This document shows, one piece after another, positions 1-64,000 of a stretch of DNA of 64,000 nucleotides. Below the pieces are notes generated by a model. It saw nothing but the letters and a program-made list of their open reading frames with translations. It made no database searches and was not told the origin of the DNA. The position numbers were made by a program, and so were the translations under genes. The DNA comes from Bdellovibrionales bacterium (GTDB taxonomy: Bacteria; Bdellovibrionota; Bdellovibrionia; Bdellovibrionales; UBA1609), in the NCBI GenBank assembly GCA_020628165.1, contig JAHDFM010000007.1, positions 60,336-124,335 of the forward strand, in the 5' to 3' direction. How positions within the stretch are numbered: position 1 is the first letter of the stretch; each line of letters starts with the position of its first letter.

Positions 1-583
1 AAGAAGGGACACCACCCTCAACAAGAAAAAATGAAAGAAAAGCACTCAGAAAAGATATCATTATTTGAGAAATCATTCTCATTACAAGCTGTAGTTATTA
101 AACCTAAACACGCAATCAATATTACTAATAATTTATTCATAAATACTCTCCCCAGCATTCTATTTGAAATATTAATAGAGCAATTGCTGGGTCAACTTTA
201 AATACTCCATTTTTGAGCTAAAAGTAATCTTGTCAATTGATTAGACAGAATTACTAACTATATTTACGTACAAAATAGAGACTTCTTATATTGAAACAGT
301 AGTATTTATAAGCAAATACTCAAACCTATAAGTTTATTAATGAGTAAGGACCCTAGATAAAAAAAGTATAAACAGCTCTCATAATGACGATGTGATCTTC
401 TCAAGTTGACCTTACTAAAGTTAATGCTTTAGACTAAAAAGTAATTTTTTTGAGGCATAACCCGTCAATTAAACTTTTAAAAATTAATTAATCATACTCT
501 CTGGATAACGTTTTTATTTAAGAGATGAAGTGCTTTTCAATATGTCCTTCTATTCGCTCAGGATGACATGATTTGTTGTATAT

Positions 584-615
584 AAAAAACCAACTGCAAT
601 CACAGTTGGTTTTTT
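584..615. terminator. Probable bidirectional rho-independent terminator
   Basis: Perfect 13-bp arms AAAAAACCAACTG / CAGTTGGTTTTTT with 6-nt loop, just past the 3' end of the minus-strand gene at 647-1690. Confidence 0.85.
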
Positions 616-646
616 GGGTAAATAAAAGTGAAGTGGCTTGTTTTTT

Positions 647-1690
647 TTAGATCAAGCACTTTTCAGAGACATACGACATATCTCCTTGGATTGTTGAGGT
701 CATGTACCAACCCTTGGCGAATCTTTTAGCTAGGATCTTTGTGCCTTTTTTATGGACGCCCACTTTTTGAGACTTCACACTGGCTAAACTTCTGCCATTG
801 CACTCTTTAGTTAAAATGAACTTTTTAAGACCATACTTAGCACGTGTCTTCTTATTTGAGCTGATCATCTTTTTGTAATCTAACTTTGCCTTCGCCTCGG
901 CTGATCTTACTTTTTGCTTTTGTGCTTCGATCTCTTTGCTGAGCTCTTTAATGCTTTTTAGCTCTAACTTTAACTTTCTGATTTCGTTTTTGTACTTTTC
1001 TGTGTTCTCTTCTGATCTTTTCATGATGTCTTGATTACGTTTCTTTTGCTTTTCTAGTGACGCCATTTCTCTTTTAGATTTATCACGCATCTTTTTTAAC
1101 GACGCCAAATGTGCCTTTTCTTTGGCTTTCATTTCTTGCAAAGACATCACTTGTTTTTCTTTTTCAGCCTTAGCTTCTGCTAAATCAGCTGAAACTTTTT
1201 TCTTTTCTTTTACGATCTCTAAAACGTCATTCTCTGTTCTATTGAGTTCGCTTTTGGTCATTTTTGTTTTTTCAATGTTCTCTTCCATTTTGGCTTTCAC
1301 TTTGGCGATGTCTTTTTGAAATTTTTCAATTTGTGCCTCAGCCTTAGAAGTTTTGTCGATATAGTTTTTTCTCAACTTTTTCTCATCGGCAATTTTCTTT
1401 TCCATGTCGTGGATGAGTCGTTGTGATTTCTTTTGCTCGGCCACAGCTTCTGCTTTTAATTTTTTGGCTTTTCTTTCGACTTCTTTTCTTTCTTTGAGTT
1501 CTTCTTGGTAGCGTTTTTCTGCTTCAATCGCTTCTTGCTTAATTGCATCAGCATCTGCCATCACTTCTTCCACTTCGAGATCAACATCATCCAGTGTTGA
1601 AGAGTGTGCGTAGACAGGTGAAAACATGATCATCGCCGCTAAAATAAACTTTATGTTTATTTTCCTTTTGGTTATAAAAAATAATAACAT
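647..1690 (-). CDS. Secreted/envelope coiled-coil protein with C-terminal SH3-like segment
   Basis: Hydrophobic N-terminus, then ~230 aa of Lys/Glu-rich heptad-like sequence; C-terminal GVHKKGTKILAKRFAKGWYMTST resembles a bacterial SH3 fold. Confidence 0.7.
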   Translation of the reverse strand: MLLFFITKRKINIKFILAAMIMFSPVYAHSSTLDDVDLEVEEVMADADAIKQEAIEAEKRYQEELKERKEVERKAKKLKAEAVAEQKKSQRLIHDMEKKIADEKKLRKNYIDKTSKAEAQIEKFQKDIAKVKAKMEENIEKTKMTKSELNRTENDVLEIVKEKKKVSADLAEAKAEKEKQVMSLQEMKAKEKAHLASLKKMRDKSKREMASLEKQKKRNQDIMKRSEENTEKYKNEIRKLKLELKSIKELSKEIEAQKQKVRSAEAKAKLDYKKMISSNKKTRAKYGLKKFILTKECNGRSLASVKSQKVGVHKKGTKILAKRFAKGWYMTSTIQGDMSYVSEKCLI

Positions 1691-2357
1691 ATACGTACTC
1701 CCCTTTTATTTACTATACCTAAGTTTCGGTCTAGACGTTTGGTAACATTAATATCTCAAACAGTGTCTAACTAATATACTGTGCAATTTGAAAAGCTGTT
1801 TTTAGGCTTTAAAGTTCCCAACCTGTTTCAATATCGGCCATTTATCCCCGCACAAAGGGCAATAAAGGCTTATTTTTATTTATAAAAAAGTTGAAATCTC
1901 TAAATGGAACCACTTGAGCAGCTTTAGAAAGCAGCTAATTATAGGTACTTACGAAGCTCCTCCCAAAATTTATAATTTTTTTACGCTCAAAAATTATATA
2001 TTTAACATTTTGCGAATTTCGTATAGGTTTCTCATTCGGTTTGAATGTTCTCACATTCATACTCACTTTGGCGGCCTGGCCCCCTCCCCCCCTAACCAGG
2101 TCGCTATTTTTTTTTCATATACATCAGACAAAAAATTAGCTTTTGACCCAAAGTCATTTCATTCTATTAAGAAGTAAAAAACGGAACCAATATAGCAGTC
2201 TCTAACAAGGTCTTCTGTTCTAATTGAATCTAAACTCTTTTTTAATCTTAAAAAAACTAGATGAACCTCCCATATTTCCAAAAAATACCTTACTACTTTT
2301 AACCATATTTAAGTCTCACAACTTTAAATTTGCTTTGTTATTCAATAACATATCTGT

Positions 2358-3149
2358 ATGACTAAAATTCTCTTATTCATTCTTTGTATGAGTTGTTTGC
2401 AAGTGTCTGCAAAACAAATTGTTGTTATCGACCCAGGTCACGGTGGTGATGAACGTGGAGCCGTTAACGGCAAGTATGAAGAGGCCGACCTCGCATTACA
2501 AGTCTCAAAAAAAGTAAATGCACTCTTACTCAAAGAAAAAAACATAAGACCCTATTTAACTCGCACTGTAGACAAAACCATGTCTCTGCATGAGCGAGTT
2601 GTCTTTGCTCAAAACCTCAAGGCTGATCTTTTTGTCAGCATTCACATCAATGCTTCTACCAATAAAAGAGCTCAAGGCGGAGAAGTGTATATCAAAAACC
2701 AACTCACTCCAGCCAAAGAAAAAGCGTACCTTGCTCAGTTTGAAAACGGCAAATCAAAACACCCTCCTAAAAAAGTGAAAGACTCCATGTTTTTTAGAAG
2801 AACAAAAAACACCGAGCTCGTGGGAATCTTAGAAAGTGTTAACGACACTTTTAATTTAAAACTGGCAAGCCTCGTCGCTAAAGACATCTTAACAGCATGG
2901 GGCGGTAAAAAAAGACTCTATCATGAACGCATTCACCAAGCCCCTTTTTACGTCGTCAAATACAACAAAATGCCGGCCATACTTGTTGAGCTTGGTTTTA
3001 TTTCAAACACCTTTGAAGCCAAAAAATTATCCACCAAGAGTTATCAGATGAAGCTTGCCAAGGGCATTGTCAAAGGCATTGTCAACTACTTTGAGCGCAT
3101 CGAAGCTCAACCGGAAACTCCTTTGTATTCTCGCGTTCTTGAGCAATAA
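2358..3149 (+). CDS. N-acetylmuramoyl-L-alanine amidase (Amidase_3)
   Basis: Signal peptide; VIDPGHGGDERGAV, FVSIHINA and VELGFISN motifs. Confidence 0.93.
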   Translation: MTKILLFILCMSCLQVSAKQIVVIDPGHGGDERGAVNGKYEEADLALQVSKKVNALLLKEKNIRPYLTRTVDKTMSLHERVVFAQNLKADLFVSIHINASTNKRAQGGEVYIKNQLTPAKEKAYLAQFENGKSKHPPKKVKDSMFFRRTKNTELVGILESVNDTFNLKLASLVAKDILTAWGGKKRLYHERIHQAPFYVVKYNKMPAILVELGFISNTFEAKKLSTKSYQMKLAKGIVKGIVNYFERIEAQPETPLYSRVLEQ

Positions 3150-3200
3150 CTTTAAGTTGCTAGCATTGACAAAATCTCCCCCAGTTGTTTAATTGATTTT

Positions 3201-3917
3201 ATGAGAACAGATGGTCGTACCCCCAATGAAATGCGTAAAGTAGAAATTACTCCTGAAGTTAATAGATATGCTGAAGGCAGTGTTAAAATAAGTTTTGGAA
3301 ACACTGTGGTCCTTTGTACGGCCACCGTTGAGGAGAAAGTTCCAAAGTGGTTGCACGGCAGCAAAAAAGGCTGGGTCACAGCTGAGTACGGCATGCTGCC
3401 AAGGTCCACTCACAACCGTATTCACCGAGACAAAGCCACTAACAGTGGTCGCTCGCAAGAGATCTCTAGACTCATCGGCCGTAGCTTAAGAGCTGCCATC
3501 GATTTAGGAAAACTCGGCGAACGCCAAATCTTTGTGGACTGTGACGTCATTCAAGCCGATGGAGGCACCCGCACAGCAGCGATCACTGGCGGTTTCGTGG
3601 CATTAGCATTGGCTTGTAAGTACTTACAAGATCAAAAAACCATTCAAGAGTGGCCCATAAAAAATTACATTTCAGCCATCAGTGTGGGCTCACAAGATGG
3701 CAATGCTATCCTTGATCTCAACTACGATGAAGACTCCAACATTGGCACTGACATTAATTTTGTGATGGATGACAACAACAACTTCATAGAAATTCAAGGC
3801 ACTGCTGAGCAGATGGCTTTTTCGAAAAATGACCTCAATAACTTTATTGAGCTTGCCGAAATTGGCTGCACTCAACTCATTGAGATGCAAAAGAACATCA
3901 TTGATGGAGCATTGTAA
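3201..3917 (+). CDS. rph: Ribonuclease PH
   Basis: MRTDGRTPNEMRKVEITPEVNRYAEGSV and GWVTAEYGMLPRSTHNR motifs. Confidence 0.96.
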   Translation: MRTDGRTPNEMRKVEITPEVNRYAEGSVKISFGNTVVLCTATVEEKVPKWLHGSKKGWVTAEYGMLPRSTHNRIHRDKATNSGRSQEISRLIGRSLRAAIDLGKLGERQIFVDCDVIQADGGTRTAAITGGFVALALACKYLQDQKTIQEWPIKNYISAISVGSQDGNAILDLNYDEDSNIGTDINFVMDDNNNFIEIQGTAEQMAFSKNDLNNFIELAEIGCTQLIEMQKNIIDGAL

Positions 3918-3919
3918 GT

Positions 3920-4513
3920 ATGGATATTTGGATCGCAACTTCAAATTCCAACAAGCTCAAAGAGTTTAAAGACCTCATCACTGGCAAAAACATACTGATC
4001 AAGTCGCAAAACGAACTCGATTACTACACCTCTCCGGAAGAAACGGGAGAGACTTTTTTTGACAACGCCAAAATCAAAGCGACCTCTTTTTATAAAACTC
4101 TCAACCTAGAAAATGGCTTAGTGCTTGCCGAAGACTCCGGCTTGGTGGTCGAAGGTTTGGGGGGTCTACCAGGAATACACTCTGCTCGCTATGCCGGCCC
4201 CAATGCCCGTGATACTGAAAATAACGCTAAATTATTAAAAATGCTCAAATTCAAATCTCCGAATAATAGAAAAGCTCACTTCTACTGCAGCATTTGTTTT
4301 ATCGACGCTGGCGGAGAGGTGAAAGAGTACACCGGACAACTCGATGGTCAAATTGCCAAAAAGTTAACGGGCACAACAGGTTTTGGTTACGACCCACTGT
4401 TTATTCCAGATGGAGAAACACAGTCATTAGCTGAACTTGGGCCTGCTTTTAAAAATAAACACTCCCACCGTTCAAAAGCTTTTAAAAAATTCATTGCTGA
4501 CCTGCCATTATAA
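3920..4513 (+). CDS. rdgB: XTP/dITP diphosphatase (Ham1/RdgB family)
   Basis: WIATSNSNKLKEF, ETFFDNAKIKA and GYDPLFIPDG motifs; 3 nt downstream of rph. Confidence 0.95.
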   Translation: MDIWIATSNSNKLKEFKDLITGKNILIKSQNELDYYTSPEETGETFFDNAKIKATSFYKTLNLENGLVLAEDSGLVVEGLGGLPGIHSARYAGPNARDTENNAKLLKMLKFKSPNNRKAHFYCSICFIDAGGEVKEYTGQLDGQIAKKLTGTTGFGYDPLFIPDGETQSLAELGPAFKNKHSHRSKAFKKFIADLPL

Positions 4514-4617
4514 CAACGAGCTCAACTGTTTTTGTGTGAACTGCTCGTCGACTAACTTATGACTTTTTTTTATGGTTTTTAGGTTTCTGCCATCACTGAG
4601 TAGACATAATAATTAGA

Positions 4618-5580
4618 ATGAGTTACGTTCCTGCCATGGCTGATTTGAAGATATTTTCAGGAAACTCCAACCCTGAATTCGCACAAAAAGTGGCTGAGCA
4701 CGCTGGTGCTGAGCTTGGTAGATGTGATATTTCGCGCTTCGCCGATGGAGAGGTTCAAGTCGAAATTCACGAAAGTGTTCGAGGGAAGGATTGCTTTATC
4801 ATTCAAAGCACCTGTCCTCCAGTGAATCAAAACTATATGGAACTCTTCATACTTATAGATTCACTCCTCAGAGCCTCGGCCAACGAAATCACTGCTGTCA
4901 TGCCTTACTACGGATACGCCAGACAAGATCGCAAAGTGGCTCCAAGAGCCCCTATCTCAGCGAAAACAGTTGCTAAACTTCTTAACACAGCTGGCGCCAA
5001 CCGCTTATTATCTGTTGATTTACATTCATCTCAAATACAAGGGTTCTTTGACGGGCCAGTGGATCACATTTACGCCATTCCAACATTGGCAAAATCCTGG
5101 CGTGATAACTACGGCTACGGTGATGAGTTTGTTGCTGTTAGCCCAGATGCCGGCGGCGTTGAAAGGGTGCGCGCTTTCGCTAAAAGAATTGAGTGCTCTA
5201 TCGCCATTATCGACAAGCGACGAACTGGGCCCAATGAAGCTAAAGCCTTGAATTTAATAGGAGAAGTCAAAGGAAAGACAGCCATTATTTTGGACGATAT
5301 GATCGACACGGCCGGAACTTTGACACAAGCAGTTGACAGCATACTCAGTAATGGTGCAAAAAGAGTGATTGCAGTTGCTACTCACCCTGTTTTATCGGGT
5401 CCGGCGATCAGTCGTTTGACGGAAAGCCCTATTGAAAAGATTTGGGTCACTGACACCATCCCTCTCTCTGGGCCAGCAAAAGATTGTGGCAAGATTGAAG
5501 TTGTGAGTGTTGCACCTGTAGTTGCTGAAGTGATCAAGCGTATTAATCGCTACGACTCAGTCAGCTCATTGTTTGATTAA
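4618..5580 (+). CDS. prs: Ribose-phosphate pyrophosphokinase; start may be the internal ATG at residue 7
   Basis: LKIFSGNSNPEFAQKVAEHAG, PYYGYARQDRK and ILDDMIDTAGT motifs. Confidence 0.96.
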   Translation: MSYVPAMADLKIFSGNSNPEFAQKVAEHAGAELGRCDISRFADGEVQVEIHESVRGKDCFIIQSTCPPVNQNYMELFILIDSLLRASANEITAVMPYYGYARQDRKVAPRAPISAKTVAKLLNTAGANRLLSVDLHSSQIQGFFDGPVDHIYAIPTLAKSWRDNYGYGDEFVAVSPDAGGVERVRAFAKRIECSIAIIDKRRTGPNEAKALNLIGEVKGKTAIILDDMIDTAGTLTQAVDSILSNGAKRVIAVATHPVLSGPAISRLTESPIEKIWVTDTIPLSGPAKDCGKIEVVSVAPVVAEVIKRINRYDSVSSLFD

Positions 5581-5609
5581 TTTTAAAACCATTAGAAAGG
5601 ACGATTAAA

Positions 5610-6248
5610 ATGGCGGGAAAACAAATTGAAATCAAAGCTATATCAAGAAATACAGGAAAGCACAGCTCTAGAGCACTAAGAAGAGAGCGCTTAGTTCCTG
5701 CCATTGGATACGGTCCTAAAACTGAAAATTTTAACTTTGCCATCACTGAAAATGACGTAGCTAGATATGCCAACAGCAAGTACGAGAACGAAATTTTTAA
5801 ACTCGTTTCAGATGATAGCTCTATTAACGGTAAATTAGTTCTTAAAAAAGATATGACAGTTCATCCGGTGAGCCGTCGCCCCGTTCACCTCGACTTTTTT
5901 GTGCCTGATATGACTCAAAAAGTAAAAGTTGAAGTTGAAATCAACTTTGAAGGAACTCCAAAAGGCACTAAAGAAGGCGGTATCTTCAACATTCTTATGA
6001 GAAAGGTAGAAGTTGAGTGTTTACCAACTGAAATACCTGACACTGTGACTGTTGATGTTTCTGATTTAGGCCTCAACGAAGTTCTTCACGTTGCCAAAAT
6101 TGACCTTGGTTCTGATAAAATCAAAATGATCACTTCTGAAGAAGAGACGCTAGCTACAGTTGCTGCAGCCAAAGAAGAAAAAGCAACTCCAGAGGGTGAA
6201 GGTGACGCCGCCGCTGCTGCTGATGCCAAGCCTGAAGATAAGAAGTAA
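5610..6248 (+). CDS. rplY: 50S ribosomal protein L25/Ctc
   Basis: L25 N-domain, Ctc C-domain and acidic/Ala tail; between prs and pth, a conserved order. Confidence 0.92.
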   Translation: MAGKQIEIKAISRNTGKHSSRALRRERLVPAIGYGPKTENFNFAITENDVARYANSKYENEIFKLVSDDSSINGKLVLKKDMTVHPVSRRPVHLDFFVPDMTQKVKVEVEINFEGTPKGTKEGGIFNILMRKVEVECLPTEIPDTVTVDVSDLGLNEVLHVAKIDLGSDKIKMITSEEETLATVAAAKEEKATPEGEGDAAAAADAKPEDKK

Positions 6249-6279
6249 GCCAACATTCATCTTTGATTGAACTTAAACT

Positions 6280-6846
6280 ATGTACGCAATTGTTGGCCTG
6301 GGAAACCACGGCTCGAAATATCAACTGACCCGACACAATATTGGTTTTTTAGTTGCCGATGGTCTGCACAATTTTGTGGGGGCCAATACTTATAACAATG
6401 AAAAAAAAGCTCTTGTTGCTAAGGCAAACGTCGAAGGCGAAAGAGCTCTTCTTATAAAACCTCAAACTTATATGAACAACTCTGGCGAATCCGTCACTGC
6501 CTTGTTGAATTATTACAAAATTGACATCAAAAACCTCATTGTTATTCAAGACGATATCGATCAAGAGTTTGGCAAAATAAAATTGCAACAAGCCCGCGGT
6601 CACGGAGGCCACAATGGCATTCGCAACATACACCAGTTACTTGGCACTAATGATTATGTCCGTTTAAAATTTGGCGTCGGTCGCCCCAACGGTAAGATGG
6701 ATGTGGCTGATTACGTTTTACAAAACTTTAATGACAATGAACTAGAACAGCTCAAAGATGAATTTTTAGGCCTTGCCTGCGACGCTGTTTCTAGTTTTGT
6801 AAAAAATGGCTTTACAAAAACTGCAAATATCTTCAACGCTTTATAA
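6280..6846 (+). CDS. pth: Peptidyl-tRNA hydrolase
   Basis: YAIVGLGNHGSKYQLTRHNIGF, KPQTYMNNSGESV, GHGGHNGIRNI motifs. Confidence 0.96.
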   Translation: MYAIVGLGNHGSKYQLTRHNIGFLVADGLHNFVGANTYNNEKKALVAKANVEGERALLIKPQTYMNNSGESVTALLNYYKIDIKNLIVIQDDIDQEFGKIKLQQARGHGGHNGIRNIHQLLGTNDYVRLKFGVGRPNGKMDVADYVLQNFNDNELEQLKDEFLGLACDAVSSFVKNGFTKTANIFNAL

Positions 6847-6860
6847 CAAGGACTATAACT

Positions 6861-7961
6861 ATGAGCTTACAATGTGGAATTGTTGGTTTACCAAACGTTG
6901 GCAAAAGCACTCTTTTTAACGCTCTCACAAGCGCAAAAGCAGAGTCTGCTAACTACCCTTTTTGCACCATTGATCCCAACGTGGGTGTGGTCACAGTTCC
7001 AGATCCTCGCTTAGACCAGATCACTCAGCTAGTGAAGCCCAAAGAAACTGTTCCAACAGCCATGGAATTTGTCGACATCGCAGGCCTTGTTGCAGGTGCC
7101 AGCAAAGGAGAAGGGCTCGGCAATCAATTTTTAGCAAACATCAGAGAAACCGATGCCATCTTACATGTCGTGCGCTGTTTTGATGATGACAACGTCATTC
7201 ACGTTTCTGGAAACGTCGACCCACAAAGAGACATTGAAACCATCAATACTGAACTTATGCTTGCAGACCTTGAGAGTGTAGAAAAACGTTTGCAAAAAAC
7301 TAAAAAAGTGGCTCGTGCAGGCAACGACAAAAAACTTCAAGCCGAACTCAAAATCATTGAAGACATTCACGCTAGCCTTGAGGCTGGCAAACCCGCGCGT
7401 GTGGTCGAAGTCAATGAAAATTATCTATACCTAGTTAAAGAGTTACAACTGCTCACCACCAAGCCTGTTCTTTATGTTTGCAATGTAGCAGAAGATTCTT
7501 TGGGTACAGATAATAACCCTTACGTTAACACTGTGAAAAGCATTGCTCAGTCTGAAAACAATGAGACTATTGTCGTGTGCAGCTCATTAGAAAGTGAAAT
7601 TTCAACTCTTGAGCCAAACGAACGAGTTGAGTTTTTAGAAGCTGCTGGTCTTGAAGAACCAGGTCTTAACCGCCTCATTCGCGAAAGTTATAAGCTCCTC
7701 AACCTCATCACCTACTTCACTGCTGGTGAAAAAGAAGTGCGCGCCTGGACTATTAAAAGAGGGTTCAAGGCTCCGCAAGCAGCAGGAGTGATTCACTCTG
7801 ACTTTGAGCGAGGTTTTATTCGCGCGGAGACTTATCACTGCCAAGATCTTTTTGACTTAAAAACAGAAACAGCAGTGAAAGATGCTGGTAAGTACCGCTC
7901 AGAAGGAAAAGAGTACTTGGTGAAAGATGGTGACGTAATGCTCTTTCGCTTTAACGTATAA
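6861..7961 (+). CDS. ychF: Redox-regulated ATPase YchF/OLA1
   Basis: GIVGLPNVGKSTLFNALT, DIAGLVAGASKGEGLGN, C-terminal TGS domain. Confidence 0.96.
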   Translation: MSLQCGIVGLPNVGKSTLFNALTSAKAESANYPFCTIDPNVGVVTVPDPRLDQITQLVKPKETVPTAMEFVDIAGLVAGASKGEGLGNQFLANIRETDAILHVVRCFDDDNVIHVSGNVDPQRDIETINTELMLADLESVEKRLQKTKKVARAGNDKKLQAELKIIEDIHASLEAGKPARVVEVNENYLYLVKELQLLTTKPVLYVCNVAEDSLGTDNNPYVNTVKSIAQSENNETIVVCSSLESEISTLEPNERVEFLEAAGLEEPGLNRLIRESYKLLNLITYFTAGEKEVRAWTIKRGFKAPQAAGVIHSDFERGFIRAETYHCQDLFDLKTETAVKDAGKYRSEGKEYLVKDGDVMLFRFNV

Positions 7962-8430
7962 AAACCTCTCACTACGCAGGTTGCAATAGGTTATTTTTTA
8001 AGGTTGAGCTCTTGTGGTGCTGTTTTTTTATTTCTAATCAACACAAATACTTTAGAAATTGATCTTTTTTTAATTGAACTGAACTTGACTATATAAAACC
8101 TAGAAAGACTCACTAAAATCCTTGCAAAAAAATAGTTGTAAAAACATTATTATTAAAATTTTTCACTGCTCTGTGACAGAAATTTAGTCAACTTTTACGC
8201 TGACCAAAACTAAGTCTTTATAATTAAACATCTATTTTAAAAACACTCTTTAAAAAATGTTTGAGTTAACAATCAAAATAATAAAATTTTTTTTGACCGC
8301 GACCACTCCCACTTTTGTCTAGATAGATGCATTCAACATGAATGTAGAGTTTCGCAAAAGCTTCTACTTATCACGGCAGAACTCATATAGAATAAGACTT
8401 ACCAGTTTTCACTTACAAATGGAGTTCTAT

Positions 8431-10821
8431 TTGAAAACTTTAACGACCCTTGTAGCTTTTATATTTACTTTTAACACTTTTGCTCTTTCCATAGATCAAA
8501 TAAAAAAAAACAATCACTTTAGTGTTCCTATTTCTTTTTATGAAAACGGCGAGATCAATAAAGCCATCGAAGCTTTGCAAAATTTAAAAAAAGAAGACTC
8601 CAAAGAAGCTCACCGCCACTTCTTGATCAGTAAATTTAGCCTTGATCTCAGTTATTTTGATCAAGCTAGAAAACACATTGACCAAGCCATAGAACTCAAT
8701 ATCGATTTAAAAGACTACGCCTACTTCATCAAAGGACTTATTGAATGGGAGTCGCGCAAAAATTTAGATGATGCTATTACAAGTTTCAACCAAGCACTCA
8801 AGTTAAAGCCTTTAACAACTCTTAAAAATGACATCAACTATTACCTAGCGAAGACATACTTTCTTAAAAAAAACTTTGAAGAGGCGAAACCTCTACTTGA
8901 GAACCTAAGAAGGTCTTTTCGCTTTGACAAAAGAAAGCCAGAGGTGATTCGCTACCTTCTTTCAATCTACAAAAGCGAAAAAGACAATGTGAATTTTTGC
9001 AAATGGTCTCGTCATATCTATGCTAACTTCCCATTTAATAAATACATATCTCATTGGGATATTAATTTACACAATAACACCATCGACAAACAAAGCACTC
9101 AATGCTACCCAACCTATTCTGAGAAAAGGCGTCGAATCAAAAAACTCCTTTGGGCTGGCAAGGATAAAAAAGCTAAAAATGACATTGCCACCTTAAAAAA
9201 ATCAAATTCTGTGTCAGCCAAAGACATCGACCGTTTAACAGCAGAATACCTTCTTCACATTGGTGATGTAGAAGATGCCTTAAAACTCTTACTAAGAAAC
9301 TTTGAAACTGTACAAAAAGACTTTGATTATTTAATGTTACTTGGAACGGCCGCCTACAAGGCCGGAGAGTATCAAACCGCTGTAGGCACCTATCACAAAG
9401 CATTTAAACTCAAGCCCAAAAGTCAAAAAGGAAAAACTGCACTTTTTAGATCGGCCTTTTTAAGTTATCAATTTCAAGACTACGACGGTGCCACCCGTAA
9501 GTATCAACAATTCATCAAAAACTACCCTGGTTCCACATTGGTTAAAGACTCCATGTATCATATTGCTTGGATGAAGTACTTGCGAGGCCATTACAAATTA
9601 GCCATTGAAGGCTTTGAGAAAATATTAGCTGAAAGAAAAAAAAGCCGACACGGCTGGAGAAAGTACCCTACCGATAGAATTCAGTATTGGTTAGCAATGA
9701 GCTATCACAAGCTCAAAGAAGATAAAATTGCATGGCATATCTTAAAACATCTCGCAGACAACAGGAACAACAGTTACTATTCTTTTGCGGCTCAATCACG
9801 ACTGTCTAAAATAAATTATGATCCCGGAGCTCTCAAAATTGGCGGCAGCAATGAAGTGCGAGAGCCTGCCACGACAATGTTCAATGTCACCTCTGCCCTT
9901 GAAAATGCTCAGATCAATAACACTTTTTTTATTGACCCCCTTGCTGACAATGAAACGGACAATCTTGAATCTGGAGACGAGAGTTTATTGAATGTCGATA
10001 ATGAAACTGCCAAAGTGTTTTGGTCAAAACCAAAAATTCAAGAAAACATTGCACGAGTTGAAACTCTCATTGAAATGGGGCAAAACGACTGGGCGTATAG
10101 AGATTTAAAATTGATTGAGTCTCATGTAAAGGACCGCAGTCTTTACAACCAGTTTATCAAAAACTACCGCCAACTAAAAAAGTACACTCGCTCTAGTTAC
10201 CTCACAGAACTTAAAATCATGCCTAAGTTCACTAAACAAAATTTAAAAACTAATTATGATGTTTGGCAAATGGCTTACCCACAGGCCTTTAAAGAAACTG
10301 TGAATAAATATTCTAAGCTCTATTCGGTGCCTAATAAATTTGTTTGGTCCATTATGAGAGCTGAAAGTAGATACAACCCATCAGCTGAATCGCCAGTAGG
10401 AGCAAAAGGTTTGATGCAAATCATGCCATACACTGCGAGACACTTGCTCAATTTACTCAATGAAAACACCAAACAATCCATGAATTTACACAACCCAAAA
10501 ACGAATATTAAATTAGGCACACGTTACCTCAATCGTTTGTTGGGCAAGTTTAAAAATCAAATGCCACTGGCTGCTGCAGCTTATAACGCCGGTCCTCACC
10601 GAGTGAAATCTTGGGTGGCAAAGTTTGGCAACTTAGAACTGGATGAATTTATTGAACACATCCCTTTTGTTGAAACAAGAAACTACGTAAAAAGAGTAAC
10701 ACGTTTTTATGGGGTGTACAAAAAAGCTTACGATAAAGATCACACGCCTATGGGTTTTCTTGCTAAAAATATTCCGTACAAACACAAAGGGCCTATACCC
10801 ACTAAAGAAGATTGGAATTAA
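8431..10821 (+). CDS. Slt-type lytic murein transglycosylase with TPR-like N-terminal region (TTG start preferred over ATG 8338)
   Basis: From TTG 8431: signal peptide MKTLTTLVAFIFTFNTFALS with GGAG upstream; C-terminal IMRAESRYNPSAESPVGAKGLMQIMPYTA and AAYNAGPHRV motifs. Confidence 0.9.
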   Translation: MKTLTTLVAFIFTFNTFALSIDQIKKNNHFSVPISFYENGEINKAIEALQNLKKEDSKEAHRHFLISKFSLDLSYFDQARKHIDQAIELNIDLKDYAYFIKGLIEWESRKNLDDAITSFNQALKLKPLTTLKNDINYYLAKTYFLKKNFEEAKPLLENLRRSFRFDKRKPEVIRYLLSIYKSEKDNVNFCKWSRHIYANFPFNKYISHWDINLHNNTIDKQSTQCYPTYSEKRRRIKKLLWAGKDKKAKNDIATLKKSNSVSAKDIDRLTAEYLLHIGDVEDALKLLLRNFETVQKDFDYLMLLGTAAYKAGEYQTAVGTYHKAFKLKPKSQKGKTALFRSAFLSYQFQDYDGATRKYQQFIKNYPGSTLVKDSMYHIAWMKYLRGHYKLAIEGFEKILAERKKSRHGWRKYPTDRIQYWLAMSYHKLKEDKIAWHILKHLADNRNNSYYSFAAQSRLSKINYDPGALKIGGSNEVREPATTMFNVTSALENAQINNTFFIDPLADNETDNLESGDESLLNVDNETAKVFWSKPKIQENIARVETLIEMGQNDWAYRDLKLIESHVKDRSLYNQFIKNYRQLKKYTRSSYLTELKIMPKFTKQNLKTNYDVWQMAYPQAFKETVNKYSKLYSVPNKFVWSIMRAESRYNPSAESPVGAKGLMQIMPYTARHLLNLLNENTKQSMNLHNPKTNIKLGTRYLNRLLGKFKNQMPLAAAAYNAGPHRVKSWVAKFGNLELDEFIEHIPFVETRNYVKRVTRFYGVYKKAYDKDHTPMGFLAKNIPYKHKGPIPTKEDWN

Positions 10822-11187
10822 CATTCATAAAATCTTTTTCTGACCAGTTGCCTAAAATTTCGCATTGCAGTTATTAGCAATGCAATTCCACTGTATAACT
10901 TTTTTTTATACTTAATTAGGGTCACTTAAGTAATCGTAATCACTTGATTGATTAAATAAATAGTGACTCAAACCTTTTTTTAAATAGCCATGATTATTTT
11001 ATCTTCACAAACGTACTTCTTTTTCTGTTTTTAAAACGTTTTTTAGCTCTCAAAAATAGAACTTAAAACTACTTATAAACATCCTTTGTTACTGGTCATA
11101 ACTTGACAATGTGCATTTAAAATCAGTAAAAAGACAGCTCTGCAATTCAATAAATTCAGTCACAAAAACATTCATTAAGGAGCATTC

Positions 11188-12771
11188 ATGTTTAAATTAA
11201 TTACAGTTGCTTTAACGAGCTTATTGCTATCTGTTTCTTGTACAAAAAAACAAAAAACAGAATACGGCTTAGACCACAAAGAAACTTTAAAAATTAACAT
11301 TACAACTGAACCACCAACTCTTGACTGGAGCAAATCAACAGACACCACCTCTGCTCTTATTCAAGACAATATCATGGAAGGCCTTGTTGATTACAACTTT
11401 GATGACCCAGACCTCAGCTTAAAACCATCACTTGCAAAAGAATGGAGCTCAACTAACAAAGAGCAAACATGGACCTTCACTCTTCGCAAAGGTGTAAAGT
11501 GGACAGATGGTGTTGAGCTCACCCCACAACATGTTGTTGACGGTTGGGAAAGGTTACTAAGCCCAGCGACAGCTTCTGAATACGCTTACTTTTTGTATGG
11601 CATTAAAAATGCTAGCAAGTACAACAAAGGCGAGATCAAAGACTTTAAAGAAGTTGGCGTTAAGATCAACGACAAAGGACAGATCGTTGTCGAGCTCGAA
11701 GGACCACAAAGTTATTTCCCATACTTGCTCACTCACCACTGCACATACCCAGTCAGAAAAGACATCATTGCAAAACACGGAGACCGTTGGACAAATCCAG
11801 CTAACATTGTCACATTGGGTGCTTACAACCTAAAAACATGGGAACATGACAAGGCCATAGTTTTAGAACGCAACGAAAACTACTACGGTGAAAAAGCAAA
11901 AACTAAAAATATTCTTGCCTACATGATCAAAGAAGCTTCTACAGCTATCACTCTTTTTGAAACTGGCAAGTTAGATGTGCAAGGCAACCTTCCATCAGCT
12001 GAGCTCAAAGCTCTTAAGAAAAAACCTGAGTTCAAACAAAACGGAATTTTACTGCTTTACTACTACGGCATGAACACTACAAAACCACCACTCAACAATG
12101 TCAATTTCCGTAAAGCCATTTCTCACGCTATCAACAGAGACGAAATCACAACGATGTTAGATGGCGGCCAAAAGCCAATGACTAGCTGGGTGCCTCCAGG
12201 CATGTTTGGTTTCGAACCTGAAAAAGGAACCAAGTTCAACCCAAGTAAAGCTAAAGAATTTTTAGCGAAGGCTGGTTACAACGAAGAGAACAAACCACCT
12301 AAAATTGAACTCGCATACAACACCAATGAAGATCACAAACGAATTGCTGAGAACGTACAGGCTCAATTAAAAAAACACCTTGGTGTAACAGTAGAAATTA
12401 AAAATGAAGAGTGGAAGAGTTACTTAGGTAAGTTAAAATCAAACACTCCTCATATCTATCGCATGGGTTGGGTGGCTGACTTTCCTGATCCAGACAACTT
12501 CTTAAACCTTATGACATCTTACTCTGACAACAACCACACTAACTGGGGCAACCCACAGTTTGACACCCTTATAAAAAAGGCTGTGAGTGTTGATAAAAAA
12601 GAAGAGCGTCGTGAGCTTTACTCTAAAGCACAAAAAATATTAACTGAGCAAGATGTTCCTGTGATTCCAATCTACTCAGGTGTGTCACACTTACTCATTA
12701 ATAAACGCGTTCAAAACTACCCAATGAACGTTATGGGTCGTAGAAAATTTAAAGAGGTTGTACTTAAGTGA
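11188..12771 (+). CDS. oppA: Oligopeptide ABC transporter substrate-binding lipoprotein
   Basis: Lipobox-like LLLSVSC; SBP_bac_5 pattern (EPPTLDWSKSTDT, WTFTLRKGVKWTDG). Confidence 0.93.
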   Translation: MFKLITVALTSLLLSVSCTKKQKTEYGLDHKETLKINITTEPPTLDWSKSTDTTSALIQDNIMEGLVDYNFDDPDLSLKPSLAKEWSSTNKEQTWTFTLRKGVKWTDGVELTPQHVVDGWERLLSPATASEYAYFLYGIKNASKYNKGEIKDFKEVGVKINDKGQIVVELEGPQSYFPYLLTHHCTYPVRKDIIAKHGDRWTNPANIVTLGAYNLKTWEHDKAIVLERNENYYGEKAKTKNILAYMIKEASTAITLFETGKLDVQGNLPSAELKALKKKPEFKQNGILLLYYYGMNTTKPPLNNVNFRKAISHAINRDEITTMLDGGQKPMTSWVPPGMFGFEPEKGTKFNPSKAKEFLAKAGYNEENKPPKIELAYNTNEDHKRIAENVQAQLKKHLGVTVEIKNEEWKSYLGKLKSNTPHIYRMGWVADFPDPDNFLNLMTSYSDNNHTNWGNPQFDTLIKKAVSVDKKEERRELYSKAQKILTEQDVPVIPIYSGVSHLLINKRVQNYPMNVMGRRKFKEVVLK

Positions 12772-13847
12772 TTGAAAAAATAAGAGCCTATTCATTTCCA
12801 GCACTGCTTGTATGGCTCTTATTTTTAGTCATCAACAGTTTCTTTGGCTTCTCCATGCACCCTTTGGTCATCAAAGGGACCATGGTTTTGCTCGTAGTGG
12901 CATTTGGTTACTACGTCGTCAATATGAAGCTTTTTTCCTATGTCACTCATAGGATCATAGATGCCTTCTTGGCCTTTTTTGCCATTGCTACCATGACATT
13001 TTTATTACTTCGCTTGCTACCAGGAGGGCCTTTTGATCAAGAAAAGACTCTTCCTCCTGAGATCATGGCTAACATTGCAAAAAAGTACAATTTAGATGCC
13101 CCCATTTATCAACAGTATTTTGACTATATTTCTGGCCTATTCACGTTAGATCTCGGCGAATCCTACAAATACATAGGCCGTCCTATTACAGAAATGCTCA
13201 TTGAAGTTTTACCTGCCAGTGTTGAACTTGGAGTCTTCTCACTTTTACTTGCCTTTATTCTTGGTATACCGGCAGGTGTTTTATCAGCAGCTAATCACAA
13301 TAAGTTTTTAGATCGACTGTTGATGTTTGGGTCTATTAGTGGTGTTGCCTTGCCATCTTTTGTTGTGGCTCCATTTTTAATTTTAATTTTTGCATTTAAA
13401 CTAGAGTGGCTGCCAGCCGCTCTATGGGATGGTCCTAGCTATTATATCTTGCCTGTTCTTGCTTTGGGTTCACGTCCAGCAGCAACCATTGCAAGACTGA
13501 CTAGAGCAAGTGTTCTTGAAGTGATTGCCTCAGATTACATTCGTACGGCAAAAGCTAAAGGTCTTTCACGTTTAAAAGTTTTGTTTAAACATGTATTGAA
13601 AAATTCGCTGTTACCAGTGCTAACTATTTCAGGACCCCTCGTTGCAGGCCTACTATCAGGGTCTTTCATTGTGGAGCTGATCTTTGCAATTCCTGGCATG
13701 GCCAAACACTTTGTTCAAAGTGTTAACAACCGAGACTACCCATTAATTATGGGTGTGACCTTGCTTTATTCTGGGCTTTTGATTCTATCAAACTTGATTG
13801 TTGATTTACTTTATTCATATTTTGATCCAAGGATAAAACTATCATGA
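12768..13847 (+). CDS. oppB: Oligopeptide ABC transporter permease OppB
   Basis: Multi-TM; R-T-A-K-A-K-G-L EAA loop (YIRTAKAKGLSRLKVLFKHVLKNSLLPV); overlaps oppA stop. Confidence 0.93.
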   Translation: MIEKIRAYSFPALLVWLLFLVINSFFGFSMHPLVIKGTMVLLVVAFGYYVVNMKLFSYVTHRIIDAFLAFFAIATMTFLLLRLLPGGPFDQEKTLPPEIMANIAKKYNLDAPIYQQYFDYISGLFTLDLGESYKYIGRPITEMLIEVLPASVELGVFSLLLAFILGIPAGVLSAANHNKFLDRLLMFGSISGVALPSFVVAPFLILIFAFKLEWLPAALWDGPSYYILPVLALGSRPAATIARLTRASVLEVIASDYIRTAKAKGLSRLKVLFKHVLKNSLLPVLTISGPLVAGLLSGSFIVELIFAIPGMAKHFVQSVNNRDYPLIMGVTLLYSGLLILSNLIVDLLYSYFDPRIKLS

Positions 13848-14767
13848 CGACCATAGCACCAACACTACAAGCTGACACAGCCGTGGCCTCTAAAAGTCTT
13901 TGGCAAGATTCAATGAGCCGCCTGAAAAAAAACAAAGCGGCTATGATCTCCTTGTATTTTATTATCTTCTTGTGCTTTGTATCTTTATTCGCAAAATACA
14001 TTGCTCCTTATTCGTTTGAAACTCAGAACATGGATGCAATCCTGCAAGGCCCGAGCTCCAAATACTGGCTGGGCACTGACAGTCTTGGTCGCGACTTACT
14101 ATCGCGTCTCATTTACGGTGCTAGAATGTCTATGGCCGTTGCCATTTTTACGGCGATCATATCACTAGTGATTGGAAGTGTTTTTGGAGCCATCTCTGGT
14201 TGGTTTGGTGGCTGGGTTGACCGAATAATGATGAGAATTGTGGACATGCTCTTTTCAATTCCAAGCCTTGTCTTACTTATTTTAGTGAAAGTGATCTTTG
14301 ACTCTCTCAACCTCTTTGAAAACCCTGAGCTCAAGGCCCTCACCAGCACGCTGATGGCACTGAGCCTGACCAGCTGGGTGACTCTTGCCCGAGTTGTTCG
14401 AGGCCAAGTTTTACAAGCTAAAGAAATGCTTTATGTGGAAGCGGCAAGATCTATTGGAGCTGGCTCTGCTTACACTCTATGGAAGCATGTGATTCCAAAT
14501 ATCATTGGACCTATTGTTGTACTATTAACGCTACAAATCCCTGGTAACATTCTCTTTGAAAGTTTCTTGGCCTTTTTAGGGTTGGGTTTGCAACCTCCAT
14601 TCAGCAGTTGGGGTGTTCTGGCCAACGAGGGTTGGTCTCTCATGAGAAGTTACCCTCACCTCATCATTTGGCCAAGTGTTGCCATGGCACTCACTTTGTA
14701 TGCTTTCAGCTACTTAGGAGATGGCCTTAGAGACGCTCTGGACCCTAAAATGCGCGGTCGTATGTAA
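13844..14767 (+). CDS. oppC: Oligopeptide ABC transporter permease OppC
   Basis: WLGTDSLGRDLLSRLIYGARMS and AARSIGAGSAYTLWKHVIPNIIGPIVV motifs. Confidence 0.94.
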   Translation: MTTIAPTLQADTAVASKSLWQDSMSRLKKNKAAMISLYFIIFLCFVSLFAKYIAPYSFETQNMDAILQGPSSKYWLGTDSLGRDLLSRLIYGARMSMAVAIFTAIISLVIGSVFGAISGWFGGWVDRIMMRIVDMLFSIPSLVLLILVKVIFDSLNLFENPELKALTSTLMALSLTSWVTLARVVRGQVLQAKEMLYVEAARSIGAGSAYTLWKHVIPNIIGPIVVLLTLQIPGNILFESFLAFLGLGLQPPFSSWGVLANEGWSLMRSYPHLIIWPSVAMALTLYAFSYLGDGLRDALDPKMRGRM

Positions 14768-14781
14768 GATATTAAAGCACA

Positions 14782-14812
14782 TGAAGCATTGATAAACCAA
14801 ATCAATGCTTCA
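14782..14812 (+). terminator. Stable hairpin downstream of oppABC (no clear U-tract)
   Basis: Perfect 12-bp arms TGAAGCATTGAT / ATCAATGCTTCA, 15 nt after the oppC stop. Confidence 0.55.
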
Positions 14813-15048
14813 ACCCCATGCCCCAGACCTCTTGTTTGTTATTACAATTAGTAGATCCATTCACCGTAGAACTTTTCGATAGTTTCTAGTTATTCTAACT
14901 TATTTACAAACCAACTTTTAAACTCAATCTTTTATGATAAATTTTAGAAATAATTTACAAGTAGAACTCAAGCTTTTTTAATGTCGATATCAAAGTTGTT
15001 CCAACAAAGATGAGACAAAAAACTAAGTTAGTCATAAAAGGAAAAACA

Positions 15049-15450
15049 ATGTTTAAAACTATATATTACATAGCATTTTCTGTATTAATTTTAGCAAATA
15101 CAAATGCCCAAGCTTCACTCTGGATTGGTGGTAGTAAAATTGATTTTTTAAGTAATGACTCTCAAACTCAATATAAAGTTTATTGTATAGATCAGAAGCT
15201 TGAGAGTGATATTTATAATTCAATAAATTTTGGAATATCTGAAAAGTTTAATAGAGTAAATAGAAGTAAACACTCGTACATCCCTTATCAAATTTATTTA
15301 GATGAACCGAATGAAGACGTTAGACTTTACGCCACTGATTATATATTTAAAATCAACCTCGTCGCTCCTGAAAGCAATGAAGGCAGTCCTAGTGATAACT
15401 TAATTGAGGTTAGATTTCCTAAAAACCTTTGTAGCCTAGTCATTTTATAA
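15049..15450 (+). CDS. Small secreted hypothetical protein
   Basis: From ATG 15049: signal peptide MFKTIYYIAFSVLILANTNAQAS with upstream AAAGGAA. Confidence 0.6.
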   Translation: MFKTIYYIAFSVLILANTNAQASLWIGGSKIDFLSNDSQTQYKVYCIDQKLESDIYNSINFGISEKFNRVNRSKHSYIPYQIYLDEPNEDVRLYATDYIFKINLVAPESNEGSPSDNLIEVRFPKNLCSLVIL

Positions 15451-15745
15451 AAATAGAGTGCCCAATCAAAATCATCGGGTAAGATCTTAAAATGTATAAA
15501 AAATTTGCCTTTTTCCTACTCAAGCAAAAGAGCAAATTAGCAAGTTTTTGTGGTCATTCAGCTATTAGATATGCTTATGTTTCTATATAAAATATAGACT
15601 CATAAGCCTATCACTACCTTTCTCCATCAAAATTTCTTATCTTTAAAGAACTTCTTGATATATTTAATTTGAAATACTTTAGTTTCATATTCATTTTATC
15701 TTTATTGGATCATGATTCAGGAGGGAGGGCACAATCTTTAAAACA

Positions 15746-16177
15746 TTGAAAAGCTTAAAGCTTAGGTTGGTGTTGAAGTACAGCCTGGGCCTATTATTAA
15801 TAACCAGCTTTCAACCTTCATTTGCTGACGACAATGAAGCAAAACTGAGTTTTTTAAATATTGCGCAAGCTAATAACTTACCGTTACACAGTTATGAATA
15901 TGACGATGAAGAATACATATTTAGCGAGTTTGAAATGCAACACTATGGTTCACAGGCATTGACCTTTGGTCGGCTTTTTGGGGCGAATGGCCCCAATCTC
16001 GAAACCCTTCATCTAGAAGTGAATGCCACTTACTTTTGGTTACTGAACAACAAAGATCTCTGCAGACAAAGCTTCCACAAAGATAAAGAGGTTATCGAAG
16101 TGTACACAGAGTGTATACGCGGCAACGATTTACTAATGACCTACCCTAAAAAGTTCAATCCACGCACATACAATTAA
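15746..16177 (+). CDS. Small secreted hypothetical protein (TTG start)
   Basis: Signal-peptide-like N-terminus KYSLGLLLITSFQPSFA; GGAGGGAGG upstream of TTG. Confidence 0.6.
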   Translation: MKSLKLRLVLKYSLGLLLITSFQPSFADDNEAKLSFLNIAQANNLPLHSYEYDDEEYIFSEFEMQHYGSQALTFGRLFGANGPNLETLHLEVNATYFWLLNNKDLCRQSFHKDKEVIEVYTECIRGNDLLMTYPKKFNPRTYN

Positions 16178-16540
16178 TTTCTATCTAAACGTGTTCACGA
16201 TGAAATTGTAAACATGAAAAATTACGGTTTTTAATGAAACTCAATAACAGTATCGCTATTTCAAGCTCTTTCATAACTTAACTTTTTTTAATTCAAAATA
16301 TCAAAAAAATCACTTCTTTCTGAAGGCTTTAGCTAGTTGAAATCGCAGAAGAATCTTAACTAAACATTAGTTTTTTGATCTGTTTATTTTTTTAACAGTC
16401 TATAAATCTTAATCACTTATTTAACGAATTACAAATTTAAAGGCACCCTCATTTGGCTGAGCTATTGCAATATTTAAGTTAAAAACAGTTATGAACTTAT
16501 TTTTGTCTCATATCAATACATTAATATTTCTGGAGTCATT

Positions 16541-17935
16541 GTGATGAAAACTAAAAAAAATTTTGTTTTAAAGCTTATTGTTTTAACCCTTGTTTTTTTT
16601 GCTTTTCAAAACTGTGCGCCAGTGGAAAACCCTGACTCAATAGATGTGGCATCTAATGCGAGTGAAGCAGACTTCAATGGATCTCCAGTGAACCCAACAC
16701 CTCCAACTGAGCCACCTAGCAGTGCACCTCCTGTTATTGAACCCACTCCCGTCGAACCTCCAGTCAGTGTCAACCCACCACCAACTGAGCCAGCTCCTGC
16801 GCCCACTCCAACTCCTGTTCCAACACCCATTCCTGATCCAGCTCCAACACCAACACCAGATCCAGCACCTGAAGAAGGTCTCAATGGTATGTCTAAAAAT
16901 GCAACTTGTAACATTCATATCAGTGTTAATGGTAATAACTCCAATGATGGTTCATTCAATAAACCAGTAAAAGACATTACAACGGCTCTCAACAAAATCA
17001 GTAAAAAAGGCACTGTTTGTTTTTTAGCTGGTAACTACAACCCAATAAAATTACAAAATATTAAGGCACCAAAAGAGAAGCCTTTAATTTTAAAAGCGCA
17101 TAACAGTGCGATTGGAAAAGTATTTATTATTGGCAACGATGTCGGTCGTGGCATCGGAATTTCATTCTACTCATCTTCAAATATTGTCGTCAGAGATTTT
17201 ACAATAAGAAACCTTCAAAAAGGTATTTCATACTATAGTGTTTCTGGCGGGGGAATTTACAATAACATAATTGAGCGTGTTGGATTAGAAGCCATACATG
17301 TTGGGGCCCACTTAAATTATTCAACGAGGCAGTTTGAAGATGGCCCATCATCTTACATTGAAGTCGTTGATAATACCATTAACGGCACTGGCTATAAGAT
17401 TGAAAATGGACAACGACACGATTATGGTGAAGGCATTTATATTGGAACTGGGGCAAAGCCTGGAGATAAAACAAATAATATTCTTGTAAAAGGCAACTCA
17501 ATCAAAGACACCTCTGCAGAGGCCATTGAGGTCAAGCCACATGCACAATATGTGGATGTCATAGAAAATACGATTGAAAAAGTAAATTTAAAGTACAGTG
17601 GTGCTATCACTATTGCTATATCGGCTAGGTACGCTCCCAACAGTCACACGCGAGTGATTGGCAATACTATCAAAGATGTGACAACAAGAAGATTCTCTAT
17701 TGCCGGTATTGTGGTAGGGAACGGAACAACAGAAGTGATTGGCAACACCGTCAGTGATGTTCAAGGTGGACGCTCTATCCGAGTTGTTAAAGCGTTTCAC
17801 AACTCAAATGCACGCAATGTGGTTATTAAAAACAATACGATCTATGGTGGTAAAATTGCAATCAATGATGGAGATTCTGGCTACCCAGGCATGACTGGTA
17901 TCGTTGAGTCGAGTGGCAACGTCATCAAGCCATAA
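16541..17935 (+). CDS. Lipoprotein with Pro-rich linker and right-handed parallel beta-helix domain
   Basis: Lipobox-like FFAFQNC; ~60-aa Pro/Thr/Glu linker; repeated IENTI/VIGNTI-type rungs. Confidence 0.8.
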   Translation: MMKTKKNFVLKLIVLTLVFFAFQNCAPVENPDSIDVASNASEADFNGSPVNPTPPTEPPSSAPPVIEPTPVEPPVSVNPPPTEPAPAPTPTPVPTPIPDPAPTPTPDPAPEEGLNGMSKNATCNIHISVNGNNSNDGSFNKPVKDITTALNKISKKGTVCFLAGNYNPIKLQNIKAPKEKPLILKAHNSAIGKVFIIGNDVGRGIGISFYSSSNIVVRDFTIRNLQKGISYYSVSGGGIYNNIIERVGLEAIHVGAHLNYSTRQFEDGPSSYIEVVDNTINGTGYKIENGQRHDYGEGIYIGTGAKPGDKTNNILVKGNSIKDTSAEAIEVKPHAQYVDVIENTIEKVNLKYSGAITIAISARYAPNSHTRVIGNTIKDVTTRRFSIAGIVVGNGTTEVIGNTVSDVQGGRSIRVVKAFHNSNARNVVIKNNTIYGGKIAINDGDSGYPGMTGIVESSGNVIKP

Positions 17936-17936
17936 T

Positions 17937-18791
17937 TCATTGGCCTAAATTTAATTTTAAGGCAAAATTAAATCTGATTGGAAAATGATCAGAGCCATTC
18001 ACTACTAACTGCTCGGCAAATAGTGAGCTTTCCTCTAGCCCACGATAATAGATATGATCGAGCTCTAACAACCACTCATACCTTTTGAATTTTTTTTCTT
18101 GAATGCCAAAAGTTGCAAATTCTTCATCCAGAAATTGTTTTTTCCATCTATGCCAAGTATTAAAATCACCCACAATCATTAAAGGCCCTTTGTGCTCTCT
18201 AACAATATCTGTGATTTGTCGAATATGATCTTTAAAGGCATTGATCAGGTTGAAATTGAGTATGTGCACATTGACTAACAGTAAAGATTCATTTGAGTCT
18301 TCAATGTTGTAGTATTGAAATAAGCTCACTTTTGGAGTGAAAAAGTTGAACTCCCTCTTGGGGCTTTCCACCATCAGTTCTTTATAAGGTTTAACTTTAG
18401 AACCCGTCATGACCCCATTTCTCACCCCTTTGCGCGATGTCCAACTGTTCGCAAAGCTCCAATTTAAATCTGAGTCTAGCAGTCCACAAACGCTTTCTGT
18501 ATCAACTCCCTCTTGTAAAACAACAAAGTCTGAGCCAACAGTGATTTCTGAGTAAACTTGGGGCCAGTTTTGATTTTTGGCTTTTTGTATATTCCAAACC
18601 AACATAGAAAGTGGAACCCCCACAGGAATGGCTTGATTGACAACTTGATCATTATTGCTAACAGTACCACTTGAGGTTGCAACTCCTGAGTTGATCGCTC
18701 TGTCGCAACTGTTTGAAGCTAAGTTCGTAGTCAGCTCAGCAAAAGCTTGAAACGCTAAAAAAGTAGTAATGATCACTAATAAGTACTTCAC
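17937..18791 (-). CDS. Secreted endonuclease/exonuclease/phosphatase-family protein
   Basis: Signal peptide; VWNIQKAK, VVLQEGVD, VGDFNTWHRW, LDHIYYRG and SDHFPIRF motifs. Confidence 0.85.
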   Translation of the reverse strand: MKYLLVIITTFLAFQAFAELTTNLASNSCDRAINSGVATSSGTVSNNDQVVNQAIPVGVPLSMLVWNIQKAKNQNWPQVYSEITVGSDFVVLQEGVDTESVCGLLDSDLNWSFANSWTSRKGVRNGVMTGSKVKPYKELMVESPKREFNFFTPKVSLFQYYNIEDSNESLLLVNVHILNFNLINAFKDHIRQITDIVREHKGPLMIVGDFNTWHRWKKQFLDEEFATFGIQEKKFKRYEWLLELDHIYYRGLEESSLFAEQLVVNGSDHFPIRFNFALKLNLGQ

Positions 18792-18890
18792 TTATATTCC
18801 CCCCTATAAGTTACCTTTTCATATAGTAAATTTAACTACTATAACCAAGCTTGAGCCCTTATTTATTAACTTAAAAAAACTTAAATACAT

Positions 18891-20060
18891 CTAGAGCTGA
18901 GCACACAACGACTGACGAATCTTTAAATAGGATTCTGGTGGCTGAGGGCGTTTACGGATAAAGTTCAGTTGGCTGTCTTCGAAAGGAAGCGGGAACCAAT
19001 CTCCGTAGGCATCTAAAGTTGAAAATGTATACTTGTCTATTTGATTGCCTTCATGACGTAAAGAGTGTTTCTTTTTTAACAACATAAACTTGCGATCTTT
19101 GTACTTTGGAAAAATACTTCTTATTAGGTCAGGGATAAGCAGTTCATTTATGATTGCAGACCCATCAGAATAGGACTCATTAAAATTAGCAGTCACTTCA
19201 TTCTCAGCAAGAGTGTCGATGAAAAAATCATGCAATGTTAAATTGAGCTGATCCAAGACTTCTAAAACTTCATCATCAATTAAGGAACGACAATTCATAA
19301 ATAAACTCAAGGCCATTGCTTTAGTCTCTAAATCTATATGTTTTAGTTGAGCTTTGATTCTCTTAGCATTTATTTTTTGCAACAATTTGCCCAAACGCAT
19401 ATTAGGTCTGACATAAAAAAATGACAACTCGGGACCTGCAACCTTATCAGACGGTCGATATTTATTTGAAAATACGCTTTCGTTAAAGGTAAAGCTCACT
19501 CGTGGGTTGTCTTGATTGTCAGCAATGTATTCACTTAGAATTTTTTGCTCTTCGTCTCCTATATTAATGAAATCATCATTAGAACCTATAAAGCCATCCC
19601 ACCTTGGATACTCTTGCCACAGTGGCCGTGCGCCAACTCCATGACATTCTAAGCACTTTTTTGGCTCTGTCCATTTTGGCATAGGTTCTGCCAAATTCAT
19701 TTCAAGTAAGCGAGTTTTTTGCGCCAGCTCATCCCATTCTAAGGCTTCGATGACATCTGATTGGTTTGAATTTTGATGTGAACTGTAAGTGATAATAAAG
19801 GCGTCTTTCAAACTCCAAAATATGGGCCTTAACTGTGTCGGACTTGCTGGCAATAAAGCGCCTGACTTATACGACCAAGTGAGCTCATTGATACCAAACT
19901 GTTTCAGAACAGTAGATATATTATCAACAGATTTGATCTGATTTTTTTGAACGAAGTTTTGAAACTGTTTTGATAGACTTTGAGCAAATATTTGTGGGTG
20001 ACTCAGTAGTAACCCACAAATTAATAATTTATGAATAATTTTTAAAGAGGCCTTTCGCAA
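18891..20060 (-). CDS. Secreted hypothetical protein with one CXXCH haem c motif (TTG start)
   Basis: N-terminal signal KIIHKLLICGLLLSHPQIFAQ; motif KKCLECHG. Confidence 0.65.
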   Translation of the reverse strand: MRKASLKIIHKLLICGLLLSHPQIFAQSLSKQFQNFVQKNQIKSVDNISTVLKQFGINELTWSYKSGALLPASPTQLRPIFWSLKDAFIITYSSHQNSNQSDVIEALEWDELAQKTRLLEMNLAEPMPKWTEPKKCLECHGVGARPLWQEYPRWDGFIGSNDDFINIGDEEQKILSEYIADNQDNPRVSFTFNESVFSNKYRPSDKVAGPELSFFYVRPNMRLGKLLQKINAKRIKAQLKHIDLETKAMALSLFMNCRSLIDDEVLEVLDQLNLTLHDFFIDTLAENEVTANFNESYSDGSAIINELLIPDLIRSIFPKYKDRKFMLLKKKHSLRHEGNQIDKYTFSTLDAYGDWFPLPFEDSQLNFIRKRPQPPESYLKIRQSLCAQL

Positions 20061-20063
20061 GAC

Positions 20064-20660
20064 TTACTTTTCAACACAGGTGACATTGGAGGTTTTCAAA
20101 CTGTATTCAACGCCGCCCTTATTTAATGACATATTCACCGTAGCATTGAATTCTTTTTTAAAGTCTTTTGCCGTGGTGTAACCCTGTAAACTTAACTTTT
20201 TTGAAGCATAACTTGAAGTTGAAATATTCACAGACTTTCTAAAGCCTTCGTTCACTTTTGAAGAAATCACATAACTTAATGATGCTGGCACTTGAAATTG
20301 CTCATCTTCAAAAATAAAAGCTTCGCTGTTGTTAGCTTTTAGAGAGGCTGTTAACGTTGTATTTTTTAGTAAGTTCGCACCTTCAGAAATTGTTGGCCTA
20401 CTAAAAGTTGCGACTAGCTTGACATTTTTATTGGTGCACACAAGGTCAACTGTGTTGTCAAAATTATCATTGTAATAATCTTCATATTCAACTTCGTCAC
20501 CATTATCATCATAACAATATGGATAATCCAATTCATCTGGAGATGTGCCATCATAGACTAACTCAGAACAATCAAAGATATCATCTGGATACCCACCATA
20601 ACCTGAAGCTAACGCTGGTAGTGACGACAATGCAAACGCAACTAAAACTAGTAATCTCAT
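20064..20660 (-). CDS. Secreted hypothetical protein with acidic Tyr/Asp-rich N-terminal segment
   Basis: Start moved to ATG 20660: MRLLVLVAFALSSLPALASG with GGGGAGGG RBS; 4 nt before the next gene. Confidence 0.65.
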   Translation of the reverse strand: MRLLVLVAFALSSLPALASGYGGYPDDIFDCSELVYDGTSPDELDYPYCYDDNGDEVEYEDYYNDNFDNTVDLVCTNKNVKLVATFSRPTISEGANLLKNTTLTASLKANNSEAFIFEDEQFQVPASLSYVISSKVNEGFRKSVNISTSSYASKKLSLQGYTTAKDFKKEFNATVNMSLNKGGVEYSLKTSNVTCVEK

Positions 20661-20958
20661 AAATCCCTCCCCTATATTTAATTTATATTTTGTGAGTATC
20701 AAAAAAAGAGAGCTTAAGTCACTGAACAATGCTTTACACAAAAAAGTGATTCTGTAAAAAAGTGCGTAGAAAAAACTTAGAAATCTAAATGTTATATTTT
20801 TTTCAATTCATTTTTAAAAGCGATTCTCAATATTTAAGATGATTAAAACTGCCTCCCAAATTGCTACACGTTAGTGTATTGACGTTAATCATTTAATAAA
20901 GTTTAAGATCCAAGGCTTCGCCTATTCACCTCAATTATCATCATAGCTTCTATTTTTG

Positions 20959-21070
20959 TCATCCTGAGTGCAGCAAAAGATCTATTCACGCACTGCTGAA
21001 TTATTTTTTTGAGTCCTTCGCTGCGCTCATGATGACAGTTCGTTGCTCAAGATGACAGCTGGTTGCTCAG
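20959..21070. repeat. Dispersed GATGACA repeat copy with inverted arms and two 20-bp units
   Basis: gtcatcctgagtgcagcaaaaga ... tccttcgctgcgctcatgatgac, then tcatgatgacagttcgttgc / tcaagatgacagctggttgc. Confidence 0.7.
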
Positions 21071-21098
21071 TATTACGTTTTTTTTAATTATCGATACA

Positions 21099-22571
21099 TT
21101 AAAATGTGGATTGCACTGCTTTTTGCCAGCTTGCTAATCTCTTTTTTCTTGCAGTGGCTGTCATCTTGTTGATGAAGACTTTTTCAGCTCTATTGATCAT
21201 TTCTAATTCTTTCTTACTTTTCCACAAACCAACACCAAGACCGGCTAAGTAAGCGGCGCCAGAAACTGTGGTTTCAATAGTTTTTGGTTTAATGATAGAG
21301 GTTCCTAAATAATCCGCTTGCAACTGTAAGAGTAAATTATTTTTAACAGCGCCTCCATCGACACGCAAATTTTTTAATTTTTTGCCAAGGTCGCTTGCCA
21401 TAGCTGATAAAATATCGACATTTTGTAAGGCCATAGCATCCAGTGTAGCTCTGGCAATGTGGTGCTTGTTACTTCCACGTGTTAGACCAATAATGGCTCC
21501 TCGAGCTTGAGGTTGCCAATGCGGAGAGCCTAGCCCCGTTAGTGCTGGAACAAACTCAACCCCCTCTGATGAGTCTACTTTTTTTGCAAGTCTTTCAATT
21601 TGATCGCTCGACTGAATTAGACCAAGCCCATCACGCAACCATTGCACTGCTGCCCCACAGATAAAAGCCCCTCCTTCAAGAGCATAAGTTGCATGTTGAT
21701 CACCCTTCAGCTTCCAGGCAACAGTCGTGAGTAAACCATGCTTGGAGAAAATTTTCTGTGCCCCTGTATTCATTAAAATGAAACTGCCCGTTCCAAAAGT
21801 GCACTTAGCTTCCCCTTGCTTGAAGGCCGTTTGTCCAAACAGAGCTGATTGTTGGTCACCAGCGACACCATGTATAGGTATACCATCTGGCAAACCGGGT
21901 ACACTTTTAGTCATTCCAAAAAGGTCATTCGAATTTTTAATTTCAGGCAAAACACTTTTGTTCACTTTAAAAACCTTTAAAAGATCATCATCCCAATTAA
22001 GTGTCGATAAGTTCATTAACGATGTTCTTGAGGCATTGCTGACATCGGTCACATGGTTTTGCCCTGAAGTGAGTTTCCAAATGAGATAGGTGTCTATATT
22101 TCCTGCGATGAGATTTTTTTTATTAGCCTTAGTGTTTTTTAACAACCAACTCAGTTTAGTGGCACTGAAGTAGGGATCTAAAACCAACCCTGTTTTTTTT
22201 TGGACCTGTTGTTCATAACCCTTTTTCTTGAGCTGATTGCAAATATTGGTGGTCCGACGACATTGCCAAACAATGGCATTGTAAGTTGGAGCTCCTGTTT
22301 TTTTATCCCATAAGAGGCAAGTCTCTCGTTGATTGGTAATACCTATGGAAACAATTTTTTTAGGATTCACTTTGCTTTTTTTAAGGACCTCTTTGATACA
22401 AGTAAGAACACTTTTCCATATGTCGTTTGGATTGTGTTCGACCCAACCAGGTTGTGGGTAGATTTGTTTAAACTCTTTATTTACAACCGACTTGATTTGC
22501 CCTCTTTGATTCACTAAAGCGACGGTGCTTCCAGTTGTTCCTTGATCGATTGCTAGTATGTAATTTGACAT
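21099..22571 (-). CDS. glpK: Glycerol kinase (start at ATG 22571)
   Basis: MSNYILAIDQGTTGSTVALVN, TNQRETCLLWDKKTG, GVAGDQQSALFGQ. Confidence 0.96.
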   Translation of the reverse strand: MSNYILAIDQGTTGSTVALVNQRGQIKSVVNKEFKQIYPQPGWVEHNPNDIWKSVLTCIKEVLKKSKVNPKKIVSIGITNQRETCLLWDKKTGAPTYNAIVWQCRRTTNICNQLKKKGYEQQVQKKTGLVLDPYFSATKLSWLLKNTKANKKNLIAGNIDTYLIWKLTSGQNHVTDVSNASRTSLMNLSTLNWDDDLLKVFKVNKSVLPEIKNSNDLFGMTKSVPGLPDGIPIHGVAGDQQSALFGQTAFKQGEAKCTFGTGSFILMNTGAQKIFSKHGLLTTVAWKLKGDQHATYALEGGAFICGAAVQWLRDGLGLIQSSDQIERLAKKVDSSEGVEFVPALTGLGSPHWQPQARGAIIGLTRGSNKHHIARATLDAMALQNVDILSAMASDLGKKLKNLRVDGGAVKNNLLLQLQADYLGTSIIKPKTIETTVSGAAYLAGLGVGLWKSKKELEMINRAEKVFINKMTATARKKRLASWQKAVQSTF

Positions 22572-23105
22572 GGAAATTTTCCTTTTATTTTTTTGTGTTT
22601 GTAAACTACCAATATTTACGTCCACAGCCAAAACAAATGTTGTTTGCTGTTGAGCTTAAATTTCTAAAATATTTTCAAAAAGATGGTTCAAATTCATACG
22701 ACTATGACCAGTTTAAATGAACAAATTTATTATATAGCGTTATTCTTTTTTGAAAACTATAATAGAGCAACCACAAACACTATAAACCCTTATGTGATAA
22801 GTTATATGTTAAATGTCTGGCCCACTCCCATTAGTCAGTCTTTATTATGTTATGTTAAGTTTCATCGTACTTAAAAAGTGAATGAATTTTCCATCAGCTC
22901 TAAAATCGTCACAAAATTAAATAGATTTACTTTATAAAATCATTGCACTCACATTTTGTATTTAGTCTAAAGTCCTAACAAAGTTTAAAAACTTGATGTA
23001 CTTGCTTGCAGTTTTGTTATCATGAACTATGTAGATCAAAGTCTTAAGACCAAAGTTTTGATTTGCAATTTAAAGCGACTTTGTTCGCTAAGGAGATAAA
23101 CAACA

Positions 23106-23129
23106 TATAACAAAATTTATTTTGTTATA
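23106..23129 (+). promoter_or_regulatory. Perfect inverted repeat abutting the aqpZ Shine-Dalgarno
   Basis: TATAACAAAA-TTTA-TTTTGTTATA followed by AGGAGGAG and ATG 23143. Confidence 0.6.
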
Positions 23130-23142
23130 AGGAGGAGAAATA

Positions 23143-23832
23143 ATGAGAAACTTTTTTGCAGAAACAATTGGGACTTTTTGGTTAGTCTTTGGAGGATGTG
23201 GAAGTGCTGTTTTAGCCGCTGCGTTCCCTGAGGTCGGCATTGGATTACTTGGAGTGTCCTTGGCCTTTGGTCTCACTGTTTTAACAATGGCCTACACCAT
23301 TGGGCACATCTCAGGCTGTCATCTAAATCCAGCTGTAACTATTGGACTAACAGTTGCTGGAAGATTTGATGCTAAGAATGTCCCTATGTACATCGGCGCT
23401 CAAGTTTTAGGTGCTATCATCGCTTCGGCAGCACTTTACTTTATTGCCAGTGGCAATGGAACTGATGTGTTGGCTGGTGGTTTTGCTTCGAATGGTTTTG
23501 GTGAACACTCACCGGGTAAATACTCAATGGCTTCAGGCTTCTTAATGGAAGTGATCATGACCATGGTTTTCCTGATTGTTATTCTAGGCGCAACTAGCAA
23601 AAGTGCTCCTGCAGGATTTGCACCTATTGCTATTGGTTTGGCTTTAACTTTAATTCACTTAGTGAGCATTCCAATCACTAACACGTCTGTGAACCCAGCG
23701 AGATCAACGGGCCCAGCCCTTTTTGTTCAAGATTGGGCCATCGGACAATTATGGCTTTTCTGGGTCGCCCCAATCATAGGTGCCGTAATAGCCGGACTAA
23801 TTTCAAAAGCAATCATGGATCCGAAGGGTTAG
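23143..23832 (+). CDS. aqpZ: Aquaporin Z-type MIP channel
   Basis: [16 protein letters not shown] and [18 protein letters not shown] boxes; NPARS rather than GlpF-type NPARD. Confidence 0.92.
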
Positions 23833-23950
23833 CCGTAGTAACCCCGAAGGGTTTACGTTAGGCGATAAAAACAAAACAAATTTTTAAGACGTGCTGTCCC
23901 CATTGGACAGCGCGGATTCAAAATTTACCCATTCCTCAGCAAACTCCAAA
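23828..23950 (+). repeat. Two-hairpin repeat element, copy 1
   Basis: GTTAGCCGTAGTAACCCCGAAGGGTTTACGTTAGGCGATA...GTGCTGTCCCCATTGGACAGCGC...TCAAAATTTACCC; near-identical inverted copy at 25630-25721. Confidence 0.8.
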
Positions 23951-24004
23951 ATTAACGAAGGACCACTAAAAAAAACTAACTCTCTAAAGATTAACCATGA
24001 TTAA

Positions 24005-24045
24005 CCGTCCCCATTGGACAGTGCAGCTTCAAAATTTACCCTTTC
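24005..24045 (+). repeat. Two-hairpin repeat element, partial copy 2 (second hairpin only)
   Basis: cgtccccattggacagtgcagcttcaaaatttaccctttcc. Confidence 0.7.
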
Positions 24046-24063
24046 CCAAGACCAGAAAAAAAC

Positions 24064-24258
24064 TCACCCACCCTGCTCAGGCACATCTGCAGCAATAAAC
24101 TCTATCAAAGAACGCCACTTTTCGGTCAACACGCCAGGACTGTCAGAGTTTCGGCTAACTAAGCCACTAGAGATCATCAGCGCTACGGTCACAGCAACTA
24201 TTAGAATTAATACATATTCGACAACGATTTGTCCCTTTTCAGATTGACCTTGGCTCAT
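24064..24258 (-). CDS. Flp/class III-like prepilin (short)
   Basis: MSQGQSEKGQIVVEYVLILIVAVTVALMISSGL: short charged leader, G, then VEY and a hydrophobic helix. Confidence 0.5.
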   Translation of the reverse strand: MSQGQSEKGQIVVEYVLILIVAVTVALMISSGLVSRNSDSPGVLTEKWRSLIEFIAADVPEQGG

Positions 24259-24313
24259 GCTACAAATAGTTTACCACTCTATGAATCAGGCTGAAAGCAA
24301 AACATTATTAACC

Positions 24314-24850
24314 ATGAAAATCACGGCCATTACCATTATACTCGCCATCGTGTTTAGCCTGATGTACTTATCTAAAAAAAATAATAGCCAGAATATCACT
24401 CGTTTTTCTGAGCCAGCCAAACCAGACATTGCAAAACTCAGTCAAGCCTACCCCTTAGGCTCTCTTAACCTCAAAAATGAAAATTTCGCTCAGCTCATCG
24501 GAGGATCACCGACGACATTTATTAGCTACTGGGCCACCTGGTGTGAGCCTTGCAAAGTAGAGATTCCAGCACTCATCAAGCTGCAAAAACAATTGCCAAA
24601 TAACCAACTTATCTTTGTTAATGTCGATAGCAGTGATAACAAAAACAAAGCCCAAGCTTTTTGGGACTCTCTCAATGTTTCCGAAACAACTTATTACATG
24701 CCTGCAGAAAAGGTTTTCTCTTACAGCGTTGCTCTGCCCTATCATCAAGTTTTTGTAAATAAAAACCTGGTGTCTCACTTTTATGGAGAGCTGTTAAATA
24801 ATGAACTTAAGGTCGTAGAATTTTTAAATGACTTAACTCAAGTGAAGTAA
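24314..24850 (+). CDS. TlpA-like membrane-anchored thiol-disulfide oxidoreductase (start uncertain: 24257, 24281 or 24314)
   Basis: N-terminal TM MKITAITIILAIVFSLMYL; SYWATWCEPCKVEIPAL active site. Confidence 0.85.
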   Translation: MKITAITIILAIVFSLMYLSKKNNSQNITRFSEPAKPDIAKLSQAYPLGSLNLKNENFAQLIGGSPTTFISYWATWCEPCKVEIPALIKLQKQLPNNQLIFVNVDSSDNKNKAQAFWDSLNVSETTYYMPAEKVFSYSVALPYHQVFVNKNLVSHFYGELLNNELKVVEFLNDLTQVK

Positions 24851-25273
24851 GAAGTCTTTTTTAAAATTATCATGAATGATTTGATTTTCACCCATCACCC
24901 AATTTTTGCAAATGAAAGATAAGTAAGGTTCAAACAGAACGATAGCATGTTTAACTTCTTCTGAGTTAAACCCAACTACATAATCAAAACCAAATGGAGT
25001 GATAAAAATCTTTTCAAGGTCTCCTTTTGGTTGCTTTAACTGTTTCTCAGCATGATTTGGGTACATAAAAAAATAAGCCATCCGTTTTCTGACTTTATAA
25101 AGCTTTTTAATCTCTTTAGAGTAGCTTTTAAAGGTCGTTGTAAAGTGATGAAAAAGTTCAAGTGCAGTCTGCTCTTGATATTGAGCAAAGTAGAGACGAA
25201 ACGGACCATCAAAAATAGCCCCATCAAAGCTCTCGCTATAATAACGGCAATCGACAATGTAACTCTTTTCCAT
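24833..25273 (-). CDS. Hypothetical protein
   Basis: 146-aa ORF, convergent with and overlapping the tlpA-like gene by 18 nt. Confidence 0.55.
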   Translation of the reverse strand: MEKSYIVDCRYYSESFDGAIFDGPFRLYFAQYQEQTALELFHHFTTTFKSYSKEIKKLYKVRKRMAYFFMYPNHAEKQLKQPKGDLEKIFITPFGFDYVVGFNSEEVKHAIVLFEPYLSFICKNWVMGENQIIHDNFKKDFLLHLS

Positions 25274-25338
25274 ACCTAAATGTTAGTCAGAGAAAGCCAG
25301 ATTTGAAATAATAATAAATAAAACAAGAGGATCGTCTA

Positions 25339-25440
25339 GTTAGCCACAATAAAGCCGAAGGCTTTATGTTTGTGGCGATATACAAAAAGTAAATTTTTAA
25401 GAAGCGCTGTCCCCACTGGACAGTGCGGCTTCAAAATTTA
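25339..25440 (+). repeat. Two-hairpin repeat element, copy 3
   Basis: GTTAGCCACAATAAAGCCGAAGGCTTTATGTTTGTGGCGATA then GAAGCGCTGTCCCCACTGGACAGTGCGGCTTC. Confidence 0.8.
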
Positions 25441-25621
25441 TCATTTCCTTTGCAAACCACAAAACTGGCTTAAAACCACCAAATCAAAAACAAATTTACC
25501 AGAAATTAACCACAATACCCCCAAAGTTTCTAAGTTATGCAAACCACCAAAAATAAACCATCTAGAAACTAGATCTCTTTGTAGTTGCTTTCGGTCGTAT
25601 TGTGGTTTGCAAAGATAAGGT

Positions 25622-25721
25622 TAAATTTTGAAGCTGCACTGTCCAGTGAGGACAGCGCTTCTTTAAAATTTGTTTTGTTTTTATCGCCTAACGTAACCCC
25701 TCTGGGGTTACTACGGCTAAC
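25622..25721 (-). repeat. Two-hairpin repeat element, copy 4 (inverted)
   Basis: Reverse complement: GTTAGCCGTAGTAACCCCAGAGGGGTTACGTTAGGCGATAAAAACAAAACAAATTTTAAAGAAGCGCTGTCCTCACTGGACAGTGCAGCTTCAAAATTTAA. Confidence 0.8.
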
Positions 25722-25730
25722 TATGGCTAA

Positions 25731-26972
25731 TTATAAACGCCCAAAATAAACCTTCTTCACCGGATGATATCCCACACTGTAAAAAAGCTTGTCATAATCA
25801 TCATCAAGCACAACAAAATGGGCATCCTTACCTTCCGTCAACGAACCCAAGCGATCCCCAAATCCAATAGCATGAGCTGCATTCAAAGTGTAAGCCACCA
25901 AAACCTCCGGTAAAGTCATTTGCATATTAAGACGGGCCAACACTCCTACAAACGACAAATCCTGACTTGGCGAAGAGCCCGGGTTAAAATCTGTCGCCAG
26001 TGCGACTCTAACCCCAGCATCTAGCATCTTACGAGCTGGCGGGTATTTCATTTTTAAATAAAAATCAGCCACAGGTAGTAAAACCGCAGTCGTATCACAT
26101 GCAGCCAATGTTTTTATCCCTGAACTATCGATACACACCAAATGATCTAAAGATTGCAGTCGATTAAAATGGCAAAGTTTTTTAATGGCTCTAGAGTTAG
26201 TGAGTTGGTCAACATGAGAGGTCAACGGAATCTGTTCGTTGCTTAAATACTCAAAGTATTTACAAACTTGTTCTGCCGAAAAATAACCTTTTTCTAAAAA
26301 AACATCTGCCCGGTCGATCAACCCTTTTTGGATGAGCTTGGGCAACATATGGTTCAGCACAGACTCCATATAGTCATCGTAATTTTTGTAGTCATTAGGA
26401 CATGCGTGAGGCCCTAGAAAAGTTGCAACCGTGTTAATGCTTTTATTGCTTTTAATCACCTCAAGCATTTTCATTTCAGTTTTTAAATTTAAACCATAAC
26501 CCGATTTAATTTCTAAGAGACTCACTCCTTGATCTAAAAAAAATTGGACTCTCTTTTGTAAAGACTCACTTAACTTAGACGATGAAGCCTTTCTCGTTTG
26601 CTTCACGGTTGATTTGATACCACCACCTTGTTGAGCAATTTGTTGATATGTAACACCTTGGTTGCGCAACTCAAATTCATTTTGCCTATCTCCGGCAAAA
26701 ACTGAGTGAGTGTGTGACTCTATAAAACTTGGCATGATTTGATGCCCACCTAAATCAATCTCTTTGATTTTTTTAATTGGTAGATCTAATTTTTTGAATA
26801 GCTGTGGCGATAATGTCTTTTCTTTGCCGATCCAAACAATTTTATTTTTTGAAACAATCATAGCGGCATTTTTGAGAGGCGATAAATCTTGCTCTTGGAT
26901 ATGTCGACCACTTTTTTTGTTGGCTTTTTTTAATGTGAGAGCAATATCAATATTTCTGTATAACTTTAGCAT
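25731..26972 (-). CDS. hutI: Imidazolonepropionase
   Basis: MPSFIESHTHSVFAGDRQNEFELR, SGYGLNLKTEMKMLEVI, ATDFNPGSSPS. Confidence 0.95.
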   Translation of the reverse strand: MLKLYRNIDIALTLKKANKKSGRHIQEQDLSPLKNAAMIVSKNKIVWIGKEKTLSPQLFKKLDLPIKKIKEIDLGGHQIMPSFIESHTHSVFAGDRQNEFELRNQGVTYQQIAQQGGGIKSTVKQTRKASSSKLSESLQKRVQFFLDQGVSLLEIKSGYGLNLKTEMKMLEVIKSNKSINTVATFLGPHACPNDYKNYDDYMESVLNHMLPKLIQKGLIDRADVFLEKGYFSAEQVCKYFEYLSNEQIPLTSHVDQLTNSRAIKKLCHFNRLQSLDHLVCIDSSGIKTLAACDTTAVLLPVADFYLKMKYPPARKMLDAGVRVALATDFNPGSSPSQDLSFVGVLARLNMQMTLPEVLVAYTLNAAHAIGFGDRLGSLTEGKDAHFVVLDDDYDKLFYSVGYHPVKKVYFGRL

Positions 26973-27211
26973 AAAACCTCTAAATGATTCTGTTTTTATT
27001 AAAGCTAAAAAGATTTACCACAAGAAGCAAGTGGCTTTGCTATATCAGAAGGGCGTTCTGTTTTAACGGATCTAAGATGAACCAAGAAAGATCTCTTATA
27101 ACGCTAAATCTACAGTCTTATTGTAATGATAAATATTTCAAGCTCGATGTTATTTTGAATTTATTTTGTTATTATAGTGGTTTAACTCATTACCAGTAGG
27201 TTTGTTTAACA

Positions 27212-28876
27212 ATGTTTGTCCGATTTATATTGATAGCTTTCATCATTTTTCAGGCACCTACCATCACTTTTGCAAACCCCTTTGGAGATTCTCTCGAAGC
27301 CAAATCACAAAGACTTCTTTTAGAAAATTATGACTCTCTTCTCACTACAGCTCAGCTACTGGCTACTCAATTGCATTTAACAAATAACACTGAAAGCCCT
27401 GATCTAAGAAGAAATCTCAGTTTTTATTTCACGCAAAATCTTTTTTATGACTTTCTGTTAAGTACTGAATATTCCAATGCCGAATTTTCAAATCAATTCC
27501 AAGAAACTTTTGATCGAGAATTTTTAGCTGCTCTTCAGTCAACAAATCCGATGACCAACGGCACATCAATAGCCCTGGTCAGTCAAATATATACTGAGTT
27601 GCAAAAAGTTTCTGAATTGCCTCTATTTGAAATGTATTTTGAAAATGACAAAGAACTTCAACATGTTTTGGACCAAACCCTTTTACCTGACTGGTTGAAA
27701 TTGTTAATTCGTACTATTTTTAAAAAATGTGCTATTACCCATCCCGATAATAATGAAACTAAACATCTGTTTTTTAGAAAATATCTCAATAAGTTTTCCC
27801 AGTTTGAATGGGGGCATATCGCATTTCAACTTTTTAAAAGCATTCGCACGACTACTTTCACTGCCGTTGATACCCATTGGGGTGTTTTAAAACCAGAGCT
27901 TAAATACGGGCTCGGTGTGAGTTTGGCAGAAACTGGTAACGGTCTAGAAATACTCTCGTCAGAAAACCCACTCTTGAAGGAAGGGGACATCATAGTTAGC
28001 TTTGGTGACATTAACGGAGGACCTCAGTATGTGACTAACGATCACCTTGATAACCTCAACGGATACCAACACGTGGCAGATCACTTACACTCTATAGATT
28101 CACAATTAATTCAACTCACTGTGCAAAGGGATGAAAGAACTCTCAGTTTTAATCTTATGAGAAGCTCTGCTCGACTCGCCAAAATCCAAACTTCGACCAA
28201 TGTTCCTCGTCAGAGTGATATTTCTTACCCTGAAAGCCATGTCATTCAGCTTAATAATTTAGTTCTTGAGGAAAATATTTACAGTCAAACTTTAAAACAA
28301 CTGGAACAAATAAAAAATACTAACAGTCAAAATGTCATCATTGACCTCCGGGGCAATCCCGGTGGAAAGCTCGATGATACAGTCGAATTTCTTTCATCTC
28401 TCATCACACAGTTTGATTCCTTTGTGACAACAAACTCATTCATCCCTGGCTTTGATAATAAGACATACCTTAGGAGAGCGTCTAACTACGACTTTTCAGA
28501 TTTCAATTATATCGTGCTCATTGACCACAACACGGCCAGTGCTGCTGAAATCGTAGCTGGTCTATTACAGATGGCTGGAGCCAAAGTCATTGGAGCCAGT
28601 GCAAGCTACGGCAAAGGCTCAGTGCAAAATGCAATAGATCTTGAAGCCACAAGCTTTAAACAGGTTTTTCTTGCCAGTGAGTTTGATCCTGGCGTCCAAG
28701 TAAAACTCACAACTCACGAGTACTTGATTGGAGAGTCGCGAGCTAAAGTTGATAACGTTGGCATTCAGCCGGATCTGTTAGTGGACGATATTTCTAAAGT
28801 GGATTTTTATGAAGAGTTCAGTAAAATGAACCAAGAGCCCAACTCCAATGCAAACTTTTGCTCTGATGAAATTTGA
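27212..28876 (+). CDS. S41-family (C-terminal processing/tail-specific) peptidase with PDZ-like region
   Basis: Signal peptide; VIIDLRGNPGGKLDDTVEF, DHNTASAAEIVAGLLQ, GASASYGKGSVQNAI. Confidence 0.88.
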   Translation: MFVRFILIAFIIFQAPTITFANPFGDSLEAKSQRLLLENYDSLLTTAQLLATQLHLTNNTESPDLRRNLSFYFTQNLFYDFLLSTEYSNAEFSNQFQETFDREFLAALQSTNPMTNGTSIALVSQIYTELQKVSELPLFEMYFENDKELQHVLDQTLLPDWLKLLIRTIFKKCAITHPDNNETKHLFFRKYLNKFSQFEWGHIAFQLFKSIRTTTFTAVDTHWGVLKPELKYGLGVSLAETGNGLEILSSENPLLKEGDIIVSFGDINGGPQYVTNDHLDNLNGYQHVADHLHSIDSQLIQLTVQRDERTLSFNLMRSSARLAKIQTSTNVPRQSDISYPESHVIQLNNLVLEENIYSQTLKQLEQIKNTNSQNVIIDLRGNPGGKLDDTVEFLSSLITQFDSFVTTNSFIPGFDNKTYLRRASNYDFSDFNYIVLIDHNTASAAEIVAGLLQMAGAKVIGASASYGKGSVQNAIDLEATSFKQVFLASEFDPGVQVKLTTHEYLIGESRAKVDNVGIQPDLLVDDISKVDFYEEFSKMNQEPNSNANFCSDEI

Positions 28877-28974
28877 CTTTTATAAAGTTTAATTTTTAAA
28901 AATGAAATCTGTATTGTTCAATCATTTTTAAGCACTCATGATCTTATTAATAAAGAAACATGAGCGCATATAAT

Positions 28975-30621
28975 TTAAATCCACAAAGATTTAACATCTT
29001 TTTTTCGAGCCATATCCACTGACTCTTCATAGCCCGCATCTATGTGGCGGAACAAGCCCATGGCAGGGTCCGTGTTAAGAACTCGCTCTAAACGTTTAGA
29101 GGCTGCCTCTGTGCCATCAGCAACAACAACCTGTCCTGCATGTATAGAGTAGCCCATACCAACGCCGCCACCATGATGTAAGCTCACCCAGGTCGCACCA
29201 CTGGCCACATTGGCCATGGCGTTAAGGATTGGCCAATCAGCAACCGCGTCAGAGCCGTCTTTCATAGCTTCTGTTTCACGGTTCGGAGAAGCGACGGATC
29301 CGCAATCAAGATGATCTCTTCCAATTGCAAGTGGAGCTTTCACTTTACCCTCTTTAACAAGCTGATTAAAGACAAGCCCGGCTTGTGCTCGTTCGCCGTA
29401 TTCAAGCCAACATATCCTAGATGGTAGTCCTTGAAACTGAATGCGCTCCTGAGCCATGTCTAGCCAATTGATCAAATGTTTTTTGTGCGGGAAAAGTTCG
29501 CGCAAAGCATCGTCAGTGACTTTGATATCATTAGGGTCACCCGACAAAGCCACCCAACGGAACGGGCCACTGCCTTTGCAAAAAAGTGGTCGAATGTACT
29601 CGGGGACAAATCCAGGAATGTTAAAGGCCTCTTCAACACCAACCGATTGGGCCATAGCGCGAATGTTGTTGCCGTAATCAAAGGTGATCGCACCTTTTTT
29701 TTGCATTTCAAGCATTCCGTTCACATGATCAGCCATGGATTGGATTGCCAGTTTCATGTGTTTGTCTGGCTCATTTTCTCTTAATTTATCTGCCGCTTCT
29801 ATTGAATAACCTTTAGGTATGTAGCCCTTTAAAGGATCATGAGCCGATGTTTGATCCGTCAAAATGTCTGGTAAAAAGTTTTTGTCCATCAATTGATGAA
29901 TCACTTCTGCCATGTTGCCACACAAAGCTACTGACTTTGCCACTCCGTCTTTTTTATATTGAGCAATTCTTGCGATGGCATCATCAATGTTGTCAGCTTG
30001 TTCATCGACGTAGCCGGTTTCTAAGCGACGGTTGATCCTATGTTGATCAACCTCTACAGCAAGAACACAAGCGCCAGCAAAAACTCCTGCCAGTGGCTGA
30101 GCCCCCCCCATTCCACCAAGACCCGCAGTTAAAATAGAGCGTCCTTTTAAGTCGCCACCAAAATGCCTACGGCCAGCTTCAACAAAAGTTTCGTAAGTTC
30201 CCTGAATGATGCCTTGAGTACCGATGTAAATCCAAGACCCAGCCGTCATTTGGCCATACATCATTAAGCCTTTTTTATCGAGCTCATCAAACACTTCCCA
30301 GTTAGCCCACTTAGGCACCAAATTGGAATTTGCCAAAAGCACCCTTGGGGCATCGTTGTGGGTTTTTAAAATCCCAATGGGTTTTCCGGACTGAACTAGT
30401 AAAGTCTCGTCATCTTCTAAATCTTTGAGAGCCAATAAGATCTTATCAAAACACTCCCAGTTACGAGCCGCTTTACCACGTCCACCGTAAACTATGAGCT
30501 CATCAGGCTCTTCGGCAACATCTGGACTCAAATTGTGTTGAATCATTCTGTAAGCGGCTTCTTGTAGCCAACCTTTGCAATTTAACTCTAGCCCAGTGGG
30601 CGGTGTCACTTTTTTTACCAT
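28975..30621 (-). CDS. hutU: Urocanate hydratase
   Basis: [59 protein letters not shown]. Confidence 0.97.
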
Positions 30622-32150
30622 TCTAACTCCCCGACGCTTTGTTTGATTGTTTCTGCTATACTGTTGTCTCTTATTTTTGTTTTTATAAATTCAATGTCTT
30701 CTGAAAAAATTCTATCCTCATTAGCAAAAGGAACATCTTTAACTAATAGATCATAAACACCTTTAACGGCACTGGCAGGCTTCATAGGTAGTAAAAAACC
30801 GAGAGCCTGCATGGCACATAGAACTTCCATGGCTGCGATGTTTTCAGCGTTTTTCACAACCTTACCAAGCTTGCGCGAAGCAATGGTGCCCATGCTGACG
30901 TGATCTTCTTTATCTGCAGAAGTCGGTATACTGTCGACAGAGGCTGGATGAGATAAAATTTTATTTTCACTAACGAGTGACGCTGCAGCTACTTGCACGA
31001 TCATCATACCACTATTTAAACCACCTTCAGGCGCTAAAAACGCCGGCAACTCACTCATCGCAGGGTTAATTAGTTTTTCAATTCGGCACTCAGAAATGCT
31101 GGCCATGGCACTCATAGCAATGGCTAAAAAATCCAAACTGAAGGCCACCGGCTCACCGTGAAAGTTGCCACAGGATAAAATTTTACCCTCTTTGCAAAAC
31201 ACAAGGGGATTGTCTGTACTTGAATTGGCTTCAATTTCTAAGGTTTTTAAAGTGGCTCGAATGGCATCTTTGGCAGCCCCATGCACTGCTGGTATGCACC
31301 TTAGTGAGTAAGCATCTTGCACATGACCACAGTCTTTATGACTCTCGGCAATTTCTGAAGTTTCACCTAAAAGCTTTAGCATATTGCGAGCCGTTTTAGC
31401 TTCACCGGGATGAGCTCTCGTTGCCGCAATCAAAGGATCAAAGGCAGAACGTGTGCCACGCATAGCCTCTAAAGTCATGGCCCCTGCAAGGTCAACAGTC
31501 CAAGCTAAACGCCTGGCCTCATAAGTGTTCAATAATCCTACGGCCGTCATCACCTGACAGCCATTGATCAATGACAGCCCCTCTTTGGCTTGCAAAACTA
31601 GTGGCTTTATATTTTTTTCATTCAGTACTTTAGAAACTTTAACTTTGTTGCCGTTTTGCCAAACAGAGCCTTCACCAATCAGAGCTAAGGCTAAATGTGA
31701 CAAAGGAGCTAAGTCACCACTGGCCCCCACACTCCCTTGACTAGGAATCACTGGAATCACATCAGCATTTAGAAATTCTAAAATCTTTTCTATCACCAAT
31801 AAACGACAACCACTGTGTCCACGCACCAAAGCGTTGGCTCTTAAACACATAATGGCTCTTGTTTCTTCTTTGGTGAAAGGCTTACCAACACCAACTGAGT
31901 GTGACCTTATCAAGTTCACTTGCAATTTTTCTATATTTTCTTGTGAAATGTTCACATCACTGAATAAACCAAAGCCAGTGTTCACACCGTACATGGTGTC
32001 ACCTTTTTGAATGCGACCTTCAATGTAATCTCGTGATTCTTTGACTTTTTTCTGGGCGCTCTCAGCCACACCGACAGTGACGTTGTGGTATGCAACATTC
32101 CAAACGTCTTCTAACTTTAAATCTTCACCTGTTAAATTGAGTTTAGACAT
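30615..32150 (-). CDS. hutH: Histidine ammonia-lyase
   Basis: [31 protein letters not shown] (MIO Ala-Ser-Gly), STDNPLVF. Confidence 0.97.
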
Positions 32151-32802
32151 TTTTTGCCTCTTTCAGTGTTTTGATTGCTTGTGTGTAATCATTTTTAAAA
32201 ACATAACTGCCAGCAACGAGAACATCAGCATCAACACATTGAGAAACTGTGTCTGCATTCACCCCACCATCAACTTCGATGAGATAAGAATAACCTTGTT
32301 CTTCTCGCCACTTTTTTAATGTTTTTATTTTTTCCACTTGTTCAGTCATAAAGCTCTGCCCACCAAAGCCAGGCTCAACAGTCATAACTAAGACTAAATC
32401 CACCAACTCCAAAAAAGGTTTGATCTCATCTAGAGTTGTCCTCGGTTTTAGGGTGATTCCAGCTTTCGCTCCACCGTCTTTAATAGCAATTAATGTTTCT
32501 TTCACCTTTAATGAGGACTCTACATGAATGGTGATATAATCAGAACCCGCAGCTAGAAAATCGTCTACATATTTTTCAGGATGATCAATCATTAAATGAA
32601 CATCTAGCACAGCCTTTGTCACTGGTCGCAAACTTGATACAACGGGAGCACCTATGGTTAAGTTAGGAACAAAGTGACCGTCCATGACATCAACATGAAT
32701 CCAATCAGCTCCTGCGCTTTCAACCGCTTTGATCTCTTCGGCCAGTTTTGAAAAATCAGCTGATAAAATACTAGGTGCCACTAAAAATTGATTGTTATCC
32801 AA
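32143..32802 (-). CDS. rpe: Ribulose-phosphate 3-epimerase
   Basis: PSILSADFSKLAEE, HVDVMDGHFVPNLTIG, VEPGFGGQSF, EVDGGVN. Confidence 0.96.
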   Translation of the reverse strand: MDNNQFLVAPSILSADFSKLAEEIKAVESAGADWIHVDVMDGHFVPNLTIGAPVVSSLRPVTKAVLDVHLMIDHPEKYVDDFLAAGSDYITIHVESSLKVKETLIAIKDGGAKAGITLKPRTTLDEIKPFLELVDLVLVMTVEPGFGGQSFMTEQVEKIKTLKKWREEQGYSYLIEVDGGVNADTVSQCVDADVLVAGSYVFKNDYTQAIKTLKEAKNV

Positions 32803-33736
32803 AAGATTCTCCTTTCATAATTGGGTGCCCTTTTAAAAAGTCGGTGATAGGCATGCGAGCCCGAGATTCCGGTTGAATGGTTAAAACCTTAAGGGCATTC
32901 TCGGCACAAGCAATCACAAGTTCATCTGTTTCATTTGAAATCACTAAGCCAGGTGTGAAGTTTTCTTGTAAGTCGACCACTTCAGTTTGATGAATTTTTA
33001 TTTTTTTATCTTGAAACGTTGTATAGGTTCCAGGCCCAAGTTGCATTCCTCTGACTTTATTATGAATGTCTTGAGCTTTGAGGCTCCAGTCTATGTGACT
33101 TTCTGACTTTTCAATTTTTTTGGCGTAAGTGACCTTGCTCTCATCTTGAACTACAGGAGACAAATGCCCACGGATGTAATCCATAAATTCAACGTGCAGT
33201 AAATCAGCCCCTAACACTTTTAAATCATCGTGAAGTTCAATGGCATTGACGTGACTCTGTACTGTGAGTGTGCGCTCACCAATGACATCGCCGGCGTCTA
33301 ATTTTTTGACCATCACTTGCAAGCTCACACCCGTCACTACATCACCAGCCATAAGACTTCTTTGTATAGGAGCAGCTCCCCTCCACTTAGGGAGCAAACT
33401 TGCATGCACGTTGACCACTTTTTGTGGATACATTTCTAAAAATTTTTTTGAGATGATTTGGCCATAAGCCACCACAACAATGTATTCGGGTTTCCAAGAT
33501 TGAACGGTCTGGTAGACCTCGTTATCATTGAATTTTTCTGGACTGATGCAAGGAACGTTTTGCTCTATTGCTAGTTTTTTAACAGGACTCGGAGTGAGCT
33601 TCATCTTGCGACCTTGCTTCCGGTCGGGCTGAGTGACCACTCCAACAACTTTGTAATGCTCGTCGTTGAATAAATGCTGTAAGTGATATGAGGCAAACTC
33701 TGGAGTTCCTAAGAACGCAACCCTAACAACACTCAC
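32795..33736 (-). CDS. fmt: Methionyl-tRNA formyltransferase
   Basis: VAFLGTPEFASYHL, VNVHASLLPKWRGAAPIQRSL. Confidence 0.96.
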   Translation of the reverse strand: MSVVRVAFLGTPEFASYHLQHLFNDEHYKVVGVVTQPDRKQGRKMKLTPSPVKKLAIEQNVPCISPEKFNDNEVYQTVQSWKPEYIVVVAYGQIISKKFLEMYPQKVVNVHASLLPKWRGAAPIQRSLMAGDVVTGVSLQVMVKKLDAGDVIGERTLTVQSHVNAIELHDDLKVLGADLLHVEFMDYIRGHLSPVVQDESKVTYAKKIEKSESHIDWSLKAQDIHNKVRGMQLGPGTYTTFQDKKIKIHQTEVVDLQENFTPGLVISNETDELVIACAENALKVLTIQPESRARMPITDFLKGHPIMKGESFG

Positions 33737-34320
33737 TCAGTTTCTCCTGCATCCTCGTTATTTTTTTTGGGCTCAGGATAGCCGTGCTTTTTTATTTGTT
33801 TTTTTATTTTGCCAGACTTAATGACACTCAAACGATCAATAAAAAGTTTACCATCTAAGTGGTCAATTTCATGTTGAATACAAATGGAAAGCAACCCATC
33901 TGTTTTAACTGTGAAGCTTTCACCTTTTTCGTTTAAGGCTTCAACTTCAATGTATTCAAAACGCTCAACTGTTTCGTAATAACTGGGAACACTCAAACAG
34001 CCTTCATCATAGGTGGTTTTTCCCTCTTTATGAACAATCACTGGGTTGATCAAAAAAAGAGGTTGCGTCACTTTTTGCTCAAGCTCGGTCATATTGGATA
34101 AATCGTAACGATCCTCTTTGTCTTTTGCGCGTGTATCAATCACAACAATTCGATCAAGACGATTCACTTGCGGTGCTGCTAGGCCAATTCCATTGAAGGA
34201 GTACATGGTTTCAAGCATGTCCTGTAAATACGATTTGATCTCGTCATTGACTGTTTCCACTGGCTGCGAAAGTTTACGCAGGCGTGGGTCGGGAAATTTC
34301 AAAATCTCTAATAATGCCAT
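33733..34320 (-). CDS. def: Peptide deformylase
   Basis: GIGLAAPQV, EGCLSVP, QHEIDHLDG. Confidence 0.96.
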   Translation of the reverse strand: MALLEILKFPDPRLRKLSQPVETVNDEIKSYLQDMLETMYSFNGIGLAAPQVNRLDRIVVIDTRAKDKEDRYDLSNMTELEQKVTQPLFLINPVIVHKEGKTTYDEGCLSVPSYYETVERFEYIEVEALNEKGESFTVKTDGLLSICIQHEIDHLDGKLFIDRLSVIKSGKIKKQIKKHGYPEPKKNNEDAGETE

Positions 34321-34405
34321 AGCCCTGTCCTACATCGAAAGCCCGTCATTGTCATGGTAAGAACAAACTAAGCTACGACAATTCGAAACAGGTTGACGCT
34401 ATGAA

Positions 34406-35497
34406 TTAAGTAGAGACTCGTGAGTAAAGAAAAAAGGTGCAGACAAGGATTAAAATGTGGGTTGACCAAGCTGCTATAGCTGGCATCACCACCCCCATAC
34501 GGCCTAAGCTTAAGGCAAATGTGTACAACATCCAAAATCCAAAAACCATGGCCAAACAGATTCCAATATTAATCATGCCTCCACCAGAGCGCCTTTTAGA
34601 AACGGCAAAAGGAATGCTTAACAAAGTTAATAAAAAAGCGGCGAATGAAAAGGTGTATTTATCCCATAAGTCTGTTTCATATTCGCTGGTTTTAAAGCCT
34701 GACTGCTGATTGCGGCGAATAAAATAACGAAGATCACTTGCAGACATAAAATCAGAGCTTAGGTTTTCAATTTCTAAATCAGATAATTTTTTGGTCACTT
34801 CAACAACTTTGGAGACATACTCATGTCGAATGGGAAAACTATTTTCAGTGGTAAAGTCAGTTTCAGACACATTCATCAGTGTCCAGGATTTATCGGAGAC
34901 TTTTGCGCTTTCGGCCCGGATAATGCGGGTTAAGTCCCAATTTTCGTTCATATAAAACAAGTGAATGTCTAAGCCTTGGCGTGTTGTTAAATCCATTTGA
35001 CCAACATTGACAATCAAGTCTTCATCGCGAAACCAGACGCGGTTGCGAATTCCGGTGAGTTTCATTTTGTGGTGTTTGTATTTGTTTTTTTTGACTTCTT
35101 TCATAGAAGTCATTTCTTTTTTTCTTACCACATGAGGAATGATTTTGTCATTGATAGAAAAAGCAAGAGCACACAAAAGCCCTGCGATAACAACAATGGG
35201 TAGACAAATTCTATAAATGCTGACGCCTGTGGTGTAGAAAGCAATGAGCTCATTGTTTTTACTCATCGTGGATATGGTCATCAAAGAAGATAACACAAGG
35301 GCCACAGGCAACATCTGATAAATGATTTCCGGTAGAAAATAATAGTAGTATTTGAACAGCGCTTGAATGGTGGTGTCGTATTTAGAAAATTTACTGATAA
35401 AATCTGTGATTAAAAAAAGTGATATAAAAACAAATAAACCTATAAAAAAATAAAATAGGAATCTTTTGATCACGTATTTGTCGAGAAGGGATAACAT
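34406..35497 (-). CDS. LptF/LptG-family (YjgP/YjgQ) LPS export permease
   Basis: LDKYVIKRFLFYFFIGLFVF, MLPVALVLSSLMTISTMSKNNELIAFYTTGVS; C-terminal TM bundle. Confidence 0.88.
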   Translation of the reverse strand: MLSLLDKYVIKRFLFYFFIGLFVFISLFLITDFISKFSKYDTTIQALFKYYYYFLPEIIYQMLPVALVLSSLMTISTMSKNNELIAFYTTGVSIYRICLPIVVIAGLLCALAFSINDKIIPHVVRKKEMTSMKEVKKNKYKHHKMKLTGIRNRVWFRDEDLIVNVGQMDLTTRQGLDIHLFYMNENWDLTRIIRAESAKVSDKSWTLMNVSETDFTTENSFPIRHEYVSKVVEVTKKLSDLEIENLSSDFMSASDLRYFIRRNQQSGFKTSEYETDLWDKYTFSFAAFLLTLLSIPFAVSKRRSGGGMINIGICLAMVFGFWMLYTFALSLGRMGVVMPAIAAWSTHILILVCTFFLYSRVST

Positions 35498-35574
35498 ATG
35501 CTTTTCAATTTAAGCATTTCTATTGCTGGGGTCAACTGTGGAGTGGTTGAGCTTTTAGGTGCTTCTTAAGTTCG

Positions 35575-35660
35575 GTCCTTCGCTGCTCTCAAGATGACAT
35601 TGCTTGCTCAGAATGACAGTGCTTTTTCGGAATAACAATATTTACTAAGAATGACATTTA
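35575..35660. repeat. Dispersed GATGACA repeat copy with degenerate 19-bp tandem units
   Basis: tcaagatgacattgcttgc|tcagaatgacagtgctttt|tcggaataacaatatttac|taagaatgacattt, preceded by tccttcgctgctc. Confidence 0.75.
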
Positions 35661-35893
35661 AAATTGAGCAAGTGATTGGTTTTTCTTTTTTTTGTATAGA
35701 CCTAACTACAGTTTTCTTAGATGGCCCGCTAGACCTTACTAAACAAGGATTTTATTTTCGCTTCTATGTGCTCATAATTTTTTATTTTAATACAAACAAT
35801 GATTGTTATTAGGCCCCATAACAAAAACTAAACTCCAGAAAGCCCTGCTACTCACCGATTGGAGTTAAAACAAATAATAACAATGGAGCAACT

Positions 35894-36745
35894 ATGAAAA
35901 CAAAAAACATTTTTAAGTCCATCGTGTTTAGCTCATTATCACTTCTCATTATTTCATGCGGCGGCGGCGACCTCACTGATTTGGCAAATAACAACCTTTA
36001 CCCATTTGCAACTGCAAATAAAACAGAAGTTCCCGACAAAGCTCTCGACGGCTTTAAGGATTTACAGCTCAACTTTAATGACGGCGAACAAGACCTGGAA
36101 ATTCATGGCTGGACATACACAAAAAGTCAATTCTCACCGACCCTCGTTTACCTCCACGGCAATGCCACCAATATAGGAAGCTTGCACAAAGGTGGTATCA
36201 CATCTGCTTTAAAAGCTATGGGAGGCAACGTTGTTGTTATCGATTACCCTAGCTACGGAAAAAGCAAAGGGCAACCAACAATGAGAAGCTTAACTGCGAG
36301 TGCTGGAGAAGCTCTGCGCTGGGCCGATAAAAACTTTAAAGGTGACATCATTGTTTGGGGTCGTTCTCTGGGAACAGGTGTAGCTTCACAAGTAGTGAAA
36401 GACTATGGAAACATCGTTGACGGGTATATTTTAACAAGCCCATGGTCAACAGTGAAAGACCTAATCAAACACCACTTTAACTCACTTGCAGACCAAGTGC
36501 CTGAAGAGTGGATGGCGGCCAACACCTACGAAAGCACTGAAGCTTTAAAAAGATCTAAAAAACCTGGAATCATTTTTCACGGCAATAAAGATAAAGTCAT
36601 CCCTTATAAATTTGGCCAAAAACTTTATGAAAACATTGAGGATAAAAGCAAAGTGGATTTTGTCACAATGGATGGCTATGAGCACAACGATGTCTTTCAA
36701 AGCACAGAAATGTGGCAAGCTATCAAAGACTTTGTGAATCGATAG
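35894..36745 (+). CDS. Alpha/beta hydrolase lipoprotein
   Basis: Lipobox-like SLLIISC; HGNATNIG, VWGRSLGTG nucleophile elbow, GNKDKVIPY, GYEHND. Confidence 0.85.
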   Translation: MKTKNIFKSIVFSSLSLLIISCGGGDLTDLANNNLYPFATANKTEVPDKALDGFKDLQLNFNDGEQDLEIHGWTYTKSQFSPTLVYLHGNATNIGSLHKGGITSALKAMGGNVVVIDYPSYGKSKGQPTMRSLTASAGEALRWADKNFKGDIIVWGRSLGTGVASQVVKDYGNIVDGYILTSPWSTVKDLIKHHFNSLADQVPEEWMAANTYESTEALKRSKKPGIIFHGNKDKVIPYKFGQKLYENIEDKSKVDFVTMDGYEHNDVFQSTEMWQAIKDFVNR

Positions 36746-36766
36746 TACTTTTTAACAATTTGAATT

Positions 36767-36798
36767 AAAAAAAGTCAGATCAATTCTGACCTTTTTTT
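36767..36798. terminator. Bidirectional terminator between convergent genes
   Basis: AAAAAAAGTCAGAtcaatTCTGACCTTTTTTT; the stop codon of the minus-strand gene (36780-36782) lies in the loop. Confidence 0.8.
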
Positions 36799-37535
36799 AT
36801 CAGCAAATCATATTTGTCATATGTGTACTGATAGCGAGCTTTAGCAATCATCAAACCTTGTTTGCCATCTAAGAAACCTAATTTAAAAATATAGTTTTTA
36901 ACAAAGGCATAATAAGCGCGGAAATAAGCATCAAAATAATTAGACGTTTTACCAGCTAAGTGTTTTTCGTTGGCTGAGTCTTGAGCATAGCGATGGAGTT
37001 TTTTGCAGTAGTCTTGATAGGTGCTTTTATAGTAATGAAGGAGCTTTGCCTGAAGCTGAATTTTATTAGCACCATCCACTTTGACTTTTTCATGCACTAA
37101 CAAATCGTTGTAACCAGTAAATGTTTTGTTGTAGATGCGAGCGATTCTATCGGGGTGCATTTCTCCGTAATGCAAGAACTTACCAAACAATTTTGTCAGA
37201 CGATTGACGTAATACACATTTTCTCTTGGCAGTGTTTCAGGCGAAAACCTGTTTAAAATTTCATTTTTTAATTTCTCACTCACAACTTCATCGCAATCAA
37301 TGGCAAAAATCCAATCGTTACTCGCATGTTTTTCAGCCACTTGTCTTTGAGGTCCAAATCCGGGCCAATCGTTGTGAACAATTTTAGCGTTGTATTTTTT
37401 TGCAATCTCAAGAGTTTTATCTGTGCTTCCAGAATCAACAACGACGATTTCATCCGCCCAAGACACGGATTGCAAGCAAGCTTCAAGCACGTCTTGTTCA
37501 TTTTGACTTATTACGCAGATAGAAAGTTTTGGCAT
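36780..37535 (-). CDS. Family 2 glycosyltransferase (WaaE/KdtX-like)
   Basis: LSICVISQNEQDVLEACLQSVSWADEIVVVDSGSTDKT, DWIFAIDCDEVVS. Confidence 0.88.
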   Translation of the reverse strand: MPKLSICVISQNEQDVLEACLQSVSWADEIVVVDSGSTDKTLEIAKKYNAKIVHNDWPGFGPQRQVAEKHASNDWIFAIDCDEVVSEKLKNEILNRFSPETLPRENVYYVNRLTKLFGKFLHYGEMHPDRIARIYNKTFTGYNDLLVHEKVKVDGANKIQLQAKLLHYYKSTYQDYCKKLHRYAQDSANEKHLAGKTSNYFDAYFRAYYAFVKNYIFKLGFLDGKQGLMIAKARYQYTYDKYDLLIKKGQN

Positions 37536-37952
37536 ATTTAGTTTTTTACTATTTACAGTAGTAGTGATGTTAGTTTGTTAAAAAAAAATGGTTTGATATT
37601 ATAACAGTAATTAAAAGCAAAAAAATATTTAATTCCAAGCTTTTATTGATCTTTTTGTCCACAGCTCTGTTAAAAAAGTAAGTTGCAAATAGCTGCATAA
37701 ACTCATCAACTTCATTCATGATTCATCAAATAAAAACCCTTTATCAAATGGCTTATTTTTATAAATGCTGCAGCTAATAAAACGAAAACTTATAGGCTTG
37801 ATTAGGCGAGTTAATTCTTGTCACACTGCGCAGGCGTAGAACTTTCAAAACCATCTGAAGATTTTACAGCTCGCTCAAATTGAACTTCTTTTAAAAATTT
37901 TAGCGTGCTAATTCATCGCATTATCAATAATGAATTTTGTCGGAAAATTTAA

Positions 37953-38048
37953 AAGTAACTAGCGTTCAACTCACTCTTGTTACTTCGGGCTTTCAGTCAA
38001 CATGCATTATTTTAATAAACATAAAAAAAGTAACAACCTTTAGGAGGG
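37953..38048 (+). promoter_or_regulatory. Candidate 5'-UTR alternative-pairing region before the Ser-rich gene
   Basis: AAGTAAC (37953-37959), TTGTTACTT (37977-37985) and AAGTAACAA (38028-38036), next to AGGAGGG RBS 38042-38048. Confidence 0.4.
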
Positions 38049-38054
38049 TTTAAT

Positions 38055-39173
38055 ATGAATAAAAAGATATTAGTAGCAATGCTTGCTGCTGTGACTTTAG
38101 GGGCGACATCTGCTCAAGCTAACTCAGTTGGGTCTGCAACAAACTGGAGCAATGGTGAATCAACTTCTGTTTCTGACAAAATTGATGAGAGCATGAATCA
38201 AGTTTTTGGTGCTTCTGGCAGCTGGACAACTAACTCTGCTGCTTCTGGCAATGAGTTTTCAGCTTTTGTATGGAGTGGTCCAAAGTGGTCTGCTGAAACA
38301 ACTTCAGGTGTAGTAACATCTGTTTACGGAAAGCTTTCTGGTTATGTTGAAGCTTTTTCTGGCGATGTTTTTGATGCTGCTTACCAGTCAGATCAACAAA
38401 TCTCTAACGGCAACATGTCTGATGCTTCTGAAGCTGTATTAACTTCAGTTGTAGCTCAAGAAATGAGCGATGTAGCTAGTCAGTACTCTGAGGGTTCTCA
38501 AAGCGCTGTTTCAAATACATATGACAGCACAAAAAATGGCCTTAGTGGTGTTTTCGAACTTTCAACATCTGGTGCTGTAATGTCTGTTAACGGTGCTAAA
38601 AACACTTGGAACTGGTCAACTGGTGATGTTTGGACGGCTGTGCAAGGTTCAGCTGTAGCTGGTTCTGCCTTTGCAACATCTAAAGACAATGCTGGTTCAG
38701 GAGCTACTTCTGGTTTAGTTTGGTTAAATTCTAAAAATGCTTCAGATGCTCCAATTGCACTTTCATCTGACATTTTTAACTTCAGCAAAGACGCTTCTGG
38801 CAACATTGTTGAGTGGTCATTAAACACTGACTTAATGGATAGCGCTGTTGCTGTTTCAGTTGTTCAGTTGAGCAAAGACACTTTCGGTTCTAAAATGGTT
38901 CAAGGCAACTGGTCGAACTCTGTAGATAGCGAAGGAACTTTCTGGGTAATGCTTTCTAAGCCATCAACTGACGTTTCTGATGCTGTTTCTGGTGACTTAA
39001 ACTCACAAGACGGCTCACTTGAGTCTTCTAAAGTGATTGCTTTGTTCCCACTAGACGCTTCTAAATACTCTGCTGAAACTGGTGGACTAGTTTCTGCTAA
39101 AGCTAGCACAACTAGCAGAAGTGCAAACGACGAAGGTCTTCCAGACAAAGACATTCCTGACACTAAAAAATAA
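38055..39173 (+). CDS. Secreted Ser/Ala/Val-rich acidic protein of unknown function
   Basis: Signal peptide MNKKILVAMLAAVTLGATSAQA; strong RBS TAGGAGGG; recurrent N/G-W-S motifs; own terminator. Confidence 0.8.
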   Translation: MNKKILVAMLAAVTLGATSAQANSVGSATNWSNGESTSVSDKIDESMNQVFGASGSWTTNSAASGNEFSAFVWSGPKWSAETTSGVVTSVYGKLSGYVEAFSGDVFDAAYQSDQQISNGNMSDASEAVLTSVVAQEMSDVASQYSEGSQSAVSNTYDSTKNGLSGVFELSTSGAVMSVNGAKNTWNWSTGDVWTAVQGSAVAGSAFATSKDNAGSGATSGLVWLNSKNASDAPIALSSDIFNFSKDASGNIVEWSLNTDLMDSAVAVSVVQLSKDTFGSKMVQGNWSNSVDSEGTFWVMLSKPSTDVSDAVSGDLNSQDGSLESSKVIALFPLDASKYSAETGGLVSAKASTTSRSANDEGLPDKDIPDTKK

Positions 39174-39189
39174 TCAATATTTGATTCAT

Positions 39190-39226
39190 CAAAAGCCTAC
39201 GCACTGTAGGCTTTTGAATTTTTTTA
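39190..39226 (+). terminator. Rho-independent terminator after the Ser-rich gene
   Basis: CAAAAGCCTAC gcact GTAGGCTTTTG AATTTTTTT. Confidence 0.85.
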
Positions 39227-39312
39227 AAAACTTACATCCTGATCATCTAAATTCATTATTTAAGTTTCTAAAAAAATTTCTTTCACTCAATCATTTCTAA
39301 AAGGGGATCGAA

Positions 39313-40887
39313 ATGAGATCTTTAACTACACTTTTATTAATTTGCACTCTTTTCTTCGGCCAAGTTTTAATTGCTAGTGATCAAACTTACACTTGCCCAT
39401 CTGTGTCTATGGACGAGGCCGATTTAGATTATAGCTGTTACGACAAAGCTTCTGCTGAAGTCAGATACAAGTCTAACTTGATGATGAGAAATGTTCTTGC
39501 TCACATTCGCAGACTCGAAAAATTGATCGGACCACAAACAGTTCTTTTCGTAGCTCGTGCCGGTGAAAGCCTTATCGGTTTTAACCAATTGCAATTTGAA
39601 AAAGAAGACGGCAGCAATTTAGACCTAGAAACAATTTTTCAGGCGACTAAAAAACAGTTCCCCTACATTGAGGCAAATGATTTTGCAACCTATGCTGGCC
39701 GTTATGACAATATATACGATTCAGATCATAATTCATATGTTTCTCAAGCTCGAATTCACATTGCTAAAACATTTGCAAATAAAGAGCGCAAAAAAATGAC
39801 CTTTTCCCATGCCGCTTTTTTTTATAAAACTGACCAGCTCGATGAAAATGGCGATCCTAAGTGGGAAGTTGTCCACGAACTTATGCCGTGTAATGAGAAA
39901 AGACGCTCTTATCCTTATTTTGAGCACACAACTCCCCATCTTTCTAAATTTTTCTTAGATAAGCCAAGTGCCTACAAAGCCCTTGTAATTCCACTACAGC
40001 CACACATTCAAAGAACCATCGCCAAAGCCATTAATAATAACAATCAAGGAATTGCCGTAGGACGTGTTTACCGAGCGATGGCAAGCCCGTGGCAAGCCGA
40101 CGATCAAAACTCCAACTCTTTTGTTTTAGAGCTTCTTGAAGGTGCTTTGTTAGGTGACGAATATTATGATTATCTAGTTGATAATTACAAACAACGAGTC
40201 AGTGCTCTTGTAGACTACTTCAACGACAAAAAAGTAGAACTGAATGATGGCAAGGCTCTTAGTAACGAGCAAAGAAAAGCCCTCAGAACAGATCCCGCCT
40301 ATCAACGAGTGTGTCGTCCCGACTACGAACCAAGAAAACGAATTGTAGAGAGTTACACAAACCGTGGATACAAACCCACAAAAGTCGTGATTGCCGAAGA
40401 CTTTGGTTTACGTGGACTGTTCTCAAAACAAGGGTGGCAGAGCATTCGTGTGAATTTTATAGACACATTTATTGTTGGGGAACATGTTAAACCAGACTTA
40501 AAAATTTACAAAAAATACATTGATCTTGGTATCGGCGAAGCCGTGAGTGTGCACTCAATCCGCAGATACATTTCTGAAACAGGTGCCGCTCACCCAGAGG
40601 CTCCTGAAAGTTGGTATGAAGTTCCTGAAATGAAGTATGTTCATATCAAAAATTATGTTGATGAAATTCGCAGAAACATTAAACACAACTTTTCAGGCGC
40701 TAAGTTTAAAGAAAGCCAGTGTGAGTACCTAAAAGATCAAAACAGAAACTTATATGCCAAGTGCAAGCGCCACATTTTTGAATGCGAACGCGCTGACTAT
40801 GATTTAGATTGGTGTATGGATGAGAAAATCAAAAGTGAGGAAAAGGCCTTTGCTAAAGTCGTTCGCGACATGAAAGCAGGACAGTAG
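39313..40887 (+). CDS. Secreted DUF2145-like protein with long C-terminal extension
   Basis: Signal peptide; VLFVARAGESLIGF, SHAAFFY, KWEVVHELMPCNE, SKFFLDKP, NSNSFVLELLEGAL recall DUF2145. Confidence 0.6.
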   Translation: MRSLTTLLLICTLFFGQVLIASDQTYTCPSVSMDEADLDYSCYDKASAEVRYKSNLMMRNVLAHIRRLEKLIGPQTVLFVARAGESLIGFNQLQFEKEDGSNLDLETIFQATKKQFPYIEANDFATYAGRYDNIYDSDHNSYVSQARIHIAKTFANKERKKMTFSHAAFFYKTDQLDENGDPKWEVVHELMPCNEKRRSYPYFEHTTPHLSKFFLDKPSAYKALVIPLQPHIQRTIAKAINNNNQGIAVGRVYRAMASPWQADDQNSNSFVLELLEGALLGDEYYDYLVDNYKQRVSALVDYFNDKKVELNDGKALSNEQRKALRTDPAYQRVCRPDYEPRKRIVESYTNRGYKPTKVVIAEDFGLRGLFSKQGWQSIRVNFIDTFIVGEHVKPDLKIYKKYIDLGIGEAVSVHSIRRYISETGAAHPEAPESWYEVPEMKYVHIKNYVDEIRRNIKHNFSGAKFKESQCEYLKDQNRNLYAKCKRHIFECERADYDLDWCMDEKIKSEEKAFAKVVRDMKAGQ

Positions 40888-40937
40888 ATTTAAACTAAGA
40901 CCTAAAACTAAACTTTTTTTAACCAAAACTATAGTCT

Positions 40938-41330
40938 ATGCATATTTATAACTACACCGTACAAGAAACAGACCTCGACTTCTTAGGTCACGTTAACAAT
41001 GCCACTTATGTAAAACTCTACGAGCAAGCAAGGTGGCAGCTTGTTCACGAAAAAGGCTATACTTTTAAAAAACTCAACAAGTTGCAACAGTCCCCGATCA
41101 TATTAGCTATCAATGTGAAGTATTTAAAAGAACTGCCAGCAAGAACTGAAATTCAAATTGAAACCACTCTCAATGAATATAAAGGCAAAGTGGGAACTCT
41201 CAACCAAGTCATGAAAGACCGATCCACTGGCGGTGTTTACAGTGAAGCTCTCATTACCTTTGGTTTATTTGATATGCGCGAACGCAAATTGATTGCTCCT
41301 ACTGAGGAATGGTTAGGCGTTTTACAATAA
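40938..41330 (+). CDS. 4HBT-family acyl-CoA thioesterase
   Basis: VQETDLDFLGHVNNATYVKLYEQARW hotdog-fold signature. Confidence 0.88.
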   Translation: MHIYNYTVQETDLDFLGHVNNATYVKLYEQARWQLVHEKGYTFKKLNKLQQSPIILAINVKYLKELPARTEIQIETTLNEYKGKVGTLNQVMKDRSTGGVYSEALITFGLFDMRERKLIAPTEEWLGVLQ

Positions 41331-41411
41331 CTTTATCATATCAAGGGTTTATATAAAGACGGACACAAAAAAAGAATTGACCACAGCTCTTAGGCATGAG
41401 TAACATTATCT

Positions 41412-42476
41412 ATGTCCTTAAAAGTGGTCCTTGCTGATGAAAGCAGCACTATTAAAAAAGTTTTTCAACTGGCCTTACAAGATTTTGCCGTCGAGGTTTT
41501 CACCGCTCACTCTGGAGAAGATGTCGTTGAAATTTGCCAAAAGCATGAGCCTGACATTATCTTTATCGACACTCTATTGCAGAAGAAAAGTGGCTACAAA
41601 GTCTGTGCAGACCTCAAAAAAAACCCACGCTTTAACTCCACACCCATCGTACTCATGTGGAGTAGCTTTGTTGAACTGGACAAAGATAAGTTCTTAGCCT
41701 GTAAGGCTGAATCTCACATTGAAAAACCATTTGAAGTGCAAGCATTGAGAAACCTAGTGAAATCACTTGTTCCTCAAACTAACGATCAAGAGATTTCAGA
41801 CTTTTTGCAAATGCCCGATCTCGACTTAGAAACCCAAACCTCAACGGTCGCGGCAAACCACACTCATAACGAGCAAGAAGAACTTGAGGTCAACCCTCTT
41901 GAGGAGTTCACCACAACTCAAGATCAGGCCATTGATTTACCAACGCATGATAGCCCTGGTCCTTTTCAAGAAATTGGTAAAGATGACTTTGAGCAAGTGA
42001 ACCTCAATGTGCGCATGGAGAGCAAGCTCGTTGATGAAACACCCGTTGAGCTCGATGACCAAACAGACACAGACCCTGCTTGGGTGACAAAAACTTTAGA
42101 CACCCACAAGCAACGCCAACAACTTTCACCCGACCTAGATGAAACCGATGGGTTCTTTAAAGTTTCTGAGCTTGAAGATAAGATCAACACTGTCGTTAAT
42201 GAACAGATCAAAATATCAAACACTCGCATCAAACAATTTGGTCCTGAAATATTCATTGATGATGAATCTAAAAGTGGAGTTAAGAATACAACTCCTGATG
42301 TCCCACAACTTAAAAACATTAGCGAAGATGACATTGAACGCATTGTTTTAAAACATGCCACACCTATTATTGAAAAAGCTGTTTGGAGAATCGTACCTGA
42401 GGTGGCTGCTCAACTAGTTGAAAAAGAATTAAAAAGACTTTTATCACAATCCCAACAAGGGTCTGACACCTATTAA
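41412..42476 (+). CDS. Response regulator with long acidic linker and conserved-looking C-terminal helix
   Basis: VVLADESSTIKKVFQLALQDF receiver, DIIFIDTLLQKKSGYKV; C-terminal PIIEKAVWRIVPEVAAQLVEKELKRLL. Confidence 0.85.
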   Translation: MSLKVVLADESSTIKKVFQLALQDFAVEVFTAHSGEDVVEICQKHEPDIIFIDTLLQKKSGYKVCADLKKNPRFNSTPIVLMWSSFVELDKDKFLACKAESHIEKPFEVQALRNLVKSLVPQTNDQEISDFLQMPDLDLETQTSTVAANHTHNEQEELEVNPLEEFTTTQDQAIDLPTHDSPGPFQEIGKDDFEQVNLNVRMESKLVDETPVELDDQTDTDPAWVTKTLDTHKQRQQLSPDLDETDGFFKVSELEDKINTVVNEQIKISNTRIKQFGPEIFIDDESKSGVKNTTPDVPQLKNISEDDIERIVLKHATPIIEKAVWRIVPEVAAQLVEKELKRLLSQSQQGSDTY

Positions 42477-42487
42477 AACTTTAAATC

Positions 42488-43318
42488 ATGATAGATAATT
42501 TCAAAGACATTTTAAATTTAGCCATCAAAGAAGACCTACCTTCGGGTGACATCACCACTGAGTCATTAGGGATCACAAATAAAAAGGGCGTCGCTCACCT
42601 TGTCGCTAAGCAAGACCTCGTACTTTCAGGCAGTGAGTGTTTTGACCGAACAATGCAAGCCATCGCTGAAGAAGCTCAACTCGATTGGTTTTTCGCTGAC
42701 GGTGAAACCGTCTTAGATCGACAAACCGTTGCTAGCATCAAGGGCAATTTAATTCCTGTACTAAAAGCGGAGCGCATTGCTCTTAACTTTTTGGGTCGCC
42801 TGTCGGGCATAGCCACATACACGCACCAATTTGTTGAGCAAGTTAAACACACACACTGTAAAATTTTAGACACTCGCAAAACAACCCCCGGGTTTCGCGA
42901 GCTTGAAAAAAAAGCGGTCAAAGATGGCGGAGGTGAAAATCACCGCATGAGTTTGTCAGACCGAATTCTTATTAAAGAAAACCATATTCATATGGCAGGG
43001 TCTTTAGAAAAAGCCATAGAGTGTGCCCTTGAAAAAAAACATTCCTTTATCGAGATTGAAGTTAAAGACCTCGATGAGGTCAAAAGGGCTTGTAAGTATA
43101 ACATTCAACAGCTCATGCTAGACAATATGAGCAATGAAGAAATGGCTGAAGCCTTAAAGCACATACCTGAAAGTATTAACAGTGAAGCCAGCGGCAACAT
43201 GTCATTAGACAGAGTGAAGGGTGTTGCAGAGGTTGGCCTTAATTATATAAGCATTGGCGCTCTGACCCACTCTGTCCCCAATGCCGACTTTAGCTTACTC
43301 TTTCAGTGGGAGAATTAA
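42488..43318 (+). CDS. nadC: Nicotinate-nucleotide pyrophosphorylase (carboxylating)
   Basis: EDLPSGDITTES, LNFLGRLSGIATYTHQFV, DTRKTTPGFRELEKKAVKDGGGENHRMSLSD. Confidence 0.96.
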   Translation: MIDNFKDILNLAIKEDLPSGDITTESLGITNKKGVAHLVAKQDLVLSGSECFDRTMQAIAEEAQLDWFFADGETVLDRQTVASIKGNLIPVLKAERIALNFLGRLSGIATYTHQFVEQVKHTHCKILDTRKTTPGFRELEKKAVKDGGGENHRMSLSDRILIKENHIHMAGSLEKAIECALEKKHSFIEIEVKDLDEVKRACKYNIQQLMLDNMSNEEMAEALKHIPESINSEASGNMSLDRVKGVAEVGLNYISIGALTHSVPNADFSLLFQWEN

Positions 43319-44040
43319 TGGGATCGATATCAAGTTTAACCGTCAACTGGGCGCACGAAAAACAACACCGCAGCTGGTACAAAGATGAAACTACCAGCAC
43401 TAACACTATTGCCAAAGATGAGTTTGAATCTATTGAAGACTTTAAAATTTATGTCACTAACGCTCAAACAGAAGGTCGTGGACGCGGACAAAATGTTTGG
43501 GAGAACACCAAGGAAAAGAACTCACTTCTCAGCACTTGGGCCTTTAAATCAAACCACCCGGCCCAACACTTTTTACCAGCACTTGTAGGCTTAGCGACCT
43601 TTTCAGCTTGTCGCTCTATTTGGCAAGGCTTGAAGTGGAGCCTCAAAGCACCCAATGATATTTTTATAGATGATAAAAAAGTTGCGGGGATATTAACGGA
43701 GATTGTGCAACAAGGAGATCAATACCTTGTGCTTATCGGCTTGGGTTTTAACATCTTTTCTCGTCCAGAAAACGTTGAAACCTCCTCTTATTTAGTCAAT
43801 CACTTAGGTGAGTTCAAATCATTTAACGAAGAGCAGTGGTCGTCTTTTTTAGATCAATTGCTAACTAATTTACAGACCTCCATACAAAACGCTCAACAGT
43901 TAAAAATTTCAGATCAAGATAGAGAGCTTTTATTAGAAGCCATCAATGCAAACCCTTGGAAAAAAGAAATTTATTTAGACGTAACAGATCAAGGCGATCT
44001 TGTTACAGAAAATGAAACTATGTCTTGGAGAGATTTATAA
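43318..44040 (+). CDS. birA: Biotin--[acetyl-CoA carboxylase] ligase
   Basis: TTSTNTIAKDEF, TEGRGRGQNVWENTKEKNSLLSTW, LKAPNDIFIDDKKVAGILTE; starts on the nadC stop. Confidence 0.9.
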   Translation: MGSISSLTVNWAHEKQHRSWYKDETTSTNTIAKDEFESIEDFKIYVTNAQTEGRGRGQNVWENTKEKNSLLSTWAFKSNHPAQHFLPALVGLATFSACRSIWQGLKWSLKAPNDIFIDDKKVAGILTEIVQQGDQYLVLIGLGFNIFSRPENVETSSYLVNHLGEFKSFNEEQWSSFLDQLLTNLQTSIQNAQQLKISDQDRELLLEAINANPWKKEIYLDVTDQGDLVTENETMSWRDL

Positions 44041-44594
44041 TGGCCCTCATGTATAGCCCTGAAACAGAAAAAAACTTTCAGCTGCCGGCCTTTAATTTGC
44101 CTGGCACCGACGGCAACACATACAACCAAAATTCTTTCAGCCAATATGACATCAATGTATTTATGTTCATTTGTAACCATTGCCCCTATGTCATGGCCAT
44201 TGAAGATCGTATCATTGCTCTTTACAAAGAGTTAAAAGATAAAAATGTGCACTTCATTGGAGTTTGCTCAAACGATGCTAACGACTATCCTGAAGATTCT
44301 TTCTCTAACATTCAAAAAAGATGGTCAGACAAAGATTATCAATTCACTTACCTTTATGATGAAGACCAAACACTGGCTAAAGATTTTTCAGCAGTTTGCA
44401 CTCCTGATATTTTTGCCTTTAATAAAAACAATCTACTTTTTTATCGCGGTCGTCTCGATGACAACTGGCGTGAGCCTGGTGAAGTGACTCGTGTCGACCT
44501 TAAGCTTGCGATCCTTGCTGAATTGAACCAACAAGATCTCGGTTTTGAGCCCATCCCTTCCATGGGCTGTTCGATCAAGTGGAAGACTCCTTAA
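44040..44594 (+). CDS. Thioredoxin-family redoxin (CXXC: CNHC)
   Basis: LPGTDGNTYNQNSFSQYDINVFMFICNHCPYVMAIEDRI, TPDIFAF; start overlaps birA stop. Confidence 0.88.
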   Translation: MALMYSPETEKNFQLPAFNLPGTDGNTYNQNSFSQYDINVFMFICNHCPYVMAIEDRIIALYKELKDKNVHFIGVCSNDANDYPEDSFSNIQKRWSDKDYQFTYLYDEDQTLAKDFSAVCTPDIFAFNKNNLLFYRGRLDDNWREPGEVTRVDLKLAILAELNQQDLGFEPIPSMGCSIKWKTP

Positions 44595-44794
44595 TAATAG
44601 CTCTAAAGTTTCATTTAACTAGCACCTATAACGCAGGATAGCTTTTTTACTTATTAATGATTCTAACCAGTTATAAAACCCGTTCTGTTAGGACAATCCG
44701 TTATCATTCAAGTTTCTGTCAGTTTTCGTAGCAAAGCTTTTCAAGTCACTATTTTGTGATAGTTTGTCTTACAGATATCCAATGGGGGGGTTAA

Positions 44795-45304
44795 ATGAAG
44801 TATTTTATTTTTTTTGTAATTATGGTCACTTATCAGGTACAGTCTCAAGCCATGGAAACTGTGAATCACTGCGATATTGCCATCGAACTAGAGCGCAATA
44901 AAAAAAGTGACATTGAAATTGAGACCAACCCTGACAACAAATACCTCTACACAGGTTATGGCTTGTTAACATGCAATGGTGAAAACCCAATGCACATTTT
45001 TTCGGCCATTCGTTGGAATGACACCAATGCCACGATCAAAACTCCGTCCAAGCTTATGCTAGAAATCAAAGATGTTGAGCTTGAATATTTGTCATATATT
45101 TTTCAAAGTTATTTAGTTCATCAAATTGATGATGAATCGTTCCTCACCTTTAAAGGCAATGATTACTTTCCCGACTTAAAGTTACCTGTAAATATTAGCT
45201 CAGATGAACTTCCCTCTAGTGATCAGCACCAAATTCTGTTAAATAAACTAAATAAAAGTTTGGTGATCATTGAACAGGATCAGTTTTTTCCTGATTACGA
45301 CTGA
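44795..45304 (+). CDS. Secreted hypothetical protein
   Basis: Signal peptide MKYFIFFVIMVTYQVQSQA; GGGGGG upstream. Confidence 0.6.
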   Translation: MKYFIFFVIMVTYQVQSQAMETVNHCDIAIELERNKKSDIEIETNPDNKYLYTGYGLLTCNGENPMHIFSAIRWNDTNATIKTPSKLMLEIKDVELEYLSYIFQSYLVHQIDDESFLTFKGNDYFPDLKLPVNISSDELPSSDQHQILLNKLNKSLVIIEQDQFFPDYD

Positions 45305-45312
45305 AGAGACTT

Positions 45313-45846
45313 ATGATTAAATGGTTTTTTTTATTTTTGTTTGGTGGGATAGCAACAGTTGCTATCTCACTTTATTTTAAACTCGGTGCCTACAAAGATG
45401 TAGAAATCCAAGTGCAAGACGTGGCACAAAAACACCTTCTATTTAAAAAGCACTTTGGTGCCTATCATAAAATCTCTCCAGTGATTCAAGCCGTTGAAGA
45501 GTGGGCCATAAAAAACGATGTGAACTGTGACCTTAGCTATGGTGCTTACTATGACGACCCAAAAACGGTTGAAGAGGACCGCCTGAATAGTGAAGGTGGC
45601 TGCCTAACCACCGAAGCCTTATCTAAAGACAAACTGCCCCTCGATTTTTCTCAACGCATATTTGAGGCCAACAAATACATCGTCGCTACTTTTCATGGCT
45701 CCCCTGCCATTGGCCCATTTGTGGTTTATCCAAAAGTTGAAGAATGGGCCATTGATAATCGCTACAAACTGAAAACACCTTATTATGAAACTTATAAGAT
45801 TGTTAAAAATAAAGTCATAACAACTTACTATTTCCCGTTTGATTGA
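45313..45846 (+). CDS. Membrane-anchored hypothetical protein
   Basis: N-terminal TM IKWFFLFLFGGIATVAISLYF; 8 nt after the preceding gene. Confidence 0.65.
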   Translation: MIKWFFLFLFGGIATVAISLYFKLGAYKDVEIQVQDVAQKHLLFKKHFGAYHKISPVIQAVEEWAIKNDVNCDLSYGAYYDDPKTVEEDRLNSEGGCLTTEALSKDKLPLDFSQRIFEANKYIVATFHGSPAIGPFVVYPKVEEWAIDNRYKLKTPYYETYKIVKNKVITTYYFPFD

Positions 45847-45856
45847 AGGTTCGCCC

Positions 45857-46363
45857 ATGTTTAAGAAAAACTTACTTGTTATACCCGCTTTGATCGCTGC
45901 CTACTTCATTTATCAATTTGTGTTTATCGGGTCTGACGAAAAACAAATTAAAAGCTTGTTTAAAGAAATCAAAAACATCGTTAAAATTGATGGCACCCTA
46001 AAAAAAGGGCAAATTCTAAGTCGCACTCTTAAACTTAAAGAGCTCATTGCCAAAGATGTTGAGATCAGTGCCTTTGAGGGCGAGCGCATTCTGTTTGACA
46101 GTGAAGGCTTTGACAGCATTCAAGGAGGGGCCTTTGTCGGTGCTAAGTACCTCAGTGAACACAGTGTAATTCTGCAAGACTTCGCCATTGATATTAACAA
46201 CAACCAAGCCAGTGCTGATGTCGTGGTTGTATCTAACGGTGAAACCATTGAAAGTGACCAATTCCGAGAGCTGTTCTCAGCCAAAGTAAAGCTCAAAAAA
46301 ATAGATGAGCAGTGGGTGATCGTCCAGGTGGATGCTGAACGAATGACTGCAGACTATGATTAA
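45857..46363 (+). CDS. Membrane-anchored hypothetical protein
   Basis: ATG 45857: MFKKNLLVIPALIAAYFIYQFVFIG; closely spaced third gene of the cluster. Confidence 0.65.
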   Translation: MFKKNLLVIPALIAAYFIYQFVFIGSDEKQIKSLFKEIKNIVKIDGTLKKGQILSRTLKLKELIAKDVEISAFEGERILFDSEGFDSIQGGAFVGAKYLSEHSVILQDFAIDINNNQASADVVVVSNGETIESDQFRELFSAKVKLKKIDEQWVIVQVDAERMTADYD

Positions 46364-46543
46364 TTACTCAAATTGAGACCTCATTGTTATATACAATTGG
46401 AATAGCTCAACAAAGCTCCTTTGCAGTTATAAATTTTTGTTAAAAAGCCCTAGTTTGGCGATTGACAGCAGTCATTAGGGATTGCTTCACTCCCCTCTTT
46501 TCGAGTATCATTTGACTTTCAAATAACAGAGGAAGGAACTAGC

Positions 46544-48808
46544 ATGGCTAACAATATCGCAACGACCCCAGAAATGGTAAAAAAAGTTTATGAAACTTTA
46601 ACTCAAAAACTTTCAATCATTAAAAACCGTCTGAACCGCCCATTAACATTTACTGAAAAGGTTCTCTATGGTCATTTACAAGATCCAGAAAAGCAAGACC
46701 TCACTCGTGGACAAAGTTTCTTATTGCTAGGTCCAGACCGAGTCGCCATGCAAGATGCCACGGCGCAAATGGCTCTTTTACAATTCATGTTAGCCGGCAA
46801 AGATGAAACAGCCGTACCTTCAACAGTTCACTGTGATCACTTGATCCGCGCTTATGAAGGCATGGATGAAGATATGAAAGTCGCTATGGATGAAAACCAA
46901 GAGGTCTTTGATTTTTTAGCAACTGTTTCTAGTCGTTACGGAATTGGTTTTTGGAAGCCAGGTGCTGGTATCATTCACCAAGTTGTTTTAGAAAACTATG
47001 CCTTCCCTGGTGGCTTAATGATTGGTACCGATTCACACACACCAAATGCCGGTGGCTTAGGTATGATTGCTTGTGGTGTTGGCGGTGCCGATGCCTCTGA
47101 TGTGATGGCCGGCCTTCCTTGGGAAGTTAAAAACCCAAAAATCGTAGGTGTTCACTTAAAGGGCCAGCTCAAAGGTTGGGCCTCACCAAAAGATGTAATT
47201 TTAAAACTGTTAGGCATTATGACTGTTAAAGGTGGAACCAACAAAGTGATCGAATACTTTGGTGAAGGTTGTGAGTCTATCAGCTGTACTGGTAAAGCTA
47301 CGATCACCAATATGGGAGCTGAGCTCGGCGCAACCTGTTCAATTTTTCCATACGATGCCAAAATGAAAACTTACCTCAACTTAACTGAGCGCTCAGAAAT
47401 TGCCAAAGTTGCAGATGAGTACGCAAGCTTACTAAAAGCAGACAGTGAAGTTTTAGAAAACCCAAGTCAATACTACGATGAAGTCATTGAGATCGACTTA
47501 TCAACGTTAGAGCCTCACATCGTTGGCCCGCACTCACCAGATGCAGCAAGACCACTCAGCGCTATGAAAGAAGCCGCTAAAGAAAATGGTTGGCCAACAG
47601 ACTTGTCTGCCGCTCTTATTGGCTCTTGCACTAACTCTTCTTATGAAGACATCGGACGCGCCACTCACATTGCTAAGCAGGCTTTGAATCACGGCGTGAA
47701 GATGCAACAGTCTTTCATGGTATCTCCAGGGTCTTCGCAAATTAAAAAGACCATAGAACGCGATGGCCAAATGAAAACACTGAACGACATTGGAGCTACT
47801 GTTTTATCAAATGCTTGTGGCCCATGCATTGGACAGTGGAAGCGCGACAAATATCAAAAAGGCGACGTCAACACGATCGTTAGCAGTTTCAACAGAAACT
47901 TCCGTGGCCGTAATGACGCCAACCCGGAAACTCTTTCTTTCATCGCAAGCCCTGAAGTTGTTATGGCTTTAGGTGTCGCTGGTCGCATTGATTTTGACCC
48001 TCAACAAGATGAAATTAAAACTGCCGACGGTGGTACATTTTCACTGTCTATTCCTGAAGCTCCGGAATTACCTAACAATGGTTTCATCGCAGACCCTGAA
48101 GCATATCAAAGCCCACAAGGTAAAGATGCCGAAGTTAAAGTTTCACCAACCTCTGAGCGCCTAGAACTGCTCACACCTTTCAAAGCTTGGGATGGCAACG
48201 ACAAACAAGGCCTTCCTGTTTTATGCAAAGCTCTTGGCAAATGCACAACTGACCATATTAGCCCGGCAGGCCCATGGTTAAAGTACCGTGGTCACTTAGA
48301 TAATATCTCAAACAACATGCTTCTCGGAGCCATTAATGCCTTTGACTCTGAATTAAGGGGTAAAGGTAAAAACGTCTTTACAGGTGAAGTCGATGAGTAC
48401 AACAAAGTGGCTCGCAGTTATAAAGAAAAAGGCCAAGGCTGGGTGATCTTTGGTGATGAAAACTACGGTGAAGGAAGTAGTCGTGAGCACGCAGCCATGT
48501 GCCCAAGACACCTTGGGGCTGAAGCTGTCATTGTGAAAAGCTTTGCCCGCATTCATGAAACTAACTTAAAGAAACAAGGTGTACTGGCCTTTACGTTTGT
48601 GAACCCAGCAGACTACGACAAAGTTCAAGAGAACGACCGTGTTGCGATCAAAGGATTAACTAACTTCACTCCTGGTCAAAATGTGACGATTGAGCTCACG
48701 CACGAAGATGGCAACACCTCTGAATTTCCTGTGGCGCACACTTTTAATGAGGAGCAGATTAAGTGGTTTAAGGCGGGGTCGGCTCTTAACTTGCTTCGCA
48801 AACAGTAA
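46544..48808 (+). CDS. Aconitate hydratase, mitochondrial-like type
   Basis: DSHTPNAGGLGMIACGVGGADASDVMAG, IGSCTNSSYEDIGRA, NACGPCIGQW, NYGEGSSREHAA. Confidence 0.96.
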   Translation: MANNIATTPEMVKKVYETLTQKLSIIKNRLNRPLTFTEKVLYGHLQDPEKQDLTRGQSFLLLGPDRVAMQDATAQMALLQFMLAGKDETAVPSTVHCDHLIRAYEGMDEDMKVAMDENQEVFDFLATVSSRYGIGFWKPGAGIIHQVVLENYAFPGGLMIGTDSHTPNAGGLGMIACGVGGADASDVMAGLPWEVKNPKIVGVHLKGQLKGWASPKDVILKLLGIMTVKGGTNKVIEYFGEGCESISCTGKATITNMGAELGATCSIFPYDAKMKTYLNLTERSEIAKVADEYASLLKADSEVLENPSQYYDEVIEIDLSTLEPHIVGPHSPDAARPLSAMKEAAKENGWPTDLSAALIGSCTNSSYEDIGRATHIAKQALNHGVKMQQSFMVSPGSSQIKKTIERDGQMKTLNDIGATVLSNACGPCIGQWKRDKYQKGDVNTIVSSFNRNFRGRNDANPETLSFIASPEVVMALGVAGRIDFDPQQDEIKTADGGTFSLSIPEAPELPNNGFIADPEAYQSPQGKDAEVKVSPTSERLELLTPFKAWDGNDKQGLPVLCKALGKCTTDHISPAGPWLKYRGHLDNISNNMLLGAINAFDSELRGKGKNVFTGEVDEYNKVARSYKEKGQGWVIFGDENYGEGSSREHAAMCPRHLGAEAVIVKSFARIHETNLKKQGVLAFTFVNPADYDKVQENDRVAIKGLTNFTPGQNVTIELTHEDGNTSEFPVAHTFNEEQIKWFKAGSALNLLRKQ

Positions 48809-49038
48809 ATTTTTTTTCTTAATTCTTTGGGTCTGTGCTTGGACCCAAAGAACCTTGGACACTGTCTTTCCGTACTCAAACAGCTCTGGGCAGCACCGCT
48901 CGCTTTTTGGTCTTTTTACATGATCTGCGTTTGTGAATTGTAGTTTTTCCTTATTGAACCTTGAAAGTTTTATAAGTCTTAAGGGGTTATAAGACTTATT
49001 ATTTGCAAATGGCTGAGCAGGGGTTTAGCTATATTGTT

Positions 49039-49980
49039 ATGGCGCGTTATGTTTTTATTATCCCCTTTCTTTTTTCAATTGGATTTTCATCTTTTGCTCA
49101 AGAAGTTGAGCTTGGTTTTGCTTCTCCTAGTTTCAGTAACTTCAGTTACGCAGACACTATGAACAAGCAACTGGCTCATATTGTCGGACTTGACCTTAGC
49201 TTACCTCAAGAAACTTTAAATCGTTTAAAGCAGAATCTGTATTCAGAAAGAACCGAAAATATGATTGCTGAGATCCAAGAGTACCTTCTCAAAAATCAAG
49301 GTGAGATCAGCATTCCTCTCAATTATGATCACCTCGACAAAAAAGAAAGAGAAGTTTTAACGGCAGTTCGCAATTTATCTTTTATGGGTCTCGTATTTTT
49401 TGCTGTTTTGTGGCACATGCCTGAAGATTTCACTGGCTGGGACACAAGCAAAGGCTTTGGTGAAATCCTTGATGGCTGGCACGAGAATATTAAAAGTGAT
49501 CCTGTGGTTGATACTAATCATTGGACCGTCAACTACATTGGCCACCCTATGAGTGGAGCCTATGAGTATTTATTTTTAAGAAACCAAAATTTTTCTAAGC
49601 TTGAGTCTTTTGGCTTTGCCGTCTTTGCCTCCACTGTTTTGTGGGAGTACGGCATTGAAGCAACCACTCGCGTTCCTTCTATTCAAGATTTGATTATCAC
49701 TCCTGTGTTCGGTTCCATTCTTGGTGAATATTTTCATAAGTGGGATCAACAGCTTAAACACAATGATTATGTCTTGTGGGACTCTCGAACATTTGGGCGC
49801 TTCATTCATCACATCATTAATCCCGTTGAAGGTGTAAATGATGTTTTAAACAAACTATTTCGCTCTCCACTTCTCAAGCTCGATCAACTTAGGTTTTATG
49901 TTGATAGCAATGAACTGACCAAAGAAGATTATGAACCTTTCCGTTCTTCGGTAGGTTTCAAATTCGAAATTGTTTTTTAA
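49039..49980 (+). CDS. DUF3943-like secreted/outer-membrane protein
   Basis: From ATG 49039: signal peptide MARYVFIIPFLFSIGFSSFAQ; NYIGHPMSGAYEYLFLRNQ and LWEYGIEATTRVPSIQDLIITPVFGSILGEY. Confidence 0.75.
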   Translation: MARYVFIIPFLFSIGFSSFAQEVELGFASPSFSNFSYADTMNKQLAHIVGLDLSLPQETLNRLKQNLYSERTENMIAEIQEYLLKNQGEISIPLNYDHLDKKEREVLTAVRNLSFMGLVFFAVLWHMPEDFTGWDTSKGFGEILDGWHENIKSDPVVDTNHWTVNYIGHPMSGAYEYLFLRNQNFSKLESFGFAVFASTVLWEYGIEATTRVPSIQDLIITPVFGSILGEYFHKWDQQLKHNDYVLWDSRTFGRFIHHIINPVEGVNDVLNKLFRSPLLKLDQLRFYVDSNELTKEDYEPFRSSVGFKFEIVF

Positions 49981-50232
49981 ATCTCAAAGGTGACTCTCCT
50001 TTTGAAATTTAATGTTCAAATACAAACGATTCAATTAATGAGTTGTTTTCATTTTAATTACGACATTTGACATTCTTAATTAAGATCTCAACAAAAGTTC
50101 TATCTCTGCACTTTTGTTTTGCTTAAACTATAAAAAACTCTGCATACCCAAAGGTCTAAAGTCTGGGATAGAGCTTAAAATACATACATCTAGAAACATG
50201 AGTGTAGTACTCTTAAAGGTAAAGGAGATCTT

Positions 50233-50769
50233 ATGTTTAAGGCTTTCGTTATTACTATTTTTTTATTATTTCAATTTTCAAGTCAGGCGGCACTTCACTT
50301 AGAACCACTTTTGTATTACGGAATGGGTGATTCTATTGAGAAAAACACCAACGTTGAGTTCAAACAGCAAGGCTTACTCTATGGTGCACGTATGGGTTGG
50401 TACAGAAACAGCTTCTCTTTGGGGCTTGAGTACTTAACAGGTCAAATGGAGTTTGAAAATGAAAACACCAACCAAGAGTACGACGAAACTCCCCATTATA
50501 TGGGAGCTTACATGGGTTACCATCTGAAAAAAAGATTTGGACTCAACTTGAGTTATTTTTTAAAAGTGAGGTCCAACAGCGACATTAATAAATTGTCAGG
50601 CAACGCTTGGAAAGTAGAGCTGTATTACCGGATTAAAACTCACGTCACTTTCCGCATAGGCTACAAACATCGCACCCTAGACTACGATGAGAACACTGAC
50701 ACCGACTTAACAAATAAGTTTGAAAGCAAGACCGTATTAGCCGGCTTTAGTTTTCCTTGGGTTTTGTAA
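50233..50769 (+). CDS. Small outer-membrane beta-barrel-like protein
   Basis: Signal peptide FKAFVITIFLLFQFSSQA; alternating amphipathic strands; C-terminal aromatic-rich LAGFSFPWVL. Confidence 0.65.
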   Translation: MFKAFVITIFLLFQFSSQAALHLEPLLYYGMGDSIEKNTNVEFKQQGLLYGARMGWYRNSFSLGLEYLTGQMEFENENTNQEYDETPHYMGAYMGYHLKKRFGLNLSYFLKVRSNSDINKLSGNAWKVELYYRIKTHVTFRIGYKHRTLDYDENTDTDLTNKFESKTVLAGFSFPWVL

Positions 50770-50916
50770 ATCAATTGATTAGAAATACTTTATTTTTATA
50801 AGCTTGAATAAAATTTGCATTTTCCCTGACAGTAATTTTTTTTTACCCCTAAAGTTCATTAACTTAATATGTTATTTGGTTCGATAGTCACTTAAATATA
50901 AGAGGAAATAACAAAA

Positions 50917-51447
50917 ATGCCAATTGAGCGTATTTACTTTACACCCGTAAAATCTGAAACTTCACGCTCATAGATGAAAGACCATCCCTACTTATTTGCA
51001 GTTGTACCCGGCCCAGTTGATCACGATGCTTGCTTCAATGCTGCAGGCTTTAATGATTTTGATGATTCCGATGACGAATGGGATCAAGATCTTCATACTT
51101 TCATAGATCATATACTAAAGGGCTTAGAAACCATGGGTAATATGTCGATTCGAGCTCTCGACAAACCAAAATATAGAAGATCTTTGATAGAACGCCTTAT
51201 GGGTAAACCAGAATTGATTGCAACCACCACAAGTTCTCTTTTTTGTGTTGCTACTGATGACCAATTTAATGGAGCCATCATTGATTTCGGCACACCTTCA
51301 AAATGCACACTTCATATATCTAATGGACATCCAATCATCTGGCTGAGTTGCAAAGAAAAAAATCTCATCGAATCTACTATAGGTGATATCATCGAAAAAC
51401 TTCGATTTAAAAAACAAGACATTGATATCGATTGGTCTTTACTTTAA
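50917..51447 (+). pseudogene. Hypothetical protein gene interrupted by in-frame TAG at 50971-50973 (downstream ORF 50974-51447)
   Basis: AAGAGG RBS and ATG 50917; MPIERIYFTPVKSETSRS*MKDHPYLFAVV in one frame; no RBS seen before ATG 50974. Confidence 0.5.
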
Positions 51448-51533
51448 TACTATAGCCGATGTGATTTTAATCAGTTCTACACATGCGGAGAATTAAGCAA
51501 AGCAAGAACTCACTTTGCCTAGTGTGATATATT

Positions 51534-52697
51534 TTAGATGTAATTCTTTCTTTTAATTTTATCGATGATGATCTTCTCTGACATGATAGGATCTTTTGGG
51601 TTCACGGCAAAAATCGACTGCTGCTCACAACGTTTTTTTTCTTTGATCAACCATCTTAAGATATCAGCTAATTTTTTATTCTTTTTGTCGGCAAAGAACG
51701 GATCTCTTTCTAGGGCATCTTTTGCTTTTTTTAAAGCCCTAGCATCAGAAGCATTTTTTTCTGAAACCGGATAATAGTGCAAATCGTATCTTTTAATGTC
51801 ATCAGGCAACAAGCCTAAGAACTTCACCTCTGGTGCACTGAAATCAGCGTTACGAATTAAACTCGCAGCAGAGCCCGCTTTTAATGTGCGATAAATGTTT
51901 TGCAATGTATAGGCATCAAGATCTCCGTAAAAGTATATCGGCACATCCAATTGATCTTGAATGGTTTTACACCAACCTCTCACACCGTTACTTGGTACTC
52001 CTCGAGCACCAATGACGATGCAATTGTTTCTTTTGGTAAAACCATTGGTCACTAAAGTGTTAGCCATGGTTTCCGACTCTATCACTAAACAAAAATCAAT
52101 CTTACCTTTTTTAGGCTTTAATTTAAAAGACTGTGGTTTGTTTTGTGGTTGAAACGCTGACGTCCCCATACCACTCAAGTCTACAACGGCTTTCGAACCG
52201 TCTTCTAAGGTTTCTGTCACAACTAAGTTTTTAGAAAATGTTTGCCCACCGCGGTCCCCGGCATGGCAATTGAGCTCTTCGCGGTAAACTTCTAATAAAT
52301 CTGCAACGTAATTGATGACAGCATCTGTCTCTGATTGGTCTTGAACTTCTAGTGGCTTAAGTTTTGGATCGTTTTTACAAGCACCTTTAAGTATGTAAAA
52401 GAATCCCCTTTTTGAATTCACAGTTCCATTGCGAAGATTGTTCAACATGATATCAAGTATAAAGACTGTTCGAGCGATTTTCTGAACAGAAGAAACATTT
52501 AACTCTGTTGTAACAACTTTACCACCTGGAGTAAAAAAACCCTTTGATGCCTTATATATTGAGTTATCTAGAGAGCACTTAATAGCTTGCAACAATGGGC
52601 GTTGACCCTTTTCTAATGAAATTAGCATTTCATCACATAGGGCCCTAGCAATTTTTGGAATATCTTTATCCGATTTTCTTACTCTAATTTTTGGCAT
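51534..52697 (-). CDS. top6A: DNA topoisomerase VI subunit A (Spo11/Top6A family)
   Basis: SKRGFFY (catalytic-Tyr region, Y101), VIESETMANTL and FYGDLDAYTLQNIYRTLKAGS Toprim-like motifs; adjacent to Top6B. Confidence 0.93.
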   Translation of the reverse strand: MPKIRVRKSDKDIPKIARALCDEMLISLEKGQRPLLQAIKCSLDNSIYKASKGFFTPGGKVVTTELNVSSVQKIARTVFILDIMLNNLRNGTVNSKRGFFYILKGACKNDPKLKPLEVQDQSETDAVINYVADLLEVYREELNCHAGDRGGQTFSKNLVVTETLEDGSKAVVDLSGMGTSAFQPQNKPQSFKLKPKKGKIDFCLVIESETMANTLVTNGFTKRNNCIVIGARGVPSNGVRGWCKTIQDQLDVPIYFYGDLDAYTLQNIYRTLKAGSAASLIRNADFSAPEVKFLGLLPDDIKRYDLHYYPVSEKNASDARALKKAKDALERDPFFADKKNKKLADILRWLIKEKKRCEQQSIFAVNPKDPIMSEKIIIDKIKRKNYI

Positions 52698-52700
52698 AAC

Positions 52701-54599
52701 TTACCTTCTTTTAGATTTTGTTTTTTTCTTTGTCGTTTTTTTCTTAGTTTTCTTTTTCACTTTTTTGGCAGTCTTCTTTTTTGTAGCCTTCTTAGCTGCT
52801 TTTTTTGTGGCTTTTTTAGCTACCTTTTTCTTAGCTACTTTCTTTTGAACTTTTGCTTTAGTTTTCTTTTTAGCTTTTTTAGCCGTCGTTGCTTTTACAG
52901 CTGGCACATCCATTGACGCTTCTGTAGCTTCAGCTTCATCACCTTCAGCAGTGTCCACTTTCACTTTACCAAGCTTAGCCGCTTGTTTGTCTTTAAGAAG
53001 TGCTAGTTTTTCATCGGCGGCTTTTAAATCTTTCTCAGCTTCTTTGCTATCGCGCCCAAGTATTTTTACCAAACCTTGCTCAGCTCGTTTTTTACGATCT
53101 TTGCCAGCACCAACAATTTTAGCCAGTCCTTCCACTAAAATAGGGCCAAACTTTTCGATGTGAGCGCGCTTCCTTTCAAGGTCAGCGGCTTTGTTCTCAC
53201 GTTTAATGTGACGAGATAGCTTTTGCCCAGCTTGCATTAAGGCTCGGCGCAATTCTTCAACCAGATCATCACTGGCATCAATGGTTTCTTTCGATGCATT
53301 TTTAAATTTAATGAATGGTGAAGTCACACTGATGGCAAAAATATATGGCCCCAATGGCAAGCTTTTGCGAGATTGCATCAACCCATACGAACGCCAATTG
53401 ACGGACTCAACAGCTCGAGTGATGGCACAGGCTGATTTATCAAACTGTAAAGGAACTCTGTTGGCAAAACGCAATAACTGCACCGATTGCTCTTCGGCAG
53501 CTGCTTTTTTATCTAAGAAACGCGCAATGGCCACTTCCACCACAGTAGGTTTGAAATCACAAATTTTTGGTTTGCGAGTCACAACACTGAAGAAATCCAC
53601 TTCGCCGATGCGGTGAATACTTTTAGCAAGCCCCTCTTCGCCAACTGTTAATACTGATCTTGTAGATGGGTTGGCTAGGTCAGTATTTTGTATGGATTGA
53701 AAAATGGTTTTAAAATCTTTTTCAGGAATCTTTTGCACTTTCATGGTTTTTAATTTTTTGGGCAAACCATTTTTAAGCATATCTTTGACTGTCGCTTCAG
53801 TAACACGTGAAAAGGCTTTCTTTAGAAACTGCTCAAGAGATAAATTCCCATACAAATGAGCGTGAGTTAAAAACTCACCCAGCTTCATGGTATGTGGGTG
53901 TGGCAATGTTGGTGGCGGCACTTTTGGAACATCTGTTGATACTCTATCAACGCGCACTTTCTCTTTGTCGAGCAAATCGTATTCTAGAGTCAAATGTGGG
54001 TTCACAAGAGTGGTCCCCTCAAGATAAGTGATCAAGCCTCCATCACCATTTAACTGAATACGGCCATCAATTTTAAAATCAACCTTCAAACCATGAGGCT
54101 TCTTCCACTCAAAGGTTTCTTTGTTTTTTATCAACCCTTTGTTGCCTTTGATATCGACATCAATAGTTGCACGCACGGCTTTGCGCATTTTTTTGGTTTT
54201 GCTGATCACCTTAACACCAGTAGCATTGGTCAACTGGGCCCAAGTAGTGGCTGCTGAAATTCCAATCCCTTGTTGACCGCGGGAGCACTGCCCACGACCA
54301 AACTTTGATGAGGCCAAATACTCACCAAAAACTTGTGGCAAATCGGAAGGCTCTAAACCAGGGCCGTTGTCTTCCACTGTTATTTGAATCAAATCTGTGC
54401 TTTTTGCCGACCCTTTACCCACTTTCTTAATGCTGACTTTTAGCTCTGGAGCAATGCCAGCCTCTTCGCAAGCATCTAAGGAGTTGTCGACGGCTTCTTT
54501 TAAAGTAGTTAAGACGGCCTTTAATGGAGACGAGAATCCGACTTGTTGTAAGTTTTTAGCGAAGTACTCCGCGGTGCTACTTTTAGTAATTTTTGCCAA
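52701..54599 (-). CDS. top6B: DNA topoisomerase VI subunit B with Lys-rich C-terminal tail (TTG start)
   Basis: GHKL motifs KEAVDNSLDACEEAGI, EDNGPGLEPSDLPQVFGEYLASSKF, SRGQQGIGISAATTWAQLT; GGAGGGG RBS; K/A/T-rich tail. Confidence 0.95.
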   Translation of the reverse strand: MAKITKSSTAEYFAKNLQQVGFSSPLKAVLTTLKEAVDNSLDACEEAGIAPELKVSIKKVGKGSAKSTDLIQITVEDNGPGLEPSDLPQVFGEYLASSKFGRGQCSRGQQGIGISAATTWAQLTNATGVKVISKTKKMRKAVRATIDVDIKGNKGLIKNKETFEWKKPHGLKVDFKIDGRIQLNGDGGLITYLEGTTLVNPHLTLEYDLLDKEKVRVDRVSTDVPKVPPPTLPHPHTMKLGEFLTHAHLYGNLSLEQFLKKAFSRVTEATVKDMLKNGLPKKLKTMKVQKIPEKDFKTIFQSIQNTDLANPSTRSVLTVGEEGLAKSIHRIGEVDFFSVVTRKPKICDFKPTVVEVAIARFLDKKAAAEEQSVQLLRFANRVPLQFDKSACAITRAVESVNWRSYGLMQSRKSLPLGPYIFAISVTSPFIKFKNASKETIDASDDLVEELRRALMQAGQKLSRHIKRENKAADLERKRAHIEKFGPILVEGLAKIVGAGKDRKKRAEQGLVKILGRDSKEAEKDLKAADEKLALLKDKQAAKLGKVKVDTAEGDEAEATEASMDVPAVKATTAKKAKKKTKAKVQKKVAKKKVAKKATKKAAKKATKKKTAKKVKKKTKKKTTKKKTKSKRR

Positions 54600-54689
54600 G
54601 AGCTCCCCTCCTTTAGTCTAAAGACCTCATTTTAGGAAGAGAAAACTCGATAAGCAATTGTTTTTGTTAAATTAATTATAAATAGCTGA

Positions 54690-54989
54690 CTAGGCTTGAG
54701 GACTTGACTGGTTCTGCTCAGCTTGTATCACAAATTCAGCGGGAGTCAGATGCGCCTTATTGGTATTACAGCTCTTACAGGCCACAACCACATTAGATTT
54801 ACTGGTTTTCCCGCCACGAGCGACAGGAACCTTGTGATCCATGGTCAGGAGCTCTTTAGGGAATGATTGCGAGCAATAGTAGCAGGTTCCTTTTGCCAAC
54901 TCTTGCTTCCACCATTGGCTGTTCTTTAGCTTTCTGGCTTTGGCTTTTTCTTTGGCTTTGATAGCCGGGTCGACAGCTTGGTAATACAT
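54690..54989 (-). CDS. HNH endonuclease-domain protein
   Basis: CYYCSQSFPKELLTMDHKVPVARGGKTSKSNVVVACKSCNTNK. Confidence 0.88.
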   Translation of the reverse strand: MYYQAVDPAIKAKEKAKARKLKNSQWWKQELAKGTCYYCSQSFPKELLTMDHKVPVARGGKTSKSNVVVACKSCNTNKAHLTPAEFVIQAEQNQSSPQA

Positions 54990-55074
54990 CCTTTAACTTA
55001 TATGCCTTGCGTTATATTATGTAAAGTAAAAAAAATAGCTACCCCAAGCCTGTAAACAGATTTATTTAATTTTC

Positions 55075-55299
55075 ATGACTGATCAAGAAATGGAAAGCAT
55101 TTTAAAAGACAAATTCCCTGGAACGGAGCTAGCTGTTGTCGACCTCACTGGTGGTCAAAACCACTTTGAAGTGCGCATGAGCAACTCAGCTTTTGACGAC
55201 GGCTTATCCCGCATCGACAAACATAAACTCGTTATGTCTTTATTTGATGAGCAATTAAAAAGTGGCGAAGTCCACGCCCTAGCTATTAAGTTATTCTAA
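55075..55299 (+). CDS. BolA-family protein
   Basis: VDLTGGQNHFEVRMSNSAFDDGLSRIDKHKLVMSLFDEQLKSGEVHALAIKLF. Confidence 0.93.
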   Translation: MTDQEMESILKDKFPGTELAVVDLTGGQNHFEVRMSNSAFDDGLSRIDKHKLVMSLFDEQLKSGEVHALAIKLF

Positions 55300-55319
55300 C
55301 CTAACAAATGAGGTGAAAT

Positions 55320-55631
55320 ATGAGCACAGACGTCAATGCAAAAATTGAGCAAAACTTAACCGACAACAAAGTGGTTCTTTTTATGAAAGGAACACCAAGT
55401 TTTCCACAGTGTGGTTTCTCTGCAAGGTCCGTTGCCATTTTAAAAGAATTGAACACTGAGTTTTCAAGCGTCAATGTTTTAGATGACGATGAAATCAGAG
55501 AAGGCATCAAAGTTTACGGACAGTGGCCGACCATTCCTCAACTCTACGTTGATAAAAAACTAGTTGGCGGCAGTGACATCATGATGGAGATGTACGAGTC
55601 TGGAGAGCTTGAGCAGCTTCTAAAAAATTGA
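55320..55631 (+). CDS. grxD: Monothiol glutaredoxin (Grx4 type)
   Basis: VVLFMKGTPSFPQCGFSARSVAIL, YGQWPTIPQLYVDKKLVGGSDIMMEM. Confidence 0.95.
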   Translation: MSTDVNAKIEQNLTDNKVVLFMKGTPSFPQCGFSARSVAILKELNTEFSSVNVLDDDEIREGIKVYGQWPTIPQLYVDKKLVGGSDIMMEMYESGELEQLLKN

Positions 55632-55798
55632 AACTTTTAAAAATTGATCAAATACTAAGACTTGTTTTTGGGTTCCTTTTAGTTTTGTGGGCCGCAAGCG
55701 GCGGTCCCACCTGGGCCTATCTTGGTATCTATTTACTATTAACTGGCAGTTATGGTTTTTGTCCCAGTTATAAATTGCTCAACTTAGATGATGATTGA
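55628..55798 (+). CDS. Small DUF2892/YgaP-type membrane protein (TTG start; absent from the ORF track)
   Basis: MKLLKIDQILRLVFGFLLVLWAASGGPTWAYLGIYLLLTGSYGFCPSYKLLNLDDD*; overlaps grxD stop; GFCP-Y signature. Confidence 0.75.
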   Translation: MKLLKIDQILRLVFGFLLVLWAASGGPTWAYLGIYLLLTGSYGFCPSYKLLNLDDD

Positions 55799-56223
55799 TT
55801 CATCAATTTTTTATATTTCTTTTTTTACTGAAATTTTAAACTCTTTTATTCAGTCAATATTGACGAGAGACCAACTAATAAACTTGATATCTAGGTGAAA
55901 GTGGAAGCCGTTAAAAGAACACAGCAACGTCAAATAAAGCGAAGAGCTTGGGCTTATGAAATAATCTCTCGTGTTATTGTGCAGTGACGCATACCAGTAT
56001 TTCACAGCATGTGCATTATAACCCCATAAACATATACAATCATTAGCGGGATGACGATTTTGCGAAACATTTCGTAGAACAATCTTGTTGCTCAAGAGAA
56101 CTTACAGAAGTCCCAAAGAAAACCTTATTCTTATAAATAAACCTTATGATGACTTAAAAAAATTTCATAAACCAAGTTATTCATCCGTATTGTGTCTGTC
56201 TTCGACTACCCTAACTACATATC

Positions 56224-57417
56224 TTGGGAGGGGTTTTGAAGAGTCTTATTATTTTATCTATTTTTATTTTTAGTCCATTCATCTTTGCAGACGAAAACGT
56301 ATTTCTTCCAGAATTCACTGGCGAAGTTAAAGAATTTAAATCTGAACAAATAAAAAACTTTGTAAACTACCCTGAAAATATTGGAGAAAAGACAGACCCA
56401 TACAGAAACTTAGTTAAAACCCTCAACAAATCGGTATTTCAATTAAGAAAAGGGTGCAGCGCTGTTTTTACGTCTAAAACTGGGTATGCGATCACAGCAT
56501 TACATTGTCTCGCACAAAATCAGCACCAAAGGCTTTCTGTGTTTAAAAAAGAAACTTTGATTGACGGCGAAGGTCCTTTGAAAATAACAACGAACGTAAC
56601 TGTTAGTGATTTAGAAGGTTTTGAATTCAACAATTGGGACTTTAACCCCGACCTTTTCCGTGACCATGAAGATCTTGTTCCAGTCACCATAGTTGCTTTA
56701 GGAAAAGGATACCCGGATATACACAAGCAATGGCGTCATGATGATCCATTTATAATTAATAACTCTGGTTTGATCCGTGAATTTGTTGATGACTATGCTG
56801 TCATTAAATTAAATAAAGTTCCTGAAAAATACAAATGCATCAAAACAAGCGAAGACAATGTCGAGTATAACCAACCAACTCTCGCTGCTGGATTTCCCGT
56901 TAGCACCAAAAATCACCAAACATATTTGACTCTAAAAACAATCAACGACTTAATCTTTAAAACCAGTGTGTTTGCACCTGATGTTGCTGTGTTGTTTAGA
57001 AAAGCTCTATCTAAAATAAGAAAAATGAACAATGAAACGTGGTTTTGGTTTGAAAATAACCAACACTTAAACCCTTTTTATGTTGCCGCCGGTAGAGTTT
57101 ACAAAAACTATGAACACCTCAAGGAGCACTTTCAATACCCAACTAATAATGACAATGAAAAGCTTTTTGACCTCATCACTGATGAAAATAAATACTTAGT
57201 TACTACTTCATTCATTAAGCCAGGCTTTAGTGGGGGTGGTTTATTTAATAAGAAAGGAGAGCTCATTGGGATCAACTCAATGCAGCCGAGCACTCCAACC
57301 TTTTTACCAGAAAAAATGCAGCCTTTAACAACTCATGTTCGAGTTTCTTACATTAAACAAGAGTTGCTACGTAAATTTGGAACTGATGTTGCAAATGAGG
57401 TTTTTGACTGTCAGTAA
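56224..57417 (+). CDS. Secreted trypsin-like serine protease
   Basis: ITALHCLAQ, DYAVIKLNK and KPGFSGGGLFNKKGELIGIN triad contexts; signal-like N-terminus. Confidence 0.85.
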   Translation: MGGVLKSLIILSIFIFSPFIFADENVFLPEFTGEVKEFKSEQIKNFVNYPENIGEKTDPYRNLVKTLNKSVFQLRKGCSAVFTSKTGYAITALHCLAQNQHQRLSVFKKETLIDGEGPLKITTNVTVSDLEGFEFNNWDFNPDLFRDHEDLVPVTIVALGKGYPDIHKQWRHDDPFIINNSGLIREFVDDYAVIKLNKVPEKYKCIKTSEDNVEYNQPTLAAGFPVSTKNHQTYLTLKTINDLIFKTSVFAPDVAVLFRKALSKIRKMNNETWFWFENNQHLNPFYVAAGRVYKNYEHLKEHFQYPTNNDNEKLFDLITDENKYLVTTSFIKPGFSGGGLFNKKGELIGINSMQPSTPTFLPEKMQPLTTHVRVSYIKQELLRKFGTDVANEVFDCQ

Positions 57418-57536
57418 GACAAAGTGCATGTGCACTTTCATATGACTTTTGTCGAGGTGTTTAGATTTTATTTTCTTAGACTATTATTAAATTGGTTTAA
57501 GGTTTAATTTGCCCTGTAAATAGCCGATAAAAATTT

Positions 57537-58247
57537 ATGAACATGGCTAAATTGCGACTCTTAGTGGTCGATGATGACAATGACATATTAACTCTTGCAG
57601 AAAAACTTCTTAAATCACAGTACGATGTTGTCACCGCTAACTCTGGAAAGCTTGCTTTAGAGATTCTCAACTCTGTTGAAGTTCACGGTCTCATTTGCGA
57701 TATCAATATGCCAGAAATGAATGGCTTTCAGTTACTTAAACGCATTAATGATCTTGAACACCTCAGTCATTTAACTATTGCAATGTTAACTGGTGTGCGT
57801 GAGCGCAAAGACATCGAAAAGGCTATTAATATGGGCGTGAATGATTACATCATTAAACCCATCGACCCAATGTTATTTTTAAAAAAGATTGATAACCTTT
57901 TTCATAGCAAACAAGGTTTGCAAACCGACATTCAATTTGTAAAAGTGCATATGCAAAGCCCTGCACATTTAAAAAATAAAATTGAAATTCGAACCGTTTC
58001 TGAAATGGGCATTAGTCTTGAGAGCTCCACCGAACAGAAAGTGGGTGACATCATTGAACTTGATTTTGATCTATTTGATCAACTCAGTATCAGAGCTCCC
58101 CATCTAAAAGTGTTATCCTGCAAAGCTAATGATCGAAATAAATGGATCATTCACTTGGGTTTTGTGGGTGCGTCCGAAGCTATCAGACAAAAACTAAGAG
58201 CCTGGATCTACAAAAAAACTGCTCAAAAGAAGGTGAAAGCATCATGA
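57537..58247 (+). CDS. Response regulator with PilZ-like C-terminal domain
   Basis: LLVVDDDNDILTLAEKLL receiver; C-terminal IRTVSEMGISLESSTEQKVGDIIELDFDL resembles PilZ. Confidence 0.82.
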   Translation: MNMAKLRLLVVDDDNDILTLAEKLLKSQYDVVTANSGKLALEILNSVEVHGLICDINMPEMNGFQLLKRINDLEHLSHLTIAMLTGVRERKDIEKAINMGVNDYIIKPIDPMLFLKKIDNLFHSKQGLQTDIQFVKVHMQSPAHLKNKIEIRTVSEMGISLESSTEQKVGDIIELDFDLFDQLSIRAPHLKVLSCKANDRNKWIIHLGFVGASEAIRQKLRAWIYKKTAQKKVKAS

Positions 58248-58621
58248 ATATACTCCTCGCAGAAGACGATACAAATATATCGACCATTGCAATCATGGCT
58301 TTAGAGCATTTTGGTTCGCACAAAGTCACTCATGTCGACAATGGTCTTGATGCCCTAGAAACTGCTAAAACTGGTCATTTTGATTTAATCATCCTAGACC
58401 AGATGATGCCTATAATGAATGGCCTTTCTGTCTGCAAAGAATATAAAAGCCAAACAGATACCCCCACACCTATTATTTTTTTAAGTGCCAAATGTCATCC
58501 CGATGATGTCGCCGCTTTTAATGAAAATGGTCTTGGTCATATTCAAAAACCTTTTGACCCTGCTACCTTGTGCCAACAAATTGATGAACTGATCTCTACA
58601 CTTCAGGAGTCCGTTGCTTGA
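58244..58621 (+). CDS. Single-domain response regulator
   Basis: MNILLAEDDTNISTIAIMAL, LIILDQMMPIMNGLSV, PIIFLSAK, IQKPFDP; ATGA overlap with previous gene. Confidence 0.92.
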   Translation: MNILLAEDDTNISTIAIMALEHFGSHKVTHVDNGLDALETAKTGHFDLIILDQMMPIMNGLSVCKEYKSQTDTPTPIIFLSAKCHPDDVAAFNENGLGHIQKPFDPATLCQQIDELISTLQESVA

Positions 58622-59967
58622 GTTCGATTAAATTGCGTTTAACTTTTTTGGTTCTCTTTTTTTTCACAGTTCAAGGCTATATTTTTCAAACAGGTCATAA
58701 ATCTTATTTAGAATTTAAATTATTATACACAGACTATATCGACACTTATAAAATCCTCGATAAAATTGAAACTCTCGATGTGAAGCTTTATAATGAAAAA
58801 GACTTCAACTATTTACAAGGCAAACGGGAGACTTTAAAAAGTAAAGAGCTGCAAGCCGCACTCAGTGACGTTATCCAATTTTACTCGAATAAAAACAAAC
58901 CCACTTTGAATAAAAAAATAAAGGCTTACAAAGAAGTCGACAAACAATACCATCAACAGCTCAATAAATTACTCGTATTCCACCAAGAGAAGGTTCAGTA
59001 CTATGGAGCTATATTTGTAGCTTTATGGGTTTTGAGTCTCCTTTTAATTTATTACTACACCATTCGCAGCACCTTCAAACCTATCAAAGTTTTATACAGA
59101 CGAATGCTAGAGTTTTTAAACAATCGTTACACCTATGAGTTCACGGTTCCAAAGACCAATGAAGTTGGAAACCTACATGCCACCTTTAACTCATTGGCCC
59201 AAAGAGTGCTGAAAAACATGGACGAGCTCAAGAGTCTCGACAAAGCAAAATCAGAATTTTTAAGCATCGCAAGTCACGAATTGCGTACTCCTCTAACCTC
59301 TATAAAAGGATCCTTAAGTTTACTTCGCTTAGGCCTTGCTGGACAGTTTGATGATAAATCCAAAAGCTTAATGAACATTGCTGAAAACGAAACTGACCGC
59401 TTAATTCGTCTTATCAACGACCTCTTAGACCTAGCAAAGATAGAGGCTGGGAAATTTCCATTGAAAAAAAATTGGTGTTCATTGAATAAATTAATTGAAA
59501 GAACAACGGAATCATTAGGTGGTCTGAGCAGCACGTCCAATGTTCCCATCGAAATTTCTAGAATTCCTGACATTGAAATCTATGCCGACAATGATCGCAT
59601 CCAACAGGTTCTCACCAACTTTTTATCCAATGCTATTAAGTACAGCCCAAAGGGCAAAGCTGTGATCGTAGATATTGAAATTGATTCACAAGAAAACTTG
59701 TACATATTAGTGACTGATCAAGGAATTGGAATCACCCCTAAAGATCAAGAAATTATCTTTCAAAAATTTAGACAGTCAACAGGCCCTAACAACCCTCTGG
59801 TCAAAGGCACTGGGCTTGGCTTAGCCATTGCTAAGGCATTGATTGAAGAGCATGGTGGAGATATTAACGTCAAATCAAAGCCCAACCAAGGGGCGACGTT
59901 TTATTTCACTTTGAAAGATTGGAGATATCAATTGGAAGAGCAAGAAAACAAAAGGATGGCATCGTGA
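58618..59967 (+). CDS. Membrane sensor histidine kinase (TTG start)
   Basis: Two TMs, HAMP-like region, FLSIASHELRTPLTSIKGSLSLL, HATPase motifs DQGIGI, GTGLGLAIAKALIEEHGG. Confidence 0.95.
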   Translation: MSSIKLRLTFLVLFFFTVQGYIFQTGHKSYLEFKLLYTDYIDTYKILDKIETLDVKLYNEKDFNYLQGKRETLKSKELQAALSDVIQFYSNKNKPTLNKKIKAYKEVDKQYHQQLNKLLVFHQEKVQYYGAIFVALWVLSLLLIYYYTIRSTFKPIKVLYRRMLEFLNNRYTYEFTVPKTNEVGNLHATFNSLAQRVLKNMDELKSLDKAKSEFLSIASHELRTPLTSIKGSLSLLRLGLAGQFDDKSKSLMNIAENETDRLIRLINDLLDLAKIEAGKFPLKKNWCSLNKLIERTTESLGGLSSTSNVPIEISRIPDIEIYADNDRIQQVLTNFLSNAIKYSPKGKAVIVDIEIDSQENLYILVTDQGIGITPKDQEIIFQKFRQSTGPNNPLVKGTGLGLAIAKALIEEHGGDINVKSKPNQGATFYFTLKDWRYQLEEQENKRMAS

Positions 59968-60305
59968 GTTTCGAAAAGATGATGAAAGAGCTCAAAAAAG
60001 AATACATAGAAAATTTACCGGATAAGATCAGTAAAATAGAAAATTTTCATAACAAAAAAGATGTCGATGGCCTTCTCACAGCCTTTCACCAGCTCAAAGG
60101 AACTGGTAAGACATATGGAGTTCCAGAAGTTTCAACGCTAGGAAAAATTGTCGAGTTTGCTTGCAAGAAAAATAAAAACGTTTTTGAAATTGTGCCTAAA
60201 GGAATCACTCTCCTTAAAAAAATAGAGCAGAACAGAAAAAAGGGCAACGAGTATCTCATTGAGTCTGACCAAGATTACCTAGAAATCAAAAAACTCGCCG
60301 CTTGA
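59964..60305 (+). CDS. Histidine phosphotransfer (HPt) protein, GTG start
   Basis: AFHQLKGTGKTYGVPEVSTLGKIVEFACKK; GTGA overlap with kinase stop. Confidence 0.82.
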   Translation: MSFEKMMKELKKEYIENLPDKISKIENFHNKKDVDGLLTAFHQLKGTGKTYGVPEVSTLGKIVEFACKKNKNVFEIVPKGITLLKKIEQNRKKGNEYLIESDQDYLEIKKLAA

Positions 60306-60395
60306 TCGAAGCTCTTTTTGATCATATAATTTATTTTCTCAATATTTATTGTAAATACTATAAAAGCTTATAACCAATTCAACTTTTGAGCCATT

Positions 60396-61769
60396 ATGAA
60401 CCATGAAGAACTTTTTTTAAAAATTTTATCAAGCAACCAAGTTTCATCCAACAGTGATGACTTAGAAAACTACGGCAAAGATTGGACCAAACACTTTAAA
60501 GCCAACGCAAGCCTCGTCGTATTTCCAAAAAGCACCGAAGAGGTCAAAAAAATTGTAGACCTTTGTAAAGAGCACTCTATTGAGATCATTCCCTCCGGTG
60601 GTAGAACCGGACTCAGTGCAGGAGCTACAGCCACTAATAAGGAAGTGATTGTTTCCCTCGAAAAAATGAACAAAATCAAAACACTCAACCCAGTTGACCA
60701 AACTGTTCGCTGTGAAGCTGGTGCGATTTTAGAAGACATACAAAAACATGTCGAAGAAAAAGGGTACTACTACCCGGTTGATTTTGCAGCTCGCGGATCT
60801 TGTCAGATCGGTGGAACTGTCGCCACCAACGCAGGAGGCATTAAAGTGATTCGTTACGGTTTGACTCGCAACTGGATTGCAGGTCTCACTGTCGTGACTG
60901 GCAATGGTGAAGTTTTAAAGATTAATAATGGCTTAGTCAAAAATGCTACTGGTTATGACTTAAGACATCTTTTCATTGGTAGCGAAGGCACTCTCGGCAT
61001 AGTGACTGAAGTAGAACTAAAACTCACCAACCTTCCTAGCGATTTACAAGTATTGACCTTAGCCACTGATCAACTTGATAACATCATGAAGGTTTACACC
61101 GCATTTAGAGACAAGGTGACGCTAACGGCTTTTGAATCTTACACCGACGTTTGCTTAAAGTATGTCGAGGCGGCTGGACGAGTGCAATCACCCATCAGTG
61201 AAAAAGCTCCTTACTATGTTTTGATAGAGTTTGAAAGCACACACGGTCAGTTGGATTTAGCTATGTCTGTTTTTGAAACCTGTCTTGAAAATGAGTGGGT
61301 TATTGATGGAGTCATCAGCCAGAGTGACCAACAATTTAAAGATTTGTGGGCCCTCAGAGAAGACATCACTGAAGCCACTTCTGTTAAGCAACCTTACAAA
61401 AATGACATCTCCGTCAATATCAGCAAGGTTCCTGAGTTTTTAAATAATTTGGATGAAATTGTTAAGAAAAAATATGACTTCGAAGTTGCTTGGTTTGGTC
61501 ACATTGGTGATGGCAACTTGCATGTGAACATTTTAAAACCGGATGAACTGAGCAGTGATGATTTTATGAAAAAATGTAAGCAAGTCGATCAAGAGATGTT
61601 TCAGATGATTAAAGATCTTGGCGGAAGTGTTTCTGCAGAGCACGGAGTTGGGCTTGTTAAAAAAGATTTTCTTAGCTACACCCGCTCACCCGATGAGATT
61701 GCTTATATGAAACAAGTGAAGAGCATTTTTGATCCGAAGGGAATTCTCAACCCCGGCAAACTGCTCTAA
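60396..61769 (+). CDS. FAD-binding oxidase, GlcD/D-lactate or D-2-hydroxyacid dehydrogenase type
   Basis: VVFPKSTEEVKKIVDLC, PSGGRTGLSAGA, GSEGTLGIVTEVELKL, FGHIGDGNLHVNI, SAEHGVG. Confidence 0.93.
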   Translation: MNHEELFLKILSSNQVSSNSDDLENYGKDWTKHFKANASLVVFPKSTEEVKKIVDLCKEHSIEIIPSGGRTGLSAGATATNKEVIVSLEKMNKIKTLNPVDQTVRCEAGAILEDIQKHVEEKGYYYPVDFAARGSCQIGGTVATNAGGIKVIRYGLTRNWIAGLTVVTGNGEVLKINNGLVKNATGYDLRHLFIGSEGTLGIVTEVELKLTNLPSDLQVLTLATDQLDNIMKVYTAFRDKVTLTAFESYTDVCLKYVEAAGRVQSPISEKAPYYVLIEFESTHGQLDLAMSVFETCLENEWVIDGVISQSDQQFKDLWALREDITEATSVKQPYKNDISVNISKVPEFLNNLDEIVKKKYDFEVAWFGHIGDGNLHVNILKPDELSSDDFMKKCKQVDQEMFQMIKDLGGSVSAEHGVGLVKKDFLSYTRSPDEIAYMKQVKSIFDPKGILNPGKLL

Positions 61770-61800
61770 CTTCAAATAATAAAATTCAATTATAACTAAC

Positions 61801-61870
61801 ACTGTCATCCAGAGCTACAAAGCCGTCATCCTTTGCTGCGCTCAGGATGACAATTGTTTGCTCAGATTGG
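61801..61870. repeat. Dispersed GATGACA repeat copy between convergent genes
   Basis: tcctttgctgcgctcaggatgacaattgtttgctcag. Confidence 0.7.
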
Positions 61871-61875
61871 TAGTG

Positions 61876-63084
61876 CTAATGTAGAAAGCGGCTTCGAATG
61901 GATTGTGTCATAGCTCGGATGTCAGTAAGTATGCTATCGGACTCTTTGGTGTCTAGGTCCATGATCATATAACCAATGTCTTCATGAGTAGATAAATACT
62001 GTCTATGAATGTTCGCACCGTACTTAGAGACAATGCCATTGATCTCTCCGAGCACTCCCGGTTCATTTTTGTGGATGTTAATGAGCCGGTACAAGCTCTT
62101 GTCGTATTGAGGTAAGTCGATTTGTGGAAAATTAACGGCTCCCCAAGTTTGTCCTTTCATCACGTAATCGATCAAGCTAGTTGAGACCTCTATACCGATA
62201 TTCAGTTGAGCCTCTTCCGTACTGCCACCTATGTGTGGAGTTAAAATAACGTTGTCTATCCCCTGCAGTTCACTTTCAAAAGTCTCTTGATTGTTTTTTG
62301 GCTCTTTCGGGTACACATCAATGGCAGCACCCGCAATGTGTTTTGACTTTAATGAGGCCACAAGTGCCGGAATGTCAACCACAGACCCACGACTGGCGTT
62401 GATCAAATAGCTGCCCGACTTCATCTGAGCCAGCTCTTCTTTATTGATCATGTTTTTAGTCTGTTCGGTTTCAGGCACGTGCAAACTGACAAAGTCACTC
62501 GTGGATAATAAGTTTTTCAATGAGTCTTTGGAGACCGCATTGCCCATAGGTAGCTTTTTAATGACGTCAAAGTATTGCACCTTTAAACCCAAAGCTTCTG
62601 CTAAGATACTGAGCTGGGCCCCAATATGACCGTAACCGATAATGCCCAAAGTTTTTCCGCGCACCTCATTCGCACCTTTGGCGGATTTGTCCCAAACACC
62701 TTGATGAGCTCTTTGACTGCGGTCACAAATTTGTCGTGACAAGGCCACCATCAACGAGATCACTAATTCAGCCACACTGCGTGTGTTGCTGTAAGGAGCA
62801 TTAAATACAGGTAGGCCTGAAAGTTGTGCTGACTTTAAATTGACTTGATTCGTCCCAATGCAAAAACAACCGATGGCTTTTAAATTTTTACACTGCTGTA
62901 AAATGTCAGATGTTAATTGAGTTTTTGAACGGATACCTACCAAGTCGTAAGTGTCTAACTTTTCAATGAGCTCTAGGCTGGAAAAAGCAGTGAGTTCGCG
63001 ATCGACATCACACCCAGCTTGTTTGAAATTATCGACAGCCTGATTGTGTATGCCTTCTAACAAAAGGACTTTGTGCTTGATCAC
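61876..63084 (-). CDS. serA: D-3-phosphoglycerate dehydrogenase with C-terminal ACT domain
   Basis: VGIRSKTQLT, GCFCIGTNQVNL, GIIGYGHIGAQLS, LTPHIGGSTEEAQLNIG, HKNEPGVLGEIN. Confidence 0.95.
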   Translation of the reverse strand: MIKHKVLLLEGIHNQAVDNFKQAGCDVDRELTAFSSLELIEKLDTYDLVGIRSKTQLTSDILQQCKNLKAIGCFCIGTNQVNLKSAQLSGLPVFNAPYSNTRSVAELVISLMVALSRQICDRSQRAHQGVWDKSAKGANEVRGKTLGIIGYGHIGAQLSILAEALGLKVQYFDVIKKLPMGNAVSKDSLKNLLSTSDFVSLHVPETEQTKNMINKEELAQMKSGSYLINASRGSVVDIPALVASLKSKHIAGAAIDVYPKEPKNNQETFESELQGIDNVILTPHIGGSTEEAQLNIGIEVSTSLIDYVMKGQTWGAVNFPQIDLPQYDKSLYRLINIHKNEPGVLGEINGIVSKYGANIHRQYLSTHEDIGYMIMDLDTKESDSILTDIRAMTQSIRSRFLH

Positions 63085-63270
63085 AGGAGCTCCTTATAGA
63101 CGTTTTGAGTTTCTGTGAAAACTTTACCTTTTCCACTCAAATTAAACAATTTAAACTCAAAAATGCCTTAAAATGTTATTTATATATTGAAAAATACTCT
63201 ATTTTTTTTAAGATGACTAAGAAATAAACTCAGTCAGTGTTCTTGCTAACTATAAGCAATTGGGAGCCAA

Positions 63271-64000
63271 ATGCAATACAAATTATTGGTCGTAGATGAC
63301 GACCCATTGATCACTGCCACCATTGTTGAAATGATCCCCGATAACTGGACAGCCATCTGTTATAACAGCATTAATAATGTTAATCTGATTGAAAACTATC
63401 ACTGTGCTTTTGTAGATATGCACTTGAGCAACGACCTAAATATCAACGATGGATCCCAGTTCATACGCAAAATTAAGGTCACTAACCCAAAGCTCGATGT
63501 CTTAGCCATTTCTGGTGATCTCAACGAACAAACAATGACAGAAGCGCTTGAGTCTGGAGCCAACCGGTACATCGCTAAACCTCTCAACCAAACTTACATT
63601 CAAGCTGTCTTAAAACAAATTGAAAGTTATTTTGAACTCATCGCAACCAGCCAAAGATCCGTCAAAAATCACAGCGACAATTGGATTGGAAAGAGTGAAG
63701 TTTTCTTGAACCTCACACGCCAAATTGCTCAATTCAAACATGAACCTGGGCCGATTCTTATTGAAGGCGAAACCGGAACAGGCAAAGAAGTCGCAGCTCA
63801 ACTGTTGCGCTCTGAAGGCAACAAACCATTCATCGCTATCAATGTTGCTGAAGTGCCAGAAAGTTTATTTGAGTCGGAATTCTTTGGACATGTTAAGGGC
63901 TCTTTCACAGGAGCTCACCAAGACAAAATGGGGCTGATCGAAGCCGCCGACGGTGGTGACTTATTCATTGATGAGATCGAAGCCTTAGCCCCCCAAGCAC
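63271..64000 (+). CDS. NtrC-family sigma54-dependent response regulator (truncated at window end; absent from the ORF track)
   Basis: MQYKLLVVDDDPLITATIVEM receiver; ILIEGETGTGKEVAAQLL Walker A; FFGHVKGSFTGAHQDKMGLIEAADGGDLFIDEIEAL. Confidence 0.93.
   Translation, partial: MQYKLLVVDDDPLITATIVEMIPDNWTAICYNSINNVNLIENYHCAFVDMHLSNDLNINDGSQFIRKIKVTNPKLDVLAISGDLNEQTMTEALESGANRYIAKPLNQTYIQAVLKQIESYFELIATSQRSVKNHSDNWIGKSEVFLNLTRQIAQFKHEPGPILIEGETGTGKEVAAQLLRSEGNKPFIAINVAEVPESLFESEFFGHVKGSFTGAHQDKMGLIEAADGGDLFIDEIEALAPQA

Follow-up and report, generated by a model that had tools for sequence, protein, structure and literature searches.

A topoisomerase VI locus of a Bdellovibrionales bacterium that probably encodes a working enzyme in place of topoisomerase IV

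What does an archaeal-type topoisomerase VI (topo VI) do in a bacterium? The role of topo VI in bacteria remains to be established (PMC11302465). That topo VI occurs without topo IV in Bdellovibrio is already published: B. bacteriovorus (Pseudobdellovibrionaceae) was described in 2024 as having topo VI and gyrase and lacking topo IV (PMC11302465), and its gene Bd2864 has been noted as an archaeal/plant-type topo VI, with Bd0005 listed as Top IV (PMC11318664). To the literature searched, our analysis adds a phylum-wide replacement table, a missing loop in Top6B, the f23 lineage, a phage copy, the RGFFY motif and a histone H1-like tail. We analyzed a stretch of 64,000 nucleotides (the window), which belongs to a draft genome of 3.19 Mb (G000; 99% complete, in 56 contigs) whose nearest named relatives are Bdellovibrionales metagenome-assembled genomes.

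The preliminary description had reported a complete minus-strand B-A gene pair with a 3-nt gap. We confirmed that the pair is complete and intact (Table 1); the spacer comprises nucleotides 52698-52700, and a Shine-Dalgarno sequence, AAAGGAGG, precedes the TTG start of top6B. As for the upstream neighbor, a homologue of the HNH protein was found upstream of top6B in 57 of 71 relatives, at a distance of no more than 300 nt in 37.

Table 1. Positions of the features discussed in the text
Feature	Position	Strand	Remarks
top6A, topo VI subunit A	51534..52697	(-)	387 aa, ATG start; winged-helix 5Y-CAP and Toprim
top6B, topo VI subunit B	52701..54599	(-)	632 aa, TTG start; GHKL ATPase, H2TH, transducer
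Part of top6B that encodes its C-terminal tail, rich in lysine and predicted to be disordered	52701..52970	(-)	about residues 544-632
Small HNH endonuclease-domain protein	54690..54989	(-)	99 aa; directly upstream of top6B, same strand; conserved neighbor
Phage topo VI A and B, complete	L220 2986-5812; L221 10001-12827		IMGVR_UViG_3300028558_000016

Family searches were performed with both proteins. Top6B scored 510 bits against NCBIfam NF003218 (cut-off 274) and 385 bits against TIGR01052 (cut-off 380.7), and it also matched PF02518 and PF09239. Top6A matched NF003335 with an E-value of 3e-106, which is under the strict cut-off of that family, and exceeded the cut-offs of Pfam PF21180 and PF04406. 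By sequence and by predicted fold, the top solved-structure matches of the two proteins were archaeal topo VI chains; residues 4-494 of Top6B aligned with 2q2e_B, near full-length. The H2TH domain is present (helices 240-304), with basic K260 and R265 at H2TH positions. The structure predictions, made from alignments without two plasmid rows, were of modest confidence (pLDDT 77 for Top6A and 60 for Top6B) and gave Foldseek superpositions with high rmsd; they were used solely for fold family and tail disorder. The assignment as an archaeal-type Top6B-Top6A pair stood, with matches both to curated families of topo VI and to solved structures from archaea.

We assessed the topoisomerase complement of the genome and found one GyrA-type protein (PF00521) with the GyrA box QKRGGKG, one GyrB (PF00204) beside it on contig C48, and one Top6A. 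No ParC/ParE and no second PF00521/PF00204 pair was detected in this 99% complete draft. The genome therefore does not follow the usual bacterial reliance on gyrase together with topo IV.

We surveyed 242 Bdellovibrionota genomes that were at least 90% complete, and Top6A was present in 155. In family f12, none of the 77 genomes had Top6A and 73 had at least two GyrA/ParC matches; in the three genomes checked, the second set was an adjacent ParE-ParC pair without the GyrA box. Outside f12, where Top6A and GyrA/ParC matches were tallied by hand, 155 of 165 genomes had Top6A and 158 of 165 had exactly one GyrA/ParC match. Topo VI had been described beforehand as scattered in bacteria; in this phylum it is near-universal outside f12 and no isolated oddity.

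Ten genomes outside f12 were Top6A-negative, three of which have Top6B: the contig of G046 ends shortly past top6B, the Top6B match of G167 lies within 0.7 kb of a contig end on the 3' side, and top6B of G023 is split over separate contigs. Of gyrase, topo IV and topo VI, four small genomes of families f15/f16 (G209-G212; 1.7-2.0 Mb) yielded gyrase alone, indicating that this enzyme can suffice by itself in the phylum. The other three Top6A-negative genomes were G159, G198 and G245. One genome, G253, which shows 5% contamination, had topo VI together with a second type IIA pair.

Nearly all genomes outside f12 have topo VI and, of type IIA enzymes, only gyrase, so the likeliest role of topo VI is that of a resident decatenase replacing topo IV. 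We put at about 0.82 the probability that the product of the locus is a working type IIB topo VI (A2B2) that stands in for topo IV in the phylum. In such an enzyme, ATP-driven closure of Top6B would capture a second DNA duplex, and Top6A would make a Y101-linked double-strand break in the first duplex, through which the second would pass. This strand passage would decatenate sister chromosomes and relax positive supercoils, and gyrase, as the sole remaining type IIA enzyme, would supply negative supercoiling. We infer both the enzymatic activity and this division of labor with gyrase. Complementation of an E. coli parE(ts) strain by Methanosarcina mazei topo VI has been mentioned as an unpublished result (PMC11302465). 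The active-site changes E98G/Y100F, the absent KGRR loop (both described below) and the f15/f16 genomes with gyrase alone speak against this reading, as does the small number of independent events in evolution behind the replacement pattern. The phylum offers a natural experiment, in which one essential decatenase would have been swapped for another of unrelated DNA-gate architecture and both states occur.

A real but specialized topo VI, with gyrase as the decatenase and topo VI reserved for a life-cycle step or for Spo11-like DNA breaking, is unlikely. The survival of G209-G212 on gyrase would be compatible with such a role, as would the growth of Bdellovibrio as multi-chromosome filaments (PMC11318664), in which topo VI could, for example, segregate several chromosomes. 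However, from family to family topo VI occurs where topo IV is missing and not in addition to it, and Top6B keeps all the GHKL motifs and the H2TH domain that are lost in Spo11-type partners (PMC11302465). Replacement of topo IV remains our preferred reading.

We examined the residues on which the activity of such an enzyme would depend. In Top6B, E35, N39, D77, G79, G81, R107, G108 and G111 were invariant in an alignment that included archaeal sequences, which bears out the intact GHKL motifs noticed earlier. In Top6A, R97, Y101, E207, D259, D261 and E358 were invariant in 124 of 124 sequences, and the catalytic residues aligned with those of M. mazei and Methanocaldococcus jannaschii Top6A; the Toprim Glu and DxD (E207, D259, D261) were invariant with the archaeal rows included. 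The preliminary description had made its reading depend on Y101 and the Toprim acids falling at catalytic positions, and the alignment came out in its favor. Its choice of SKRGFFY as the catalytic-tyrosine context was right as to Y101, but the motif departs from the family at E98G and Y100F. Position 98 is E in 122 of 124 Top6A and position 100 is Y in the same proportion; G98 and F100 occurred only in the window and in L029, the window's own second copy. In nearly all other Top6A the motif is RELYY or RExYY; it has stayed RELYY in L032 (82% identical) and L033, the nearest relatives. Compared with these relatives, E98G and Y100F are within-codon substitutions with no indel.

Could these changes impair or alter cleavage by Top6A of this species? 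We consider this very unlikely. Among 120 sequences, the window Top6A deviated the most at near-invariant columns, departing at 5 of 136 (E98G, Y100F, F118V, T211M, N331R), and two of the changes lie near Y101 in a motif that close relatives keep as RELYY. Nevertheless, Y101, R97, E207, D259, D261 and E358 are retained, Y100F is a mild substitution, and this Top6A is the sole copy in a genome where topo IV is absent. Moreover, Top6B showed no deviation at 197 near-invariant columns. The dN to L032 was 0.12 for Top6A and 0.07 for the Top6B core, far below dS, which was saturated or near saturation, indicating that both subunits are under purifying selection. The support for the earlier term "functional" is indirect and consists of strong purifying selection together with an active site that is otherwise intact.

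We constructed trees to trace the descent of the locus. The Top6A proteins of Bdellovibrionota type formed one clade apart from archaeal sequences, in which the window grouped with its own genus; the deep joins of this tree are unsure owing to long branches. The gene order near top6, with HNH, glutaredoxin and aconitase genes, was common to relatives. Top6A and GyrA distances were correlated in 17 genomes (Mantel r = 0.38, p = 0.0002), indicating that inheritance has been partly vertical. In family f17 (L187, G214), Top6A grouped with Bdellovibrio and f8, and GyrA grouped with f18-f22 with moderate support, which makes it likely that topo VI was transferred between members of the phylum in this case; the placement of f12 on the GyrA tree is weakly supported. 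At least two transfers from archaea have been inferred (PMC11302465). The word "acquired" is apt to the extent that the family is ultimately archaeal in origin according to published trees (PMC11302465), but topo VI is near-universal in the phylum outside f12 and is no isolated import. Recent import from an archaeon into this single genome, with which the archaeal origin of the family (PMC11302465) would agree, is ruled out for practical purposes by the nesting of the window within the Bdellovibrionota clade beside its own genus and family and by the shared gene order.

Three other identities were considered and rejected. A pseudogene was ruled out by the intact frames and purifying selection. 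In topo VIII, A and B are fused in one polypeptide; this enzyme was ruled out, as the window has two separate genes in chromosomal synteny. Topo VIII has been found on free or integrated plasmids (PMC11302465). Spo11 with a topo VIB-like partner, a type of partner that loses the GHKL ATPase motifs and H2TH (PMC11302465), was ruled out by the complete GHKL and H2TH of the B subunit.

We compared the pair with named systems. The topo VI of B. bacteriovorus (Bd2864; L080) shares the clade and the B-A order of the window, and its best segments are 68% (Top6B) and 69% (Top6A) identical; it differs in keeping RELYY and in a Top6B tail of net charge +2, against +33 in the window. Family f23 (G249-G251; L180-L182) has a different, Methanococcus-like topo VI. 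Like M. jannaschii Top6A (1D3Y), it shares superfamily and subunit order with the window, but its lineage is distinct: matches to 1D3Y had E-values of 1e-113 for f23 and 1e-26 for the window. These results point to f23 topo VI as a separate bacterial lineage that would have been acquired independently. The topo VI of M. mazei (PDB 2Q2E, 9O0G) has the GHKL-H2TH-transducer B subunit and 5Y-CAP-Toprim A subunit in common with the window, and the catalytic residues all align. The window differs from it at three points, with NGD in place of the KGRR loop, Q459 in place of stalk R457, and a disordered lysine-rich tail in place of the Ig-like C-terminal domain.

The basic KGRR loop of M. mazei Top6B senses DNA crossings and has been called essential for topo VI function, in a study that neutralized or reversed its charge (PMC5922973). 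The corresponding stretch in the window is LNGD, with NGD at residues 184-186 of Top6B, and the loop was absent in 103 of 103 Top6B of Bdellovibrionota type. The net charge over M. mazei positions 182-191 was 0 in 102 of these and +1 in the other one; the archaeal sequences (five) and those of f23 (three) carried +2 or +3. Stalk R457 was replaced by Q in all 103 (Q459 in the window), whereas archaeal and f23 rows have R. The WKxY motif was kept as W[RK]xY. These results imply that crossing sensing differs in detail from that of M. mazei, or that other residues do the job. In the topo VI literature searched, mostly outside subscription journals, we found no mention of this loss. With this loop missing, a mesophilic bacterial enzyme could serve to test the current topo VI mechanism directly.

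The C-terminal tail of the window Top6B, about 90 residues long and predicted to be disordered, resembles histone H1 repeats, and K and R make up 60% of its last 60 residues. Tail net charge ranged from -8 to +36 among 103 Top6B (median +3); that of the window was the fifth highest, and close relatives had +31 and +34. Close relatives have the lysine tail and distant ones lack it, indicating a lineage trait. The tail as a general compensation for the lost KGRR was ruled out by the many members with neutral or acidic tails. The actinobacterial TopA, which belongs to an unrelated enzyme class, also has H1-like C-terminal lysine repeats; such tails give it processivity (PMC7398561), and M. mazei topo VI acts distributively (PMC5922973). 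By analogy, we speculate that the tail might provide an extra DNA contact in the window lineage.

Both subunits of Bdellovibrionota-type topo VI were also found on a 482-kb contig of a T4-like jumbo phage, IMGVR_UViG_3300028558_000016. Genes for a T4-type DNA polymerase (PolB) and a UvsX recombinase lie near them, and terminase, gp23-type capsid protein and tail sheath are encoded elsewhere on the contig. The phage Top6A was at most 81% identical to family f21, and the topo VI genes were close to their surroundings in GC content. No PF00521 type IIA topoisomerase was detected on the contig. The copy comes from one contig, which may be misassembled. Named phage records gave no topo VI match, plasmid records gave only haloarchaea and one short Synechococcus match without an annotated gene, and f23-type Top6B had no match in viral contigs. 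The phage copy is a plausible vehicle for the patchy bacterial spread of topo VI. A wider reading, which we find possible and somewhat doubt, is that Bdellovibrionota-type topo VI is a KGRR-less variant with another crossing sensor, serving as an essential, topo IV-replacing decatenase across most of the phylum and carried also by jumbo phages; on this reading, carriage by phages might account for its passage from one family to another. L221 7291-7929, only a few genes away from the topo VI of the phage, encodes a phage protein with a long AKKPAKK-type, histone H1-like lysine-rich stretch.
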